From: Pseudomonadota bacterium
GTDB taxonomy: Bacteria > Desulfobacterota > Binatia > Binatales > Binataceae
DNA length: 64,000 nt
Direction: 5' to 3'
Assembly: GCA_021324885.1 (NCBI GenBank)
Contig: JAJPIF010000028.1
Location: forward strand, 186,001 to 250,000
The notes beneath the pieces are model-generated. The model searched no databases and had not been told where the DNA came from. It saw only the letters and a list, made by a program, of their open reading frames with translations. Positions 1 through 64,000 of this stretch are shown in pieces (the first letter of the stretch is position 1; every line of letters begins with the position of its first letter). The translations under genes and the position numbers were made by a program.

Positions 1-2
1 AC

Positions 3-578
3 CTGATCAAGATGGCGGCCGAGGCCTGTATCCAGCTCACCGAAGGCGAAGTCAGGGAAGCGCGCCTGCGCCACAACTCGTCGGTGAGCCTGGAAGATTA
101 CAAAAATTTCATCGAATTGAAGACCGCGTCGCTGTTTCGCTGCGGCGGGCGAATCGCCGCCGATTTGGCCGGGGTGCCGGAGCGGATCATCAATCGAATG
201 GGCCGCCTGGGAACGGCCATCGGCCTGGCCTTTCAGATGATCGACGACCTGCTCGACGTAGTCGGTCCGGAAAGCAAGATCGGCAAGCCGGTGGGATCGG
301 ACCTGCGCGCTGGAATCCCGTCCCTACCGGTGGTACTGGGAATCGCCGGGTCGGAAGAACTCCGCCGCTTGTTCCAGGACGGCAGTGCGGCCGCCGGCGG
401 CCCCGGTTTCAACCGCGCATTGGAACTGGTTCGCGCGCCCCACGTGCTCGCGGCGGGCCGCCAAAAGGCGGCGGAACAGGCAGCACTGGCTCACCACGAA
501 TTGGCCTGCCTTAAACCGTCGCGCTACCGCGACAGTCTTGCCGCAATGATCAACGATCAGGTCGATCGCGAAGTTTAA
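3..578 (+). CDS. Polyprenyl synthetase, C-terminal part (cut by window edge)
   Basis: Trans-isoprenyl diphosphate synthase, which condenses allylic diphosphates with isopentenyl diphosphate to make quinone or carrier-lipid chains. The frame is open from the first bases, so the N-terminal half with the first DDxxD motif lies outside the window. The second aspartate-rich motif is visible as FQMIDDLLDVVG (about 233-268), followed by the usual KxGKPxGxDLRxGxxxLP stretch that family members carry after it (here SKIGKPVGSDLRAGIPSLP). The end has normal length for the family. The next gene is convergent. Short (FPP/GPP) versus long-chain (octaprenyl) specificity cannot be told from this half. Confidence 0.93.
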   Translation: MIKMAAEACIQLTEGEVREARLRHNSSVSLEDYKNFIELKTASLFRCGGRIAADLAGVPERIINRMGRLGTAIGLAFQMIDDLLDVVGPESKIGKPVGSDLRAGIPSLPVVLGIAGSEELRRLFQDGSAAAGGPGFNRALELVRAPHVLAAGRQKAAEQAALAHHELACLKPSRYRDSLAAMINDQVDREV

Positions 579-741
579 GCCGCCGCGGCGCTGTGATACG
601 AGGCGCTTTGGATTTTGGCTGCGATCAACCTGATCCACTTTGTCCGACCGATGCCCGGCTTGCAGTGCGGCCTGTGCCGCATTCGATCCTCAAGGAGGGC
701 CTGGATGATGCAAATCAAAGCGCGCCTTTGCGCACGGCGGG

Positions 742-1161
742 TCAGTTGCTAATCACAGCTTGCGCCGTGCTCGACATGGTGATGTTTGACGTCAAGAGCA
801 GGTCAGCCAGGGGCTTGAAAACGTAGGTGACCGCGACGGTGACGGTGCTGCCGGGAGAGTTGTCAGGACTCCAGGTGGTGGTCACGGTCATTGAGCTGGT
901 GTCGAGCGGAAATGCCAGGCTTTCGACGTAGGCTTGCACGGTGGAGGCGGTGGCGGGGCTTGAGCTGTTGCTGCCATGCACCATCGCGTAGCGCGCGCCG
1001 CATCGTGCGCCGTAGCTGACGAAACTGTAGGCATAGAGGGCGAGCGAGGCCTCGATAATTCCGAAAATCAGCGTGAGCGCGATCAATACGATCAGCGCAA
1101 ACTCGACCATCGACTGGCCCGACTTTGCATCGGATTTGATCGATTTTTCGCAGCATCCCAA
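742..1161 (-). CDS. TadE-like pseudopilin/pilus assembly protein
   Basis: A 139-residue protein of the TadE type. After a short cytoplasmic leader it has the typical GQSMVEFALIVLIALTLIFG segment (about residues 15-34), in which a Gly/Gln-Ser-x-x-Glu-Phe start leads into one membrane helix with the conserved glutamate. The remainder is a small exported domain rich in Ser/Thr/Val. Such proteins are minor pseudopilins of Flp (Tad) pili or are exported by related systems. It starts 4 bp after the stop of another TadE gene upstream and is the last gene of a three-gene minus-strand operon. No TadA, TadB, TadC or secretin gene lies in the window, so the assembly machine must be elsewhere. Confidence 0.82.
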   Translation of the reverse strand: MGCCEKSIKSDAKSGQSMVEFALIVLIALTLIFGIIEASLALYAYSFVSYGARCGARYAMVHGSNSSSPATASTVQAYVESLAFPLDTSSMTVTTTWSPDNSPGSTVTVAVTYVFKPLADLLLTSNITMSSTAQAVISN

Positions 1162-1165
1162 GATT

Positions 1166-1657
1166 CTACTGCACCTGCATGGTTACGGAAGCGCTCATTG
1201 GCACCGAGCTGGACAGCCCCGGATAGGGTAGGACGGTACTGAAAGTTGTGCTGGCGGTAACCGTCACGAAGTTTTGCACGTTATTACATCCGCCTGGATT
1301 GGTACATGAGATCGTGCCGGAGGAACCGGCGCACTGACAAAAACTGGACGCCGTGGTATTGCTGCCGGGCGTGCAGGAGTAATCCGCCATGCTGTTGCAT
1401 GCGGCCTGCTCCATCCCAAGCGCGTTGGCCGCATTGGTGCGGTTTTGCGCTCCCCACTGGGCGCCCGCGCGCGCCGCGTCCGTCACCGCCATCGACATGT
1501 TAAACATTCGCGCAAAATCCAGGGCGACAAGCAGCAGCAGAATCAGAACCGGCAGCATCAAGGCCAGTTCCACCAGGCTTTGCCCATACCGATTGTGCCT
1601 GCATGGTCGAGGCCGCCGGCGCGCAAGCGGCCGTCGGACTTCGTCGTGCTCCATCAT
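1166..1657 (-). CDS. TadE-like pseudopilin/pilus assembly protein
   Basis: A 163-residue TadE-family protein. A basic leader (residues 1-22) precedes GQSLVELALMLPVLILLLLV, the TadE signature with Glu in the membrane helix, then DFARMFNMSMAVTDAARAGA, which resembles the consensus that follows the helix in this family. The exported part holds five cysteines in a Ser/Asn/Cys-rich stretch (about residues 85-125), so disulfide bonds are likely. The start codon overlaps the stop of the TadG-like gene by 4 bp (positions 1654-1657), which implies translational coupling. It differs from the downstream TadE gene outside the helix, so this is an old duplication rather than a recent one. Confidence 0.82.
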   Translation of the reverse strand: MMEHDEVRRPLARRRPRPCRHNRYGQSLVELALMLPVLILLLLVALDFARMFNMSMAVTDAARAGAQWGAQNRTNAANALGMEQAACNSMADYSCTPGSNTTASSFCQCAGSSGTISCTNPGGCNNVQNFVTVTASTTFSTVLPYPGLSSSVPMSASVTMQVQ

Positions 1658-2946
1658 TCGACCATGGCCGCCATCTTAATCGGTGAGCCGTTGGGGAGGC
1701 TCGAGTAGTTGTTGTTGAGATTAATGGTCGAATTGGAGGCGATCGTGATAGTTGAGGCCACCAGGATCGAGTAGACGTTGGCAAAAGCATTGCTGGCAAG
1801 TGTCAGGTTGGAGTCGGGGGCATACACGGCTCCAGTCAGCGCCATTGCGCTGTTCGAGCTAAGTGATAGTGGAGTGCTGTCGCTGCGGTCCTGAAAAATG
1901 ACTATTCCAGCATAGGTACCCGAGGTCGGCGCCGAAAGATTCAAAACGGTATTGCTGCTCATTGAAAGCGACCCGCTTTGGAAATAGAGCGTGACGCCGG
2001 TTCCGTTAAGGCTGGTGTTGGCGTCCAGCGTAACGTTGCCGTCAAAGGAATAAGTGCCACTCGAGGTGAGATTGACCGTGCTGTTACTGTGGACGTTCAA
2101 TCCGCAGTAATAACCGGCGGCCAGACTGTACGTGGTGTTGCTCGGAACCGTGGCCAGGGTGGTGCACGAACCGCTCACCGACGGTGTCGGCTCGTAAGCC
2201 AGGGGATCGCTGAACGAGGCCACGCCGGTGGTGGTATTACTCGGCAGCGATGCCCCACTCCATGATTTGTTGCCCACGATGCCCAGCGACGGCGCGGAAA
2301 TGGTCGCTCCCGAACTTCCGATAACGGCGCTTGAGTTGCTCGAATTGACCAGCAAACCGCAACTGCTGTTGACATGGGAGTTGGCCGCCATCTTCAACGC
2401 ACCGCTGGCCGACGGGTTCAGGGAGTACATGCAGTTGTTGCTCGAGGTGACCGCCGCCACCGCCCGCGCCGAAACGCTGAGCGTGCTGAAGCCCGCCACG
2501 TTGAGGAAAAATGTTGGCTGCGCCTGCGCGACGATTACTTCGACCGCATTGCTATTACCGGAATTGGGCCCCGTCGCGGGAGGATTGTTGACCGTCACCG
2601 AAACCGTGTTGGGATTGATCGAGGTACCTGCCCCATCGGTGAAACCGTTTTGTGTCGCTATCGCTTTGGCTGCCGCCGTGGGGCTGATGCTTCCGCCCAT
2701 ATAAAGCGCGTCGGCTCCGGCCATCGCAGCCGCGTCGGCGACCGATTGCATTTTGAGCCTGATTCGCCACGCATATCCGATATCATTGGCGACGCCCACC
2801 AAAGCGGCCAGAGCAACCAGCGAGACCACCAGCAGGACGATAATCTGTCCGCGCTGACCGGCGTAATGGCGCGAATCAGACCGGATAAATGTACGTTTCA
2901 TTTGACGCGCTGTGCCCAGCCGCAACCACACTTGCGCGCTTTGCAC
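1654..2946 (-). CDS. TadG-like exported protein with Ser/Asn-rich repeats
   Basis: First gene of the pilus-like operon. It has the TadG N-terminal signature GQRGQIIVLLVVSLVALAAL (about residues 32-51) followed by the VANDIGYAWRIRLKMQSVADAAAMAGA stretch typical of putative Flp pilus-assembly TadG proteins. The C-terminal 250 residues are rich in Asn, Ser, Thr and Gly and show repeated short hydrophobic-turn units such as LSSNSAMALTGAVYAPDSNL, suggesting a beta-helix or beta-solenoid surface domain (inference). The start at 2946 is not firm; an alternative ATG at 2901 gives a shorter leader. Length (430 residues) fits TadG-related proteins. Confidence 0.78.
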   Translation of the reverse strand: MQSAQVWLRLGTARQMKRTFIRSDSRHYAGQRGQIIVLLVVSLVALAALVGVANDIGYAWRIRLKMQSVADAAAMAGADALYMGGSISPTAAAKAIATQNGFTDGAGTSINPNTVSVTVNNPPATGPNSGNSNAVEVIVAQAQPTFFLNVAGFSTLSVSARAVAAVTSSNNCMYSLNPSASGALKMAANSHVNSSCGLLVNSSNSSAVIGSSGATISAPSLGIVGNKSWSGASLPSNTTTGVASFSDPLAYEPTPSVSGSCTTLATVPSNTTYSLAAGYYCGLNVHSNSTVNLTSSGTYSFDGNVTLDANTSLNGTGVTLYFQSGSLSMSSNTVLNLSAPTSGTYAGIVIFQDRSDSTPLSLSSNSAMALTGAVYAPDSNLTLASNAFANVYSILVASTITIASNSTINLNNNYSSLPNGSPIKMAAMVE

Positions 2947-3068
2947 CCCTCGCCGTTAAGGTTAATGGTGCGGAATTCACAAATCGGTAAAATTGGAACA
3001 ATTTGCTCTGATGGCAGAGCCGCAAAAAAAGGAGTGATTGGGCAACGCGACGCAGACGGCGCGAAAGC

Positions 3069-3284
3069 TTGCGGGCTTCAGCTCTCCTTGACCGATCGAC
3101 GTCAAGCCTCCCCGAACCTAACAGCGCCATACTCAGCAACCGGTTGCGGCGGACCGGCGAGTATATCGAAGCTAATCTGAGCGGCGATTTGCGGCTGGAA
3201 GAAATGGCGGCGAACGCGCAGATGGCTTCTTATACGTTCACCCGACTGTTCAGAAAGACGACGGGATTAGCGCCACATCACTGA
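3069..3284 (+). pseudogene. Remnant of an AraC-family regulator (HTH domain fragment)
   Basis: The reading frame ending at 3284 encodes RRTGEYIEANLSGDLRLEEM followed by AANAQMASYTFTRLFRKTTG. This matches the first helix-turn-helix of AraC/XylS regulators (IEENL..pLsleelA..agmS..hfsRlFk..tG). A stop codon falls just after LAPHH, where an intact protein would continue with the second helix-turn-helix. No ligand-binding domain can be read upstream. I take this as a decayed gene; a tiny functional protein is possible but less likely. Confidence 0.7.
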
Positions 3285-3653
3285 TCCTGTCTGAGGTTCA
3301 TCCGGCAGCGAAGGCGCCAACAGTGCGCTGCAGTCCACCGTCAACCGCCGAAGATCCATGGGGAAGATCCATAAAGAAGCGGCTAGACCGCAAAGCTGGC
3401 TTCTCGTTTCGGTCGCCTGTTTCCCTATCCCCGCCGGTGCGATCTGCTGCTCAGTTGTCGTTGCGCTTGATTCGTAGCGCTGCTTCACTAAGCTGTGGCC
3501 CAACCCAGACCTGGGGAGATTTGTGGAGGGCAGTGTTTTGGGGTCTGTGGACTGGCTGATAATGTGACCGTGCAGACGTAAGGAATTGATCGGGCGATGA
3601 CCAGGATAATGCTGGTATCCTGTTGGAATTTTCAGGGTTTCGCATAGGTTCAA
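3285..3653 (+). other. Non-coding stretch before ftsY
   Basis: I recognise no gene here on either strand. A 10-bp direct repeat (GAAGATCCAT) occurs twice near 3350 and 3363. The codon patterns of the short open frames do not resemble the neighbours. The stretch follows the AraC fragment and probably belongs to the same decayed region. The ftsY promoter should lie in its right half, but no clear -35/-10 pair could be assigned. Confidence 0.4.
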
Positions 3654-5042
3654 ATGCCAATCAGTACGACCGACCTCCTGATAATGATCGGCTGCGCGCT
3701 GGGTGCGGGTTTGGGGTTGACGACGCTGGGCGTGCTGATCGAGTTGCATCTGCGCAAGAAGCATCCGGCGCCTCTGGAGGAGGCAGCGGTGCAGGAGGCG
3801 GCCGCGCCGCCGTCTGCACCGCCCCCGGGGGCTGCAGCTGAGGTGGCGCCGCCGCCGGCGCCACCTCAGCTGCAGCCCGCTGCCCCATCGCCGCCAGTGC
3901 CGAGCGCGGCGCCACTGCCGGAGCTGGGGCAGCCGCCGGCGTCGCCGGCGGCTGCCCCAGCTCCGCCAGCCCAGCTCCCCCAGCCAGCCCCGCCCCCAGC
4001 ACGAGTTGCTATCACCACGCCGCCGGCTGTCTCGCCTCCCCCGGTGGAGATACCACCCGCTCCCGCGCCCGCACCCCCACCACCGGTTGAGGTGGCAAAA
4101 CCCGCGGTGTCGCGGTTGCGTTTGGGACTGCGTAAGACCCGCGATAGCTTCATGAACCGGCTGCGCGGCGTGATGGGCAGCGGGGCGAACCTCGAGGAGA
4201 TTTACGAGGGACTGGAGGAAGCTTTAATTGCCGCCGACGTCGGTGTCGAGGCCAGCACCCGGTTGGTTGAGGCGGTGCGCAAGCGGCTAACGGGCAAGGC
4301 GACCCCCGACGCCATCCGCGACGCGCTCAAGGAAGAAATCGCGGCTCTTTTGCAAAAGGTCGAGCGCAGGCCTGCGGATCCCGGCGACGCGCCGCTGGTG
4401 ATTATGCTGGTCGGCGTTAACGGTGTGGGTAAGACCACCACGGTGGCCAAGCTCGCCGCGATGCTCAAGGAGGAGCGGGGAGCGGTGCTGGTCGCGGCCG
4501 CAGATACCTTTCGCGCCGCCGCAATCGAGCAGTTGGAAATCTGGTGCCAGCGGGTCGGCGTGGACATTATCAAGCAGAAGGCGGGCTCTGACCCGGCGGC
4601 CGTCGCCTTCGACGCGGTGAAGGCGGCTAAAGCGCGCAAAACCCCCGCCGTCCTGATTGATACCGCCGGCCGCCTCCAAACCAAGGTCAACCTGATGGAG
4701 GAGCTTAAAAAGATCGCGCGCGTGGTGGGACGCGAGGTCAGCGGCGCCCCGCATGAAACCTGGCTGGTTTTGGATGCCAATACCGGGCAGAATGCGCTCA
4801 GCCAGGCCAGGATCTTCGCCGATGCGGTGCCGCTGAGCGGCGTGGTGTTGGCCAAACTCGATTCTACCGCCAAGGGCGGAGTAATAGTGGCGATCGCGGA
4901 CCGGCTCAAACTGCCGGTGCGATTCGTGGGAGTGGGAGAGGACCTTGCCGATTTGCGGCCGTTTGACGGGCGTGAATTCGCCGAGGAGCTGTTTGCCGCC
5001 GATGACGGCAGCGGACAGGCAGGAAAGTCATACGCAGCTTGA
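3654..5042 (+). CDS. ftsY: Signal recognition particle receptor FtsY
   Basis: SRP receptor GTPase that docks SRP-ribosome-nascent chain complexes at the membrane for co-translational insertion. Residues about 8-30 form a membrane helix, an uncommon but known N-terminal form. Residues about 38-150 are a Pro/Ala-rich linker replacing the usual acidic A domain. The NG part follows: helical N domain from about residue 155, Walker A GVNGVGKT at residues 254-261, DTFRAAAIEQL, DTAGRLQ, and the TKLDGTAKGG-type motif seen here as AKLDSTAKGG. It is followed 46 bp later by zapB and zapA. The linker DNA contains two perfect 23-bp inverted repeats, listed separately. Confidence 0.97.
   Translation: MPISTTDLLIMIGCALGAGLGLTTLGVLIELHLRKKHPAPLEEAAVQEAAAPPSAPPPGAAAEVAPPPAPPQLQPAAPSPPVPSAAPLPELGQPPASPAAAPAPPAQLPQPAPPPARVAITTPPAVSPPPVEIPPAPAPAPPPPVEVAKPAVSRLRLGLRKTRDSFMNRLRGVMGSGANLEEIYEGLEEALIAADVGVEASTRLVEAVRKRLTGKATPDAIRDALKEEIAALLQKVERRPADPGDAPLVIMLVGVNGVGKTTTVAKLAAMLKEERGAVLVAAADTFRAAAIEQLEIWCQRVGVDIIKQKAGSDPAAVAFDAVKAAKARKTPAVLIDTAGRLQTKVNLMEELKKIARVVGREVSGAPHETWLVLDANTGQNALSQARIFADAVPLSGVVLAKLDSTAKGGVIVAIADRLKLPVRFVGVGEDLADLRPFDGREFAEELFAADDGSGQAGKSYAA
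3829..3878. repeat. Perfect 23-bp inverted repeat inside ftsY (first)
   Basis: Left arm 3829-3851 and right arm 3856-3878 are exact reverse complements over 23 bp, separated by 4 bp. The arms begin GGGCTGCAGCTGAGGTGGCG. It is in frame inside the Pro/Ala-rich linker and would form a very stable hairpin in the mRNA. Confidence 0.95.
3919..3965. repeat. Perfect 23-bp inverted repeat inside ftsY (second)
   Basis: Left arm 3919-3941 and right arm 3943-3965 are exact reverse complements over 23 bp around a single central T (3942). The arms begin CGGAGCTGGGGCAGCCGCCG, a sequence different from the first palindrome 40 bp upstream. Both strands encode nearly the same Pro/Ala-rich peptide here. Confidence 0.95.
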
Positions 5043-5088
5043 CAGTGTTAGAGGTCGAAAAATAGATTAGCATCGGAATGCATTAATC

Positions 5089-5337
5089 ATGTCTTTTGAA
5101 ATCCTCAAACAGTTGGATGATCGGATTAAGGCGGTGATCGAGCGCACTGAGCAGTTGCGCCAGGACAATGCCCGGCTCAATCGGGAGCTGGAAGAAGGAC
5201 GGCGCCGTCTTGAGGAGCTGAGTGGGCAATTAAAGCAGGTCCAGGAGCAGTGCCAGCAGCAGGAGCACGAGCGCAACGAAGTTAAGAGCCGCATCGAGAA
5301 GCTGCTGGAACGCTTCGATGGATTGGATTTGGCATAA
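5089..5337 (+). CDS. zapB: Cell division protein ZapB-like coiled coil
   Basis: An 82-residue protein that is almost wholly coiled coil (residues about 5-75, heptads rich in Leu, Glu, Gln, Arg), the size and character of ZapB/DUF904. It starts FEILKQLDDRIKAVIERTEQ, close to the ZapB pattern of a short leader and then continuous coil. ZapB links the Z-ring, through ZapA, to the chromosome terminus in E. coli. The stop is 5 bp before zapA, so the two are co-translated and probably interact. Assignment rests on size, coil and adjacency to zapA. Confidence 0.8.
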   Translation: MSFEILKQLDDRIKAVIERTEQLRQDNARLNRELEEGRRRLEELSGQLKQVQEQCQQQEHERNEVKSRIEKLLERFDGLDLA

Positions 5338-5342
5338 TCCGC

Positions 5343-5603
5343 ATGGCCAACGTCAGTGTCCAGATAATGGGTCAGAACCTGGTGGTGGCCAGCGATGCCG
5401 ACGATGACTGGGTGCGAGCGGTGGCCCGCGCGGTGGACGAACGGGGCCGGCAGATTCGGGCCCGCACCCGATCGATTACCGCGGTCGATCTGGCGATTTT
5501 GACGGCGCTGAATTTTGCCGAGGAGCTGGAGCGCCTGCGCATCGAGCATCGCGAGTTGCTCGAGCAGATCGACGCATTGAATAAACGGCTCTCGGATTTT
5601 TGA
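5343..5603 (+). CDS. zapA: Cell division protein ZapA
   Basis: FtsZ-associated protein that bundles FtsZ filaments. The 86 residues show an N-terminal beta strand region (VSVQIMGQNLVVASDADDDW), a V..VA..VDERGRQIR motif, then the T..DLAILTALNFAEELERL helix and a C-terminal coiled coil, all typical of ZapA. Length is normal for the short ZapA class. The order zapA, then a 6S RNA, then fau is conserved in many proteobacteria, and the same spacing is seen here. Confidence 0.92.
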   Translation: MANVSVQIMGQNLVVASDADDDWVRAVARAVDERGRQIRARTRSITAVDLAILTALNFAEELERLRIEHRELLEQIDALNKRLSDF

Positions 5604-5639
5604 AGAATGCAGCAATGCAGTTCCGGCCGCCGATAAGGA

Positions 5640-5812
5640 CGCGCCGGTCAGGTGGGCGGCGGGGGGCAGTGGAGCACGACAAATAAATTGCGCCGCTTGA
5701 CGCGGCAACATGGGATCGATGTCAGTACGGACGAAGTTCGAGCCGTGCGCTTTCCGCTAATGTTGCTGCACCGCGGCTAGCGATGGATTTTGCCTGATGA
5801 GTTGCCGGCCCG
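5640..5812 (+). ncRNA. ssrS: Candidate 6S RNA (ssrS) between zapA and fau
   Basis: 6S RNA binds sigma-70 RNA polymerase and is very often encoded between zapA and fau (ygfA). The gap here can be drawn as one long irregular hairpin. GCCGGTCAGG (5643-5652) pairs with CCTGA (5793-5797) and CCGGC (5805-5809) around a bulge. An apical stem pairs GCGGCAACAT (5702-5711) with ATGTTGCTGC (5760-5769), capped by GTACGG/CCGTGC (5725-5730 and 5743-5748). The unpaired middle gives a large asymmetric bubble like that of 6S. Ends are approximate. The call rests on location and hand folding, not a covariance model. Confidence 0.45.
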
Positions 5813-5877
5813 CGCCGGATCCCAATCCCGCGGGCGCACAAGTCATGATCTGAGCCCCGCGCCGCCATGGAGAACGC

Positions 5878-6459
5878 ATGGCGGACGAAAAGCACCGTTT
5901 GCGCAAGGTGATGCGGGAATGCCGCGACGCCTTGCAGCCGGAGCAGGCGCGGGCGCGGTCTTGTTCTGTCCAAAGCCGGGCCTTGGGCCTGCAATGCTAC
6001 CGTGAAGCTGCGGCGGTGTTGCTCTATGCCGCCGTGGGCAACGAAGTCGCCACTGATCTGATTTTCGAGCACGCACGCGCCGCCAACCGCCTGGTCTATT
6101 ACCCGATCGCCGACCCGGCGCGTCGCACTCTCGACTTTCGCGCGGTGCGCGCGCTTGAAGAACTGCGCGAGGGCAGTTTTGGGATTGCGCAACCCCAGGA
6201 CGGCGAACCCTTTCGTCCGGGGGTCGGGGATGCGGTAGTTTTCGTACCCGGTCTCGCCTTCAGCGTGAGCGGGCAGCGGCTGGGACGGGGTGGGGGTTTC
6301 TATGATCGTTTTCTGGCCTCGACAGGACCGGGAATCACCGCGGTCGGCCTCGGCTATGCTTTCCAGGTGCTGGATTGTCTGCCGCAGGACGACTGGGATC
6401 GCCAGCTTGCTTGCGTGGTCACCGAGCATGCTGTGCATGGGCCGCGATGCTCCAGGTAA
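5878..6459 (+). CDS. fau: 5-formyltetrahydrofolate cyclo-ligase
   Basis: ATP-dependent conversion of 5-formyl-THF to 5,10-methenyl-THF, which recycles a dead-end folate. The 193-residue length is normal. Seen are the N-terminal KHRLRKVMRECRDAL stretch with basic ATP-contacting residues and the C-terminal signature RLGRGGGFYDRFL (about residues 136-148), the best conserved motif of the family. A GGAGA ribosome site precedes the ATG. It lies between the 6S RNA candidate and RNase Y and ends 36 bp before rny, so the two may be co-transcribed. Confidence 0.93.
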   Translation: MADEKHRLRKVMRECRDALQPEQARARSCSVQSRALGLQCYREAAAVLLYAAVGNEVATDLIFEHARAANRLVYYPIADPARRTLDFRAVRALEELREGSFGIAQPQDGEPFRPGVGDAVVFVPGLAFSVSGQRLGRGGGFYDRFLASTGPGITAVGLGYAFQVLDCLPQDDWDRQLACVVTEHAVHGPRCSR

Positions 6460-6495
6460 TGGCGAGAATGACGGTGAAAAAGGAGGTGGTTCGAA

Positions 6496-8058
6496 GTGAA
6501 TCTACTGATCGGGCTCGTGCTGGGCCTGATTGCCGGTCTCATTGCCGCCGTTGCGGTTTATTTTTCCGCGCAGCGCACAGAGACTTCAAAAGCTGAAGCG
6601 GCCAACGCTGAAGCAAACCTAATTCTAACGGAGGCCCGAACCAAAAGCGAAATTCTAATCAAGGATGCGGAAGTTAAAGCTAAGGACCTGCTGGTACAGG
6701 CGCGCACCCAGGCGGACGAGGAAATCCGTGAACGGCGCCGTGAACTGGCAACCCTGGAAAACAAAATCGAATCGCGCGAGGAGGTATTCGAAAAAAGAGT
6801 CGAAAGCTTTGAACGCCGCGAGGCCGAATTCAACCGCCGCGAGCAGAGTCTGCGCGCGCGCGAGAAGAACCTTGCCGACAAGGAGGCCGAACATCAGGCG
6901 CTGCTTGACGAGGCTCGCCGGAAACTTGAAACCGTTGCCGGGCTGACCCGCGAGGAAGCCAAGCGCTCCATTATCGACGAAATCGTCGGCCAGGCGCGTA
7001 ACGAGGCGGCCAAACATATCCGCCTGGTCGAGGAGGAAGCCCGCGAGGAGGCCGACCGCCGCGCCAAACGGATCCTCACCGTTGCGATCGAGCGGATGGC
7101 CGGTGAATTCGTCGCCGAACGCACGGTCTCGGTCGTGGCCCTGCCCTCGGACGAGATGAAGGGTCGGATCATCGGGCGCGAGGGCCGCAACATCCGCGCG
7201 ATCGAGGCCGCCACCGGCGTCGATATCATTATCGACGATACGCCCGAAGCCGTGGTGATCTCCTGCCATAACCCGATCCGTCGTGAAATCGCCCGTGTCG
7301 GCCTGGAGCGGCTGATCTCCGACGGCCGCATCCATCCGGGACGGATCGAGGAAGTCATCCGCAAGGCCGAGCAGGAGGTCGAGGAGTCGATTCGCGAGGC
7401 TGGTCAGCGCGCGCTGCTCGAAGTCGGCGTCCACGGCGTCCATCCCGAGCTGGTCAAGCTGCTGGGGATGCTCAAGTACCGTTACAGCTATGCGCAGAAC
7501 GTCCTGATGCATTCGATCGAGGCGGCGTTTTTGTGCGGCGCGATGGCGGCGGAGCTGGGTCTGAACGAAAAGCAGGCCCGTCGCGCCGCCCTGCTCCATG
7601 ATATTGGCAAGGCTCTGACCCATGAGGTCGAGGGATCGCATGCACTGATCGGGGCCGAGCTGGCTCGCAAATACGGTGAGTCGGCCAAGATCGTCAACGC
7701 CATCGCGGCCCATCACGAGGAGGTCAAAGCCGAAACTATCCTGGCGCCGCTGGTGGACGCCGCCGACGCTCTTTCGGGAGCGCGGCCGGGGGCGCGGCGC
7801 GAGGTGCTGGAAAGCTATGTCAAACGGCTGGAAGATCTGGAAACGATCGCCAAGTCCTTCAAGGGTGTGGACAAGTGCTTCGCGGTGCAGGCCGGGCGCG
7901 AGATGAGGATCATTGTCGAGCCCAACCAGGTCAGCGACGATGACACCGTCCTTTTGGCCCGCGACGTAGCGCGCAAAATCGAGACTGATATGGCTTATCC
8001 GGGTCAGATCAAGGTTACGGTCATCAGGGAGGTGCGCTCGACCGAGTTGGCGCGCTAG
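6496..8058 (+). CDS. rny: Ribonuclease Y
   Basis: Membrane-anchored endoribonuclease that starts mRNA decay. Domains in order: N-terminal membrane helix (residues about 2-24), a long charged coiled coil (about 30-200), a KH domain with GRIIGREGRN starting at G223, and an HD domain with catalytic H368-D369 in LLHDIGK. The start is GTG at 6496, supported by AGGAGGTGG at 6481-6489. The 520-residue length is standard. It belongs to the zapB-zapA-fau-rny run. In many bacteria ymdB follows rny; here a ferritin-like gene does. Confidence 0.96.
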   Translation: MNLLIGLVLGLIAGLIAAVAVYFSAQRTETSKAEAANAEANLILTEARTKSEILIKDAEVKAKDLLVQARTQADEEIRERRRELATLENKIESREEVFEKRVESFERREAEFNRREQSLRAREKNLADKEAEHQALLDEARRKLETVAGLTREEAKRSIIDEIVGQARNEAAKHIRLVEEEAREEADRRAKRILTVAIERMAGEFVAERTVSVVALPSDEMKGRIIGREGRNIRAIEAATGVDIIIDDTPEAVVISCHNPIRREIARVGLERLISDGRIHPGRIEEVIRKAEQEVEESIREAGQRALLEVGVHGVHPELVKLLGMLKYRYSYAQNVLMHSIEAAFLCGAMAAELGLNEKQARRAALLHDIGKALTHEVEGSHALIGAELARKYGESAKIVNAIAAHHEEVKAETILAPLVDAADALSGARPGARREVLESYVKRLEDLETIAKSFKGVDKCFAVQAGREMRIIVEPNQVSDDDTVLLARDVARKIETDMAYPGQIKVTVIREVRSTELAR

Positions 8059-8115
8059 AATTGAACCTTGTAATTTACTTGCGATCGCGCCAAGGCGCGA
8101 TATGATGGCGCCGCG

Positions 8116-8670
8116 ATGCCCTCGTTGCGTGAAGTGATGGAAGCCACGATGGCCCTGGAGAAAGAGACCATGGGCCTTTATGCGCGTTACGCCAAGGTCT
8201 TCGAGGGCGAGCCCAAGTTCCGCGACTTCTGGTATTCGATGGCGCGGGACGAGGCCAATCACGTTGGCGCGCTGACGCTGGTTTCAACTGTGTTGGAATG
8301 CGAGGGGCTGCTCGAGCAGGCCAGCCCCTTTGCCCTGGAAGATGAAACGGTCCGCCGTCTGCGCAACCTGTTGAAGCAGGCGGCGGAGGATGCCAAACCG
8401 CCCCTGACCATGGAAAAGGCGCTGGCTGTCGCGCTGGAGATCGAAGAATCCGAAATTGAAGACCGCGTTGGCGAACTGCTCAAGGCGATTAAGGAGGAAC
8501 GCGAATACGAGCGCTACCAGCGCCTGCTGGTCCATGACCTCGGCGACCTCAGCTACATGATCGAATGTTACTGCCAGGACACCTCGCTGCTGACCCGCTG
8601 CGACGCTTTGGTGGAGCGCCACGCGGAAGCGCTGAGGCGGTCAGGCGGAGCATCGAGGGAGGAGGATTGA
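8116..8670 (+). CDS. Ferritin/rubrerythrin-like four-helix protein
   Basis: A 184-residue all-helical protein with ferritin-like diiron spacing: MALEKETMGLYARYA (helix 1 with Glu15/Glu17 and Tyr22), MARDEANHVGAL (Glu-x-x-His in helix 2), ALEIEESEIEDRV (helix 3) and LVHDLGDLSYMIE (helix 4 with His). There is no rubredoxin zinc-ribbon tail, so it is not a full rubrerythrin. A role in oxidative stress or iron handling is likely, but substrate and partner are unknown. It starts 57 bp after rny. Downstream lies a pyrimidine-rich gap and then two tRNA genes. Confidence 0.75.
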   Translation: MPSLREVMEATMALEKETMGLYARYAKVFEGEPKFRDFWYSMARDEANHVGALTLVSTVLECEGLLEQASPFALEDETVRRLRNLLKQAAEDAKPPLTMEKALAVALEIEESEIEDRVGELLKAIKEEREYERYQRLLVHDLGDLSYMIECYCQDTSLLTRCDALVERHAEALRRSGGASREED

Positions 8671-8888
8671 GCCGAAGAGAAGATGAGCAGTGGGGAGTTA
8701 GAAACGGAAATATAGAAAACTCGGCCTTGCAGTGGGTGTCTGAATCCGGTTCACCTTTCTGATTTTTATTTTCCGCTTTTTTGTTTGCTCACTTCTCATC
8801 GCTCGCCCATCACTCCTTTTGCCTCCATTTTCTCTTCGCTCCTCTCGTCTTGACCGTTGGCGCCGCAGGCACTTAAATGGAGAAACGC

Positions 8889-8964
8889 TGAGGAGTCGGC
8901 TAATTGGCAAGCCACCTGACTCTGGATCAGGCGATTGAAGGTTCGAGTCCTTCCTCCTCAGCCA
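8889..8964 (+). tRNA. tRNA-Gln (CUG)
   Basis: A complete cloverleaf. The acceptor stem TGAGGAG (8889-8895) pairs with CTCCTCA (8954-8960). The anticodon arm CCTGA/TCAGG encloses the loop CTCTGGA, giving anticodon CUG. The T arm is GAAGG/CCTTC with loop TTCGAGT. A discriminator G is followed by an encoded CCA (8962-8964). Confidence 0.96.
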
Positions 8965-8987
8965 AATTTTTGTGGCATTGCGCGGAC

Positions 8988-9059
8988 GGTCCCATCGTCT
9001 AGTGGTTAGGACACCGGCCTCTCACGTCGGTAACCCGGGTTCGAATCCCGGTGGGATCA
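8988..9059 (+). tRNA. tRNA-Glu (CUC)
   Basis: A complete cloverleaf. The acceptor GGTCCCA (8988-8994) pairs with TGGGATC (9052-9058). The anticodon stem CCGGC/GTCGG encloses CTCTCAC, anticodon CUC. The T arm CCGGG/CCCGG has loop TTCGAAT. The discriminator A is followed by GCC, so CCA is not encoded, unlike the tRNA-Gln 23 bp upstream. Confidence 0.96.
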
Positions 9060-9215
9060 GCCAGGTTCCATCAATATAAGAGGACAAAATCGCGATGACC
9101 CCGGACCCGTTGAGTTAAACGGGAATTCGGCGGGGCGCATAACCGTGCAATCCTGCCCCTGGACGTTGGCGTGCCTCAATCCCCCGCAACAATTGCTGAA
9201 ACTCTTGCCCTGTTC

Positions 9216-9231
9216 TTAACCTTTTGGTTAA
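9216..9231. promoter_or_regulatory. Inverted repeat upstream of the P450 gene (possible operator)
   Basis: TTAACC and GGTTAA form a perfect 6-bp inverted repeat around TTTT, 38 bp before the P450 start codon. Its AT-rich symmetry stands out in a GC-rich gap and could be an operator. No regulator gene is adjacent, so this is only a candidate. Confidence 0.35.
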
Positions 9232-9269
9232 ATAGCGGCTGAAGATTCAAGCCCAGGGGAAGCGCCGAT

Positions 9270-10508
9270 ATGGAATTGGCAGACATCGACCTCAACGATC
9301 TCGATCTGTTCGTGTACGGCGATCCTCATGCTGCATTTAAGATCCTGCGAGAGCGGGATCCGTTGCATTGGAACCCCAAGGACGACACCGGGTACTGGTC
9401 GGTCACCCGTTACCAGGACGCGCTTTTCGTCTACCGCAATCCCCTGATGTTCAGCTCGGAGCGGGGTGGCGTCGCGCTTGCTTACGGGCTTACCGACGAG
9501 GACGAGATGGCGCAGCAGGCCGGATTGGGCCAGATGCTAATCGTTACCGATCCGCCGCGGCATACGCGGATGCGCCAGATCATCAACAAGCGCTTCACGC
9601 GGGCGGCGCTGGCGCCGCAGGAACCGCATATCAGAGCGATCGCGACCGACATTCTCGACGCGGTAACGCCGCTGGGTCAATGTGATTTCGTGGTTGATGT
9701 CGCGGCCAAACTGCCCACCGCTGTGATCTGCGAGATGATGGGTATTCCCAAGGCGGACTGGAACATGATGTTCGCCGTCGCCAACATGTCGATCGGCAGC
9801 CAGGATCCCGAATATCAGATCGACGGCGACGCGCGCGCCACCGGCCGCCGGGCGCAGATGGAATGCTTCAATTACTTCGTCAACATGGTGGGCGAGCGGC
9901 GCAAAAATCCGGGCGGCGATCTGGTCAGCGCGCTGGTGCATGGTGAGATCGAAGGACACAAGCTCACCGACATGGAGGTCCTGTTCAACTGTTTTCTATT
10001 GATAATCGGCGGACAGGAGACCACGCGCAACGCGATCTCGGGCGGCATGCTGGCGCTGATGGACAATCCCGATCAGCGCGCGGAACTGGGCCGGGATCGG
10101 TCCCTGCTGCCGGGAGCGATCGAGGAAATCCTGCGGTTCACCTCGCCCATCACGCACCTGATGCGCACGGCGACGCGCGAGGTTGAAATGCATGGCAAGA
10201 CGATCAAGACGGGTGACCGCGTGGTGATTTGGAACGCATCCGCCAACCGCGATGAGACTCAATTTCCTGATCCCGAACGGTTTGACATCAGGCGTTCCCC
10301 CAACGAACACGTCGCCTTCGGCCACGGCGAGCATTTCTGCCTCGGCGCCAACCTGGCCCGACTGGAACTTAAGGTGATGCTCGACGAGGTGCTCAATCGG
10401 CTGCCCGATCTGGAAGTATCAGGCGCCGTGCAGCGTCTTTATTCCAACCTGGTCGCAGGCATCAAACACATGCCGGTGAGATTCTCCCCGTCCCGCGCCG
10501 CCGCCTGA
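9270..10508 (+). CDS. Cytochrome P450
   Basis: Soluble bacterial class I type P450 of 412 residues. The I-helix oxygen-binding motif appears as GGQETTRN, the K-helix ExxR as EEILR, and the heme-binding loop as FGHGEHFCLG with the cysteine ligand at residue 357. The layout (N-terminal DLDLFVYGDPHAAFKILRE, THLMRTATREVE, and C-terminal SNLVAGIKHMPVRF) resembles the CYP124/125/142 group that oxidises sterol side chains and branched lipids or terpenes; the exact family is inference. No ferredoxin or reductase gene is next to it. Two tRNA genes lie upstream and a possible operator sits at 9216-9231. Confidence 0.93.
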   Translation: MELADIDLNDLDLFVYGDPHAAFKILRERDPLHWNPKDDTGYWSVTRYQDALFVYRNPLMFSSERGGVALAYGLTDEDEMAQQAGLGQMLIVTDPPRHTRMRQIINKRFTRAALAPQEPHIRAIATDILDAVTPLGQCDFVVDVAAKLPTAVICEMMGIPKADWNMMFAVANMSIGSQDPEYQIDGDARATGRRAQMECFNYFVNMVGERRKNPGGDLVSALVHGEIEGHKLTDMEVLFNCFLLIIGGQETTRNAISGGMLALMDNPDQRAELGRDRSLLPGAIEEILRFTSPITHLMRTATREVEMHGKTIKTGDRVVIWNASANRDETQFPDPERFDIRRSPNEHVAFGHGEHFCLGANLARLELKVMLDEVLNRLPDLEVSGAVQRLYSNLVAGIKHMPVRFSPSRAAA

Positions 10509-10558
10509 TGGGCGCCGCGGGTCGTGAGCCGTCCATCACCTTGAAAGTCAGCGAGGGG

Positions 10559-10596
10559 CCAGGGGCGAACTATCTTTTCGGTTGGTCCCTGGTTTT
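10559..10596 (+). terminator. Possible terminator after the P450 gene
   Basis: CCAGGG (10559-10564) can pair with CCCTGG (10587-10592), directly followed by TTTT. The loop of 22 bases is long, so the terminator is weak or only approximate. Confidence 0.3.
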
Positions 10597-10702
10597 CTGA
10601 CGCGAGCGAGATCATGCGTGTTTATCACTTCCCGCTCAAGGCGCCATCAATTCCATAGGTTTGCAGTTCCATTCGCGGACGTGGTTTGATGCTTGGGAGA
10701 AA

Positions 10703-11170
10703 ATGCCTTTCCCAAAACTGACATTGACGCTGACTCCAGCGCTTTTGGTGCTGCTCGTTGGATCGTGCGCCGTCAGCGGCGGAGAAGACTCTTCCCCGGC
10801 CGCGCAAACACAGGTGATCCAGACTATCCAGCCCGGCGACGGCCAGTTGAGCTGCGATGAGTTGCTCAGCGAGATGCGGCGGATGGATCGCATTGTCTAC
10901 CGTTCGGCTTCCGGTCCGGACAACACGAATACCGCCCTCAGCGCATTGTCGAGCGGCGCCGGTGTGGGCTTTGGATTCATTCCGATACCGATCGTGGGCG
11001 CGGCGCTCGGCGCGATGACCGGACCGGTTGCGGCTTTGGCCGGCAACGCCGGTCAGCAGCAGAAGGTGGATCAGCAGAACAGGATTGCCCAGGCCCAGCA
11101 GCGCAAGCAGCAACTGGTCATTTTGTACGACAACAGGAAATGCTACGAGAGCCCGCCGCCGACGGAGTAA
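10703..11170 (+). CDS. Predicted small lipoprotein, unknown function
   Basis: I do not recognise the family. The chosen ATG at 10703 has a GGGAGA site just upstream and gives a signal peptide ending in a lipobox, LLVLLVGSC, with the lipidated cysteine at about residue 22. The 155-residue product then has an acidic/Ser stretch, a glycine-rich hydrophobic segment (VGFGFIPIPIVGAALGAMTG, residues about 90-109) that could touch or span a membrane, and a Gln-rich helix QQQKVDQQNRIAQAQQRKQQ. The segment resembles glycine-zipper motifs of outer-membrane lipoproteins. It is convergent with the ROK kinase gene. Confidence 0.6.
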   Translation: MPFPKLTLTLTPALLVLLVGSCAVSGGEDSSPAAQTQVIQTIQPGDGQLSCDELLSEMRRMDRIVYRSASGPDNTNTALSALSSGAGVGFGFIPIPIVGAALGAMTGPVAALAGNAGQQQKVDQQNRIAQAQQRKQQLVILYDNRKCYESPPPTE

Positions 11171-11184
11171 ATCGCATTCAGCGA

Positions 11185-12081
11185 TCAGGCGGGCCACAGC
11201 CAGGCGGCGCCGCGCACGCCGCTGGAATCGCCGTGCAGGGCGCGTCTGATCGGGGTGTCGACGCCGTCGGAGAAGGCGTAGCGTGAGATTTGCGGTGCAA
11301 CAGTCCGGTAAAGCCGCTCGATGTTGGAAAGACCACCGCCCAGCACGATGACCGCCGGATCGAAAATGTTGACCACCATCGCGAGCCCCCGCGCCAAACG
11401 ATTTTCGAACATTTCGATAACGGAAAGAGCCTGGCGGTCACCGCTGATCGCCGCCTGCGCGATTTGTTCCGCGCTCAATGTGCGGCCGGATTGCGCGCTA
11501 AACTGCCGGGCCAGGGCCGGCCCTGAGATCAGTGCCTCAATGCATCCGGTCCTGCCGCAATAGCACGGCGGACCCGGCCATTCCTCGGATCTTGGCCAGG
11601 GTATCGGATTGTGGCCCCATTCGCCCGCGATACGGTTGCGGCCGCTTACGATACGCCCGTCGACCACCAGCCCGCCGCCTACACCGGTGCCCAGGATTAC
11701 GCCAAACACCGATTCGGCGCCGGCGCCAGCGCCGTCGATCGCTTCAGACAAGGCGAAACAATTGGCGTCATTTTCCAGCCGCACGGCGCGCTTTAATGCG
11801 CCGGCCAGATCGCGGTCGAGCGCCTTGCCGTTTAACACGGTGCTGTTGGAGTTTTTGATCAGCCCGGTACGTAATGAGAGCGCGCCCGGGGTGCCGACGC
11901 CGACTGTGGCCTGACATCGCAGTTCGCGCTCGATTGCGAAAACCAGCGCGGCGATTGCTTCGATGATGGCGGCATAATCCCCGGCGGGCGTTGCGATGCG
12001 ACGCCGGCAGAGCGTTGCGCCTTGATCATTGAGCGCAATCGCCTCGATTTTCGTGCCGCCCAGATCGACGCCGATGCGCAC
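11185..12081 (-). CDS. ROK-family sugar kinase
   Basis: ATP-dependent hexose kinase of the ROK family (glucokinase, fructokinase or N-acetylhexosamine kinase type). The N-terminal phosphate-binding loop is GVDLGGTKIEA. The ENDANCFALSEA segment carries the catalytic aspartate. The ILGTGVGGGLV loop is followed by GEWGHN, whose His is a zinc ligand, and by the zinc motif CYCGRTGCIE. Length 298 is normal. The His-Asn after GEWG and the presence of all three cysteines favour a fructokinase or NagK/NanK-like enzyme rather than a ROK repressor; there is no HTH domain. It starts 12 bp after the stop of the zinc alcohol dehydrogenase gene. Confidence 0.88.
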   Translation of the reverse strand: MRIGVDLGGTKIEAIALNDQGATLCRRRIATPAGDYAAIIEAIAALVFAIERELRCQATVGVGTPGALSLRTGLIKNSNSTVLNGKALDRDLAGALKRAVRLENDANCFALSEAIDGAGAGAESVFGVILGTGVGGGLVVDGRIVSGRNRIAGEWGHNPIPWPRSEEWPGPPCYCGRTGCIEALISGPALARQFSAQSGRTLSAEQIAQAAISGDRQALSVIEMFENRLARGLAMVVNIFDPAVIVLGGGLSNIERLYRTVAPQISRYAFSDGVDTPIRRALHGDSSGVRGAAWLWPA

Positions 12082-12093
12082 GCGAGATCCCGC

Positions 12094-13185
12094 TCAGTCG
12101 AACATCACCACGGAGCGGACCAGCTCGCCGCCGTCCATCATTTTGAAAGCTTCGTCGATTTCGTTAAGCCGGCAATGACGCGTGACCATCTCGTCGAGGT
12201 TGAGGCGGCCCTGGCGGTAGTACTCGATGTAGCGGGGCGCGTCGATACGGAAGCGGTTGGATCCCAGCACGCAGCCGGTTACGTAACGGGCGCCGCCGAT
12301 TAGCCATCCGGGCTCGATCTCCAGCTTCTGTCCGGCCGGCACCATCCCGATCAGCACCGCGGTCCCGCGCACGCCGAGGCTGTAAACGCATTGTTCGGCG
12401 GTCTTTTTTAGGCCGACCGCTTCGAAGGAGTAATCCACGCCCTTGCCGCCGGTGATTTTCTGGATTTCCTGCACTGCGTCGGAGGAGGATGCGTCAACCG
12501 TATGCGTTGCGCCCAGCCGCCGCGCCATCGCCAGCTTGCTCTCCACGGTATCGACCGCGATGATCCGGAGCGCGCCGGCGATCCGCGCCCCCTGGATCGC
12601 GGACAGACCGATACCGCCGCAGCCGAAGACGGCCACCGTAGTGCCCGGTTTGACCTGCGCATGGTTGAGCACGGAGCCGGCGCCGGTGGTCACCGCGCAT
12701 CCAATCAGGGCGGCGCGGTCAAACGGCATCTCGTCGGGGATTTTGACGAAGCTGTTTTCGTGGCCGAGCATCTTTTCCGCGAAGGCGCCGCCGTCGGAAA
12801 CGGGCGTGACTTTCTGGCCACGCCACGTGGTGCGCGGCTTTTCATTGTCTTTGCGGCGCGTGGCCTCGCGATTAACGCAGGAACTGGGATTGCCCGAAAT
12901 GCACTGATCGCATTGACCGCAGTAGATGACCGACAGCGCGATCACATGGTCGCCGGGTTTGACATTGGTAACCAGGCTGCCCACTTCCTCCACGATGCCG
13001 GCTGCTTCATGGCCCAGGAGCGTGGGGATTTTCATCGGCACCAGGCCTTTGACGTAATGCAGGTCGCTGTGGCACACGCCGCACGCCTTTACCTTGACCA
13101 GGACTTCGTGGTCTTTGGGCCTGTCGATTTCGACTTCGTCAATTAGGAGCGGTTTGTTGGCGCCGTTAAACATCGCGGCTTTCAT
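12094..13185 (-). CDS. Zinc-dependent alcohol dehydrogenase (MDR superfamily)
   Basis: NAD(P)-dependent medium-chain alcohol dehydrogenase of 363 residues. The catalytic zinc site starts with CGVCHSDLHY, followed by GHEAAGIVEEVG. The structural zinc lobe is CGQCDQCISGNPSSC. The Rossmann motif is VFGCGGIGLSAIQGA. An ATG at 13185 is preceded by AGGAGG at a good distance. The layout with an inserted RRKDNEKPRTTWRG segment resembles long-chain or NDMA/mycothiol-type alcohol dehydrogenases (inference). It is co-directional with the ROK gene and divergent from the isochorismatase-fold gene, so the 96-bp gap at 13186-13281 probably holds both promoters. Confidence 0.9.
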   Translation of the reverse strand: MKAAMFNGANKPLLIDEVEIDRPKDHEVLVKVKACGVCHSDLHYVKGLVPMKIPTLLGHEAAGIVEEVGSLVTNVKPGDHVIALSVIYCGQCDQCISGNPSSCVNREATRRKDNEKPRTTWRGQKVTPVSDGGAFAEKMLGHENSFVKIPDEMPFDRAALIGCAVTTGAGSVLNHAQVKPGTTVAVFGCGGIGLSAIQGARIAGALRIIAVDTVESKLAMARRLGATHTVDASSSDAVQEIQKITGGKGVDYSFEAVGLKKTAEQCVYSLGVRGTAVLIGMVPAGQKLEIEPGWLIGGARYVTGCVLGSNRFRIDAPRYIEYYRQGRLNLDEMVTRHCRLNEIDEAFKMMDGGELVRSVVMFD

Positions 13186-13281
13186 TGAATTCCTCCTGCG
13201 ATCAGCGCTTATTTCGCTATCATGGCGATTGCGTTCGTGTAAACGGCCGGGGGAATGAAACGGTGTTCGGAGGGAAAAGAA

Positions 13282-13929
13282 ATGGCATTTGATCTGCGCG
13301 AATTCGTGGAACCGAAAAAAACCGCAATTGTCATCAACGAGATGCAGCAAGGAATCGCGGGTCGGCTGGTGCCGCCCGCGCTCAAGGACCTCGCAGGCCA
13401 GGTGCGTGAGCGCGGTGTGGTCGGGTGTCTGGCGCGTCTGCTCAAGGCAGCGCGCACCGTTGGCGCCGTCGTCTGCCATGGCGTTTACGAAACCCGGCCG
13501 GACGGGCTGGGTATGTCGGTCAGCACGCCACTGGTCGAGCAGATGATCAAATCGGGCAAACTGCCGTTTGTCCGCGGCAGCGAGGCGGCCGCCATCATAC
13601 CCGATCTCGGCCCGGAAGCGGTGGATTTCATTATATCGCGCACCCACGGATGGCATCCGTTTGAAGGCACCGAACTTGACAGCATCCTGCGCGACATCGG
13701 GGTGCGGACCGTGATTGCCGCCGGTGTTTCGACCAATATCGGGGTACAGGGAATCGTGGTCGAGGCGCTCAACCGCAACTACCGCGCGATGGTGGCTTCC
13801 GATTGCGTGGCCGGCTTTCCGCCCGAGTATGCCGAGATGGCGTTGAAGTACGGCGTCGGCATCGTGGCCCGCGTTACCACGGCAAAGGACATCGTCGCGG
13901 CGTGGGGTCTGGAGTGGGGCGAGCTGTGA
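13282..13929 (+). CDS. Isochorismatase-fold hydrolase with altered active site
   Basis: A 215-residue cysteine-hydrolase-superfamily protein. The start at 13282 follows GGAGGG by a good spacing. The fold signature is clear (KTAIVINEMQQGI, then VCHGVYETRPDG, then GVSTNIGVQGIVVEALNRNY, then VASDCVAG). All three catalytic positions differ from the standard Asp-Lys-Cys triad. The first strand ends in Asn-Glu-Met-Gln rather than Asp-x-Gln, the lysine position reads SRTHGW, and the nucleophile position is Gly154. Loss of Cys is also seen in true isochorismatases such as EntB and PhzD, but those keep Asp and Lys. Substrate is unknown. Confidence 0.8.
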   Translation: MAFDLREFVEPKKTAIVINEMQQGIAGRLVPPALKDLAGQVRERGVVGCLARLLKAARTVGAVVCHGVYETRPDGLGMSVSTPLVEQMIKSGKLPFVRGSEAAAIIPDLGPEAVDFIISRTHGWHPFEGTELDSILRDIGVRTVIAAGVSTNIGVQGIVVEALNRNYRAMVASDCVAGFPPEYAEMALKYGVGIVARVTTAKDIVAAWGLEWGEL

Positions 13930-13986
13930 GCGGCCTGGTGTTAATTTCCAGTTCGCGGCGCGCTTCACTGCTGAGCTGAAGGCTCT

Positions 13987-16152
13987 TTAGGGCAGGATGT
14001 TCCTGATACCGCCGATAACGCTGCCCACGGCGTTGGCGCCGCCCTTGATGATATTAACCGGCGCGCTAACCACGCCCACGGCGGCCCGCTCGGCCAGCTT
14101 GGGAATGTCCGGCAGCACCAGCAGGGCGGGGTACTTGCCCATGACCACCACCGGAATCGCGGCGGAAAGACCCAGCGTAATCCGGATATCGCCGCTCATG
14201 TCGATGTTCTTGTCGAAGTCGAACCATCCCGCGCCGGTGATTTGATACTGGGACGACTGCACCAGCAGATCATTGGTGGTTACGCGCTGGCGGTATAGGT
14301 CGAAGCTCATGCTGGCTTGGCTGAGATCGGTACTGGAACTGGCAAACAAGCCCTGGTGGCTCGTTCTGAATGCCACGCTCACCAGTTGGCTGACGACCGG
14401 AGCCGCCGCGATTTTGTTCAGCGCGACCGCCACGATATTGATTCCGTGCAACTGGCCGTCGGAAAGATACATCCGGCCATTGCCGCGCAAGGTGGGTTGA
14501 ATCTCCTTCCACGACGTACCGGTGCCCGACAGGCGGGCATCGGCGGTAAGAAACCCGCTGAGCGCGCTGGTCTGGACATCGAGCCAACCGAGCGCGTCGG
14601 CGACATTGATATGCTGCAGGCGGGCGGAGGCGTTAAAGGGCGGACGCGGCGCGATCAAGGCATTGACGTTGGCCAGAACCGAACCGCCGAAAACATCAAC
14701 CGCCAGCGGCTGCGCGGAGAGCTGATCGTTCTCATAGATTGCGGTGAGGTCCAGCTTCCGGTACGTCAGCCGCTCCACCAGGCCATCGGCCGACGTGATG
14801 CGAACGTTGATGATGGGCGCGGAAATCCGGCCACGAGCCGTTCCCGATATTGCCAGTTGATTGACGAATTCGCCGGGCGGACGGCCTGGCACGATTTGCG
14901 AGAGTTGCAACGAATCGGCCCGGAAGTCGAACAACGCCTGCAGCGGATTCATCGAATCGGCTTCGGCCCGAAGGCTGGCCTGTCCCGAGCCCAGCGTAAA
15001 GGTGGCCGGCTGCAATTCCAGCCGAGTCGGAGTGAGGTGAATCCGTCCGTTGAAATTACCGATCGCCGGGAGTTGCGCGCCTTCAAACCGCGCGGCAACG
15101 CCGCTCATGGTGGCGGTCAAATCCCAGCCGCCCTTTGTATCCAACGGGCGCAGCGCGCCCTCGACTGCGGTCTTGCCGCTCAGATTCATGGTCAACGGAG
15201 GGTTTCCGGGTTGGTTGGAAACGGATCGGTAAACGATCCGATATGTGGCCAGACTCGCATCTGCCGCAAGCTGGAACTCCGCCAGGGTGCCGGTCACAGT
15301 GCCGGCTGCAAAGACCGGATCCGGCATCGAAACCGTAACTGGAATCAGTTCACCGGGAGCGAGCAGAGTCCTTAGATTGTCAACTGTCAGGGGTCCGGCG
15401 CTGAACTTCAGATTGAGCGGAGCGCCTGCAATGTCGACCACGCCGTGGCGCAGCATCGGACCCATTTTGCCCGAGACCTGAAGATTGGGCTCCTCGCTGA
15501 ACAGGGCGGTTTTTACTTCCAAATCAAAAGGCGAGCCGGTATGAAACCCCGCCATCTCGATGCTCAGATGCGTGATCTGCAGGGGGACGCCCGCCGCGGT
15601 CGAATCGTGGTAGTAGACCGAGCCTTGGTCGATATTGAGAGCTTTGATCGAAATTTCCCGCGCAATTGCCCATATGATTGCGCGCATCGCATTGCCGGCG
15701 TTGCGATGAGTGGCCGGGGCGCCGGTTGCGCCATTCTCGCCGAGCGTGTCGAGGTTGAGCTTGCCGTCCGCCCGCCTGAGCACCCGCACCACGGGCTGGG
15801 TGAATTCGAGTTGCCGAACTTTTACCTGGCCGCGCAGCAGCGGGAGAAATTCTACGTCCAGCGAGGTCTGTTTGGCGGCGAAGAAGGGGTCGCGGGAGAA
15901 AGCCGGATCGTCGGCAATTTTGACGCCGTCGATCTCGATCGCCAGTCCAAGTCCGATCTTTGCCTTAATCGCATCTACCGTGACCGGCCGCCCCAAAGCA
16001 TGGCTGACGCGACTAAGGATTCGATTCTTGTTATGGCTGATGAGCGCCGAAAGATTATAAGCGGCATAAGCCGTGATGGCGGCGGTGATCAGGATGGCCG
16101 CCGCGACAGCAACAGCTATTGCGCGAAATGCTCTGTGCCTGCGTTGTGCCAA
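13987..16152 (-). CDS. AsmA-family protein
   Basis: Large envelope protein of 721 residues with one N-terminal membrane helix (residues about 10-32) and a long periplasmic beta-rich part. The start of the periplasmic part, NRILSRVSHALGRPVTVDAI, matches the AsmA N-terminal domain. The C-terminal half contains LTADARLSGTGTSWKEIQPT and LRGNGRMYLSDGQLHGINI, the pattern of the AsmA C-terminal domain. AsmA-like proteins are thought to transport phospholipids to the outer membrane as long beta grooves. The gene stands alone on the minus strand, convergent with the isochorismatase-fold gene. Confidence 0.88.
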   Translation of the reverse strand: MAQRRHRAFRAIAVAVAAAILITAAITAYAAYNLSALISHNKNRILSRVSHALGRPVTVDAIKAKIGLGLAIEIDGVKIADDPAFSRDPFFAAKQTSLDVEFLPLLRGQVKVRQLEFTQPVVRVLRRADGKLNLDTLGENGATGAPATHRNAGNAMRAIIWAIAREISIKALNIDQGSVYYHDSTAAGVPLQITHLSIEMAGFHTGSPFDLEVKTALFSEEPNLQVSGKMGPMLRHGVVDIAGAPLNLKFSAGPLTVDNLRTLLAPGELIPVTVSMPDPVFAAGTVTGTLAEFQLAADASLATYRIVYRSVSNQPGNPPLTMNLSGKTAVEGALRPLDTKGGWDLTATMSGVAARFEGAQLPAIGNFNGRIHLTPTRLELQPATFTLGSGQASLRAEADSMNPLQALFDFRADSLQLSQIVPGRPPGEFVNQLAISGTARGRISAPIINVRITSADGLVERLTYRKLDLTAIYENDQLSAQPLAVDVFGGSVLANVNALIAPRPPFNASARLQHINVADALGWLDVQTSALSGFLTADARLSGTGTSWKEIQPTLRGNGRMYLSDGQLHGINIVAVALNKIAAAPVVSQLVSVAFRTSHQGLFASSSTDLSQASMSFDLYRQRVTTNDLLVQSSQYQITGAGWFDFDKNIDMSGDIRITLGLSAAIPVVVMGKYPALLVLPDIPKLAERAAVGVVSAPVNIIKGGANAVGSVIGGIRNILP

Positions 16153-16400
16153 AATAATTGCGGCTGCCGGGCACGAGGTGCGTACGAAGCCGGCCTGCCA
16201 TGGAAAATCAGACTAATGCAGACCCGGGCAAAAGGTAAAATAGAAAAATACAATAAGGGATAATCTCTCCAGCCCGGGGGACAAGCCGATCGCCAGATCT
16301 CGTGCGTCAAGCGGATCAGACAGCCGCACCCTCGCTCTCTGCTTCTGCCACGATTGAGGTGGGAGGGGAATAGAAAAGATGAAAGATCGTCGCGGCGTCC

Positions 16401-17060
16401 CTACATGCCGTCAAGCATCGTCCAGAGGGCGTTGAGGGCCAAATCGGCGCCTTCCAATGCCGAAGCGGCGCGCTCGGTCGAGTCGGCGTGCCGCTCCAAC
16501 AGGCGGGCAGTGGTTTGCGCATGGAAAACGTCGGTCTCCTGGTGAAGGGTGAAGAAGCGCAGACTGCGCTCGTCACCGAGACCATAGAATTGCCGCAGCC
16601 CCTCGATCTTGGTCGTGGCGACCGGTGGAATCTGCGCCTCGTAGACATACAACGCGCCCAGGCCGGCGCTCAGACAGGTCTCGCGGGCCAGGTGCTCGAA
16701 CGTTTGGACCAGCGCACGGGTCGATTGCGAAGGTGTGGAGGCCAGCACCTCGGCGCGCGATGCGCCCAGACCTTCGGCAAAACGCAGCCACAATTCGGGA
16801 TGGTTTTCCGCGCCCCGCTCTTCGTCGATCAGATTTTCCAGCAGCGCCTGACGCGACTGGAGGTCCTCGCAGCGGGAATGCAGCGCGCTGAGGTAACGTG
16901 GAAAGGCCTCGACATGGCGGTAATACTGCGCGGCATAATTACGCAGGCGCTCAAGGCTCAGGCTGCCTGCGCTCCAGCTTTGGTAGAAAGGATGTTTGAG
17001 CAGGCTGCGTTCTTGCACCATCGCGTCCAGGGTGGCGATAAGTCCGCTTCGATGAGCCAT
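16401..17060 (-). CDS. CADD-type para-aminobenzoate synthase (heme-oxygenase-like)
   Basis: A 219-residue helical protein of the heme-oxygenase-like dimetal superfamily, close to the CADD/folate family known from Chlamydia. Residues match Chlamydia CADD with a shift of one: Y26, E80, H87, Y140, E141, K151, H173, D177 and H180 here, against Y27, E81, H88, Y141, E142, K152, H174, D178 and H181 as I recall them. CADD makes para-aminobenzoate from its own tyrosine with a lysine amino donor, a self-sacrificing enzyme. Thus it probably supplies the folate pathway. The start at 17060 is set by where family similarity begins. Gene divergent from the CopD-like membrane protein. Confidence 0.82.
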   Translation of the reverse strand: MAHRSGLIATLDAMVQERSLLKHPFYQSWSAGSLSLERLRNYAAQYYRHVEAFPRYLSALHSRCEDLQSRQALLENLIDEERGAENHPELWLRFAEGLGASRAEVLASTPSQSTRALVQTFEHLARETCLSAGLGALYVYEAQIPPVATTKIEGLRQFYGLGDERSLRFFTLHQETDVFHAQTTARLLERHADSTERAASALEGADLALNALWTMLDGM

Positions 17061-17082
17061 TGAATCCTCGAGCCGGCGTAGT

Positions 17083-17685
17083 TTGGGTTGGCGGGCCGGC
17101 GCCGCCATTTTGGGTGAAGCGGCCTTCAATATCAACAGGTGGGCGCATTTGCCCGGAATTTTCTCCGGGGCCGAGCCCAGGGCGGGACTGCCGCGGGCCG
17201 CTTCGGCTGCTACAATACGCCGCCAAGTGAGCTGGTTTTTGACAGCGTGCCTGTGGACCCACGTGGCGGTGGCGTCGTGGTGGGTGCTCTCTTCGATTAT
17301 CATCGCCATGGCCGGAGCCTTGATGGGCGCGGAAGGCGTGGAAGGCAAGGACTTCATGCTGCGGGTGGTCCCGAAATTCAATCGGGTCAACGCGTTCGCG
17401 GCGGCGCTTCTGCTCGGCACCGGCATCGTCAATATTTTCAATGCCGCGCAGCGCCGGCACTTTGTCTTGTCCAGGGATTTCACCCGGATCCTCGAAATGA
17501 AGATTGTGCTTTACATTATGATGGCTGCAGCGCTGGTTTCGCTGTTTGCGATTGAACACAACCCGCGGACGCCACCGCAGGGCGAGGTCAGCAACAGGAT
17601 CCGCCGCCTGGTGGCGCTGTCAGCTTTGATCGCACTGGCCGGCGCGGGCGCAATGCTTTTGGGTGTTTGGCTGGTGGGCGAATGA
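17083..17685 (+). CDS. CopD-like integral membrane protein
   Basis: Small membrane protein with four predicted helices: FLTACLWTHVAVASWWVLSS region, NAFAAALLLGTGIVNIF, IVLYIMMAAALVSLFA and the C-terminal LVALSALIALAGAGAMLLGV. The first helix with W-x-H and the loop FMLRVVPKFNRV recall CopD/YoaI-like or cytochrome-linked membrane families, but no metal motif is certain. The start is unclear: the frame opens with TTG at 17083, and a GTG at 17226 would give a cleaner helix at once; the first 48 residues look non-membrane and Arg-rich. Function unknown. Confidence 0.6.
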   Translation: MGWRAGAAILGEAAFNINRWAHLPGIFSGAEPRAGLPRAASAATIRRQVSWFLTACLWTHVAVASWWVLSSIIIAMAGALMGAEGVEGKDFMLRVVPKFNRVNAFAAALLLGTGIVNIFNAAQRRHFVLSRDFTRILEMKIVLYIMMAAALVSLFAIEHNPRTPPQGEVSNRIRRLVALSALIALAGAGAMLLGVWLVGE

Positions 17686-17733
17686 ACGCTGGTCCGGAAA
17701 TCGCCGGGCGAGGACTTCGCCCACCGATCGGAA

Positions 17734-18657
17734 ATGGACTTGCCGATGGAAAACGAGCAGAAGCCACCTAAAATTCAGGTCGGTTCTTTTACCATTGCGT
17801 TTCTCACCGACGGGCTGTGGCTAAACGACGGCGGATGCATGTTCGGCGTCGTCCCGCGCGAGTTGTGGAAAAAGGACCATCCGCCCGATCCGCAAAATCG
17901 CATCCGCCTCAACCTGACCTGCCCGCTTATAATACGCGGCAACCAGGCAGTGCTGGTCGATACTGGAATCGGCAATCGGCTGCGGGACGTCGAGCGTAAG
18001 ATTTTCGGACATCAGGACGGATGGCTGCCTGAAGGGCTTGCGGCGCTGGGGATGGAGCCTGGCGACATCACGCACGTGGTCCTGACCCATCTGCATTTCG
18101 ATCATTGCGGCGGCGTGGTGCGGCGTGATCCCGCCCACGCGTTCAGGGCCGCCTTTCCGCGCGCCCGATACGTCGTGCAGCGGGGTGAGCTCGAAACCGC
18201 CAGAAGTTCGAGCAACGAGCGCCTGCGAGCGGCTTACCGGCATGCGAGCGAATGCCTCGAACCGATCGGCAGCCAGCTTGAGCTGATTGAAGGAGACACC
18301 ACCATCATTGCGGGGGTTCAGGCGCTGGTCACCGGCGGCCACACCACAGACCACCAGATTGTGCTGGTTCAGGATGGGCAGGCGGCCTTCGTGCATCTGG
18401 CCGATATCGTACCCACGCGTTCGCACATGAAGGGACCATGGAATCAGTCCTATGATTTGGACGCACTCACCACGATGGAACGCAAGGCTCATTATCTGGA
18501 GCGGGCGATAATGGAAAGGTGGTGGATCTCCTTTGCCCACGATGATCAAATTTTCAGTGCGCATGTGGACCGGGAAGCGGGTAAACTATTGTTGCAGGAC
18601 GTGGTGAGCGTGCCCCCGAATCTGGCACGGCGCACTGCGCCGCTGCGCGCTGAGTGA
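17734..18657 (+). CDS. MBL-fold metallohydrolase
   Basis: Metallo-beta-lactamase-fold hydrolase of 307 residues. The zinc motif appears as THLHFDHCGG. The later metal ligands appear as GGHTTDHQ (His) and LADIVPTRSH (Asp), and a C-terminal SFAHDD supplies the last His. An N-terminal LVDTGIGN is the usual first strand-turn. The pattern resembles quorum-quenching lactonase/AttM-like and other small-molecule hydrolases; the substrate is unknown. The start at 17734 or 17746 is undecided. It begins 48 bp after the CopD-like gene and precedes the promoter of the prkA operon. Confidence 0.88.
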   Translation: MDLPMENEQKPPKIQVGSFTIAFLTDGLWLNDGGCMFGVVPRELWKKDHPPDPQNRIRLNLTCPLIIRGNQAVLVDTGIGNRLRDVERKIFGHQDGWLPEGLAALGMEPGDITHVVLTHLHFDHCGGVVRRDPAHAFRAAFPRARYVVQRGELETARSSSNERLRAAYRHASECLEPIGSQLELIEGDTTIIAGVQALVTGGHTTDHQIVLVQDGQAAFVHLADIVPTRSHMKGPWNQSYDLDALTTMERKAHYLERAIMERWWISFAHDDQIFSAHVDREAGKLLLQDVVSVPPNLARRTAPLRAE

Positions 18658-18833
18658 ACCGGGCGATTGAAACCGAAGTCCGGATTGAGATTTCGGTGAG
18701 TTGACCAGTGCGGCACAGTTTTGACGCGGCCCGGCGTAACGCGGACTGTCCGCTACAGGTCGCGGGCTGATCCCATTGGTCGCAGGCGCGATCGGCCGCA
18801 GCGGGCTGTGAAGCTTGTATTGCCGGCCCCAGC

Positions 18834-18863
18834 TTGATTATGGGGGAGGCCGTTCGTTATAAT
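18834..18863 (+). promoter_or_regulatory. Sigma-70-type promoter of the prkA operon
   Basis: TTGATT (18834-18839) and TATAAT (18858-18863) are separated by 18 bp. The -10 box is a perfect consensus in an otherwise GC-rich gap of 314 bp, and predicts a leader of about 100 bases before prkA. No sigma-54 (-24/-12) pair was found. Confidence 0.6.
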
Positions 18864-18971
18864 TTCAATGGCCTCAGTGTCAAATATAGCCCATAACAGC
18901 AACACTGCCCTACTTGGCCGAATCTTACCCAGAATCAACCGAGGTCGAGCAAGCGTATAAGGAGTTACCGA

Positions 18972-20906
18972 ATGGACGAGGTCAACGCTTTCGAGCGTGT
19001 CATTAAGGAGGACCGGGCCTTACGGGCGTCCAAACAATGGCGCGGTACCCTGCTTGAATACCTGGAGAAGGTCAGGGCCGATCCTCTGGGTACCAAATTG
19101 GCCCACGCTCGTATTTACGATCTGATAATTTCAGCCGGGATTCGCGATATCCAGGAAAGCGACGATCCGCGTACCCGTCGCCTTTACAAGGACGAGCCGA
19201 TCAAGGTGTTCAACTTTTTTGCCGATGAATTTTTCGGCATTGAAAAGACCATCGCCCAACTCGTCCGTTATTTCCATTCCGCCTCGCTCAAGGGCGAGGA
19301 GAGCCGTCAGGTGTTGTACCTGATGGGCCCGGTGGGATCGGGCAAAAGCTCGCTGGTCGAGCGGCTGCAACGTGGTCTGGAACAGGCCCCCATGATCTAC
19401 GCGATCGAAGGTTGCCCGATGCATGAGGAGCCGCTGCACCTGATCCCGCGCCATTTGCGCAAGGAGTTCGAAAAGATGCTGGGCGTGCATATCGAGGGCG
19501 ATCTGTGCCCCGTGTGCCGCTATCGTCTCAAGGAGGAATTCGGCCTGCGCTATGAAGAGTTCCCCGTCGAGACGGTAAGCTTCTCCAAGCGCAACCGCGT
19601 CGGTATCGGCGTGGTGCCGCCGGTGGACCCCAACAACCAGGACACCTCGGTCCTGATCGGTTCCGAAGACATCTCCAAGCTGGATCAGTACTCCGAAGGC
19701 GACCCGCGCGTGCTCGAACTTAATGGCGCGCTCAATGTCGGTAATCGGGGCCTGGTCGAGTTCATCGAAGTGTTCAAGAACGAGACCGAGTACCTGCATG
19801 CGATGATCACCGCCACGCAGGAAAAGGTCATCCCTGCGCCCGGCCGCCACGGCATGGTGTACGTCGATACCTGCATCGTGGCGCACTCCAACGAAGCCGA
19901 ATGGCAGAAGTTCAAAGCCGATCACACCAACGAAGCGATCCTGGATCGTATCGTGGTGGTGAAGGTGCCTTACAACCTGCGGCTGTCCGAGGAAGTCAAG
20001 ATTTATCAGAAGATTATCCGCAATTCCGATTTCCGTGCTCACGTCGCGCCGCATACGCTGGAGCTGGCCTCGATGTTCGCGATCCTGTCAAGGCTGGAGC
20101 CGACCTCCAAATGCGACCTGATGACCAAGCTCAAGCTGTACAACGGCGAGGAGGTGGTCGAGAAGGGACGCACCAAGAAGATCGACGTGCAGGAACTCAA
20201 GGAAGACGCCAAGCGCGAAGGCATGTCGGGAATCTCCACCCGCTTCATCATGAAGGCGCTGGACAATGCGCTGTCCGACAACGTGCTGGGCAACTGCATC
20301 AATCCGATCAACGTCCGCGAGGCGCTGATCTCGATGACCAAGGAAGCGGATTTGCCCGACGACACCCGCAAGCAATACCTCGAATTCCTCCAGGACACGC
20401 TGCACAAGGAGTATCTCGAACTGCTGGAGAAGGAGATCACGCGGGCGTTTGTTTACTCCTACCAGGAGCAGGCCGAATCGCTGTTCCAGAATTACCTGGA
20501 CCACGCCGAGGCCTACGTGAACAAGACCAAGGTCCGCGACCGCAACACCAAGGAGGAGCTCAATCCCGACGAGGGCTTCCTCAAGTCGATCGAAGAGCAG
20601 ATTGCGATCATCGGTTCGGCGGCCGAGGGCTTCCGCCAGGAGGTGATCGCGTATTTGTGGTCGGCGTCGCGGCGTGGCGAGAAGATCAGCTATCGCAGCT
20701 ATGAGCCGCTCAAGGAAGCGATCGAGAAGAAGCTGATGACCTCGGTGCGCGACATCTCGCGCATCATCACCAAGGCGCGCACGCGCGACGAGGAACAGAC
20801 CGAGAAGTACAGCGCGATGGTGCAGAACCTGCTCGATAACGGTTACTGCGAATCGTGCGTGGACGTGGTGTTGAAGTACGCGGCCAACAATCTGTGGAAA
20901 GACTAG
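18972..20906 (+). CDS. prkA: PrkA serine protein kinase (YeaG)
   Basis: AAA+/kinase protein of 644 residues. The P-loop is GPVGSGKSS with G119 to S126, followed by the PrkA AAA signature region with ERLQRGLEQAPMIYAIEGCP. The C-terminal kinase-like domain is present with normal length. A Cys-rich stretch GDLCPVCRYRL is typical. AAGGAG stands before the ATG. In E. coli YeaG acts with YeaH in nitrogen and stationary-phase stress. Here prkA leads an operon with yhbH/yeaH and spoVR, the usual trio, and a well-formed hairpin lies in the gap to the next gene. Confidence 0.96.
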   Translation: MDEVNAFERVIKEDRALRASKQWRGTLLEYLEKVRADPLGTKLAHARIYDLIISAGIRDIQESDDPRTRRLYKDEPIKVFNFFADEFFGIEKTIAQLVRYFHSASLKGEESRQVLYLMGPVGSGKSSLVERLQRGLEQAPMIYAIEGCPMHEEPLHLIPRHLRKEFEKMLGVHIEGDLCPVCRYRLKEEFGLRYEEFPVETVSFSKRNRVGIGVVPPVDPNNQDTSVLIGSEDISKLDQYSEGDPRVLELNGALNVGNRGLVEFIEVFKNETEYLHAMITATQEKVIPAPGRHGMVYVDTCIVAHSNEAEWQKFKADHTNEAILDRIVVVKVPYNLRLSEEVKIYQKIIRNSDFRAHVAPHTLELASMFAILSRLEPTSKCDLMTKLKLYNGEEVVEKGRTKKIDVQELKEDAKREGMSGISTRFIMKALDNALSDNVLGNCINPINVREALISMTKEADLPDDTRKQYLEFLQDTLHKEYLELLEKEITRAFVYSYQEQAESLFQNYLDHAEAYVNKTKVRDRNTKEELNPDEGFLKSIEEQIAIIGSAAEGFRQEVIAYLWSASRRGEKISYRSYEPLKEAIEKKLMTSVRDISRIITKARTRDEEQTEKYSAMVQNLLDNGYCESCVDVVLKYAANNLWKD

Positions 20907-20914
20907 GCCCTGGC

Positions 20915-20952
20915 GGGCTGGCGCGGACGTCAATCGGCGTCGGCGCCAGCCC
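20915..20952 (+). other. Hairpin between prkA and yhbH
   Basis: GGGCTGGCGC (20915-20924) and GCGCCAGCCC (20943-20952) form a perfect 10-bp stem, with GACG/CGTC adding an inner stem. No T-run follows, so it is not a classic terminator. It could adjust mRNA stability or reduce read-through into yhbH. Confidence 0.55.
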
Positions 20953-21103
20953 TCAGCCCTTGCGGGCGGTGCTCCCGCCGCTGGCACAATCGCGAAATTG
21001 TTCAAATCCGTCTTAACCCTGTCCGGATGGGTGCCTGGCCGCGTCGTGCGCCTTGCTCTGTGACGGCGTATAATCAACACAAGAGCTCCTGGCAGGTGGA
21101 ATT

Positions 21104-22300
21104 ATGGCGCTAGTCGAATCAATCTTTCGCGAATACCGTCCCTCCGACGCGGAACGGTCGGATCGCTCGGCGGGCGACCGTCTGCGCCATCGGCAGAAAG
21201 TCCGCGAACTGATCCGGGAAAACATCTCCGATATCATTGCCGAGGAATCGATCATCGGCAAAGACAAGGACCGCATCATCAAGGTCCCCCTGCGCGGTAT
21301 CAAGGAGTATCGCTTCGTGTACGGGGAGAATGCGCCCGGAGTCGGCCAGGGTGACGGCAACAGCAAGCCCGGGCAGGTGGTGGGCAAAGCCGGCCAGGAA
21401 GGGCAGGGGCAAGGGCCGGACCGCGCCGGGGATCGGCCCGGCGTCGATTATTATGAGACCGACGTCACGCTCGAGGAGCTGATCGAGATCATGTTCGAGG
21501 ATCTCGAACTGCCCGACATGGAACGGCGCGCGATGCGCGAGGTCGAGGCCGAGCGCAGCACCAAACGCAAAGGCTATCGCAAGGTGGGAATCCGGGTGCG
21601 GCTGGACAAGCGCCGCACCGCCAAACAGCGCATCATGCGCAAGCTGGCCAGCCGCCACGACGAGCGGGTCGAGACTGGCGAAAAGCAGAAGAGCCGCTTT
21701 CCCTTCCACGACGACGATCTGAAATACCGCCACGTCGAAGCGGAGATGAAGAAAGAGTCCAACGCCGTCGTGATGTGTATCATGGATACGTCGGGATCGA
21801 TGGACACGATGAAGAAGTATCTGGCGCGCAGCTTCTTCTTCCTGCTCTACCAGTTCATCACCACCCGCTACCGCAACGTCGAAATCGTCTTCATCGGCCA
21901 TCATACGGAAGCCAGCGAAGTCACCGAGGAAGAGTTCTTTCACAAGGGTGAATCGGGCGGCACGTTCATCTCCTCGGGCTATTTAAAGGCGCTCGAAATC
22001 ATCAGGGAGCGCTACCATCCCTCGTTGTGGAACATTTACGCCTTTCACTGCTCCGACGGCGACAACTTCGATTCCGATAATCCGGCGGCGCTGCGGGCGG
22101 CCAAGGAGCTGGCCGACGTCTGCAACCTGTTCGGCTACGGTGAGATCAAGCCGCTGGGCTCGCGCTACTACGAATCCTCGATGCTGAACGTGTTTCGCCG
22201 GCTTGACGCGCCCAATTTTCAAACCGTGCTGATAGAACGCAAGGAGGACATCTGGCCCTCCTTCAAGGCTTTTCTGGCCAAGGAAAAAACGCAGCAGTGA
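21104..22300 (+). CDS. YhbH/YeaH-family protein (DUF444)
   Basis: Partner of PrkA in nearly all genomes that have it. The 398-residue protein has the DUF444 N-terminal pattern DRLRHRQKVRELIRENISDI and a glycine-rich linker (about residues 80-110, GQGDGNSKPGQVVGKAGQEG). A von Willebrand A-like domain carries the MIDAS motif D228-T-S-G-S in CIMDTSGSMDT, a later conserved T/S region (GGTFISSGY) and ending HCSDGDNFDSD. Metal-dependent protein binding is likely. An AGGTGG site is upstream. The gene starts 197 bp after prkA. Confidence 0.93.
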   Translation: MALVESIFREYRPSDAERSDRSAGDRLRHRQKVRELIRENISDIIAEESIIGKDKDRIIKVPLRGIKEYRFVYGENAPGVGQGDGNSKPGQVVGKAGQEGQGQGPDRAGDRPGVDYYETDVTLEELIEIMFEDLELPDMERRAMREVEAERSTKRKGYRKVGIRVRLDKRRTAKQRIMRKLASRHDERVETGEKQKSRFPFHDDDLKYRHVEAEMKKESNAVVMCIMDTSGSMDTMKKYLARSFFFLLYQFITTRYRNVEIVFIGHHTEASEVTEEEFFHKGESGGTFISSGYLKALEIIRERYHPSLWNIYAFHCSDGDNFDSDNPAALRAAKELADVCNLFGYGEIKPLGSRYYESSMLNVFRRLDAPNFQTVLIERKEDIWPSFKAFLAKEKTQQ

Positions 22301-22330
22301 GGGGCGCGCAGGGGCAGGGAGCATTGCACC

Positions 22331-23761
22331 ATGGCTAATTACTCGCTTCAGGATCTGGTCGAATGGGATGCGCGCATCCGCGACAAGGTGGTCGAGTTCG
22401 GACTGGACTGCTATCCGCAGGAATTCGAACTGTGCGATCACAACGGGATGCTCGGATACATGGCCTACTCCGGGATGCCTTCACATTATCCGCATTGGTC
22501 GTACGGCAAGGCGTATGAAAAGCTCAAGACGCTTTACGATCACGGTGTGAGCGGTTTGCCCTATGAGATGGTGATCAACTCCAATCCCGCCCTGGCCTAC
22601 CTGATGCGCGACAATACCCTGCTGCTCCAGGTGCTGACCATCGCTCACGTATACGGGCATAACGATTTTTTCAAGCGCAATTTCACCTTTTCCTCCACCC
22701 GCGCCGAATACACGATCGAGTTGTTCAAGGCCCACGCCCTGCGCGTGCGGCGCTACGTGGAAGATCCCTCGATCGGAATCGAGAAGGTCGAGCACGTGCT
22801 GGACGCGGCGCACGCGCTCTCGCTGCAGCGCCGCAGCAATCTGGCGATTCGCAAACTGAGCCAGGCCGAACAGATCGAGCGTGCGCTGGAATCCGCGCGT
22901 CCGCCCGAGGACCCCTTCAAACGGATCCATTCGCCCAAAGTGTACGTTGAACCCAACTTGCGCAAGATTCCGTACGAGCCCGAAGCCGACATCCTCTTGT
23001 TCATCCGCGATCACAACCCTTTCCTGCATGAATGGGAAAAGGACCTCCTGACGATCGTTGACGAGGAGTCGAAGTACTTCATTCCGATGATCGAGACCAA
23101 GATCATGAACGAAGGATGGGCCAGTTACTGGCACAAGCGGATTCTGGAATCGCTCGATCTGGACCAAGGGATGCGGATCGAATTTATCGTGCGCCACAAC
23201 CAGGTGGTGCGGCCGATCCCGGGACAGATCAACCCTTACCATCTTGGCCTGCGCATCTGGGAAGATCTGTACCGGCGCTATACCAATCCGACGCCCGAAG
23301 AAATCAAGCGCGACGGCAAACCCAACAAGACCGGGGAGGAGAAAATCTTCGAAGCGCGCGAGGTCGAACGCGACTCTTCCTTCGTGCGCCGCTATCTGAC
23401 CGAAGAGTTGATGCGCGACATGGACCTGTTCCAGTACGAGCCGCGCGGCGACGACCTGGTCGTCAGCAAAGTCTCGGACGAGGAAGGATGGCGCACGGTC
23501 AAGGAGAACCTGATCCGCAACATCGGGATGGCCAGTATCCCGGTTATAAAAATCGAAGATGCGGACTTCGGTCAGAACCGCACGCTCTACCTGCGCCATT
23601 ACCATGACGGCCGCGACCTCCATCTGGAGTACGCTGAAAAAACGCTGGCCTACCTCCATCGGCTGTGGGGCCGCGAATGTATCCTCGAAACCTCCGTCCA
23701 GGGCAAACGCACCCTGTTATGCTTTAACGATCGGGGCTTCTCGGCCAAGGCGGTGAAGTAA
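22331..23761 (+). CDS. spoVR: SpoVR-family protein
   Basis: A 476-residue SpoVR-like protein, found in spore cortex formation in Bacillus and in many non-sporulating bacteria beside prkA and yeaH. It opens with MANYSLQDLVEWDARIRDKV and carries the family signatures FSSTRAEYTIELFKAHALRV and NEGWASYWHKRI (about residues 258-269), together with a stretch of PYHLGLRIWEDL. It starts 30 bp after yhbH with its own AGGGA site. No spore genes are in the window; the trio is a general stress module. The class III aminotransferase gene follows after 8 bp. Confidence 0.94.
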   Translation: MANYSLQDLVEWDARIRDKVVEFGLDCYPQEFELCDHNGMLGYMAYSGMPSHYPHWSYGKAYEKLKTLYDHGVSGLPYEMVINSNPALAYLMRDNTLLLQVLTIAHVYGHNDFFKRNFTFSSTRAEYTIELFKAHALRVRRYVEDPSIGIEKVEHVLDAAHALSLQRRSNLAIRKLSQAEQIERALESARPPEDPFKRIHSPKVYVEPNLRKIPYEPEADILLFIRDHNPFLHEWEKDLLTIVDEESKYFIPMIETKIMNEGWASYWHKRILESLDLDQGMRIEFIVRHNQVVRPIPGQINPYHLGLRIWEDLYRRYTNPTPEEIKRDGKPNKTGEEKIFEAREVERDSSFVRRYLTEELMRDMDLFQYEPRGDDLVVSKVSDEEGWRTVKENLIRNIGMASIPVIKIEDADFGQNRTLYLRHYHDGRDLHLEYAEKTLAYLHRLWGRECILETSVQGKRTLLCFNDRGFSAKAVK

Positions 23762-23769
23762 ACCGCGGG

Positions 23770-25107
23770 ATGGACCGCCTGACTTCCGCCTTCGGTCCGG
23801 ATTTTGAGCGCGGCTTGCGCATCATGCTCGACGCAGTGGCGCGCGCGCAAAAGGACGATTTTCCCGGCGCATCCACCACTGATATGGCGGCTGAGTTGGG
23901 CAAGCTCGCCGGCTTGCGCGGCCGCCCGCCTTTTTTTGATTACCTCGGCTCGGGACTGGGCCGCGGCGCCAGGGTCAGGCTGGCCGACGGCCGATGGATC
24001 CTGGACTTCACGCTGGGTATCGGCGTCCATATCTTTGGCCACGGCAACCTCGACCTGATCGAAACTGCGATTCGCGCGGCCGCCAGCGATATCGTGATGC
24101 AGGGTAACCTCGTCTTCAACCACGAATATCCGGCCATGATGGAAGCGCTGCTCGCGCACGCGCCGGCGGGAATCGATCGCTGCTGGCTGGCGCTATCGGG
24201 CGCCGACGCCAACGAAAACGCGCTCAAGCTGCTGCGCCAGCGCCGCGGCGGACGTCCCGGGGTAATCGCGTTTCACGGATGCTTTCACGGGCGCACCAGC
24301 GCGATGGCGGAGATCACCGATCGGCCGGATTACCGCGTCGGCCAGCCCAGTACTTTTCCCGTCCATTATCTGCCGTTCTATGATCGTGACGATCCATCCA
24401 GCGCGGCGAAAGCCGCCGACGCGTTGCGCAAGATCATCGCGCGCGATGGCGATCGCATCGCCGCACTGCTGGTCGAACTGGTCCAGGGCGAGGCTGGCTT
24501 TCGCACCGCTCCCCGCGATTTTTTCGTGCCGCTGTTCGAGCAATGCCGCGCCGCCGGAATTCCGGTTTGGGTGGATGAAGTCCAGACGTTCGGCCGCGTG
24601 ACAGAGTTGTTCGCCACCACCTGGCTTGGAGTTGAGCAATACGTCGATGTGATTACGGTGGGCAAGATGCTGCAAGGCAGCGCGCTGCTCTACCGCCATG
24701 AGCTATCGCCCGATCCCGGATTGATCTCCGGCACGTTTTCGGGAGCGACCGTGGCGATGGCGGTGGGGCGCCGCATCATCGAAAAGCTGACCGCAGAAAA
24801 TTTCTTCGGACCAGATGGACGGGAAAAACAACTGGAGAATCTGACCCGCAAACATCTGGCGCAGCTCTCACAGCGCCATCCGACCAAAATCTCGCACATC
24901 GACGGAATCGGCGCCATGGTCTCCTTCCGCGTCGGCGACGGATCGCTGAATCAAACCCGCGAGTTCATTCAGCGTGCCTTTGCCAACGGCCTGGCGCTGT
25001 ACTACGGCGGCCACGACCCGGCCTGCGTCCGCCTGTTTCTGCCCGCCGGCGTCCTGACCGATGCGGAATTGTACGAAGCGTTCGAGATTATGGATCGTTG
25101 TGTGTAA
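23770..25107 (+). CDS. Class III (PLP-dependent) aminotransferase
   Basis: Omega-type aminotransferase of 445 residues, fold type I. PLP-binding features are the GADANENALKL turn, the PVWVDEVQTFGR strand with the Asp that holds the pyridine nitrogen, and the Schiff-base lysine in ITVGKMLQGS. Typical substrates are ornithine, acetylornithine, GABA, or polyamines; the exact one cannot be set from motifs. Its start lies 8 bp after the spoVR stop, so it is part of the prkA-yhbH-spoVR operon. This gives the stress trio a metabolic enzyme partner not usually placed there. Confidence 0.9.
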   Translation: MDRLTSAFGPDFERGLRIMLDAVARAQKDDFPGASTTDMAAELGKLAGLRGRPPFFDYLGSGLGRGARVRLADGRWILDFTLGIGVHIFGHGNLDLIETAIRAAASDIVMQGNLVFNHEYPAMMEALLAHAPAGIDRCWLALSGADANENALKLLRQRRGGRPGVIAFHGCFHGRTSAMAEITDRPDYRVGQPSTFPVHYLPFYDRDDPSSAAKAADALRKIIARDGDRIAALLVELVQGEAGFRTAPRDFFVPLFEQCRAAGIPVWVDEVQTFGRVTELFATTWLGVEQYVDVITVGKMLQGSALLYRHELSPDPGLISGTFSGATVAMAVGRRIIEKLTAENFFGPDGREKQLENLTRKHLAQLSQRHPTKISHIDGIGAMVSFRVGDGSLNQTREFIQRAFANGLALYYGGHDPACVRLFLPAGVLTDAELYEAFEIMDRCV

Positions 25108-25145
25108 TCGCGCAGGAATGCGGTCTGCCATGAACGCGGAAACTT

Positions 25146-25622
25146 CTAGAAAGCCTGTCCCACGCAGCCAGCCAAATCGATGGCGGTGGTGACCGCTTCC
25201 GATGCCGTTTCCGCGCGGTTCAGATTTTCCAGGTTCGGCCATGAGCGCAGGGCGATTACCGGGCGGCCGAGCTTTAGCGCCAAACCGATTTCGGACAGCG
25301 TGCCGCCTTCGCCGGCTAACGCGATCACGGTGTCGGCGGTAGCGATTATGACGGCGTTGCGCGCCTCGCCCATCCCCGTGGCGATCGCGAACTCAATGTG
25401 CGGATTGGCCTGATTTTTATCGTAGCCGGGCAGGATTCCGATCGTATGGCCGCCGTTTTCGCGCGCCCCTTGCGCAGCCGCCGCCATCACACCGCCGCGC
25501 CCGCCGCAGACCAGGACCGCGCCGCGGCCCGCGATTTCCCTCCCCACGGCGCGAGCGAGTTCGAGCACGCCGGGTGGCGCTTCGCCGGCTCCGATCACCG
25601 CGATTACCGGCGCACGCTTCAC
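25146..25622 (-). CDS. TIGR00725-type SLOG/LOG-like protein
   Basis: A 158-residue Rossmann-type protein of the LOG/SLOG superfamily in the TIGR00725 group. Motifs are IAVIGAGE, VLVCGGRGGVMAAAAQGA and the ALAGEGGTLSEIGLALKLGR loop, which replace the classical GGxGT motifs of LOG cytokinin-forming phosphoribohydrolases. It begins with GTG at 25622, one base after the stop of the HAD gene, so it is coupled to it. Function unknown; a nucleotide or nucleotide-derivative ligand is likely from the fold. Confidence 0.85.
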   Translation of the reverse strand: MKRAPVIAVIGAGEAPPGVLELARAVGREIAGRGAVLVCGGRGGVMAAAAQGARENGGHTIGILPGYDKNQANPHIEFAIATGMGEARNAVIIATADTVIALAGEGGTLSEIGLALKLGRPVIALRSWPNLENLNRAETASEAVTTAIDLAGCVGQAF

Positions 25623-25623
25623 T

Positions 25624-26382
25624 TTAGATTCCCAATGCCCCCGGCAGTTCGGCCAGCGTCGGAACGATTATGTCAGGCGGATCGACGTCCGGTGGCAGTT
25701 CGGTCCGTCCGTGCGACAGCCAGGCAATCGGAATACCCGCCCGCTGGGCGCCGAGCACGTCCTCCAGCGGGGTATCGCCGACGAAGAGCATCTCGTGTGG
25801 TTGGAGTTTCATCGCGTCGAGCAGGTGCCTGAAAATGGCGGGGTTTGGCTTACGCATCGCCACATCGGCGGAAATCAGCACGACTTCGAACAGATGGCCG
25901 ACGCCGCTGTCCTCGACGATTTCGCGTCCGGTCTGAGAGTCGTCGAAATTCGACAGCAGCGCCATCCGGTAATGACGCGCCATCCGGCGCACCGCCTCGG
26001 CGTTGGCGGCCGGGGTCGAGGTGACTTCGCGCACGGCCTTCATGTGCGTGCGGCGCATTATTTCGGCCAGATCATCCAGTTCGATTTCAGGCGTCAGACC
26101 GACGCGGTTGAGGCTGCGCAGGAATCTCTCGTAGCAGGTGACTTCGACGCCGTGGCGCTCGCGCTCAGCGGCGATTTCCATGGTCACGGCATAATAAGCC
26201 TCCAACCACGCATCGTCGTGATTCCATCCGCGGAAATTGTCGCGCAGATGGGGCAGCAGCAGGGGGATGGTGCTGTTGAGCTGGCGCCCGCGCCATTGAT
26301 GGGCCGGCAACCCGCTCGGGTCCCATTTTACCAACGTATTGAAAAGGTCGATTGCGATTGCCTTAAAACGCTTATCGGTCAT
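25624..26382 (-). CDS. HAD-superfamily hydrolase
   Basis: Phosphatase or dehalogenase-like HAD enzyme of 252 residues. Motif I is IAIDLFNTL with the nucleophile Asp, motif II is LLSNFDD, motif III the Lys in MRKPNPAIF, and motif IV FVGDTPLEDVLGAQRAG. The long helical cap between motifs I and II suggests a small-molecule substrate. It lies between the DUF4149 gene (34 bp upstream) and the TIGR00725 gene (1 bp downstream) in a minus-strand operon. Confidence 0.88.
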   Translation of the reverse strand: MTDKRFKAIAIDLFNTLVKWDPSGLPAHQWRGRQLNSTIPLLLPHLRDNFRGWNHDDAWLEAYYAVTMEIAAERERHGVEVTCYERFLRSLNRVGLTPEIELDDLAEIMRRTHMKAVREVTSTPAANAEAVRRMARHYRMALLSNFDDSQTGREIVEDSGVGHLFEVVLISADVAMRKPNPAIFRHLLDAMKLQPHEMLFVGDTPLEDVLGAQRAGIPIAWLSHGRTELPPDVDPPDIIVPTLAELPGALGI

Positions 26383-26416
26383 CTACGTTCAGCATGAGTC
26401 GGCAAATAAAGTCCGG

Positions 26417-26878
26417 CTAGACGGCGCTTAAAGCGGCGGCGGAAGCGAGCAGCGCCAGGATGTCGAGCAGCATCACGCCGCCGTTGATCTGCACCGACAG
26501 CCGGTGCAAGGCGTCGAATTGGGCTTTTTGTTCTGGATTGGGGTCGGTTTGCTCGACCACGCCGCGAACCGCCTCGATCCTGGGACGGAGCACCGCGCCG
26601 GCATAAACCGTCAGTCCCAGCGCGGCGGCGAGCAGGGCGGCCGAACAGATCCACCATACACGGCCGCGCCCGCCCAAGGCAAAATAGACGGTGAGGACCA
26701 CACCGATCCCGCCGGCGACATAGCCGGTCAGGTAATAGTAGGGAAAAATCGTGCTGACCACCTTGCCTGCGTCAGTCACCGGCAGACGCGAGAACAGCAC
26801 GGCGGTGAAGGCCACGAAGGCAATCATACCCCCCAGCCAGCACGCCAGGGCGAACAGATAAAGGAACAGCGTAAACAT
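26417..26878 (-). CDS. DUF4149 membrane protein (TMEM205-like)
   Basis: A 153-residue protein with four membrane helices (residues about 5-30, 45-68, 73-98 and 130-150). The opening FLYLFALACWLGGMIAFVAF and the KAQFDALHRLSVQINGGVML motif near the C-terminus (LH-x-L-S at the last loop) are typical for DUF4149. A strong GGAGGA site precedes the ATG. Function unknown. It is the second gene of the operon divergent from lon. Confidence 0.82.
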   Translation of the reverse strand: MFTLFLYLFALACWLGGMIAFVAFTAVLFSRLPVTDAGKVVSTIFPYYYLTGYVAGGIGVVLTVYFALGGRGRVWWICSAALLAAALGLTVYAGAVLRPRIEAVRGVVEQTDPNPEQKAQFDALHRLSVQINGGVMLLDILALLASAAALSAV

Positions 26879-26905
26879 TTGAAGCGGTCCTCCGAAGCCT
26901 GAGCC

Positions 26906-27319
26906 TCAATTCAGATAGACTTTGGGCCCGCCCGGGAGCGGTTTGCGGCTGCTGAAACCCTCGTCGATGGGATGCCACGCGACCAGGCGGGGTTCGCCGT
27001 ATTGCCAGCACAGGAAAATGGTGTCGCCGTTGAGCTCAGCCGGGAAATCGACCAGTCCGAGGTCGATATCCTTCAAAAAGCAACCCAAATCCTGAATTTC
27101 CTGGGCAATTTTCGACATTTCACGCATGGCCGTGCGAATCACGGGGTCGGAACGAGACAATTCTTCAAGGTTGGCCGACGGACCCGCGGCGGCCGCTCGC
27201 GCACGGGCCTGCGCTGCGCTGGCCTGTAACTTTCGCACCAGGACTTCCAGCCGCGGAATCAGTTCGTTGGCCTCCTCCGTCGTAAACAGTTTAGCAAATT
27301 CCTCGGTTGCCAAGGTCAT
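26906..27319 (-). CDS. DUF2203 protein
   Basis: A 137-residue protein starting MTLATEEFAKLFTTEEANEL, the DUF2203 opening (F....A..llP.l..l...l). The second half contains IAQEIQDLGCFLKDIDLGLV followed by DFPAELNGDTIFLCWQYGEP, the signature 'G..lkd.d.GLvDFp....g..v.lCWr.GE' of that family. The ATG at 27319 is preferred; the frame upstream is open but does not look like family sequence. Function unknown. Divergent from lon with 145 bp between. Confidence 0.85.
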   Translation of the reverse strand: MTLATEEFAKLFTTEEANELIPRLEVLVRKLQASAAQARARAAAAGPSANLEELSRSDPVIRTAMREMSKIAQEIQDLGCFLKDIDLGLVDFPAELNGDTIFLCWQYGEPRLVAWHPIDEGFSSRKPLPGGPKVYLN

Positions 27320-27464
27320 CCTCACGTGTAGCGTGCTCTGGCTACCATGATTACATTGAATTTGCGACCTTATGTCGCGTCCGGTCAGATTAACCATAGC
27401 CCATGAAGGCCGGACACGAATAGATACCGGCGGCGAGGCCGCCATTTGAGGTTGAATCTACAAG

Positions 27465-29906
27465 ATGGTTGAAAAACCTGATCCAACGGGGAAAGGCGAA
27501 AAAGGGTTCGATCCGGAGGAAGACGTAAGCGCGATCGATATTCCCCCTGTGCTTCCGGTCCTGCCGCTGCGCGGATTGGTGATTTTTCCGGGTCAGATCC
27601 ATCCTTTTTTGGTCTCCCGCAGGTCATCGCTCAAGCTGATCGAGGACCTGCCCGGCCCTAAAAGCATAATCGCGCTGACGACCCAGAAGAATCCTGAGGA
27701 TGAGAATCCCGAACCGAACGGACTGTTCTCGCGCGGTACCGCGGTTCGTATCCTGAAGATGCTGCGCTACCCCGACCACAGCGTCAGGGTGCTGGTCCAG
27801 GGACTTGCGCGGATCGAGCTGCTCGAGTTCGTCCAGCGCGAGCCGTATTTCACGGCACGGGTCGGACGGCTGGGCGACCAGGTCGCGCCGAGCAAGGAAC
27901 TCGACGCGTTACAGGCCCATGTCGCCAGCCAGTTCTCCAAATTCGTTTCGCTGGTCCCTTATCTGCCCGATGAGCTCCAGGTGATGGCGATGAACATCCG
28001 GGAGCCGGGGCGGCTGGCCGACCTCGTGGCGTCGTACATCAAGATTGCGGTGGAGGAGGAGCAGGACTTGCTCGCCACGCTGGAGGTCAAATCCAGGCTG
28101 GAGAAGCTTAGCTCGATCCTCAACCGGGAAATTGAGCTGCTTGAACTTGGACACAAGATCCAGGGGCAGGTTCAGACGGAACTGACGAAAAATCAGCGCG
28201 AGTTTTATCTTCGCCAGCAACTCAAAGCGATTCAGAAGGAACTGGGCGAGGGGGATCCCCGTTCCGCCGAAATCGAGGATTTGCAGCGCAAAGTCGAAGC
28301 GGCCAACATGCCGGAAGCGGCGCGCCAGGCCGCCGACAAGGAACTTGAGCGCTTGCGGATGATTCCGCCGGAATCCGCGGAGCATACCGTTGTCCGCACC
28401 TACCTGGACTGGCTGATAAGCATGCCGTGGGCAATTTCGACGGACGATAACCTGGATATCCCGCACGCCCGCGCGATCCTGGACGAAGACCATTACGATC
28501 TGGAGAAGGTCAAGGAACGCATCTTGGAATTTCTCGCAGTCCGCAAACTGAAAAAAACCACCAAGGGTCCGATCCTGTGCTTTGTGGGTCCTCCGGGCAC
28601 GGGAAAAACCTCGCTGGGCCGCTCGATCGCACGCGCGATGGGGCGCAAGTTTCAGCGGCTGTCGCTGGGCGGAATCCACGACGAGGCGGAAATCCGGGGT
28701 CATCGGCGAACCTATATCGGCTCGCTGCCCGGCCGCATCATCCAGGGATTGCGCAACGCCGGGTCGAATAACCCGTTGTTCATCCTGGACGAGGTTGACA
28801 AACTGGGGACCGATTTCCGTGGTGATCCGGCTTCGGCCCTGCTCGAGGTGCTCGACCCGGAGCAGAACAACTCGTTTGTGGATCACTATCTGGATGTTCC
28901 GGTCGATCTATCCAACGTGCTGTTTATAACTACGGCCAACGTTCTCGACACTATCCCACACGCTTTGCGCGACCGCATGGAGGTGCTGGAACTGCCGGGT
29001 TACACCGACGAGGAGAAGGTCCAGATCGCGCAACGCCATCTCATTCCCAAACAAATGAGCGAGAACGGCCTGGGCGAGTACAAAATTGAATTTGCGCCCG
29101 AGGCGCTGATGGAAATAATCCGCAGCTACACGCGGGAGGCCGGACTGCGCAACCTGGAGCGCGAAATCGGCCGTATCTGCCGGAAAATCGCGCGTGCGCT
29201 GACCGAAGGAGAACCCGTCCCAGCGCGCGTCGACGCGGCCGCGCTGTCGCGTTACCTCGGTCCGCCGAAATTTTTCTCCGAAGCCGCGGAACGCACCCAG
29301 GACCCCGGCGTGGCAACCGGGATGGTGTGGACGCCCAACGGTGGCGATATCCTGTTTATCGAAAGCACCCGGATGGCTGGACAAAAAGGATTGACTCTGA
29401 CCGGCAGCCTGGGCGACGTGATGAAGGAATCGGCGCAGGCGGCGCTTTCCTATATCCGGTCGCGCGCTGACCGGCTGGGTATCCCGCCCGACTTCTTCGA
29501 CAAGGCTGACCTGCACATCCACGTGCCCGCCGGCGCAATACCCAAGGACGGCCCCTCGGGCGGTGTCACTATCGCGGCTTCGTTGGCGTCGTTGCTGACC
29601 GGACGTCCGGTGCGGCCCGATGTCGCGATGACCGGGGAAATAACGTTGCGCGGCAAGGTGCTGCCGGTGGGTGGAATCAAGGAGAAGGTGCTGGCAGCGC
29701 GGCGCGCAGGGATTCACACCGTAATCCTGCCGCGGCGCAACGAGCGCGACCTCGAAGATATCGCGCCGGAACTCCGCAAGGAGCTGGAATTCGTCTTCGT
29801 CGATACGGTCGATGAGGTGCTGAGCAACGCCTTGCGCAACGGCGCCGTTGGTCATACCGAAGAACAGCGCGAGGGTGCCGGCGGAGAGCCTTCCGTGCTT
29901 AACTGA
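27465..29906 (+). CDS. lon: ATP-dependent Lon protease
   Basis: Cytosolic AAA+ serine protease of 813 residues. The N-terminal LON substrate-binding domain starts [20 protein letters not shown]. Walker A is GPPGTGKT at residues 375-382, with sensor and Walker B ([10 protein letters not shown]) following. The protease domain has the catalytic Ser698 in PKDGPSGG and Lys741 in [14 protein letters not shown]. Length and order are standard. No CIRCE hairpin was seen upstream. A strong terminator follows immediately. Confidence 0.98.
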
Positions 29907-29921
29907 GCGGTCCTCCGTTTG

Positions 29922-29988
29922 TGCGGCGGCATCCCCGGCTGCGCCCTTTGCAGCGCTTGCGCGCGGACGATGCCGCCGCAGCTTTTTG
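29922..29988 (+). terminator. Rho-independent terminator after lon
   Basis: TGCGGCGGCATC (29922-29933) pairs perfectly with GATGCCGCCGCA (29969-29980) in a 12-bp stem, followed by GCTTTTTG. The 35-base loop is GC-rich and can fold further. It lies 16 bp after the lon stop and ends about 80 bp before glgA. Confidence 0.8.
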
Positions 29989-30069
29989 ATCTTTCCACGA
30001 AAAATTTGTCGGCCGCATCTTGTTTGAGCGGACCTCATGCGGATAGCTTCTGCAAGAACCTGGTTTATC

Positions 30070-31533
30070 ATGAAAGTTGCTGTGGTTGCTGCGGAAATGG
30101 CGCCTTATGCCAAAGCAGGCGGGCTGGCTGATGTTATCGGCGCTTTGCCGGCCGAACTGCAAGGCTGCGGAGCGCTGGTGTCCGTGGTGATCCCGGGCTA
30201 CAAATGCGCACTGGCGGCGTTGCGCACAGAAAATATCGGCGGCGAACAGCGCGTGATGATCGGAGAGCGGCTTGAACACTTCAGCCTGCGCACCGGAATC
30301 GGCCCCGCCGGTGTGCCGGTTTTCCTGATCATGCATGACGGCTATTTCGGGCGCGACGGGATTTATGGTGAACACGGTCAGGATTACAGTGACTCGATCG
30401 AGCGATTTGTGTTTTTCTCACGCGCCGCGGCTCTCGCATTGGGCGAGGTCGTCAAACCGGACCTTGTTCATGCGCATGACTGGCACGTCGCCGCGCTGCC
30501 TGTGCTGATTCGCGCCGATTCCGCGCTGCGCATGCAATGGGATCGCACCGCCTCGCTTTTCACGATCCACAATCTGGCCTTCCAGGGTCTGACCGACGCG
30601 CGCGACTTCCGCCTGCTCAATATCGATCGCTCCTACCTGAGCGTCGGGTGTCTGGAGTTTTTCGGCCGAATGAACCTGATGAAGGGTGCTATTGTGATGG
30701 CTGACGGCGTTTCGACGGTCAGTCCCACCTACGCCAGGGAAGTGAGCAGCGATCCATCCTACGGCTTTGGACTGGAAGGAGTTCTGAGGGAGAAAGGCAG
30801 CCGCTTTGTCGGCATCCTCAACGGTGCCGACTACCACGAATGGAATCCCGCGACCGATCAGCATATTGCGCAGCGCTATACTCCGGATCAGCCGGCCGGC
30901 AAATCGGTGTGCGCGCGCGCTTTGCGCCAGCGCATCGGGCTCCCGATCGACTCGAAACGGGCTTTGGTCGGAATGGTATCTCGAATCACGGCGCAGAAGG
31001 GATTCGACCTGCTGGTCGATGCTCTGGACGAGCTTCTGGCCCTGGATATCGACCTGGTGATTCTGGGCAATGGCGAAGCGGAATTCGTGACCAGATTGCA
31101 AAGGGCCCAGCAGGAAAAGCCGGACCGGATCAGGATCTCGACCGCTTTCGACAACGACCTCGCCCATCAGATTCAGGCCGGATGCGATATGTTCCTGATG
31201 CCGTCGCGCTTCGAGCCTTGCGGGTTAACGCAGATGTACGCGCTTAAATATGGAACGGCGCCGGTGGTGCGCGCGACTGGCGGCCTGGCCGATACGATCA
31301 CCGAATTCGATTCGGTAAGCGGTTCGGGCAATGGATTCGTGTTCGAGGCTTACCAGCCGGCGGAATTGATCGCCACGATGCGCCGCGCCCTGCAAACCTT
31401 TTCCGATCGCCCGGCATGGGAGCGGTTGATGGCGAACTGTTTCGTCGCGGACTTCTCCTGGTCGGCCGCTGCTGCGCGCTACATGGATTTTTACCGGCAG
31501 TTGATTGACCAGCGAGCACGCCACGCATCATGA
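30070..31533 (+). CDS. glgA: Glycogen (starch) synthase, GT5 family
   Basis: ADP-glucose-dependent glycogen synthase that extends alpha-1,4-glucan chains. The start at 30070 gives MKVAVVAAEMAPYAKAGGLA, with the KxGGL nucleotide-binding motif at K15. The C-terminal part has the GT-B catalytic site SRFEPCGLTQMYALKYGTAP. The 487-residue length is normal. A shorter protein than some GlgA, but all domains seem complete. The stop overlaps the rnhA start by 4 bp. No branching or ADP-glucose pyrophosphorylase gene lies in the window. Confidence 0.95.
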   Translation: MKVAVVAAEMAPYAKAGGLADVIGALPAELQGCGALVSVVIPGYKCALAALRTENIGGEQRVMIGERLEHFSLRTGIGPAGVPVFLIMHDGYFGRDGIYGEHGQDYSDSIERFVFFSRAAALALGEVVKPDLVHAHDWHVAALPVLIRADSALRMQWDRTASLFTIHNLAFQGLTDARDFRLLNIDRSYLSVGCLEFFGRMNLMKGAIVMADGVSTVSPTYAREVSSDPSYGFGLEGVLREKGSRFVGILNGADYHEWNPATDQHIAQRYTPDQPAGKSVCARALRQRIGLPIDSKRALVGMVSRITAQKGFDLLVDALDELLALDIDLVILGNGEAEFVTRLQRAQQEKPDRIRISTAFDNDLAHQIQAGCDMFLMPSRFEPCGLTQMYALKYGTAPVVRATGGLADTITEFDSVSGSGNGFVFEAYQPAELIATMRRALQTFSDRPAWERLMANCFVADFSWSAAAARYMDFYRQLIDQRARHAS

Positions 31534-32216
31534 CACCCTCCGACGACCGCGAGCCGCCGACGGTAGTTTACGCTGACGGATCGTGCCTGGGAAATCCGGG
31601 TCCCGGCGGATGGGGTGTCGTCATCGTGGGTCGCGACGGGACGCATGAATATTCCGGCGGCGACGCACGGACGACGAACAATCGGATGGAGATAACCGCG
31701 GCGCTTGAGGGACTGCGCCGTATCCCCGAGGGTGCTCCCGTTGTGCTGCGCAGCGACAGCCAGTACGTGGTCAACACGATCAATTCGCGCTGGAAACGCA
31801 ACGCCAACACGGATTTGTGGAGAGAGCTTGACGCCGAAATCGCGCGCCACAAAGTGCGCTTCGAATGGGTCCGCGGCCATGCCGGCGACGCGCTCAACGA
31901 TCGCGCCGACCGCCTCGCCTTGGAGGAGGCAAAAAAAGCGGCCCAAGCCGGCACAGCGCTCGCGCGGGAAATGGTCCCACAGTCGAAGCTTGCTCCCGGT
32001 CCGGGAACTCCGCAGCCGCCGTCCGCAGATAGTGCGCAGCCCCAACCGTCAGGCGAGGAAGCGACGCTTAAGGCCGTGAGGGCCCTGCTGAAGGAAGGCG
32101 AGACGATACGTCGATGCCTCCATTGCGGCGGCACATTCATCGCTCCGCAACGCTACAAGGACTCCTACTGTGCGCTGGTGGAATGCCAACTGGAACGCCG
32201 CAGCCGCCCCGATTAG
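31530..32216 (+). CDS. rnhA: Ribonuclease HI with a C-terminal zinc-finger-like tail
   Basis: Degrades RNA in RNA:DNA hybrids. The RNase H fold covers residues about 10-145: YADGSCLGNPGPGGWG (first catalytic Asp16), NNRMEITAALEGL (Glu), LRSDSQYVVNTI (Asp), and GHAGDALNDRADRLA (His and final Asp). Then comes a low-complexity Pro/Ala linker (about 150-185) and a tail with four cysteines, C196-x2-C199-x14-C214-x4-C219, which may bind zinc. Standard RNase HI ends near 155 residues, so the 70-residue extension is unusual. Overlaps glgA by ATGA, so the two are co-translated. Confidence 0.93.
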   Translation: MTPSDDREPPTVVYADGSCLGNPGPGGWGVVIVGRDGTHEYSGGDARTTNNRMEITAALEGLRRIPEGAPVVLRSDSQYVVNTINSRWKRNANTDLWRELDAEIARHKVRFEWVRGHAGDALNDRADRLALEEAKKAAQAGTALAREMVPQSKLAPGPGTPQPPSADSAQPQPSGEEATLKAVRALLKEGETIRRCLHCGGTFIAPQRYKDSYCALVECQLERRSRPD

Positions 32217-32285
32217 GAACTGATGCCGCCGCCACGTCGAGGCGTCCGCGCAGGAAAATCGACGGTATCTTCCGGCTGGACAGGA

Positions 32286-33098
32286 TTACACCGATGATGC
32301 CTCCGCGATAATCCGGCGTGACGCCTCCACCACAATTCGGGCGCGTTCCCGAGCACCGGCTCCCCGGTCCCTGAGGGACTTCAGCGGCACCTCGATGCCG
32401 ATGGGGACGTCGGGCGGCAGGGCGCGGACGAATTCGCGCAGAGGGAATTCGCCCTGGCCCGGAATCGTCCTTTCGCTGATAGCTTCGAATAATTGGCGGT
32501 CGGGGGCCATCGTCAGCGGCCCATCGCACAATTGCGCGCCGCCGATAAAATGGCGCGGCGCCGCGGCAAGCTCCGCCACCGTACCGCCCGAGCGCATCAG
32601 ATGCAGCGTGTCGACCATGATGCCGGCGTTGGGCCGGCTGGCGCGGCTGACCAGTCGCAGCGCCTCGCGCAGGGACGGGAGTTGCGTGATCGCAACGAAC
32701 TCGACATTCACGCCCAAGCCGAATTGCGCCGCCCGATCGCACAGTTGGCAAAAGTTGGCCAGCCGCCGCTCCTCATCGGAGTCGCTGACCAGCACGCTCA
32801 TCCGCCGGGCGCCCAGTTCGGCCGCTGATTCGAAGGCGGGCAGGTAGGCATCGACATTCGCCCGCGGCGAAAGGGGAAAAAACTCGACGGTGTAGGGCGT
32901 GACGCCGCACCCGGCCATCCGGCGTGCCAGCTCCTTTCTGAACGAGGCGTCGGTTACCACCGGATACCATTGCGGTGGCCGCTCGGGCGTGCGTAAAAAA
33001 AGGCTGACATGCTGGCATCCCAGTTCGCCGGCAATCGCAACCAGTTCCATCGGTCCGGCTTCTTCCACCGTCAACTGTTCAAGGGATATGGGATTCAT
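32286..33098 (-). CDS. Sugar phosphate isomerase/epimerase-like TIM-barrel protein
   Basis: A 270-residue protein of the xylose isomerase-like TIM-barrel group. Typical strands are SVLVSDSDEERRL, VNVEFVAITQL, GIMVDTLHLMRSGG and the end PIGIEVPLKSL, with Glu, Asp-x-x-His and Glu placed as metal ligands. Such enzymes isomerise or epimerise sugars and cyclitols; several act in catabolic pathways such as dehydroshikimate dehydration. A GGAAGG site precedes the ATG. Divergent from the VOC gene, with about 100 bp between the two starts. Confidence 0.8.
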   Translation of the reverse strand: MNPISLEQLTVEEAGPMELVAIAGELGCQHVSLFLRTPERPPQWYPVVTDASFRKELARRMAGCGVTPYTVEFFPLSPRANVDAYLPAFESAAELGARRMSVLVSDSDEERRLANFCQLCDRAAQFGLGVNVEFVAITQLPSLREALRLVSRASRPNAGIMVDTLHLMRSGGTVAELAAAPRHFIGGAQLCDGPLTMAPDRQLFEAISERTIPGQGEFPLREFVRALPPDVPIGIEVPLKSLRDRGAGARERARIVVEASRRIIAEASSV

Positions 33099-33201
33099 AA
33101 TGCGCCTTCCGATTAAAACGGGATGCTTTCGATTCGCTGTGGTGCGCCGTCGATGCTAACATCGCGGGCCTGTGCTTGACCATATGTGGGCGAGGTGCGT
33201 G

Positions 33202-33573
33202 ATGCTCAAAGTCAAAGGCCTGAGCCACCTTCAATTCAATGTCAGCAATCTCGAACGATCACTGCGCTTTTACCGCGACGCTCTGGGCCTGGTCGAGCGC
33301 ATGCGCACGGGACCCTACGTCCTGCTCGTGGCTGCAGGGAGCGGCGATTTCGTCTCGCTGAGTGAAGGCGATCCGGTGGGGGCTCCGGGCCTGGGCCATT
33401 TCGGATTGCATCTGGAAGCCGACAATATCGATTCAGCGATCCAGGCGCTGCAAGCCGCGGGAGGCAGGCTGGTTGCGGGCGATCAATATCCGGACTTCCC
33501 CAGCGCGCGTATTGCCGATCCGGACGGCTATGTGATCGAGATCCATCTGCGGCCGGTATTCGAGCAGCGCTGA
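33202..33573 (+). CDS. VOC-family (glyoxalase/dioxygenase) protein
   Basis: A 123-residue single-domain VOC protein. His9 in GLSHLQFNVSNLERSLRFYR and the terminal DPDGYVIEIHLRP (Glu about 116) are the usual metal ligands, with a middle GHFGLHLEA segment holding further His. Role could be a glyoxalase, a ring-cleaving dioxygenase fragment or a resistance protein. ATG at 33202 is preferred because it follows GAGGTG. It converges with an amidohydrolase gene whose stop is 5 bp away. Confidence 0.85.
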   Translation: MLKVKGLSHLQFNVSNLERSLRFYRDALGLVERMRTGPYVLLVAAGSGDFVSLSEGDPVGAPGLGHFGLHLEADNIDSAIQALQAAGGRLVAGDQYPDFPSARIADPDGYVIEIHLRPVFEQR

Positions 33574-33577
33574 ACAC

Positions 33578-34750
33578 TCACCGCAACGACCGCAAACCAT
33601 AGAGGCGGGCGACGTTTTCACCCAGCAGTTTGCGGCGCGCGGAGGACGGAAGTTTTTCGGCGACTTCCTCCAGTTCCTCGATATAGTTTCCCGGATGGTC
33701 CAGGTGGGGGAAGTCGGAGGCCCAGAAGAACTTGTCCTCGCCGCACAATTCCATCATGGCCGGCAACGACCGCTCGTCGGGATCGGCGGAGATCCAGCAG
33801 TTGCGATCGAAGTAAAAACTGGGCCGCTCCTTCAGTGCAAGCCCGCGCCCGATCACGCTTTGGTAAACCGAGTCCATCCGATCCAACCAGTAACGGATCC
33901 AGCCGGCGCCCGCTTCCAGCACGATTAACTTGAGCCCGGGGAATTTGTCGAAGGTGGCATACTGAAAAAAGCTGGTGAACGCGTGACGGATACCATCGGG
34001 CGCAGTGACGTTGAGGTAGAAATAATCGTTGCGCACGAATTGGCGGTCGAAGCGTCCGGGCAACGCCCACGGCGGCTCGAAGGTCGGATGGATTCCGAGC
34101 GGCACGTCGAGTTCCTGCGCTCTGGCGAACAGCACGTCGTGATCGGGATGGGCGATCGGTTTGCGGCTCACCGCGAACTGGGAGACAAAGCCGCCCTTGC
34201 ATCCGTCTGTGATCGCGCGCTGCAGTTCATCGGCGGCGGCTTTGGGATCGGCGAGCGAAAGATGGGCAATCGCAAGCAGACGCCCGCCGCTGTCCGAACA
34301 GAAATCGGCGATCCAGCGGTTGTACGCGCGCGTATAGGCCTGGAGTAGATCGGCGTCAGTACATTCGGTTTCGTACAGTAATCCCAAGGTAGGGTATAGA
34401 AACGCCGCCGCCAATCCTTCGGCGTCAAGGCGCGCGAGCCGTTGCTTCGGATCGCTCGCGCCTTGTGGCGCTTGCGATGCATATTTGATATGGCGCGGCG
34501 GTGGATTGTTGCGGTCGGCGTCCATCACGCCGATTGTGCTGAGCAGCCGCCCGCGCAGGAAGCGCGAGGGCCGGCCCCCGATCTCCATGTACTCCGTGCC
34601 GTCGGTTTCTTCTTTGATACGGATAGCGCGCGGCTTGTATCGTTTCTCCAGGTAGCGCTCCCAGAGGTCGCGCGGCTCCAGCACGTGACCGTCGGCATCG
34701 ATAGCATCGGGGAACGCAAGCCTGTGAATTTGCTTTGTCATCTGCGCCAT
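33578..34750 (-). CDS. Amidohydrolase (PF04909 type), first copy
   Basis: Metal-dependent TIM-barrel amidohydrolase of 390 residues, of the amidohydrolase-2 group that also has decarboxylases. The N-terminus has the motif DADGHVLEPRDLWERYL, where Asp-x-x-His replaces the HxH of classical enzymes, and the C-terminal ASDFPHLDHPGN (Asp and His) is typical. A mid strand has GIHPTFEPP (His ligand). ATG at 34750 is preferred because AGGAGA precedes it and family similarity starts here. Likely acts in degradation of aromatic or cyclic compounds. Confidence 0.85.
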   Translation of the reverse strand: MAQMTKQIHRLAFPDAIDADGHVLEPRDLWERYLEKRYKPRAIRIKEETDGTEYMEIGGRPSRFLRGRLLSTIGVMDADRNNPPPRHIKYASQAPQGASDPKQRLARLDAEGLAAAFLYPTLGLLYETECTDADLLQAYTRAYNRWIADFCSDSGGRLLAIAHLSLADPKAAADELQRAITDGCKGGFVSQFAVSRKPIAHPDHDVLFARAQELDVPLGIHPTFEPPWALPGRFDRQFVRNDYFYLNVTAPDGIRHAFTSFFQYATFDKFPGLKLIVLEAGAGWIRYWLDRMDSVYQSVIGRGLALKERPSFYFDRNCWISADPDERSLPAMMELCGEDKFFWASDFPHLDHPGNYIEELEEVAEKLPSSARRKLLGENVARLYGLRSLR

Positions 34751-35045
34751 CGTGTGTTCTCCTCGGTCACGGCATGATGCGGCCGCCATTGGCGTGAACC
34801 ACCTGGCCACAGAACACCTGGCTGGCGGCCGTCGCGGTCTGCGATCGGCCGGCAGGGCGGGAGCCAATCGAGGGCGAAGCTTAATCTCATATAACGGACT
34901 CAGCGGTCATTTGGAAATAAAAGTGTTTCCGCCCCGGGCAGCGCAACTCTTGCACCGCCCTCTCGTGTGAGATATTAGGTGGCTGGCACGCAAATATTTC
35001 ACAACTCTCAGTTTTTTTCACCCTCTCGAATGCGGGGAGAATGCA
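34751..35045 (+). other. Intergenic stretch between divergent genes
   Basis: Shared 5' region of the amidohydrolase (minus) and the DUF1329 gene (plus). Promoters for both must be here. I see no convincing -35/-10 pair. TGGCAC at about 34983-34988 recalls half of a sigma-54 site, but no matching -12 element is at the right distance. Confidence 0.3.
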
Positions 35046-36410
35046 ATGGGGAAAAGCGTCAAGGGTATGGTTCGGCATTTTGCCTGTACCGTTGCGATTG
35101 CTGCGGTACTGGCGGGTTGGGGCGTTCTGCGGGCCCGTAGTGCCCAGGCAGCGCCGCTGGTGTTCAGCGAAGACAGCTACCGGCGGTTGGTTGACGCGAG
35201 TTCATCACGGACCATCGCGCCCGGGACCCGGATAACCGTGGAGAACTGGCGCCAGTACAGGGATTTCATGCCGATCTGGCTCCAGGGCGCTTTTAACGGC
35301 AATTCCGGGGTGCATCTGGGCAGCGGGCCGGAATACGCGATCGTGGTCGGGCCGACGTTGCATTATCCGATGCCTGGGCGATGGCGGCAGGACGCAGAGA
35401 AGTACGGCAGCCAGAGCACGCTGATCAGGCAGCCCAATGGCGGCTATGTGATGAAGGGATGGGTTGCGGGACCGCCGTTCCCCAATCCCAGCGGGCCGAA
35501 TAAGGCGGTTGAGATTCTCTACAATGCGTGGGCGCCATTTCGTCCCTTCATCCTGCATTCCTCGTCGCAGGGGATGCTGGTGGATCGGTTTGGCAATCGC
35601 ACCACTCAGGACACCAACAATTGTTTCTACATGCTTTCGCATCTGAGCGAACCCGGGATGCCGATCAACATGCCTTACGCCAACGGGTTCTTTTATGTGA
35701 GCCGCTTCATGGTGGTCGCGCCGGAGCAGTCCAAGTACACCACTGAACTGAGTATGCAGCCCGATGATCCGACGCGTCTGCCGGAGTTGTACGTATTTTT
35801 GCCGTCGCTGCGGCGGTCCTTGCGACTGTCCAGTGCGGCGCGCTGTTCGCCGATTTTGGGCACCGATTCGGTCAATGACGACAATGCCTGGAACCCGAAC
35901 AATTTCAAGGTGGAATTGCTGGGTGAAAAGAAACTGCTGATGCCGATGCTGGATCCGGCCAGGGCCCACGAAGCGAGTTCTTTTGTTGGATTTACTGGCA
36001 GCGATCCCGGCACGTTTCCGGGATGGCCGAGGCCGGAAGTAACACACTGGCAGGTGCGCCCATTTTACGTATTGCATCTGCAATGGATTGCGCAACTGGG
36101 TCCCTACTGCTTCGCCCATCGGATTTTCTATGTCGACAAGGAAACCTGGATTCCGCCGTTTACCGAGAACTGGGACAACGAGAACAAGCTGTGGAAAGGT
36201 TTATGGGAGATCTATTCTCCGATTGATTTTCACGGCGTGAAAACGATCATGCTCGACGGCTACGCGGGTGCGCATCAGATCGATTGGGAAAACGGCCATA
36301 TCAGCGCCAGTTTCGCCGGTTTGCCCACCACCGACGACGACGTGCCGGCGGATTACAAGGACGCCCAGACGATGACGACGCCGGGCGGCCTCTCCCGTAT
36401 CCTGAGATAA
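35046..36410 (+). CDS. DUF1329 exported protein
   Basis: Exported protein of 454 residues with a signal peptide (residues 1-37, hydrophobic core VAIAAVLAGWGVL, cleavage near AQAAP). The mature part matches DUF1329 in features such as GTRITVENWRQYRDFMP, the FLPSLRR-like stretch ELYVFLPSLRRSLRLS and RIFYVDKETW near the C-terminus. Family members are found next to multidrug or steroid and hydrocarbon degradation genes and relate to outer-membrane lipoprotein carrier (LolA/B-like) folds. The function is not known. Convergent with the LLM gene 14 bp downstream. Confidence 0.83.
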   Translation: MGKSVKGMVRHFACTVAIAAVLAGWGVLRARSAQAAPLVFSEDSYRRLVDASSSRTIAPGTRITVENWRQYRDFMPIWLQGAFNGNSGVHLGSGPEYAIVVGPTLHYPMPGRWRQDAEKYGSQSTLIRQPNGGYVMKGWVAGPPFPNPSGPNKAVEILYNAWAPFRPFILHSSSQGMLVDRFGNRTTQDTNNCFYMLSHLSEPGMPINMPYANGFFYVSRFMVVAPEQSKYTTELSMQPDDPTRLPELYVFLPSLRRSLRLSSAARCSPILGTDSVNDDNAWNPNNFKVELLGEKKLLMPMLDPARAHEASSFVGFTGSDPGTFPGWPRPEVTHWQVRPFYVLHLQWIAQLGPYCFAHRIFYVDKETWIPPFTENWDNENKLWKGLWEIYSPIDFHGVKTIMLDGYAGAHQIDWENGHISASFAGLPTTDDDVPADYKDAQTMTTPGGLSRILR

Positions 36411-36424
36411 ATCGCGCAGTCGGG

Positions 36425-37639
36425 TCAGGGCGCGTCTTTTTTGGGCGCGCCCATACCCATCATCTTGAGAATCATGGGCGAGATGTTTTCGGTGCCCTTT
36501 TCCTGGATGTGCTGCATGATCGCCGCGCCCACCGCGCCCATCGACTGGGCGGTGAAAGCGGCGCGATTGTCACGCGCCCAGTTCAGTGACGCGTCGCGAT
36601 TGAGATTGAGGCCCTGGAAGTGCGGCATCACGTAGCGCGCCACCATCTCGTAGGATTTTTTCGTGGCCTCCCAATCGGCCCAGTTGTGCGCGAGTTGCAG
36701 GAAGCATCCGAAGCCCCCTGATTGCTTTTCCAGCCGTTCGATCTGCGCGATGCAATCATCAGGCGTGCCGATCACTGCCAGCCCCGATTTGATCATTGCG
36801 TCTACCGGATCCTTGCCATCGGCGGCCAGGGGCAGGTTGGCGATTTCGCGGAAGTAGTAGATCCACTTCTCCAGGCCGAAGCGAACGTTTTCTCGGGCTT
36901 TTTCGCGGGTCTCGGCGACGTGGACGGGGCCGACCAGGCGCCATCCCTGGCGGTCGACGGTTTGGCCGTGCTCGCGCGCCTGCTCCTCGCAAATCGCCCA
37001 GGTTGAGCTCAGCGCGCTGAAACCTCCCGTGGTGGTCGCTCCCAACGACAACAGGCTGACGCCGTATTTGCCCGCGGCGCGCGCGCCGGAGGGCGAAATC
37101 TGGTTCGCTACGGCGATTTCCACCGACGGCCGCGAATATGGCACCAGATGGAGCCGGGCGTCATTAAGCGTGAACCAATCGGTTTTGGCGCTGACCACCT
37201 CGCCGCGCAAAAGCGGCACCAACACGCCCAGCGCCTCGTCCATCATCGCGCGCTGGCGCGCGGGATTGATCCCCATCATCATGGCGTCGGTGACGAGCGC
37301 ACCCGGGCCTACGCCAAACATGACGCGCCCGCGCGTAATGTGGTCGAGCTGGTTGATGCGCTCGGCGAGCATTAGCGGCTGATGATAGGGCAGGGAAGAA
37401 ACACCCGTGCCGAGTTTGATATGGCGGGTGCGCTCCGCCGCGGTTGCGATGAAGACCTCGGGGCTGGAGATGATTTCATAGCCGGCCGAATGGTGCTCTC
37501 CGACCCAGGCTTCGTCGTAGTTGAGACGGTCCATCCACTGAATCAGTTCGAGGTCCCGCTCGAGCGCGAGCGTCGGGTTTTCATCCAGCGGATGGAAGGG
37601 TGCGATAAAGGCGCCAAAGCGCAGTTTTGAACCGGCCAT
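36425..37639 (-). CDS. LLM-class flavin-dependent monooxygenase (limonene monooxygenase-like)
   Basis: Bacterial luciferase-like (LLM) flavin- or F420-dependent oxidoreductase of 404 residues. The start MAGSKLRFGAFIAPFHPLDE and the segments YDEAWVGEHHSAGYE, LGTGVSSLPYHQPLMLAERI and RVMFGVGPGALVTDAMMMG are classical for the limonene 1,2-monooxygenase-type subgroup. Residues FGLEKWIYYFREI and IGTPDDCIAQIERL follow. A GAAGGAAA site supports the ATG at 37639. It would hydroxylate terpenes or similar hydrocarbons, using reduced flavin from a partner not found in the window. Confidence 0.88.
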   Translation of the reverse strand: MAGSKLRFGAFIAPFHPLDENPTLALERDLELIQWMDRLNYDEAWVGEHHSAGYEIISSPEVFIATAAERTRHIKLGTGVSSLPYHQPLMLAERINQLDHITRGRVMFGVGPGALVTDAMMMGINPARQRAMMDEALGVLVPLLRGEVVSAKTDWFTLNDARLHLVPYSRPSVEIAVANQISPSGARAAGKYGVSLLSLGATTTGGFSALSSTWAICEEQAREHGQTVDRQGWRLVGPVHVAETREKARENVRFGLEKWIYYFREIANLPLAADGKDPVDAMIKSGLAVIGTPDDCIAQIERLEKQSGGFGCFLQLAHNWADWEATKKSYEMVARYVMPHFQGLNLNRDASLNWARDNRAAFTAQSMGAVGAAIMQHIQEKGTENISPMILKMMGMGAPKKDAP

Positions 37640-38187
37640 TGTGTTTCCTTCGGTTGTGATTGGACGCATCGCTTCGCGCCGGTGATGATTGTAAACCCAA
37701 AGGACCGGTTTCCACAAATTGCCGGCGCAAGGCTCGGAACGCCAAAAATCAGGTTGGGGTGGACGATCACGCCCTGGCCGCAGGTGCACTTCCACGGACA
37801 CGCACTTGCTTCAGGACCGGCCGTCATTCGATTGATTTGGCGCCACCGGGGCAGTATCAACAAGGGAGGTGTCGCCACCAGTTTTCCGTGAATGCACGGA
37901 TCGAGTTGGTAAAGAAAGCGTGATTCCGGGTATTCGGAAGGGCCACTATCAAAATGAGCGTGCGTATCCAGCTTGCCGCCTGCAGCAGGCGGCGGAAAAA
38001 GGATTTTCCGCAACCTGCTCCCATTCTGGTCTCTCCCGGAAGGAGAGAAGTAAAGGAACGCGGCCATCTTTTATCCAGGGTGCAGAACGCAGCATCTGTA
38101 GGTAAAGGTGCATCTCGACTTTTTCCGCACCCTGTTAGGGCGTCAATCCGCAGATTTATCCGCCGGCGCGAACTGAAACGCGCATCG
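37640..38187 (+). other. Gene-free stretch with a cluster of hairpins and a direct repeat
   Basis: About 550 bases without a recognisable gene. Between 37975 and 38140 there are four hairpins in a row. GCCGCCTGC/GCAGGCGGC spans 37975-37993 around one base. GCGGAAAA/TTTTCCGC spans 37992-38011 with loop AGGA. CTCTCC/GGAGAG spans 38031-38047. GGTGC/GCACC lies at about 38107-38131. A 14-base direct repeat TTTTCCGCAACCTG (38004-38017) and TTTTCCGCACCCTG (38121-38134) brackets the group. Possibly a structured RNA leader of the following lipoprotein or a degenerate mobile repeat. Confidence 0.45.
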
Positions 38188-38886
38188 ATGGAAGCGTGGA
38201 CCTCGTCTTCCGGACGCCTCGGCAGATTGACGCCGAGCGCTTGGTATTCCCCGGTTATAAGCGGGTCGAGGGCGCTTGTGACCATCGCCCTCGCGGCGTC
38301 GTTGATTTTCGCCGGGGCCGGATGCCGGGGCGCGCGCGCTCCTTCATTGCTCGAACGCGCCGCCGAACCTCACATCCTCCATGCCGGCTCCGGGGCCCCC
38401 GAATCGGCCTTTCCTCTGCCGTCAGCCGATCACGAGTTCATTGGGAGCTGGGGCGGTTACGTGAAGGTCATTCCGGCGGATTCTCAATTCACCAAAGATC
38501 CGGTCATCCCCGTCAGTTACTACTTCGGGGAGCGCAACGGAGTCGTTTACCTGCGCACCGAGATATACGGCAACGCGCAATGGCCCGTCCTGAGGAGCGA
38601 CGTAAAGATGCTGGATCCGCGGCGGGTGCGCTTCCAGATCGATTCGTTATGCGCCAGCTGCCGTCCGCAGGGCCGCGAAGTGGAGGTTACCACTCTCAAG
38701 TTGGCTGACGCCAAGACCCTCGATGAACATGTCACGGCCTACTGCTATTGGCAGGGCGATGGACATCAACAAGTCGAGTTCCGAGGTGAATTGCATCCGC
38801 TGGACCAGGCCCAACAGGCCGAAATCAACCAGCAGGTAGAGCGCCATCACGTTCTCCTTGGCCGGATCAACGCCCGAGCACGGTAA
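38188..38886 (+). CDS. Predicted lipoprotein, unknown function
   Basis: No family recognised. After an Arg/Ser-rich leader, the hydrophobic stretch ALVTIALAASLIFAGAGC ends in a lipobox, so the mature 180-residue domain starts at the cysteine. The mature part reads as a compact beta-rich domain (EFIGSWGGYVKVIPADSQFT, VSYYFGERNGVVYLRTEIYG), and it has a CASC pair. The start is not certain: ATG at 38188 gives a long pre-lipobox part, and a GTG near 38278 would place the lipobox at a normal distance. Begins after the hairpin cluster. Function unknown. Confidence 0.55.
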   Translation: MEAWTSSSGRLGRLTPSAWYSPVISGSRALVTIALAASLIFAGAGCRGARAPSLLERAAEPHILHAGSGAPESAFPLPSADHEFIGSWGGYVKVIPADSQFTKDPVIPVSYYFGERNGVVYLRTEIYGNAQWPVLRSDVKMLDPRRVRFQIDSLCASCRPQGREVEVTTLKLADAKTLDEHVTAYCYWQGDGHQQVEFRGELHPLDQAQQAEINQQVERHHVLLGRINARAR

Positions 38887-38981
38887 GATTTATGCGCCCG
38901 CCTGCGGCAGGATAATGCCGGCCTCGGCAGCGGTGCGGCCCACCAAGCCAGACAATTCGAGCGAGCGGCCGGACAGACAAG

Positions 38982-39443
38982 TTACATACCGAAGCCGAAA
39001 CCGAATCCTGGGCCGAAACCAAAGGGACTCATCATGTCCATCTGCATCTGCTGCGAGGCCGCGTAGTTTTCCTGGGCGGCTCGCTGCTGTTGTTCGGCCA
39101 ATTGCTGTTTCAGATGCAAGTCCTGGTACTTCTGGTAAGCGGCCTCGTCGCCCAGGTACACGCAACGACAATAGTCCGGATCGGCTAACCAGTAGCGGAT
39201 TTGGCCGTTCTTGTCGGTGTAATAGTGGAGCTTGAATGGGGGGAGCCTGGCGAGGGTCTGCTGCTTTTGTGCGGTATTGGCGGGGAGCATGCGAAAACCG
39301 GCGGCGGACAGGATCGGCTCGATTTTCTGCGCGCGCTGTTGCGGCGTCTGAACCAAACCCAAAGCCGCGCAACTCGTCAGCGCTGCAGCCAATATCGGCA
39401 ATAGGCCCCGCAGCGCGATTTTTGGAGCGCCGCGCGGCTGCAT
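38982..39443 (-). CDS. Predicted lipoprotein, unknown function
   Basis: A 153-residue protein with signal peptide ending in ILAAALTSCAALG, a lipobox with Cys at about residue 25. The mature part has a short folded region PPFKLHYYTDKNGQIRYWLA then DPDYCRCVYLGDEAAYQKYQ, with a CRC pair, a Gln-rich helix (about 110-135) and a Phe/Gly-rich tail ending FGFGPGFGFGFGM. I see no known domain. An upstream ATG at 39491 is possible but gives a non-standard leader. Its neighbour upstream on the same strand is another lipoprotein. Confidence 0.6.
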   Translation of the reverse strand: MQPRGAPKIALRGLLPILAAALTSCAALGLVQTPQQRAQKIEPILSAAGFRMLPANTAQKQQTLARLPPFKLHYYTDKNGQIRYWLADPDYCRCVYLGDEAAYQKYQDLHLKQQLAEQQQRAAQENYAASQQMQMDMMSPFGFGPGFGFGFGM

Positions 39444-39578
39444 GGGGGCGGTTCCTGTTCCGAAATTAAAGTGAATGCTGCGTGTAGTCATACTTAAATC
39501 ATGACTTTTACGGTAACGGCCGAAAAGGTCCTACGAATCCCGGTCCGGGGCTGGTGGAATAATAGGGATCAGGGACGG

Positions 39579-39597
39579 CGTAGCCCAACGGGCTACG
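39579..39597. repeat. Short hairpin at the end of a lipoprotein gene
   Basis: CGTAGCCC and GGGCTACG form a perfect 8-bp stem with loop AAC, overlapping the stop codon of the minus-strand lipoprotein gene. No T-run follows on the minus strand, so termination is not clear. Confidence 0.5.
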
Positions 39598-40270
39598 GGC
39601 CTGTTCCGGGTGCCACCAGCATCCCGCTGCCGCCGACATTGCCGATTATTCCCGGTCCACGCGGCGATGCCAGAGGTATGGTAAGGGAGCCGTTCGGGTC
39701 TTGATTCTGGCGTTGCTGGACTGGCTGTGGCGCCGCAGAGGAGTCTGACGGGCTATTAACGGTGTTCGAAACGGTGCGATCGGCGGTGGCTGACGCCAGT
39801 TCCGGCCGCACCACGATCGCGTCGGTCAGCGGTATTCCAGTAAACGCGATGAGGTCATCGGTTCTGGCCTCGGCCTGCTGTTTGGCCCAATTGCTGGCTA
39901 CGAACCCATAGAGCATTATTTGCGGATAACCGTTGGCCGCTTTCGTCACTGAAGCGCGGACCAGAGGCAGGCAGTGAGCATTGAGATATTGGGTGACCTC
40001 CACGGCCAACTCCGCCAGCTTTGGTTCATACATCGGAGGTAAAAAATCCTGATCTGAATCGCAGGAGGTTTGCCCAGCATCCGGCGTCGTGTTGTTCGAT
40101 TGTGTCCAGGGAGGGTCTGTAATGGGATTGCCGGCATTTCCACTTGCCGCGCAGCCCTGGACAATGAGCGCGAGCATCAGCAAGCATCCTGCCCGCAAAC
40201 CATCCCATCGAGGGGTCCCCTGCTTGCTGGATCCGATAGGCGTCTGTTGCCGGTAGGAGGCCTGCTCCAT
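39593..40270 (-). CDS. Predicted lipoprotein, unknown function
   Basis: A 225-residue protein with a long basic leader, a hydrophobic core LLMLALIVQ and the lipobox VQGCAASG (Cys at about residue 40). The mature region has a helical/beta domain of about 90 residues (EPKLAELAVEVTQYLNAHCL, then PQIMLYGFVASNWAKQQAEA) that might be BON-like: periplasmic BON domains also have a strand reading 'V.L.G.V.s...k..Ae'. This is only a suggestion. The tail (residues about 155-225) is Ser/Pro/Gly-rich and disordered. No family call. Confidence 0.6.
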   Translation of the reverse strand: MEQASYRQQTPIGSSKQGTPRWDGLRAGCLLMLALIVQGCAASGNAGNPITDPPWTQSNNTTPDAGQTSCDSDQDFLPPMYEPKLAELAVEVTQYLNAHCLPLVRASVTKAANGYPQIMLYGFVASNWAKQQAEARTDDLIAFTGIPLTDAIVVRPELASATADRTVSNTVNSPSDSSAAPQPVQQRQNQDPNGSLTIPLASPRGPGIIGNVGGSGMLVAPGTGP

Positions 40271-40750
40271 GGTCGCCGAACCTCACGCGGCCGCCCGGCG
40301 CGCACTTATCGTTGATTTCGATGCTCAAGGCCAGTGACGCCTGGGTGCGGCGCGTGCCACGCGGTTGGATATGCCTGCAGACTAATTAAAGCGTAACCGC
40401 GCTATTCACGGTCCGCAAAGAAATTATAGGAGCGCCGGCGAAATCGCGGCGGATAACTGTGTACATCAGCGGCCGACCCGCGAAGACGGCGCCATCGATG
40501 TCTTGTTCAACCGTAAACGGGCCAGAGACTGGTTTGGGGCTTGAAGTTCGCCAGTGTCGCGGCGACGGGAATCAGGGGCGAGGCGAGCAGCGGCGGACTC
40601 TGAACTACCCTTCAGCCGCATCTGCGAAGAGAGTAGGCTGAGCGAAATACCTGATGAAAACAGCCGCGCCTTTGTCACCAGACAGCGGCTTGGGGCGCGA
40701 CTGGTCGGATGGTCTGAATAATTCCCGACTCCGGTCGTCTAACCTGTCGG
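40271..40750 (+). other. Gene-free stretch
   Basis: 480 bases in which I see no gene with family likeness on either strand and no clear hairpin or promoter. It should include the 5' end of the minus-strand lipoprotein message at its left end. Confidence 0.4.
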
Positions 40751-41119
40751 ATGCGGCAAATGGCTTCAACGGCGAAAAATCGTGTGTTTGCTCGGACAGC
40801 GCTGTTGATCGCGGTTTGTTTTTGCACCTTGAGCATGGCTCGGATTACGCGTCCGCTTTTCCGCACCAATCGGGTTTCTTCGCCCGCCGCAAGCGCTGCG
40901 CGTCAGCAACTGACCCGTCATACGCTTGAAGAAGTCAGCCCTCGCGCCGCCCGCCTGCGGGCCCCCCGAATCATCGGGCTGCTGCCGATTATCCCGGTCA
41001 ACTACCATGGCCGGCTGGTGCGTAAGGAAGCGTACGTGCCGTTTTGGCCGACAGAGGGCTGGCCGATCCATAGACGGCTGGCTCCCGCTTGTGCGGACAA
41101 CCCCGCTGTGCCCGCGTAG
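40751..41119 (+). CDS. Hypothetical small protein (doubtful)
   Basis: An open frame of 122 residues with an N-terminal hydrophobic stretch (RTALLIAVCFCTLSMA) that could be a signal peptide, followed by an Arg/Ala-rich part and PRIIGLLPIIPVNYHGRLVR. No family recognised and no good ribosome site. It may be an exported small protein or not a gene. Confidence 0.3.
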   Translation: MRQMASTAKNRVFARTALLIAVCFCTLSMARITRPLFRTNRVSSPAASAARQQLTRHTLEEVSPRAARLRAPRIIGLLPIIPVNYHGRLVRKEAYVPFWPTEGWPIHRRLAPACADNPAVPA

Positions 41120-41257
41120 CCGGCCCGCAGGGCGCATCGCAGTTTGATGCGCCCTGCACCCCGCTTGTGCTCGGTTCGAGAAATTCGTGAACCAATGGGT
41201 AGGCGCCGCCGGCGGCGGTCACCCGGCGATTCCCACCACAAACCTGGAGGAACATTC

Positions 41258-41809
41258 GTGATATCCAACCGCAAAACTGAATCCACAACACGCATCTCCG
41301 ATGTTTCGAGCGAGGAGAGGGCGCGTCAATTACGGGAGCTTCTAGCGGAAGTGCGCGCCCACGAAAACCAGTGGGCGAAAGCCATGCGCGAACGCGACCC
41401 GCTGGAGTACTCCACCCTTGGCGATGAGGGTGACAGCGCGGCTTCCGATGAGGGCTTCGAGCTTACCGCATCCCTGGTCGAACTCGCGGGCAGCCGCGCG
41501 GTAGCGGTGGAGGGCGCTTTGCGCCGTTTTCAAGAGGGCCGCTACGGGGTGTGCGAAGAATGCGGCGAAGAAATTCCCGTTGAGCGGCTTCAAGCCGTGC
41601 CGGCGACCGTGTTGTGTATCGATTGCCAGCGGGAACTCGAAAGTGCTTCGAAACATGCTTCAAGCCGTTCGCCAGAGCTTTGGATTGCGGCTCAGGGGTC
41701 GCCCTCGATCGGATCGGAAACCGACGATTCCGAAGGTTTGCCGGCTGGCGAAACGGCAGCCAGCGCGCCAAAAAGAAAGCGCGGAAGGCCGCGTTCACGG
41801 CAGGTCTGA
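41258..41809 (+). CDS. DksA/TraR-type zinc-finger protein with AT-hook tail
   Basis: A 183-residue protein. GTG at 41258 follows CTGGAGG at 8 bp. Residues about 15-85 make a helical domain (RARQLRELLAEVRAHENQWA, DEGFELTASLVELAGSRAVA, with acidic residues at the turn). The C4 zinc finger has C99-x2-C102 in YGVCEECGEEIP and C120-x2-C123 in LCIDCQ, as in DksA/TraR proteins that bind the RNA polymerase secondary channel. The tail ends KRKRGRPRSR (172-181), a classical AT-hook. A DksA-like protein with a DNA-minor-groove tail is unusual. Binding to RNA polymerase is inferred only from the fold. Confidence 0.83.
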   Translation: MISNRKTESTTRISDVSSEERARQLRELLAEVRAHENQWAKAMRERDPLEYSTLGDEGDSAASDEGFELTASLVELAGSRAVAVEGALRRFQEGRYGVCEECGEEIPVERLQAVPATVLCIDCQRELESASKHASSRSPELWIAAQGSPSIGSETDDSEGLPAGETAASAPKRKRGRPRSRQV

Positions 41810-41861
41810 TCCATGAAGGCGCCCAAGCGGCGCCAGGTTGCGGCAAGGTCCACTCACCCGG

Positions 41862-42554
41862 ATGAGGAAATTAACTCCGGTGATCACCAGAGCAAGACCT
41901 GGGCCTACTGACGCGGACGGAGCCGGCAAATTCGACTTCGTTTCGGGGTGTATCAAAGCCCCTCTTAAAGGCTTGCTGAGCTATTGGGTCGCCGGCTTGA
42001 TACTCGTCGCGGCTGGTTCCGCGCTTGCCGCACCTGGCAGCAGTTTGGCTATTCATATCCCGGATCTGGCCCATCAGGAGCAGTCGTGGATTTCGTGTTC
42101 TTCCTCGCACGGGGGATGTAGCGAAGTTCTGATCCGGGCTATCCGCATGACGCACAAATCAATCATCGTCCACGCCCCGGATCCCGGTCCTGGTGTGGTG
42201 CACGCTTTGTGCTCCGATATGCAAAGAGGCATTCGGGTCGAGGTCGTCAGCGAGGATTCCGCCTGCAATACGACAGGCGGGAGCAAGGGCGAGGCGCAAG
42301 TACAATGTAATCCGGCCTACTCAGCCGGCGTACCGCAGATGATGATTATTGACGACAGGATTGTGGTCCGGTCGTTTTTTGGTTCGACTCCGACGGTTGT
42401 TGGCACTCCCGCAATGATCGACCACGTCTCGATGGTTATCGATCGCGTCTCTGCGTTGGCCTACTCCAGGCTCTGGAGGCCCCACGCGCGTCCGCTTGGG
42501 AGTGAGTACTGCGAACAGATGCACTTGATGGGAGGACCAAACGCGCCTCGATAA
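41862..42554 (+). CDS. PLD-like exported protein lacking the HKD motif
   Basis: An exported protein with signal peptide (hydrophobic GLLSYWVAGLILVAAGSALA, cleavage near ALAAPG). The mature domain resembles one phospholipase D-like half: VLIRAIRMTHKSIIVHAPDP (I..A...I.v..), HALCSDMQRGIRVEVVSEDS (rGv.V.v..D), then GVPQMMIIDDRIVVRSFFGS, where the H-x-K should precede the strand MMIIDDRIVVRSFFG. Here His and Lys are replaced (PQM). It may be a binding or decayed protein. Several cysteines could form disulfides. The start (41862 or 41838) is uncertain. Confidence 0.62.
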   Translation: MRKLTPVITRARPGPTDADGAGKFDFVSGCIKAPLKGLLSYWVAGLILVAAGSALAAPGSSLAIHIPDLAHQEQSWISCSSSHGGCSEVLIRAIRMTHKSIIVHAPDPGPGVVHALCSDMQRGIRVEVVSEDSACNTTGGSKGEAQVQCNPAYSAGVPQMMIIDDRIVVRSFFGSTPTVVGTPAMIDHVSMVIDRVSALAYSRLWRPHARPLGSEYCEQMHLMGGPNAPR

Positions 42555-42738
42555 TTTGAAGCCTGGTTTCAGCGAGTACGTCTAAACAACAAGAGAAGCA
42601 ACTTACAGGAGCTTTCCAGAGTTTGTTGACAAAATCGTTAACTGTCGAATGCCTGTTAAAAGAGGCCGCTGGCGCAATGACCGAATGCATGGAATAAGCA
42701 GGGGTCCGCTATCGGGTTTCCGCCGGCAGGTTAAAACC

Positions 42739-43251
42739 ATGGATAAATCAAAACTGCTGATCTTCACGGTGCTTATCATCGGCGCGCTTGCCTTGGCTGG
42801 ATGCGCCGGCGTGCCCGGCTACTACGGGGGCTACGGCTATCCTGGATATGGATATGGTCTGGGCGGGTATCCCGCATTCGGTTACGGCGGCTTGGGCTAT
42901 GGAGGATGGGGCAACGGATGGGGCGATTATGGCGGCTGGGGACATGATTGGGACCACGACGATTGGGATCACGACGATTGGGGTCATGGCGGCTGGGGTC
43001 GCTGGGGCGGCTTTGACCACCAGGGATGGGCGTTTGCGGGACATCCATTCGGCTTCGGTCAGCTCGGCAATCGCGGCCTTGTCGTCGCCCATAACGGGCG
43101 CTTTGGCGGAATGAATTTCGGAGCCGGCCGTTTTGGCGGATTCGGCGGCTTTCACGGTGGCGGCTTTCACGGCGGTTTCCATGGCGGCGGTTTCCATGGT
43201 GGTGGCTTCCATGGTGGTGGCTTCCATGGTGGTGGGCACGGCCGGCGTTAA
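42739..43251 (+). CDS. Gly/His/Trp-rich repeat lipoprotein
   Basis: A 170-residue lipoprotein. The signal LIFTVLIIGALALAGC ends with Cys at about 22. The mature chain is low complexity in two blocks: Gly/Tyr/Trp-rich (PGYGYGLGGYPAFGYGGLGY), then a DDWDHDDWGH-like acidic and histidine stretch, and a C-terminal run of FHGGG units. Many histidines near Asp suggest metal (Ni, Zn, Cu) binding or a cell-surface structural role; inference only. The 15-bp tandem repeats at the 3' end show recent growth by slippage. Confidence 0.7.
   Translation: MDKSKLLIFTVLIIGALALAGCAGVPGYYGGYGYPGYGYGLGGYPAFGYGGLGYGGWGNGWGDYGGWGHDWDHDDWDHDDWGHGGWGRWGGFDHQGWAFAGHPFGFGQLGNRGLVVAHNGRFGGMNFGAGRFGGFGGFHGGGFHGGFHGGGFHGGGFHGGGFHGGGHGRR
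43192..43236 (+). repeat. Three tandem 15-bp repeats
   Basis: TTCCATGGTGGTGGC occurs at 43192-43206, 43207-43221 and (last base G) 43222-43236. Degenerate copies extend upstream to about 43147. Each encodes FHGGG and contains an NcoI-type palindrome CCATGG. Confidence 0.9.
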
Positions 43252-43336
43252 AGTCTGCTTGTATGGTCTCTGACGGTAAAGTTAGGGCAGCCATCTTGGT
43301 AATCGGGGCAGAAGTTGATATACAACGTTGAGCCAA

Positions 43337-43816
43337 ATGCCACGGTTCACCAAGATCCTTTGCCCGGTCGATTTTGACAAGAATTCACTGGCAGCACTTA
43401 AGGTCGCGGGGGACTTGGCGGCTGAGCAGCGCACTGCAACACTCGACATCCTCCACGTCGTGCCAATCCCCCCGGGACCAGAAGTTGCCATTCCCTTCGA
43501 CCAATTAGAGGGCAGGGCCCGCTCCCGGCTGCAGCGCCTGGTACGCAGCCGTATCGCTTCCAGGATTCATCACGCGGTACATATCAGAACCGGCGACCCG
43601 GCGGGTGAAGTGGTTTCGATGGCCGAGCAATTGGGGTGCGACCTGATTGTCCTGGCCACCCATGGCCGTAAGGGGCTGACCCGGTTGGTCCTGGGCAGCG
43701 TGGCCGAACGCATTGTGCGCGAGGCGCCCTGTTCGGTGCTCGTCGCCAGGCTGGGAGCCCGCCGCCCTAAAGCAAGAGCAACCCGAGCGTCCATTCTGGC
43801 GCGCGCGGCAGGCTGA
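43337..43816 (+). CDS. Universal stress protein (UspA family)
   Basis: Single-domain UspA-type protein of 159 residues. The strand-loop KILCPVDFDKNSLAALKVA has the Asp that binds the nucleotide, and the ATP-binding signature HGRKGLTRLVLGSVAERIVR (G-x2-G-x9-G-S) is intact, so it should bind ATP. The C-terminal tail ARRPKARATRASILARAAG is basic and variable. The start at 43337 is ATG; TTG at 43328 is an alternative. Placed between a surface lipoprotein and a cytochrome c, it fits a stress region. Confidence 0.9.
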   Translation: MPRFTKILCPVDFDKNSLAALKVAGDLAAEQRTATLDILHVVPIPPGPEVAIPFDQLEGRARSRLQRLVRSRIASRIHHAVHIRTGDPAGEVVSMAEQLGCDLIVLATHGRKGLTRLVLGSVAERIVREAPCSVLVARLGARRPKARATRASILARAAG

Positions 43817-43827
43817 TTCGTGGCGGG

Positions 43828-44286
43828 GTGATCACGGCGTCGCGTTGGTGGGGCGATTTCCTCGCCCTTCGAGCTCTTCTCCTCGCCGGATTTGTAACGC
43901 TAATCCTCACGAGTACGAACGGCGCCCGGGCGGCATCGCTGGCGGACTCCACTCGAGCTTTCGGCGTCAAAGAACTCTACCTGAAGTATTGCGCGGGATG
44001 TCACGGCGAATCCGGCACGGGCAATGGTCCGAAGGCCGCCAGCTTCCGCGCGCATCTTCAGAGTTTTGCCGATTGCGAACGGATGGAGATGAGGTCAGAT
44101 GCAGTGCTTTTCCTGATCATCCAGAACGGCAGCGCCAGCATCGAGCTACCGCCGGGGATGCCCGCATTCGGCGGCCTCCTCACCGAAGATCAGATTGCGT
44201 CTCTGATCCGCTACATTCGTGACTTTTGCCGGAGCAAAAGCCGTATCGACGCCAGCCGGGACACTGCAGGAGATCAGGAATGGTGA
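43828..44286 (+). CDS. Class I cytochrome c, exported
   Basis: A 152-residue exported monoheme cytochrome c. A signal peptide (hydrophobic ALLLAGFVTLILT, cleavage near GARAAS) precedes the heme motif C55-A-G-C58-H59 in YLKYCAGCHGESGTGNGPKA. The distal Met is in PPGMPAFGGLLTEDQIASLI, the standard C-terminal helix pattern. It starts with GTG at 43828. The 3' end overlaps the end of the convergent trxB by 13 bp. It could donate electrons in a respiratory chain; partner unknown. Confidence 0.9.
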   Translation: MITASRWWGDFLALRALLLAGFVTLILTSTNGARAASLADSTRAFGVKELYLKYCAGCHGESGTGNGPKAASFRAHLQSFADCERMEMRSDAVLFLIIQNGSASIELPPGMPAFGGLLTEDQIASLIRYIRDFCRSKSRIDASRDTAGDQEW

Positions 44287-45218
44287 TGCGCCTCAAGCCA
44301 TCGCTCGGCGTCGATCGCGGCCATACATCCAGTGCCAGCCGCCGTTACCGCCTGCCGATAGATGCGATCGGCGACATCGCCGGCGGCAAACACGCCCTCA
44401 ATGCTGGTACAGGTGGAACCCGGTTTTACGATCAGATAGCCGAGGTCGTCCATCGCGAGCTGGCCGGCAAAAAGCGCGGTGTTGGGCTGATGGCCGATCG
44501 CGATGAAAACCGCATCAGTGGCGACATCGCTGGCGGCGCCGGTCTTAAGATTGCGCAGGCGCGCTCCGGTCACTCCGGTCTTGTCAGGTTGTCCGTAGAT
44601 TTCCTCGATAACGCTGTCCCAGATGAATCCAATCTTCGGATTGGCAAAGGCGCGGTCCTGCATGATTTTCGACGCACGGAGTTGGTTGCGGCGATGCACA
44701 ATCGTGACCTTGCGGCAGAACTTGGTAAGAAACGTCGCCTCTTCCATGGCAGTGTCTCCGCCGCCCACGACCAGTGCGTCCTTGTCCTTGAAGAAGAAGC
44801 CATCACAGGTGGCGCACGCGCTGACGCCGTAACCCATCAGCCGCTTTTCCGATTCAATTCCCAACAGCTTGGCTGACGCACCGGTGGAAATAATCAGCGC
44901 TTGCGCGCCCAGCACTTTTTTTCCCACCGTCAGTTCAAACGGATGGCGCCGCAGGTCCACCGCGGTTGCTTCGCCGTTGAGGAAATTGGTGCCGAAGCGT
45001 TGGGCCTGACGATGCAGCACCTCCATCATCTCGGGACCCTGGATCCCGTTTTCGAACCCAGGATAATTTTCGACTTCGGTTGTGATGGTCAACTGGCCGC
45101 CGGGCTGCGGACCTTCGATCAGCAGTGGCTTCAAATCGGCGCGTGCGGTGTACAAGGCCGCCGTCAATCCCGCAGGACCGGATCCCAGAATTACGACGCG
45201 ATGTGTTTCCTGTGCCAT
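44274..45218 (-). CDS. trxB: Thioredoxin-disulfide reductase
   Basis: FAD/NADPH enzyme of 314 residues that reduces thioredoxin. FAD-binding GSGPAGLTAALYTARADLKP at the N-terminus, the redox-active C135-A-T-C138 in ACATCDG, NADPH-binding VVGGGDTAMEEATFL, and the C-terminal FAAGDVADRIYRQAVTAAGTGC are all in order and complete. It converges with the cytochrome c gene, overlapping 13 bp, and is divergent from moaC (81 bp). Confidence 0.97.
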   Translation of the reverse strand: MAQETHRVVILGSGPAGLTAALYTARADLKPLLIEGPQPGGQLTITTEVENYPGFENGIQGPEMMEVLHRQAQRFGTNFLNGEATAVDLRRHPFELTVGKKVLGAQALIISTGASAKLLGIESEKRLMGYGVSACATCDGFFFKDKDALVVGGGDTAMEEATFLTKFCRKVTIVHRRNQLRASKIMQDRAFANPKIGFIWDSVIEEIYGQPDKTGVTGARLRNLKTGAASDVATDAVFIAIGHQPNTALFAGQLAMDDLGYLIVKPGSTCTSIEGVFAAGDVADRIYRQAVTAAGTGCMAAIDAERWLEAHHHS

Positions 45219-45299
45219 GATAATGGATTCTACCGTTTCACCGGGTTCGGGCTATTATGCCCATGCGACTTGGTTCGATATACCCCATAGGCGATAAAA

Positions 45300-45881
45300 A
45301 TGGCGGATGACGCAAACAGGACGAGGCCATTACGCGCTGTTCCCAGCGGCGGTGGGAAACAAACGGCTGCCCGGCTGACTCATCTCGACGCTGCCGGACG
45401 CGTTCGGATGGTCGATGTGGGCGCAAAAGCGATTACGCGGCGCGAGGCGGTCGCGCGTGCGACGGTGCGGATGCTGCCGGCCACCGCGTCCGCGATCGTC
45501 GCCGGTCGGCTGGCCAAGGGTGAGGCGCTGGCTGCCGCGCGGATAGCCGGGATCATGGCTGCCAAGCGAACCCATGAAATTATCCCGTTGTGCCATGAGA
45601 TTCCGCTCGAACTGCTCGAAGTCGACTTCCGGCCCCTCCCGCGCCGGGGACTAATCGAGGTTCAGGCGCGCGCCGTCGCCACATGGCGCACCGGCGTCGA
45701 GATGGAAGCGCTGGTCGCGGTCAGCGCCGCCGCGCTGACGATTTATGATATGGCCAAAGCGATCGATCGCGCGATGGTGATCGACGCGGTGCGGCTGGTA
45801 AGCAAATCCGGCGGACGCAGCGGCGACTATAATCGCCCCGGCGAACGGCCCTGGCGTCAGCGCGAGCGGGCGCCCAAATAG
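45300..45881 (+). CDS. moaC: Cyclic pyranopterin monophosphate synthase MoaC
   Basis: Second step of molybdenum cofactor synthesis. [60 protein letters not shown] and the C-terminal [14 protein letters not shown] are all MoaC signatures, including catalytic Lys and Asp in MVDVGAK and [10 protein letters not shown]. The 193 residues include a short extra N-terminus (about 25). The molybdenum-dependent xanthine dehydrogenase-like subunit at 54.2 kb would use this cofactor. 12 bp before the rlmI-type gene. Confidence 0.95.
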
Positions 45882-45893
45882 TCCGCGCTTTCC

Positions 45894-47096
45894 ATGCCAT
45901 CAGCTAAAGCCTTTTCTAAATCCGCTCGCGTAATTCTCAAGAGCGGCCGTGAAGGTCCGGTGCGCGGCAGGAATCCGTGGATCTTTTCGCAAGCCATCGA
46001 TCGGGTGCAGCCCCAAACGCTTGAGCCGGGCAGTGCCGTCGAGGTGTTGAGCAATTCGGGCGAAAAGCTGGGCGCCGGATATTACCATCCTGCAACGACC
46101 ATCGCGGTCCGGATGCTCGCCTTCGGCGAATCAAACTGCCTCGCAGAAGTGGTCGCCGCGCGCGTCGCCGACGCGGTCGAGCTGCGCCGGCGCATCGTAC
46201 CGGACGACACCACCTGCTGCCGTTTGATCAACGGCGACGGCGACGGCCTGTCGGGCCTGGTGGTGGACCGCTATGAGAGCGTGCTGGTCGCGCAATTTCT
46301 GACCGCTGGCATGGATCGGATGCGCGATGAGGTCATTCGAATCCTGGTCGACTTGCTGGCTCCAAAGACCATAATCGAACGCAGCGCGGGCGCGGTCAGG
46401 CGAGAAGAGGGGCTGGAGGATCGCATCGCAGTGGTTTATGGCGAAACGGTGGACGAAGTCCTTGTCCGCGAAAACGGTTTTCGCGTCACGGTGGCGCCCG
46501 GACGGGGCCAGAAGACCGGCTATTTCATGGATCAGCGCGTCAATCGCCTGAGCGCCGCGGCGCTGGCCCGCGGCGCCCGCGTGCTGGACCTGTACTGCTA
46601 TGAGGCGGGATTCAGCCTTGCGGCGTTGGCCGCCGGCGCGGCGCAAGTCATCGCCGTCGATTCCTCCGCTGCCGCTCTACAATGGGCGCGGCGCAACCTC
46701 GAAATCAACGGCCTGTTGAGCGAGCGGGTCCAATTGGTATGCGAAGATGCCGGACGCTACCTGTCCAGGTGCGCGGAGCAATTCGACCTGATCATAGTCG
46801 ATCCACCGCCGCTGGCCCGCAGCCGCAACGAAGTCGCGCGTGCACAACGCCGGTACGTGGAGATCAATCAAATGGCGATACGAGCGCTGGCGCGCGGCGG
46901 CGCCTTGATGACGTTCAGTTGCTCGCAGCATTTTCGTGGTGAGGATTTTATCGCCGCCGTGCGCACCGCGCAGGTCAAGGCGGGCCGCAATTTGCGTTTG
47001 CTGGCGCGACTGGGCGCCGCGCCGGACCATCCCGTGATGCTTGGACATATCGAAGGCGAATACCTGACCGGAGCCCTTCTAATCCGTCTCGACTGA
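45894..47096 (+). CDS. PUA-domain SAM-dependent rRNA methyltransferase (RlmI type)
   Basis: A 400-residue class I methyltransferase of the RlmI/YccW group, methylating cytosine C5 in 23S rRNA. An N-terminal PUA domain (GREGPVRGRNPWIFSQAIDR) is followed by a linker, then the Rossmann domain with VLDLYCYEAGFSLAALAAGA as SAM motif I, IIVDPPPLARSR as motif IV and TFSCSQHFRGEDF with the active-site Cys. The start is 12 bp after moaC. Target nucleotide is inferred from the family. Confidence 0.88.
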   Translation: MPSAKAFSKSARVILKSGREGPVRGRNPWIFSQAIDRVQPQTLEPGSAVEVLSNSGEKLGAGYYHPATTIAVRMLAFGESNCLAEVVAARVADAVELRRRIVPDDTTCCRLINGDGDGLSGLVVDRYESVLVAQFLTAGMDRMRDEVIRILVDLLAPKTIIERSAGAVRREEGLEDRIAVVYGETVDEVLVRENGFRVTVAPGRGQKTGYFMDQRVNRLSAAALARGARVLDLYCYEAGFSLAALAAGAAQVIAVDSSAAALQWARRNLEINGLLSERVQLVCEDAGRYLSRCAEQFDLIIVDPPPLARSRNEVARAQRRYVEINQMAIRALARGGALMTFSCSQHFRGEDFIAAVRTAQVKAGRNLRLLARLGAAPDHPVMLGHIEGEYLTGALLIRLD

Positions 47097-47232
47097 AATT
47101 GTCACTTTTCGTTGGCTCCGCCAACTTGATATCCTGCTATTTCTTCCTTTTGCAAAAATGAACTTTCTTTCAGTCGCGAATGACAGTGGTTGATTACGCT
47201 TCAGGCATGAACTCTGCTTAGGAGAACCTGAA

Positions 47233-48018
47233 ATGGGAATGCTCGAAAATAAAGTCGCGATCATAACCCGGGCGGCGCTCGGCATCGGTGCCGGATGCGC
47301 GCAGCGCTTCGTCAGGGAAGGCGCGGCGGTTGTAATCTCGGATTTGCGCATCAAACCTGGCGAGGAGCTGGCCGCTTCGATTCGCGCCGCTGGGGGACGC
47401 GCGGTGTTCCACAGCGCCGACGTTTCGAGCGAAGACGCGATCATGGCGCTGGTCGGTCGCGCGGTCGGCGAATTCGGCCGCCTCGATATCATGTTCAACA
47501 ACGAAGCAGCCTTCGATCCGACCGGTCCGTTGGAAAGCATTGACGCGCAGGACTGGGACCGCTGCTTCGCGGTCGGTTTACGCAGCGTTTTCCTCGCGAT
47601 CAAGCATTGCGTCCCGCACATGCGCAAGGCGGGCGGCGGCACAATTCTCAACAACGCGTCGGTGGCCGCAATTCGCGCTGAGCCGAATAGCCCCGCCTAC
47701 AGCGCGGTCAAGGCCGCGATGGTCAATCTGACTGCGTCGGCCGCGATTCAACTGGCCAAAGATCGAATTCGCGTCAACTGTATTTCACCCGGCGTGATTA
47801 ATACGCCGACGGTTTGGAGCCGTCTGCCGGGAGGGGAAGCGCAAGCGGAGCTGCTGTTCGCCAATGCGCAACCGATTCCGAGAATCGGCCGCCCTTCGGA
47901 CGTCGCGGGAATCGCGGCATTTCTGTGCAGCGATGACGCCGAATGGATCACCGGCATCAACATGGTGGTGGACGGCGGTGCTACCGCCGGCCACTACGAA
48001 CGACCACGTCAACGTTGA
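47233..48018 (+). CDS. SDR-family oxidoreductase with altered glycine motif
   Basis: Classical short-chain dehydrogenase of 261 residues. A TAGGAGA site stands before the ATG. The catalytic Ser in LNNASVAA, Tyr and Lys in PAYSAVKAA, and the GVINTP segment after strand six are normal. The cofactor motif TGxxxGxG reads TRAALGIG, with Arg13 in place of the first Gly, and NNAG reads NNEA. Arg could favour NADPH or be a loss. The role is likely alcohol/ketone oxidation. Next gene codes an amidohydrolase. Confidence 0.86.
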   Translation: MGMLENKVAIITRAALGIGAGCAQRFVREGAAVVISDLRIKPGEELAASIRAAGGRAVFHSADVSSEDAIMALVGRAVGEFGRLDIMFNNEAAFDPTGPLESIDAQDWDRCFAVGLRSVFLAIKHCVPHMRKAGGGTILNNASVAAIRAEPNSPAYSAVKAAMVNLTASAAIQLAKDRIRVNCISPGVINTPTVWSRLPGGEAQAELLFANAQPIPRIGRPSDVAGIAAFLCSDDAEWITGINMVVDGGATAGHYERPRQR

Positions 48019-48135
48019 TACCGCTGGCAGCGGCCTGTTCCGTAAGGCCTCGCACCCTCAGCGATCAGGGCTGAAAGGATTGGACAGGGCACGCGGATGG
48101 AGTTAAGTTGAAAAACAACTCCGGGGAGGGCGGCG

Positions 48136-49290
48136 ATGCGAAAATATAATGTAATTTCAGGCGACGGCCACGTCGAGGTCCCGATCGATTTTTCCAGCCG
48201 GGTTCCCGCCAGATTCAAGGATGTCGTGCCGAAGCTTGTCCGCCGTCCCGACGGTACTGAGTACTGGCAGATGGGCGAGTACACGCGCGAGAATATCGGC
48301 AACCTGTACTGCGACCTGACCTTCGACAAATTCACGCCCAATGCGACGCAGCGCTATCATTTCGACGACGGCACATCGCGCCCGGGAACGGGCGACGCGG
48401 TGCAGCGCCTGCGCGAGCAGGACAAGGACGGAATCGACGCGGAGGTTCTGTTCTTCCCGATCTTCGGCCCCGCCTTCCTGCGCAAGTTGCTGCCTGAGAA
48501 CAAGGACGCCTATCTCGCCTGCGTTCAGGCCTACAATACCTTTCTGGGCCAGGAATATTGCTCGGTTGCGCCCGACCGCCTGATCGGCAATGCGATGATG
48601 CCGGAGAGCGGCGTAAATGATGCGATCGCCGAGATGGAGCGGTGCCGCAAGATGGGCCTGCGCGCGGTCAGCCTCACCATGTGGCCCAATGGCGGGCCCG
48701 ATCCGAAACCGGAATTGGACGATCGCTTCTGGGCTGCCCTGCTCGATACCGATATGAAGCTGTCGCCGCATGTGAATTTCGGCGGGCCCATTCATGCCGC
48801 TGAATCGCCTACTGCCGAGATGGCAGTGTCGGGTTCGGGGGCGACCACCATGACCGGCGGGACCATCGGCCGGATGATTCTGCATGGCACGTTCGACCGC
48901 TTTCCCAAACTCAGAATGTATTTTGCCGAAACCCAGTGCTCATGGCTGATCCATGCGCTTAACAATCGACTGGACGAGGTATATTTGCGCTGGCACAAAT
49001 TCTACGACCTCAAACTGAAGAAACTACCCAGCGAATACTGGCGCGAGCACTGCATGTTCGGTTTCATCATCGATCACACCGCGATGAAGCTGCGCGACTA
49101 TATCGGCACGGACATGATGGCATGGGGGTCGGATTTTCCGCACAGCATGGGTACCTATCCGGTCAGCCGTGAAATGCTCGACGATATGTTCGAGGGAGCA
49201 TCGGAAGCGGATCGAAGAAAAGTACTGGTGGATAACATGGTGAAATTTTACGGTCTCGATCCCAATCGCGAGCTCACCCCGACCCCGTAA
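48136..49290 (+). CDS. Amidohydrolase (PF04909 type), second copy
   Basis: A 384-residue amidohydrolase-2 enzyme. The start, MRKYNVISGDGHVEVPIDFS, matches that of the copy at 58809-59930 (MKYNVISADSHINEPPGTWI). Metal residues are Asp-x-x-His/His at the start, HVNFGGPIHA in the middle and GSDFPHSMGTYP near the end. An AGGGCGGCG site stands before the ATG. The set SDR-amidohydrolase suggests a small catabolic operon, together with the next small gene. Confidence 0.87.
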   Translation: MRKYNVISGDGHVEVPIDFSSRVPARFKDVVPKLVRRPDGTEYWQMGEYTRENIGNLYCDLTFDKFTPNATQRYHFDDGTSRPGTGDAVQRLREQDKDGIDAEVLFFPIFGPAFLRKLLPENKDAYLACVQAYNTFLGQEYCSVAPDRLIGNAMMPESGVNDAIAEMERCRKMGLRAVSLTMWPNGGPDPKPELDDRFWAALLDTDMKLSPHVNFGGPIHAAESPTAEMAVSGSGATTMTGGTIGRMILHGTFDRFPKLRMYFAETQCSWLIHALNNRLDEVYLRWHKFYDLKLKKLPSEYWREHCMFGFIIDHTAMKLRDYIGTDMMAWGSDFPHSMGTYPVSREMLDDMFEGASEADRRKVLVDNMVKFYGLDPNRELTPTP

Positions 49291-49352
49291 TCGGCGACGA
49301 CCTGCTGATGCGCTTCGGCGCATACGGAGCAAGCGCGTCTTGTGGAGAATCT

Positions 49353-49889
49353 ATGCCCAGCCTTTCGTTGGAAATGAAAAGCCGATCGATGGCGACCAGC
49401 ACGCGGATTTTCCGGACCTTGGCCGGAATTGAGTATTTGTACTACGTGCTGTTGTTAACGGCAGATCGCGAACGCGCAGCGAAGTTCGAGACCTGGCAAT
49501 CCTGGGCGCAACTGGGCTTTCATATGAGTGTAAAAAACCCGCCGCCCGCGGTTCGCGAGAATGAGAAAGTGCTGGCGACGGTGGACATAACCGGTGAGCC
49601 CGATCTCGTTTTCAACGTGGACGGCGGAGAGGCCCGGGCGATCGCGGCGCTGCGCTCACTGCTCGAGAAAATCGATAGCGCCCGCTCCCGGCGCGGGCAG
49701 GAAAGCGAAACTGCGCGCCTGGCGGCAGTAAAAGAAGATCCCGCGATAACTTCGGCATTGATCGCTCCACTGCACGATGCGCTCAAGAGCAGCGGCTGCG
49801 GGTGGGCGGCATCGGACTTCGATTTCGCCACCAACCGCGCCCTAACCGTCCTCGCGCATCCGGACATTACATCATTGCGAGTACGATAA
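49353..49889 (+). CDS. Hypothetical protein, unknown function
   Basis: No family recognised. ATG at 49353 has GGAG upstream. The 178-residue protein is soluble, mixed alpha/beta: an N-terminal basic strand-helix TSTRIFRTLAGIEYLYYVLL, then a Glu/Ala/Arg-rich mid part and the end ASDFDFATNRALTVLAHPDI. It starts 62 bp after the amidohydrolase on the same strand, so it may be the last gene in that operon. Confidence 0.5.
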   Translation: MPSLSLEMKSRSMATSTRIFRTLAGIEYLYYVLLLTADRERAAKFETWQSWAQLGFHMSVKNPPPAVRENEKVLATVDITGEPDLVFNVDGGEARAIAALRSLLEKIDSARSRRGQESETARLAAVKEDPAITSALIAPLHDALKSSGCGWAASDFDFATNRALTVLAHPDITSLRVR

Positions 49890-50062
49890 TCCTTTCAAGC
49901 GCGAAAGTCGTTGCCCTCTATGGCTATTGCCTGGGCGGGAAGGCGCTGGCCCGGTCTGCCTGAAACCGCGAGGTAGGAGACAATACTCCCCGTTTGGCGG
50001 TTGGCGACGCCACGCGCAAGACTTCCGCTGTCCAGTTTCATGATGCGATGTTATCGAGCGAA

Positions 50063-51256
50063 TCAGATCGATAGCGGCAGGGCGGCCAGACCGCGCAGGA
50101 ACAGCGATCCGCGATAGCTCAACGGCGCCGCCGGATCGGCCAGCGCCAAATTCGGGAAACGCTCCAGCACCGACGCGATCGCGATCGATCCCTCCAGCCG
50201 CGCGAGTTGCGCGCCGAGACAGAAATGGATTCCGTGGCCAAACGCGAGATGCTCGTTGGGCGTGCGCGTGATGTCGAATGCGTCCGGCTGCTCGAATTTT
50301 GACGGATCGCGGTTGGCCGCGCCCAGCAGGACAATGACCAGCGTGCCCGCTTCTATCTCAACACCGCCAACCTGGTCGGGCTTGCGGGCCAGCCGGACGA
50401 CGCCCTGAACCGGGCTGTCGTATCGGAGCATTTCTTCGACCGCGGAGGTGATCGCATCCGGATGGCTGCGCAAATGCTCAAGCTGTTGCGGGTGGCGCAT
50501 CAACGCAAGGAGGCCGTTGCCGATAAGGTTGGTGGTGGTCTCGTTCCCTGCCATCAGGAGCAGGATCAGGAATGCCAGCAACTCTGCGGCCGTCAGGGCT
50601 TCGACCTCCTGATGTGCGATCAGGGCGCTGATCAAGTCGGGGCCCGGGTCATGGCGGCGGCGTTCGATTTCGGCTGCAAGGAATCCGCGCAAAGCCGCTG
50701 TAGCCTCGATTGCCTCGGGCGGGCGCGGCAGATGCGGCGGTACGGAGGAACTTGCGACGATGGCGTTGGACCATGCCTTGAACTCGCGATGGCGCGCGGT
50801 GGAAATCCCCAGCATCTGCGCAATCACCATCACCGGAAGTTGATTGGCCAGATCGGCGATGACATCGAATTCGCCCTTGCGCTCGACCTGATCCAGCAGC
50901 GTATTGGTAATCTCGCGGATGCGCGGCTCCATCGCGGCAATCCGGCGCGGCGTGAAGTCGCGCGACACCAGCTTTCTAAGCCGCGTGTGGTCGGGCGGAT
51001 CGGAACTCAATATCGTTGCGGCGCCTGCGGTCAGGTCGAGTTGGCGAAAAGGCGTGGCCTCCGGCCGATGGTTGGAGTAGGTCTCGTGGTCAGTGAGGAT
51101 TTGTTCGATCTCGCGATAGCGCGACACAACCACGGCTGAAAGCATCGCGGACAATTTGACCGGCGCAACCTGCAACAGAAGCCGGTAATGCGGATACGGG
51201 TTGGCCCGCACCTCGGGATCGAACAGCCTGATTAACGGCGTGCTGGCGGTTTGCAT
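50063..51256 (-). CDS. Cytochrome P450 (second)
   Basis: A 397-residue soluble P450. I-helix MAGNETTTNLIG, ExxR in EEMLRYDSPVQG, and the heme loop FGHGIHFCLGAQLARLEG with Cys346. Similarity in the N-terminal region (DPEVRANPYPHYRLL) and the DPPDHTRLRKLVSRDF motif is to CYP107-like bacterial enzymes, an inference. The ATG at 51256 has AAGGAT upstream. Stands 11 bp after the radical SAM gene and is the last in a tight three-gene operon (propeller, SPL-type radical SAM, P450). No ferredoxin partner is nearby. Confidence 0.93.
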   Translation of the reverse strand: MQTASTPLIRLFDPEVRANPYPHYRLLLQVAPVKLSAMLSAVVVSRYREIEQILTDHETYSNHRPEATPFRQLDLTAGAATILSSDPPDHTRLRKLVSRDFTPRRIAAMEPRIREITNTLLDQVERKGEFDVIADLANQLPVMVIAQMLGISTARHREFKAWSNAIVASSSVPPHLPRPPEAIEATAALRGFLAAEIERRRHDPGPDLISALIAHQEVEALTAAELLAFLILLLMAGNETTTNLIGNGLLALMRHPQQLEHLRSHPDAITSAVEEMLRYDSPVQGVVRLARKPDQVGGVEIEAGTLVIVLLGAANRDPSKFEQPDAFDITRTPNEHLAFGHGIHFCLGAQLARLEGSIAIASVLERFPNLALADPAAPLSYRGSLFLRGLAALPLSI

Positions 51257-51267
51257 CGAATATCCTT

Positions 51268-52110
51268 CTACAGGGCGTTGAAGCCGTCGCGGCTGAACAG
51301 GACCCGTTCCTGGCCCAAGCGCGACCTCATCGCCGCGATCAAGTCGTGCTCCGCGCCCTGTTCAAACCATCCCTCATACCCCAGGCGTTTGTACAGTTGC
51401 GGGATTCCCAGTGCGCGCGAGCGCCTGCCGCCGCTGCCGTCGCCGTCAACGTAGGTGTCGACTATGACACGATCGGCGCAGCCTGCGACGAGTTGGGCAA
51501 AGCGAACCGCGCGATTGGGCAGCATCGGGGAGATCGCCAGTTGCACGAAAATGCCGGCCTGCCGCAGGCGCTTGGCGGTAGCGATGCGGCGCGCGACCGA
51601 CGGCGAGGTCGGAGTCAGCCGGCGGCGCACGGTCTCGTCGTCGGTCTCCAGCGTGAGCGAGACGATTACGTGAGAACCCAGCCGCACGAGAAGATCGATG
51701 TCCCGCTCCACCATCGGACTGCGCGTCTGAAGCAGCAGGCGGCGGGGCGGATAATCGGCGAACAGGGCAAGCGCCGCGCGCGTTAGCTTCATCCTCCGCT
51801 CCATTCCCTGGTACGGATCGGTCGCGCTGGACATGAAAATCGTGCTATCCGCCAGTTTGCCGTTTTGTTGCAGCGCGGACAGTTCGCGCTCCAGAAGCTG
51901 CGGCAGGTTACGCTTGGCGATCACCCAGCTCCCCCATCGGCCACCGTCGATGTGCGCAACCGGAAGCGTGCGCACGTAACAGAACGGGCATCCACCGCCG
52001 TCACCGAAAGAGCATCCAAGGTACGGGTTGAGCGAGTAGCTGAAGGCGCTGAGAAAACCGCCGGTCGGGCTCAATGCGCGGGTTGCGTCCTGTTCGAGAT
52101 AGCGGCGCAT
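51268..52110 (-). CDS. SPL-type radical SAM protein
   Basis: A 280-residue protein of the spore-photoproduct-lyase-like radical SAM family. The iron-sulfur site is C33-x7-C41-x2-C44 in LGCSFGDGGGCPFCYVR, with four extra residues between the first two cysteines compared with CxxxCxxC. A typical GG.W..WVIAKRN then IFMSSATDPYQ follows, and later SLTLETDDETVRRRLTPTSP. ATG at 52110 is chosen as the end of the family likeness; it stands 4 bp after the stop of the propeller gene. Unknown substrate; such proteins could repair or modify nucleic acid or proteins. Confidence 0.83.
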   Translation of the reverse strand: MRRYLEQDATRALSPTGGFLSAFSYSLNPYLGCSFGDGGGCPFCYVRTLPVAHIDGGRWGSWVIAKRNLPQLLERELSALQQNGKLADSTIFMSSATDPYQGMERRMKLTRAALALFADYPPRRLLLQTRSPMVERDIDLLVRLGSHVIVSLTLETDDETVRRRLTPTSPSVARRIATAKRLRQAGIFVQLAISPMLPNRAVRFAQLVAGCADRVIVDTYVDGDGSGGRRSRALGIPQLYKRLGYEGWFEQGAEHDLIAAMRSRLGQERVLFSRDGFNAL

Positions 52111-52114
52111 TTGG

Positions 52115-53470
52115 TTAACGCGGCGACCAGAAGCCGACGCTGCCGTCGGCGATCGTGCGCGGCGCCTGTCCATCGATTGGAACCGCCCAAACCGACGGCG
52201 AGATATTTTCGGGCGGAGCCTGGTCTTGTTGTAGCACCGCGCCGGCAAAGACGATTGCACGCGAGTCCGGAGACCAGATCCGATGCGAAAGGGCATATTG
52301 GTCGAACACCCGATAGACCGTGGACTCGCTCGAACTCGCGATGAAATCGCACAACTTGCGCGGCCGGCCGCCCCCGGCCGCAATCACGTTCCACGTGTTT
52401 GCGTTCTCCCCGGTCCCGATGTAGGCGAGCCACTTCCCGTCAGGCGAGAAGAAATACGCGATCACCGGCGCGCTTACCAGGGTGCTGATGTTACCGGTTT
52501 CGAGGTCGAGCAGATTGATTCCATCATAGGACATCCTGCCTTCCCGCTTGAGGGTGGAGAAGGCGATGTGCCTGGAATCGGCCGCCCACTCGAACGCCGT
52601 CGTTCCGGGAGCCAGTCCCACCATCGGTTTTGCCTCGTTGCCGTCGGCGTCGGCGACCATCAGGTCGAATTGACCCCGGTGGTCGTTGAGCACATAGGCC
52701 AGATGCGATCGATCGGGCGACCAGACCGGGCTTCTGAAGGAAGCGGCCCCGCTGGAAAAAACCTTGACCACGTGCTGGTCGCGCGCCGTTATTTGTATCA
52801 GGCCCGCCTGCTCGGGACCGGAATCCTCGGGCGGCGCGTAATGGAACGCGAGATCATTCAGCGCCTGGTTCCAGTCAAAGAAGATGGGCAAGCCCTTAAG
52901 CAGCGCGCGGACGGGCCGACCCTCGCGCACTTCGGCGAGGATTAGGTCCAGACTGTCGCCATTTTCGGCGAGGAAGAAGATCCGTTGTCCGCCCGGCAGC
53001 CAGTAAAAATAAATCGGATGCTCAGAACTCTGAAACACCGTGATCGGCACGCGCCGAGTGAAGTTGTAAACATTTATCGCGAAATTGAGGCTGCCGCCGC
53101 GCCGCTGCGCGGACGCGTAAGCGATTTGGGTGGCGTCGGGCGAAAACGTGGGCAAATCGTAACTGATGGGCTGGACGGGGGCCGGCGGATCGCTGGCTAG
53201 AGCGGCGGGCACGATGGCGCCGCCGCGCGCTTGTTCGGCCTTGGACGTGCACGTAACGCACAAAGGCTTCCGGCATGCGGCGTCGCAGACATAGAGGTTT
53301 CCTCCCTCGCCGATATACGCGATTCGCCCGGCAATCGGAATCTCGGGAGAACGGCGCTGCCGCGCTCCTCCCACCGTTTTTCCCTGGTGGGATTTTGCCG
53401 CGGTGGATGGAGACCCAGCCGCGATCAGGATTGTCGCGATCAACGCAACGCTCAGCAAGCGGTGGCTCAT
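52115..53470 (-). CDS. Secreted TolB-like beta-propeller protein
   Basis: Exported protein of 451 residues with a signal peptide (RLLSVALIATILIAAGSPST). PD40/WD40-like repeat units read YDLPTFSPDATQIAYASA, SPVWSPDRSHLAYVLN, FEWAADSRHIAFS, YFFSPDGKWLAYIGTG and IWSPDSRAIVFAG. These are TolB-like blades, at least five, and three cysteines sit in CDAACRKPLCVTC. Such propellers bind peptides or polysaccharides in the periplasm. The start at 53470 is chosen since a longer frame upstream would overlap the opposite gene start region. First gene of the operon with a radical SAM protein and a P450. Confidence 0.82.
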   Translation of the reverse strand: MSHRLLSVALIATILIAAGSPSTAAKSHQGKTVGGARQRRSPEIPIAGRIAYIGEGGNLYVCDAACRKPLCVTCTSKAEQARGGAIVPAALASDPPAPVQPISYDLPTFSPDATQIAYASAQRRGGSLNFAINVYNFTRRVPITVFQSSEHPIYFYWLPGGQRIFFLAENGDSLDLILAEVREGRPVRALLKGLPIFFDWNQALNDLAFHYAPPEDSGPEQAGLIQITARDQHVVKVFSSGAASFRSPVWSPDRSHLAYVLNDHRGQFDLMVADADGNEAKPMVGLAPGTTAFEWAADSRHIAFSTLKREGRMSYDGINLLDLETGNISTLVSAPVIAYFFSPDGKWLAYIGTGENANTWNVIAAGGGRPRKLCDFIASSSESTVYRVFDQYALSHRIWSPDSRAIVFAGAVLQQDQAPPENISPSVWAVPIDGQAPRTIADGSVGFWSPR

Positions 53471-53613
53471 TGTATGCTCCAGTCTACCTGCAATCAGGCC
53501 GCAGGTCTCGCCTGAGCAGCCTCGCGGATGGCTGCAAATCGGAAAATCGGAGAAATTATGCGGGGAAACGGGCGCGGGTTGACAGTCGGCGCCAGGCGCG
53601 ACAAAGTTACGAG

Positions 53614-54120
53614 ATGCGCATCGCAGCGATAGTCGGTTTATTGGCTGCCTTGTTGGTCTCCCCTCCGGTGTTGCATGCTCAGCAGCAGGACCCCAATAGC
53701 CCGAGCAACAACGGATGGCAGTTGCACGACCCCAACGAGTATACGCAGGAAGATTCCCATCCGGTGCGCGCGATTGCCTCGTTGCTGAGCCCGATCGGCT
53801 GGGCGCTGGAATGGGGAATCGCGCGTCCCTGGCATTATCTGGCAACCAACACCTTCCTGGCGCCGGTCCTCAATGGCGGCGAAGATGACGACACGTGGAG
53901 CGAATATTACGGAGCGCCGGGCCAGAACGCCGAAATTCCTATGGTGCCGCCGGCCACCGAACCGCGAGCCAGCGCGCAACCATTGCAGGAGCAAAACCTG
54001 GGAAACGATGCGGCGCCCGCCGCGGTTAGCGGCCGCAGCACTGCAACGACAAATCCGCCACCCGTTGGTGCTCCGCCCTATTCGCAGTCTGAGCCACAGG
54101 ACCAGTCAGTATTACATTAG
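53614..54120 (+). CDS. Exported hypothetical protein
   Basis: A 168-residue protein with signal peptide (MRIAAIVGLLAALLVSPPVLHAQ) and cleavage after HAQ or AQQQ. A conserved-looking mid domain (VRAIASLLSPIGWALEWGIA, then RPWHYLATNTFLAPVL) has aromatic and membrane-near features. The C-terminal 60 residues are Pro/Ala/Gln-rich. No family recognised. Divergent from the propeller gene, convergent with the XDH-like gene, and separated from it by a terminator hairpin. Confidence 0.6.
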   Translation: MRIAAIVGLLAALLVSPPVLHAQQQDPNSPSNNGWQLHDPNEYTQEDSHPVRAIASLLSPIGWALEWGIARPWHYLATNTFLAPVLNGGEDDDTWSEYYGAPGQNAEIPMVPPATEPRASAQPLQEQNLGNDAAPAAVSGRSTATTNPPPVGAPPYSQSEPQDQSVLH

Positions 54121-54146
54121 TTCTCCGTCCTGAATTGCGAAAAACG

Positions 54147-54176
54147 ATGCGCGAGCCAGAGGGATGGCTCGCGCAT
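54147..54176 (-). terminator. Rho-independent terminator after the XDH-like gene
   Basis: ATGCGCGAGCCA (54147-54158) and TGGCTCGCGCAT (54165-54176) form a perfect 12-bp stem with a six-base loop. On the minus strand it is followed by CGTTTTTCG, so it terminates messages from the xanthine dehydrogenase-like gene. It lies about 50 bases after that stop codon. Confidence 0.82.
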
Positions 54177-54225
54177 TGATGGCAGGCGTGGATACCTGCA
54201 CCAGTTGTTTTTACGCTCCAGCTTT

Positions 54226-56550
54226 TTACCGCTGCTTTGCTTTGGCGTTTTCGATCGCTTTGATGATGCGCGGAGGCGACATCGGGCACTCCGTCATGCG
54301 CACGCCGATGGCGCGATAGATCGCGTTGGCAACGGCGGCCGGCGGCGGCACTATCGAAACCTCGCCGACACCGCGGATACCCAGTGGATGACCCGGATGG
54401 GGCACTTCGACAATCTGCGGTTCGATCAGTGGCAGGTCAAGGCATGTCGGCATCCGGTAGTCGAGGAATCCGGCGTTGCGCATGATGCCCTGATCGTCGT
54501 ACACGTACTCCTCGTTCAGCGCCCAGCCCAGGCCCTGGGACGTGCCGCCCTGCATCTGTCCTTCGACGTAACTGGGATGGATCGCGCGGCCGGCGTCCTG
54601 CGCCACCGTACAGCGCAGGATCTGGACCTTGCCGGTCTCCGGATCCACTTCGACGTCAACCAGCAACCCGGCAAAGGCCGGACCAACGCTATGCGGATTG
54701 ACTGTGGCGCGGCCGATTATCGGCCCGCCAGTCATCGGCAACCGCATCGCCAAATCACGCAGCGAGACAGGGCGCTTGCCGTTGTTGCGCGCGACCGCCT
54801 TGCCATCGACCCAATCCACATCCTCGGGTTTCATCTGCCACATGCGTGCGGCGCGCTCTTTGAGTTGCCGCACCGTATCAAGGGCGGCCTCATATACCGC
54901 CATCCCGGTCGCGAAGGTGACGCGGCTGCCGCCGGTTACGTCGGTTTGCCCGATGGAATCGGTATCGGCGACCAGCGGGCGGACGCTGTCGATGCCGATG
55001 CCGAGCACTTCCGCCGCGATCATGGCCATCGAAGCGCGCGAACCGCCGATATCGACCGATCCGGTTACCACGCTGACGCTGCCGTCGCCGTGAACGTTGA
55101 TGGTGGCGGATGACTGATGGCCGGCGTTGAACCAGAAGCCAAAGGCCACGCCGCGCCCGCGATTGGGTCCGCTCAGAGGGGTCTTGTAATGCTCGGAGTT
55201 CTTAAGCGCCTGGCAAACTTCGATAAAACCGATTTTGCCATATTTGGGTCCGATGACCTGACGCGTGCCTTCCTGTGCGCCGTTCTTGATGCGGAAATCG
55301 ATCGGGTCCATGCCGCACTTTTCAGCCAGTTCGTCGATCACGGTCTCGGTGGCGAAGGCGGCGTTGGTGGCGCCCGGAGCGCGGTAGGCCGCGGTCTTGG
55401 GCCGATTCACCACTACGTCGAAGCCGTCGATCTGGAAGTTAGGGATGTCGTACGGAGCGATGCAGCACATCGCGCCGGCACCTACCGGCGATCCAGGAAA
55501 CGCACCCGCTTCGAACGCCAACCAGACTTTGGCAGCGTTCAAACGGCCGTCTTTGGTGGCGCCCATCTTGACCTTCATCCATGAACCCGAGGTCGGACCG
55601 GTGGCGCGCAGCACCTCCGCGCGCGTCATCACCATCTTGACCGGCAGGCCGGTCTTGCGTGAAAGCAGCAATGCGATCGGTTCAAGGTAGATGGTCGTCT
55701 TGCCGCCGAAGCCGCCGCCGATCTCAGCGGGAATCACGCGGATATTGCCCTGCGGAACACCCAGCAACAACGAGCAGAGCATGCGCACATCGAAGGGACC
55801 CTGAGTCGAGCAGTAAAGCGTCGCGTGGCCGTCGGGATTGAACACACCCAGCGCGTTATGCGGCTCGATGTAGCCCTGATGGACCATCTCGGTATGGAAT
55901 TCGCGCTCAACCACATAGTCGGAGGCCTCGAAGGCCGCATCGAGGTCGCCGCGCTTGAACTGGAAATGTGCGGCGATATTGGTCGGCTTCTCGCCCGCCC
56001 CCTTGGAAGGCGCGATGAACAGTTCCATCGGAGTGTCGAAGGAGAGTTCCCCGAATTCCTGATTGCGCAGGTCTTCGAGCACGATTGGCGCCTGCGGCGC
56101 CATCGCCTCCTTCACGGTCATCACAAACGGCAGCGGCTCGTACTCGACTTCGATCAGATCGAGCGCCTCCTCGGCGATATGCGGGGAGGTCGCCGCAACC
56201 GCCGCGACCGCGTGGCCGTTATACATCACCTTGTCGCGCGCCAGGATGTTGTGGGCGATGTCATGTGGATTCATCATCATCTCGCCCATGGACTGGCGCC
56301 GTCCGGGCAGGTCCATCAGGTCCTGCCCGGTTACGATCGCCTTGACCCCGGGCAGGCGCAGCGCCTTGTCGAGCTTGATCGATTTGATTCGCGCATGGGG
56401 ATAGGGGCTGCGCAGGACTTTGCCGTGCAACATGCCAGGCAGGCTATAATCGGCGCCGTACTTGGCGCGCCCGGTAACCTTGTCGATCCCGTCGTGACGC
56501 ACGGGCCGGGTTCCGATAACTTTGAATTGGTGCTCCGCGGTTGTGCTCAT
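54226..56550 (-). CDS. Xanthine dehydrogenase-type molybdopterin-binding subunit
   Basis: Large subunit of a molybdenum hydroxylase, 774 residues. Starts with GTRPVRHDGIDKVTGRAKYG, then the pterin region GGGFGGKTTIYLEPIALLLS, QGGTSQGLGWALNEEY, and the active-site glutamate in GVGEVSIVPPPAAVANAIYR. The order is normal for XdhB/CoxL relatives; the active-loop cysteine motif of CO dehydrogenase (AYRCSFR) reads AYRAPGA here, so it is not CO dehydrogenase. Partners for FAD and 2Fe-2S are not in the window. Starts 37 bp after HyuA; a 12-bp terminator follows. Needs molybdenum cofactor. Confidence 0.92.
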   Translation of the reverse strand: MSTTAEHQFKVIGTRPVRHDGIDKVTGRAKYGADYSLPGMLHGKVLRSPYPHARIKSIKLDKALRLPGVKAIVTGQDLMDLPGRRQSMGEMMMNPHDIAHNILARDKVMYNGHAVAAVAATSPHIAEEALDLIEVEYEPLPFVMTVKEAMAPQAPIVLEDLRNQEFGELSFDTPMELFIAPSKGAGEKPTNIAAHFQFKRGDLDAAFEASDYVVEREFHTEMVHQGYIEPHNALGVFNPDGHATLYCSTQGPFDVRMLCSLLLGVPQGNIRVIPAEIGGGFGGKTTIYLEPIALLLSRKTGLPVKMVMTRAEVLRATGPTSGSWMKVKMGATKDGRLNAAKVWLAFEAGAFPGSPVGAGAMCCIAPYDIPNFQIDGFDVVVNRPKTAAYRAPGATNAAFATETVIDELAEKCGMDPIDFRIKNGAQEGTRQVIGPKYGKIGFIEVCQALKNSEHYKTPLSGPNRGRGVAFGFWFNAGHQSSATINVHGDGSVSVVTGSVDIGGSRASMAMIAAEVLGIGIDSVRPLVADTDSIGQTDVTGGSRVTFATGMAVYEAALDTVRQLKERAARMWQMKPEDVDWVDGKAVARNNGKRPVSLRDLAMRLPMTGGPIIGRATVNPHSVGPAFAGLLVDVEVDPETGKVQILRCTVAQDAGRAIHPSYVEGQMQGGTSQGLGWALNEEYVYDDQGIMRNAGFLDYRMPTCLDLPLIEPQIVEVPHPGHPLGIRGVGEVSIVPPPAAVANAIYRAIGVRMTECPMSPPRIIKAIENAKAKQR

Positions 56551-56587
56551 GGTTTTCAGCTGCCCCTTTCCTGATGCTTGAATTGGA

Positions 56588-58708
56588 TTATAAACGCGGC
56601 CGGCCGCCCACGTTCAAGACTATGTTGCCGTAGTCGTCCATGTGGCTGGTCTGTCCCGGACGCACGGGCATGGTCGTGTGCGGCAACTCGATAATCGCCG
56701 GTCCGCTGATTTCCGCGCCCGGCTCCATGCGCTCGCCGTTGAGCACGGGAGTTTCCAGAAAACCTTCGGCTTCCCACCAATACACTGGACGCGTTTTGCT
56801 CACTGGCGCGGGCGGTTGGCCGTTGCCTCGGCCTTTGGGCAGTTTGCCGGGATTCACTTCCGGCAGACGGCCGACTGCGCGCACCCGCAGCTTCATCACT
56901 TCGACTCCGGCCTCACGAAAGCCCGCGCCCTCGCCATAACGCCGCGCGTAAGTTGACTCGAAGGTGGTAATCAACGAGTTTACGCGCTCTGCAGCCAGGC
57001 CTTCTGAAGGATATGGGATTTCGAGCGAGGAGATTTGCGCGCCATACTTAAGGCTGATGAAGCGCTCTAATCCCATATTCGCGCGGGTGAACCCTTCCGC
57101 TGCCAGTTGAAGACGGGCAGCCTCTTCCATCTCGGTGAAGATACGATTGAGCGTCCGCGCGTCAAACGGCTCACGCATGAATTCGTTGCGGTCATAGACG
57201 TGCACGACGCCGCCGAGATAGGTTCCCAGCGCCGACCATACCGCCGCGCAATTGCCCAGTGGCACTACTACCTGCTTGACACCCAACTCGCGCGCGTATG
57301 CGCCGGCATGCGTTGGACCACCGCCGCCGAAAGCGAAAACCACGAACTCGCGCGGGTCGTAGCCGCGAAACAGCGTCATCCGGCGGATCTCTCCGGCCAT
57401 CAAATTGTCCGCAATCTGGCAAATACCCGCCGCCGTTTCCTCCAAACCAAGTCCCAACGATTTAGCGAGGCGACCCACGCCCTCGCGCGCCAACTCGCTA
57501 TTGAGCTTGCGCTTGCCACCCAGGAAGTAATCGGGATCCAGAACGCCCAGCACGAGGTTGGCGTCGGTGACGGTGGGTTCGGTCCCGCCCTGACCGTAGC
57601 ACATCGGACCCGGTTCGGCGCCGGCGCTGCGCGGTCCCACGCGCATCGCGCCCGAGGCCGGATCGACATAGGCGATACTGCCGCCGCCGGCGCCGATCGA
57701 AACCACATCGACCATCGAAACCGCCATCTCATAGCGGCCCATCACGGTCGAGCTGCGTGTCAGGGGCGCGCCCTGATAAATAATGCCGACATCGAAGGTG
57801 GTGCCGCCCATGTCGGTGGTGATGATATTGGGATAGCCCATGCGCGGGCCGAGAATGCTGGAGGCGGCAACGCCGCTGACCGGACCGGAATCGATGGTGT
57901 ATAGCGGTACCGCCTCCGCCCGATCGCCCGGCACGCATCCGCCAACGCACTGTGCGAACAGCAACCGGCCTCGGTAACCGGCATCCGCGGCCTGTGTTTC
58001 AAGCCCGCTCACGTAGCGCTTCATCAGCGGGCCAATACACGCGTTGAACACCGCAGCCACGGCCCGGGGATACTCGCCAACCATCGGCGCCACTTCGTGC
58101 GAGCAACTGACGAACAAGTCAGGCGCGATACGATGGACCATGTCAGCCAGGGCCCGTTCGTGCGCCGGATTCATCGGCGACCACAACAGGCAGATGGCCA
58201 GGGCTTCGATGCCCTTGTCCAGCAGCCGGCGAACTGCGGCTTGTGCGCCGAGTTCGTCCAGCGCGACAACCACGTTGCCCTTGCAATCGACCCGTTCAAC
58301 GATTTCCTCGATGCAATCGGATGAGACCAGCGGTTGGGGCTTGTGCGCGCCGGGGATATAAAGGAGTTCGTCGATCGAAAGTCCCTTGGTGCGTCCCCCG
58401 CCGCGCATGATCGAAAGCGCTTCGCCGTGCCCGACGGTGGTCAACAGGCCGACCTTGGCGCCGCGACCGGTGATGATCGCGTTGGTGCCGACGGTGGTGC
58501 CGTTGACCAGCGTGACGGTGTTGGACAGCAATTGCCGGAGATCGAGACCGGCGGCTGATGCTGCCGCTTCCAGCGCGTTGAAGAAACCTTGCGCGGGATT
58601 TTGCGGCGTGGTCGGCGCTTTGCCGGTGATGAAGCGGCCCGCGCGGTCGTCAAACACCGCGCAGTCGGTGAAGGTCCCGCCAATATCCACGCCCACCATG
58701 TAGCTCAT
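56588..58708 (-). CDS. Hydantoinase/oxoprolinase family protein, HyuA-like
   Basis: ATP-dependent hydantoinase or oxoprolinase alpha subunit of 706 residues. N-terminal VDIGGTFTDCAVFDDRAGR is the actin-like phosphate loop. Others are TNAIITGRGAKVGLLTTVGH, TTDMGGTTFDVGIIYQG, SIGAGGGSIAYVDPASGAMR and the DANLVLGVLDPDYFLGG stretch. AGGAAC precedes the ATG. The partner HyuB is absent from the window; the next gene instead codes a molybdenum hydroxylase subunit. The gene lies between the amidohydrolase (100 bp) and that subunit (37 bp), so a lactam or cyclic imide degradative pathway is possible. Confidence 0.92.
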   Translation of the reverse strand: MSYMVGVDIGGTFTDCAVFDDRAGRFITGKAPTTPQNPAQGFFNALEAAASAAGLDLRQLLSNTVTLVNGTTVGTNAIITGRGAKVGLLTTVGHGEALSIMRGGGRTKGLSIDELLYIPGAHKPQPLVSSDCIEEIVERVDCKGNVVVALDELGAQAAVRRLLDKGIEALAICLLWSPMNPAHERALADMVHRIAPDLFVSCSHEVAPMVGEYPRAVAAVFNACIGPLMKRYVSGLETQAADAGYRGRLLFAQCVGGCVPGDRAEAVPLYTIDSGPVSGVAASSILGPRMGYPNIITTDMGGTTFDVGIIYQGAPLTRSSTVMGRYEMAVSMVDVVSIGAGGGSIAYVDPASGAMRVGPRSAGAEPGPMCYGQGGTEPTVTDANLVLGVLDPDYFLGGKRKLNSELAREGVGRLAKSLGLGLEETAAGICQIADNLMAGEIRRMTLFRGYDPREFVVFAFGGGGPTHAGAYARELGVKQVVVPLGNCAAVWSALGTYLGGVVHVYDRNEFMREPFDARTLNRIFTEMEEAARLQLAAEGFTRANMGLERFISLKYGAQISSLEIPYPSEGLAAERVNSLITTFESTYARRYGEGAGFREAGVEVMKLRVRAVGRLPEVNPGKLPKGRGNGQPPAPVSKTRPVYWWEAEGFLETPVLNGERMEPGAEISGPAIIELPHTTMPVRPGQTSHMDDYGNIVLNVGGRPRL

Positions 58709-58808
58709 GTGATGAAATGTTCCTACTTTCCGGGTTCATTGCGGCGAACGTCCGGCTGTCCCCTCTCCTGGTCCTGACAGAGGGGAGCGGACAAGAAGGG
58801 AGCCGCAA

Positions 58809-59930
58809 TCATGAGTCGAGCTTGTACAATCGCACCGCGTTGCCGGCGATCATCTTGTACTTGTCCTCGGCCGGCACCCCTTCGAATTGCTCCTCGATGA
58901 CCTTGGTCGAATTGGGCCAGGTGCTGTCGCTGTGCGGATAGTCTGAACTCCACATCTGGGTATCGACGCCGATCATCTCTCGCAGCAGGATTCCGGCTCG
59001 ATCCTCGATGAACGTTGAATAAAGGTTGTGCTTGACGCATTCGCTGGGCAGCCGATCAAGTTTCACTTTTAGCCACGGCCCGTGGCGGCGCAGACTCTCG
59101 TCGGCGCGCTGGACGAAATGGATCAGCCATCCGGTGCGTCCCTCGGCCGACACGACCTTCAAATTGGGGAAGCGGTCGAACACGCCGCCGAAGACGAGGT
59201 CAGCGAACGGCATCGAGTAGGAAAAGTCGCGCATCACCTGGTTGGCCATCCAGGGGCCGCCCTGGTTGGGCGCGCCGAAGGCGAACGGACGGTTGAGCCC
59301 GCGATGGAACGCCAGCGGCAGATCCATTTCCTGCGCTGCCGCCCAAAGGGGATCATAAAAGCGATCGTGGTAGCGTTTCCACGGGAAAATCGGGATCTGC
59401 GCGCTCCTGATCTTCCACTGCCTGACGTTGCGGTAAAGCTCGTCGAGCGCGTCCTGGATAGTTTCTTCCTCGACCGGCAGCAGGGGCGGTCCGACCAGCC
59501 GCGCGGGGTCGTACGAGCAGAACTCGCCCAGCCAGTCGTTGAAAGCGCGAAAACATGCCAGGCGCAGGTCGCGGTCCTTGATGTTGTAGACACTGGCTGC
59601 CACCCCGAAGTACAGGATCGATGCGTCGCAGCCGTCCTTTTTCATGTCCTCGATATGCTGTTTGGGATCCCATGAGCCGCGCGCAATATCCTCGAACTTG
59701 AGCCCGGCCGGAATGTAGCGTTCAGGGCCGCGCACCTCGCCCTTTTGCAAGGCGGCGGAGACCAGGCCAAAACTGTGTGGCTGCTCATCGGGGAATTTCC
59801 AGCCTTCACCGCCGTCGGGAGTCGGGACTATGCGGGGGGCGAGGTCCTTGAACTTTGCCGGAACGCGGTCGATCCAGGTGCCCGGCGGTTCATTGATGTG
59901 AGAGTCGGCGGAAATCACATTATATTTCAT
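58809..59930 (-). CDS. Amidohydrolase (PF04909 type), third copy
   Basis: A 373-residue amidohydrolase-2 enzyme. Start ADSHINEPPGTWIDRVPAKF resembles the second copy. LPLAFHRGLN has the mid His; the metal Asp at the C-terminus is in MWSSDYPHSDSTWP. AAGGAG stands before the ATG at 59930. First of the minus-strand trio (amidohydrolase-HyuA-XDH-like). Divergent from the alcohol dehydrogenase gene with 132 bp between the starts. Likely hydrolyses or decarboxylates a cyclic amide or aromatic. Confidence 0.87.
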   Translation of the reverse strand: MKYNVISADSHINEPPGTWIDRVPAKFKDLAPRIVPTPDGGEGWKFPDEQPHSFGLVSAALQKGEVRGPERYIPAGLKFEDIARGSWDPKQHIEDMKKDGCDASILYFGVAASVYNIKDRDLRLACFRAFNDWLGEFCSYDPARLVGPPLLPVEEETIQDALDELYRNVRQWKIRSAQIPIFPWKRYHDRFYDPLWAAAQEMDLPLAFHRGLNRPFAFGAPNQGGPWMANQVMRDFSYSMPFADLVFGGVFDRFPNLKVVSAEGRTGWLIHFVQRADESLRRHGPWLKVKLDRLPSECVKHNLYSTFIEDRAGILLREMIGVDTQMWSSDYPHSDSTWPNSTKVIEEQFEGVPAEDKYKMIAGNAVRLYKLDS

Positions 59931-60062
59931 CGCGGCAGATCTCCTTGTGGTGCAGGATAGACCCGGCGCTTGTGACCCGGTCACCGCCATCGTAGGCTAT
60001 CTCACTTGCGATATGAAAGGACCCGGCCGCGCGCCGGCAACTGTTTTATCAGGAACACGACA

Positions 60063-61181
60063 ATGGCGACAATTCCCAAAACCTGCAAAGCCGCGGTGAT
60101 TAACCGGATCAAAGCGCCGATCACGATCGAGGAAGTCCAGGTGCCGCAGGAGCTCGAGCCGGGCGGCATGTTGGTGCGAACCGACGTGGCGTCGCTGTGC
60201 GGCTCCGACATCCACATGTGGGACGGCACCATCATGCTGCCGATCGAACCCTTCCTACCGATTATTCCCGGCCATGAGATGATGGGGACAATCGTCGACC
60301 GCGGTCAGGTGCGCTGCGACGCGGTGGGGCAGCCGCTGGCCGAAGGCGATCGCATCGTGTGGAGTCCCGCCACCTGCGGTGAATGCTTCTGGTGCCGCAT
60401 CACCAAACAGGAGTCGTTGTGCCCCAACCGACGCAATTACAACTTCGCCTCCTGTCGCAATTATCCTTACCTGGTCGGTGGGCTGTCGGAATACTGCTAC
60501 GTTTATCCCACCTCGGGAAAGATCAAAATCCCTGACGAGGTGAAGAGCGAATGGGCGTCGGCCGCATCGTGCGCGCTGCGCACGGTCGTGCACGCTTTCG
60601 AAAAACTCGGCCCCGTCCACGACTACGACACGGTGGTAGTCCAGGGCGCCGGGCCGGTGGGTCTGTTTGCCACCGCGATGGCATCGAAGGCGGGGGCCAG
60701 TCGGATCATCACCATCGGCGCGCCGCAGGTCAGATTGGACATCGCCAAACGCTGGGGCGCCAACCATCTCATCTCGGTGGAGAAGCACAACCCGATCGAT
60801 CGCCAGGATCAGATTATGACGCTGACTGGCGGGCGCGGCGCCGATATCGTGATCGAGGCGTCCGGCGCCAAAACCGCCTTTCGCGAGGGAATCGAGATGG
60901 TGCGCCGGGGCGGACGCTACCTGGTGATCGGGCAGACCAACCGCGACGAGATTTCGATCGCGCCCAGCGCAATCGTGGGGCGCGAGATGATGCTGATTGG
61001 GTCGTTATCGGCCGAGACCACCGATTACTACCGTGCGATGGAGTTTCTGCGCAACAACCGCGAGCGCTTCGATTTCGACGCGATGGTCAGCACGCGCTAC
61101 CCGTTGTCCAGGGTCAATGACGCATACGAGGCGATGCGTAACTTCTTTGACATAAAGCCGCTCATCCTGCCCCATTTGTGA
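60063..61181 (+). CDS. Zinc-dependent alcohol dehydrogenase (MDR), second
   Basis: A 372-residue MDR enzyme. Catalytic zinc residues in ASLCGSDIHMWDG and PGHEMMGTIVD; the structural zinc lobe is CGECFWCRITKQESLC. Rossmann motif VQGAGPVGLFATAMASKAGA. ATG at 60063 with AGGAAC upstream; a frame-opening ATG at 60006 has no site. It differs from the first ADH (12094-13185) in the lobe spacing, so it is another subfamily, probably polyol- or threonine dehydrogenase-like. Divergent from the amidohydrolase trio, of which it may be a functional partner. Confidence 0.9.
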   Translation: MATIPKTCKAAVINRIKAPITIEEVQVPQELEPGGMLVRTDVASLCGSDIHMWDGTIMLPIEPFLPIIPGHEMMGTIVDRGQVRCDAVGQPLAEGDRIVWSPATCGECFWCRITKQESLCPNRRNYNFASCRNYPYLVGGLSEYCYVYPTSGKIKIPDEVKSEWASAASCALRTVVHAFEKLGPVHDYDTVVVQGAGPVGLFATAMASKAGASRIITIGAPQVRLDIAKRWGANHLISVEKHNPIDRQDQIMTLTGGRGADIVIEASGAKTAFREGIEMVRRGGRYLVIGQTNRDEISIAPSAIVGREMMLIGSLSAETTDYYRAMEFLRNNRERFDFDAMVSTRYPLSRVNDAYEAMRNFFDIKPLILPHL

Positions 61182-61519
61182 GCGGATGCGAGTTGCATTC
61201 ACCCGGTGGTTTCGGGAATGATTGCATCACTTCTGTGGATCGGCACAGGACGAAAAGCAAACTCGTGGGCCTGGCGCTGTTTGCGATGGCGGCAGCGGTC
61301 GGCGCTGGGGGATGCGATCCGGTAATCGACGTGGCCGGCGCCAACTTTCCCGCCTGGCTGCTGTGCGTACTGGCCGGGTCACTCATCGCGGCAGCGTTTC
61401 GTCCGCTGTTCGTGGTCGCGCGCATTGATCCATACCTGGGTCCTCGTCCTCTCATCTATACGAGCCTCGCCGCGATGTTCGCCCTGATCGTATGGATAAT
61501 CTTCTTCAACCGGATTTGA
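61178..61519 (+). CDS. YtcA-like small lipoprotein of an efflux module
   Basis: A small membrane lipoprotein of the YtcA type (PF17090), found next to MdtN/HlyD transport genes in E. coli. The lipobox AVGAGGC is followed by DPVIDVAGANFPAWLLCVLA, close to the YtcA pattern 'C.P.InvaGA.FP.W..C...G'. Two more helices include AAAFRPLFVV and the end FALIVWIIFFNRI. The start is unsure: GTG at 61178 overlaps the alcohol dehydrogenase stop, but GTG at 61235 gives a normal short signal peptide. Overlaps the HlyD gene by 28 bp. Confidence 0.78.
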   Translation: MSGCELHSPGGFGNDCITSVDRHRTKSKLVGLALFAMAAAVGAGGCDPVIDVAGANFPAWLLCVLAGSLIAAAFRPLFVVARIDPYLGPRPLIYTSLAAMFALIVWIIFFNRI

Positions 61520-62583
61520 AGAGTCGGCCCGAGCCGGCCGCGCCGCGCAAAAAATTACGCCGCGATCCACCCGCATTGCGCATCGTGGGACGGATGGTGG
61601 GCCTGCTTATCCTCCTGGTCACGCTTGCGCTGGGAATTTATGTTGCGCGCCTTTATTACGTCTATCCTCAGACCGACGACGCTTACGTGCGCGCCAATGT
61701 CGTTCATATCGCGCCGCACGTGAGCGGTCCGATCGTCGAGTTGCCGATCCAGGACAATCAGCACGTGCGCAGGGGCGATTTGCTGTTCGTGGTCGATCCG
61801 CGACCCTACCAGGCTGCGATGGACATGGCACAGGCGAAGCTCGACCTCACGGACCTGGAAATCAAGGCACTGGATAACGCTATCGGCGCGGCCAAGGCCC
61901 GCCAGGCCCAGCTCGAAGCCGAAGCCGAATACGACAGGCAGTATCTTGATCGGCTGGTGCCGCTGCTCAAGGACCAGTTCGTTACCGCCGATCAGGTTTA
62001 CAGCGCGCGCACCAAACTCGCCGCGGCCGAGGCTGCGGTGCGCAACGCCCGCAACGAAGTCTATAAGGCGGAAAACCAGCTCGGTCAGTATGGTGCGATC
62101 AACGCCCGCCGCAAAGCTGCCGAGGCCGCCCTTTACGACGCCAAACTCAACCTCGGTTACTGCTACGTGCGCGCGCCGTTTGACGCCTACGTCACGAATC
62201 TCAATATCGCGGTCGGCGAGTATGCGAACGAAGGTAAGCGGGTCGTAAGCCTGGTGGACAACCGCACGTGGTACGTGATGGCGAACTTCCGCGAGAATTT
62301 CCTTTCCAGGATCAAACCGGGGATGACCGCGCAAATCTACCTGATCGGCTATCGCAACCATCAGTTTCGCGGAGTGGTGCAAGGGGTGGGATGGGCGCTG
62401 TTTCAGGAAAACGGCGCCACCGTCGAAGGACTGGCCCGCACCGCACCCACGCTGAATTGGGTGCGCCTGTCGCAACGTTTCCCGGTCCGGATTATTCTTG
62501 AAGACCGCGACTCCAAACATCCGTTTCGCATGGGTGAGACCGCGGTCGTGACAATCCAGGGATTTAAGAAGGTAACGCCCTGA
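61492..62583 (+). CDS. HlyD-family membrane-fusion protein (EmrA/MdtN-like)
   Basis: Periplasmic adaptor of 363 residues with one N-terminal helix (GRMVGLLILLVTLALGIYVA, about 33-52). The biotinyl-lipoyl half YPQTDDAYVRANVVHIAPHV then VSGPIVELPIQDNQHVRRGD, followed by a helical hairpin (about 95-195) and the second half RAPFDAYVTNLNIAVGEYAN. This is the EmrA/MdtN type that works with MFS or FUSC inner membrane parts and a TolC channel. It starts within the ytcA-like gene. A TolC-like gene lies opposite at 62803. Confidence 0.92.
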   Translation: MDNLLQPDLKSRPEPAAPRKKLRRDPPALRIVGRMVGLLILLVTLALGIYVARLYYVYPQTDDAYVRANVVHIAPHVSGPIVELPIQDNQHVRRGDLLFVVDPRPYQAAMDMAQAKLDLTDLEIKALDNAIGAAKARQAQLEAEAEYDRQYLDRLVPLLKDQFVTADQVYSARTKLAAAEAAVRNARNEVYKAENQLGQYGAINARRKAAEAALYDAKLNLGYCYVRAPFDAYVTNLNIAVGEYANEGKRVVSLVDNRTWYVMANFRENFLSRIKPGMTAQIYLIGYRNHQFRGVVQGVGWALFQENGATVEGLARTAPTLNWVRLSQRFPVRIILEDRDSKHPFRMGETAVVTIQGFKKVTP

Positions 62584-62677
62584 CCCCCTGTCCCTTTCGG
62601 GAGGACAATAGGCGGTGCGGCAGCGGTCTTTAAGATCAAGGTCTGAGCCTCTACTCGCTTTTTTTGGCGCGCATGTA

Positions 62678-62694
62678 TTCCGAAAGATTCGGAA
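62678..62694. repeat. Short palindrome between the HlyD and TolC-like genes
   Basis: TTCCGAA and TTCGGAA form a perfect 7-bp inverted repeat around AGA, within the 219-bp gap of convergent genes. A seven-T run lies about 18 bases upstream on the plus strand, not downstream, so it is not a typical terminator. Confidence 0.55.
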
Positions 62695-62802
62695 CGGATC
62701 GCGTAATCCGCTGCTCAGGCTTCCAGCCGTTGACTGGCTTCAGCCATACCGGCGCTTAATCGTTACACAGGCCAGGAATGTGAAAATTCCGGGGTTTGGC
62801 TG

Positions 62803-64000
62803 TTATGGCCGCGCCTCTTCCGGGATGACGCCTATCGCATAACTCAGCGCCGCCGCTGAAATCAGGACTTCCGCCTTGCTCTGAATCAGCGCGTAACGCG
62901 CACCCGCCAGATCGCGTTCGGCCGAGAGCAGGTCGAGGATCGATGCGAGCCCGTGCTGGTAGGAGCGCAGGTTCGAGTCGTAGGAGGATTGCGAAGCTTT
63001 GAGCAGGGCGATTGCGTATCGGTACTTGCGCATCGAAGTGGTGAAGGTGAAGTACGCGCTCCATACCTCGGCAGACAAATCCAATTCACTGCTTCGGAGT
63101 TGGGCCCGTGCGGCTTCACGCTGCGCCTGTGCTTCGCGGATCGCGTTGAGCCGCTGAAAGCCCGTGAAAATGTCCCATTTGAGCGTGACCAGCGCGGCAT
63201 ACTCGGGCACGCCCGCCGTGTAGCTCGGCGTTGGCGGATTGGAGAGCTTGTAGTTGAAGCCGAAAAATCCATAGTAAGCCGAGGCGCCGAGCGTTGGATA
63301 TAACGATGCCTGGGCCGCATCGACGCGGGCCGACGCTTCGCGCAAAGCCGCCGCTTTGGCCCCAAGGTCGGGGCGCCGGCGCAGCGCAACTGCGATCAAC
63401 TGATCCACGCTTTGGCCCAGTTGCTTTGGTATCGGCTGTCCTTCCAGACCTTCGATGTCCGGGATCGCGGTGGCTTCGACGCCAATCGCTAATGCCAGAC
63501 GCGCCTGAGCGTCGCTCACCGCCAGGCGGGCATTTTGCAACTCGTATTCGGCCTGCGCCTCGCGCTGTTCGGAGAGCAGAACCTGCGGCCTGGTTGCCAG
63601 GCCCACGTTGAGACGCTTTCGTGCCGCAATCCGGTCGGTGCGCGCCATCTTCAGGACCACTTCGGCCGATCTGACGTCTTCTCTGGCCGCGTCCAACGTG
63701 TAATAAGCTCTTTCAACGTCAAAGACGATCTGCTGCACGCGCTGATTGAACATGAAGTTGGCGGCTATCAGCGCTTCGCGGGCCGAGCGCGCGGCGGCGT
63801 CGCGGCGCCCAAAGTCCAGCAGCAGGTAATTCACCGCAAACAGGCTGGTGCTCTGCCAGCTCTTTTGAACTCCCCAATGTTTGGGTACGAGGTCGCCAAT
63901 TCGCCGATAGCCGTCATCGCTGTCCAAAGAGAACTGCGGATAGTATGGACCCTGCGCCCGGCCTGCTTGCGCCGCCGCCGCGCGCGCTTCATACCAGGTC
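62803..64000 (-). CDS. TolC-like outer membrane efflux protein (cut by window edge)
   Basis: Outer membrane efflux (OEP) family. The frame is open to the window edge, so the N-terminus including the signal sequence is missing. Two OEP repeats are partly visible, with long helical stretches such as AARSAREALIAANFMFNQRV and ASARVDAAQASLYPTLGASA (A..a..p....L), DIFTGFQRLNAIREAQAQRE, and the C-terminal helix YDSNLRSYQHGLASILDLLS. These match TolC/NodT proteins. Likely works with the HlyD protein, which is encoded on the opposite strand. Confidence 0.92.
   Translation of the reverse strand, partial: TWYEARAAAAQAGRAQGPYYPQFSLDSDDGYRRIGDLVPKHWGVQKSWQSTSLFAVNYLLLDFGRRDAAARSAREALIAANFMFNQRVQQIVFDVERAYYTLDAAREDVRSAEVVLKMARTDRIAARKRLNVGLATRPQVLLSEQREAQAEYELQNARLAVSDAQARLALAIGVEATAIPDIEGLEGQPIPKQLGQSVDQLIAVALRRRPDLGAKAAALREASARVDAAQASLYPTLGASAYYGFFGFNYKLSNPPTPSYTAGVPEYAALVTLKWDIFTGFQRLNAIREAQAQREAARAQLRSSELDLSAEVWSAYFTFTTSMRKYRYAIALLKASQSSYDSNLRSYQHGLASILDLLSAERDLAGARYALIQSKAEVLISAAALSYAIGVIPEEARP

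Follow-up and report, generated by a model that had tools for sequence, protein, structure and literature searches.

In a window of DNA from a member of the Binataceae, by which we mean the whole analysed stretch of 64,000 nucleotides, genes for an exported beta-propeller, a radical SAM protein resembling spore photoproduct lyase (SPL) and a cytochrome P450 follow each other almost without interruption. This row raises the question whether the three products serve one shared modification pathway, as proposed in a first-pass annotation, or whether the genes are merely closely packed, which the same annotation had offered as an alternative. A literature search yielded no paper uniting radical SAM, P450, beta-propeller, operon and precursor peptide. 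The following features are considered:

52115..53470, minus strand: exported beta-propeller, 451 aa, PD40/TolB-like
51268..52110, minus strand: SPL-like radical SAM protein (rSAM), 280 aa, cluster motif C33-x7-C41-x2-C44
50063..51256, minus strand: cytochrome P450, 397 aa, heme motif FGHGIHFCLG
53579..53607, plus strand: conserved promoter-like element (TTGACA, 17 bp, CAAAGT), oriented to the small exported protein
53614..54120, plus strand: divergent small exported protein, 168 aa

Composition of the gene row

In agreement with the first-pass annotation, all three genes are located on the minus strand, with 4 bp between the propeller stop and the rSAM start and 11 bp between the rSAM stop and the P450 start. 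A simple scan for promoters gave no match in the stretches between the genes, whose spacing is compatible with a single operon; co-transcription of the packed genes is probable. When sister species were compared, third-position change exceeded first- and second-position change in all three genes, which on this basis look to be alike under purifying selection.

With regard to family affiliation, rSAM belongs to the radical SAM superfamily (Pfam Radical_SAM PF04055, 44.3 bits vs. a gathering score of 29.5), and the assignment of the third gene as cytochrome P450 stands, as its product matches PF00067 with 138 bits and carries the heme-ligand cysteine motif. Sixteen P450 matches are present in the same genome. 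The sequence at the site resembles CYP107A1-like and vitamin D3 hydroxylases, while Cyp153-class alkane hydroxylases have been reported for Binatota (PMC8262859). Elsewhere in the Binataceae, two or three related P450 genes form tandem arrays (G010:C38, G011:C417, G020:C69, G023:C115). The propeller matches the PD40 repeat PF07676 with 48.7 bits. Its earlier description as a TolB-like exported propeller is appropriate as far as the PD40 propeller and a predicted export signal are concerned, but not for TolB itself, because it reaches only 49 bits vs. the TIGR02800 cut-off of 343 and a better, full-length TolB match (329.6 bits) is encoded elsewhere in the genome (C2:197016-198254). The fold is generic PD40/WD40-like, with a structural Z common to many WD40 and DPP-like propellers that does not indicate function. 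Of the cysteines near the N-terminus, C71 and C74 occur in all members, and most members also have C62 and C66.

The divergent small exported protein matches no Pfam or NCBIfam model, and its gene lies upstream of that for the propeller, at a distance of 143 bp. Its ATG begins 7 bp beyond the TTGACA-17-CAAAGT element, with 6 bp between the two, and both the TTGACA part and the short distance to the ATG recur across the family. As judged from the sequence, this arrangement suggests a leaderless mRNA for the small exported protein.

Conservation and independence of the three genes in the Binataceae

The gene order was followed through 41 genomes of the family (Candidatus Binataceae). The full three-gene order is present in four of these, namely in all three genomes of the source genus and in one genome of another genus (G004). 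The tight row therefore recurs in relatives and is not an order conserved nowhere, the outcome that according to the first-pass annotation would have spoken against its proposal. Its presence in two further genomes of the genus and in G004 indicates more than chance packing in a single genome. Taken one by one, the genes are distributed very differently: an rSAM orthologue (61–100% identity) occurs in 29 genomes and the propeller in 19, while a P450 is found at the site only in the four genomes of the family mentioned above.

After two incomplete genomes and G040 had been set aside, 12 genomes contained both propeller and rSAM, six the propeller only, 17 rSAM only and three neither, such that presence of the two genes is not associated (odds ratio 0.35, Fisher p 0.26). 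When the genes were mapped on an rpoB tree comprising 30 genomes, four changes were needed to explain the distribution of rSAM, three for the propeller and two for the P450. Each of the about four losses of rSAM splits sisters of equal propeller state, and in two of them the propeller has been retained in place. On the other hand, propeller and rSAM are adjacent in every one of the 12 genomes that hold both, across six genera, the distance between them ranging from about −4 to +16 bp, and such nearly overlapping genes could reflect a loose functional tie. The propeller might then serve as a periplasmic sensor or scaffold for damage requiring rSAM, with the P450 as a passenger. We consider this unlikely, because rSAM occurs without propeller in the 17 genomes just mentioned and the propeller without detected rSAM in six to seven, and because it is the divergent small exported protein that accompanies the propeller constantly: the two face each other in 19 of 19 propeller genomes, including seven without detected rSAM (in one of these, G040, the contig stops at the expected rSAM position). 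In most genomes that have rSAM but no propeller, rSAM itself faces the small exported protein. The latter is the most constant neighbour at the site across the family and, since it lies opposite either propeller or rSAM, the constant feature is this protein and the site rather than the trio.

The P450 merits separate consideration. The site P450s of the source genus and G004 form one clade (97/85) apart from other Binataceae P450s, and G004 takes the basal position in the rSAM tree of the family. Together, this argues that the P450 joined the site a single time, be it at an early stage or through transfer, and that the other genomes of the family lack it there. The triad could thus be old or could have moved as a unit, and the single clade of site P450s counts against a reading as separate genes. 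A single joining event leaves room for a tie between P450 and rSAM in two genera and none for a family-wide pathway. In its strongest form, the pathway idea would have rSAM and P450 act sequentially on one small molecule or envelope component, while in the periplasm their product is bound or transported by the propeller; this pathway would be ancestral and would have been dismantled in most genera. The P450 clade, the basal position of G004, which would permit an ancestral triad, and the short gap separating rSAM from P450, approximately 10 bp in each of the three genomes of the genus, are in line with this scenario. We nevertheless regard it as quite improbable, as retention and loss of the propeller are independent of those of rSAM, most genomes hold rSAM without a P450 at the site or, in the case of 17, without a propeller, and neither a transporter nor a precursor or other biosynthetic gene is conserved there. 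The check for a precursor peptide that had been suggested earlier also returned nothing conserved: no small ORF is kept in the two intergenic gaps flanking the row, which is not what is expected of a RiPP cluster.

The shared modification pathway proposed at first was therefore not borne out and is rejected as the main reading, given that propeller and rSAM are unassociated in presence and absence, that losses are separate and that the P450 occupies the site in four genomes. Separate loss, the constancy of the small exported protein, the membership of the P450 in a set of 16 and the failure to find a precursor peptide render a dedicated three-gene pathway unlikely. Close packing, in the form of separately useful genes, fits better. 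As a whole, the explanation that we favour, with modest confidence, is one of separately useful genes that are packed neighbours, with rSAM probably acting on nucleic acid. The small exported protein would anchor a chromosomal site in the Binataceae, at which up to three separately useful genes are lined up head to tail, probably co-transcribed without forming one pathway. The propeller would act in the periplasm, functionally independent of rSAM, and the P450 would be one of a large P450 set that has been kept at the site in two genera. rSAM would be a soluble SPL-fold enzyme that binds a [4Fe-4S] cluster through Cx7Cx2C and generates a 5'-deoxyadenosyl radical, its likeliest substrate being nucleic acid, at a lesion or a modified base. 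The route of SPL, in which a cysteine at the SPL position gives the hydrogen back, would be barred to it.

Fold and probable substrate of the radical SAM protein

Sequence searches did not detect a homologue of known structure for rSAM. An AlphaFold2 model (pLDDT 90.3, pTM 0.90) had its best match in 4FHE, a spore photoproduct lyase structure (Z 16.7, 240 aligned residues with rmsd 3.7, 12% identity), followed by lipoyl synthase as the next structural family (Z 14.9), and rSAM is accordingly predicted to adopt the SPL fold. The best matches among NCBIfam models are the PA0069 family NF033668 (104 bits) and the Rv2578c family NF038135 (73 bits), with scores far below the respective cut-offs of 360 and 430, so that rSAM was not assigned to either family. 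The original SPL label is therefore justified for the fold and for the nearest NCBIfam models and does not extend to the protein being a spore photoproduct lyase. A second, distant SPL-like protein encoded in the same genome (C20:224803-225339, 34% identity) may be of the PA0069 type. True SPL, with scores of approximately 500 bits, occurs alongside the rSAM relative in five of ten tested genomes (Paenibacillus, Gordonibacillus), while no match was obtained in the Cohnella genome or in two from Alicyclobacillus, and two Ktedonobacteria had weak matches only.

With respect to function, the neighbourhood of rSAM relatives in Paenibacillaceae is informative. In five of seven loci, ung (three) or adaA (two), with domains confirmed, immediately precedes the relative in the same orientation; depending on which start codon is assumed, the gap is about −32 to 96 bp. 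A point against the repair reading is that this link comes from a distant phylum and from about two independent arrangements. According to the literature, COG1533/SplB is a repair gene under SOS control in several groups (PMC8565304, PMC3765255), and no flavin photolyase (PF03441) scored above cut-off in the 41 family genomes. In combination, the ung and adaA neighbours, the literature on COG1533/SplB and the absence of flavin photolyase matches above cut-off point indirectly to nucleic-acid repair, and it appears most likely that rSAM acts on damaged nucleic acid. If it repairs nucleic acid, it would represent a second direct-reversal activity of the SPL type, in soil bacteria without flavin photolyase above cut-off.

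Binataceae lexA genes are preceded by the direct repeat TTCGCC-N5-TTTCGCC (L274, L275, L276, L277, L279, L280, L281), a candidate LexA site of the direct-repeat type. SOS control of the site was considered and rejected, because this repeat was not found upstream of it, a result that also counts against the repair reading. In one family genome, a distant SPL-like radical SAM match (G041:C149:21402-22594) directly adjoins a lexA homologue.

Cluster spacing and comparison with known systems

Within a family, the radical SAM signature is commonly taken to have a nearly constant spacing. Among the aligned Binataceae rSAM members Cx7Cx2C is present throughout, and C33, C41 and C44 are the only invariant cysteine columns in the alignment and the presumed sites of cluster binding. 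The wider subfamily, surveyed in loci L160-L188 and L046-L048, exhibits a first spacing of 3 in Paenibacillaceae and some Chloroflexota relatives, 5 in relatives from family f5, 6 in Acidobacteriota, 6 combined with a second spacing of x3 in Ktedonobacteria and others (L182 was read by eye as x6_x3) and 11 in Alicyclobacillus and Symbiobacteriaceae relatives. On a tree built without the motif, these spacings require several separate changes, with weak support for the deep branches. Since peptide methyltransferases with Cx7Cx2C have been recorded (PMC5682303), the rSAM spacing itself is not unprecedented; the unusual part is the variation of the spacing inside one SPL-fold subfamily.

That the same spacing is known from peptide methyltransferases of polytheonamide-like clusters (PMC5682303), and that radical SAM folds are alike across functions, would agree with rSAM being a radical enzyme of the RiPP or small-molecule type that has no more than its fold in common with SPL. 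This appears improbable to us, since rSAM lacks SPASM-like extra cysteines at its C-terminus as well as a fourth conserved cysteine, no conserved peptide was found beside it and the neighbours of its relatives in Paenibacillaceae are DNA-repair genes. Returning to an action on nucleic acid, we tentatively propose that rSAM is part of a hitherto undescribed subfamily with the SPL fold, distributed over Binatota, Acidobacteriota, Chloroflexota and Bacillota, the members of which might repair or edit a nucleic-acid lesion other than the spore photoproduct without a cysteine hydrogen donor, and in which the length of the cluster loop may have changed repeatedly (3, 5, 6, 7, 11). The varying spacing among relatives means that motif-based annotation can miss members. 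While the gene row itself teaches little, the SPL-like rSAM subfamily merits separate attention.

Among known systems, SPL (SplB; TIGR04070, PDB 4FHC-4FHG) provides the closest solved fold for rSAM, and the profile alignment spans 167 columns, the match to true SPL being moderate (probability 93), which is likewise a point against the favoured explanation. rSAM differs from it in the cluster motif, Cx7Cx2C instead of the canonical Cx3Cx2C, and at the position of the hydrogen-donating cysteine of SPL (in EAACTSDP), which aligns with Ser95 or Ala96. An identification as spore photoproduct lyase was rejected on the basis of this missing cysteine and a score of 15.6 bits vs. the TIGR04070 cut-off of 400. 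With the B12 radical SAM methyltransferases of the polytheonamide type rSAM shares the cysteine spacing Cx7Cx2C; in contrast to those clusters, no conserved peptide precursor was found in the gaps flanking its row, and the spacing occurs inside an SPL-fold family. The propeller has PD40-type repeats in common with TolB of the Tol-Pal system and carries a predicted export signal. Finally, the P450 matches PDB 4RM4, the vitamin D3 hydroxylase 3A4Z and P450eryF (CYP107A1) over its full length with conservation of the heme motif, while in contrast to these bacterial P450s it belongs to a large set of Binataceae P450s.
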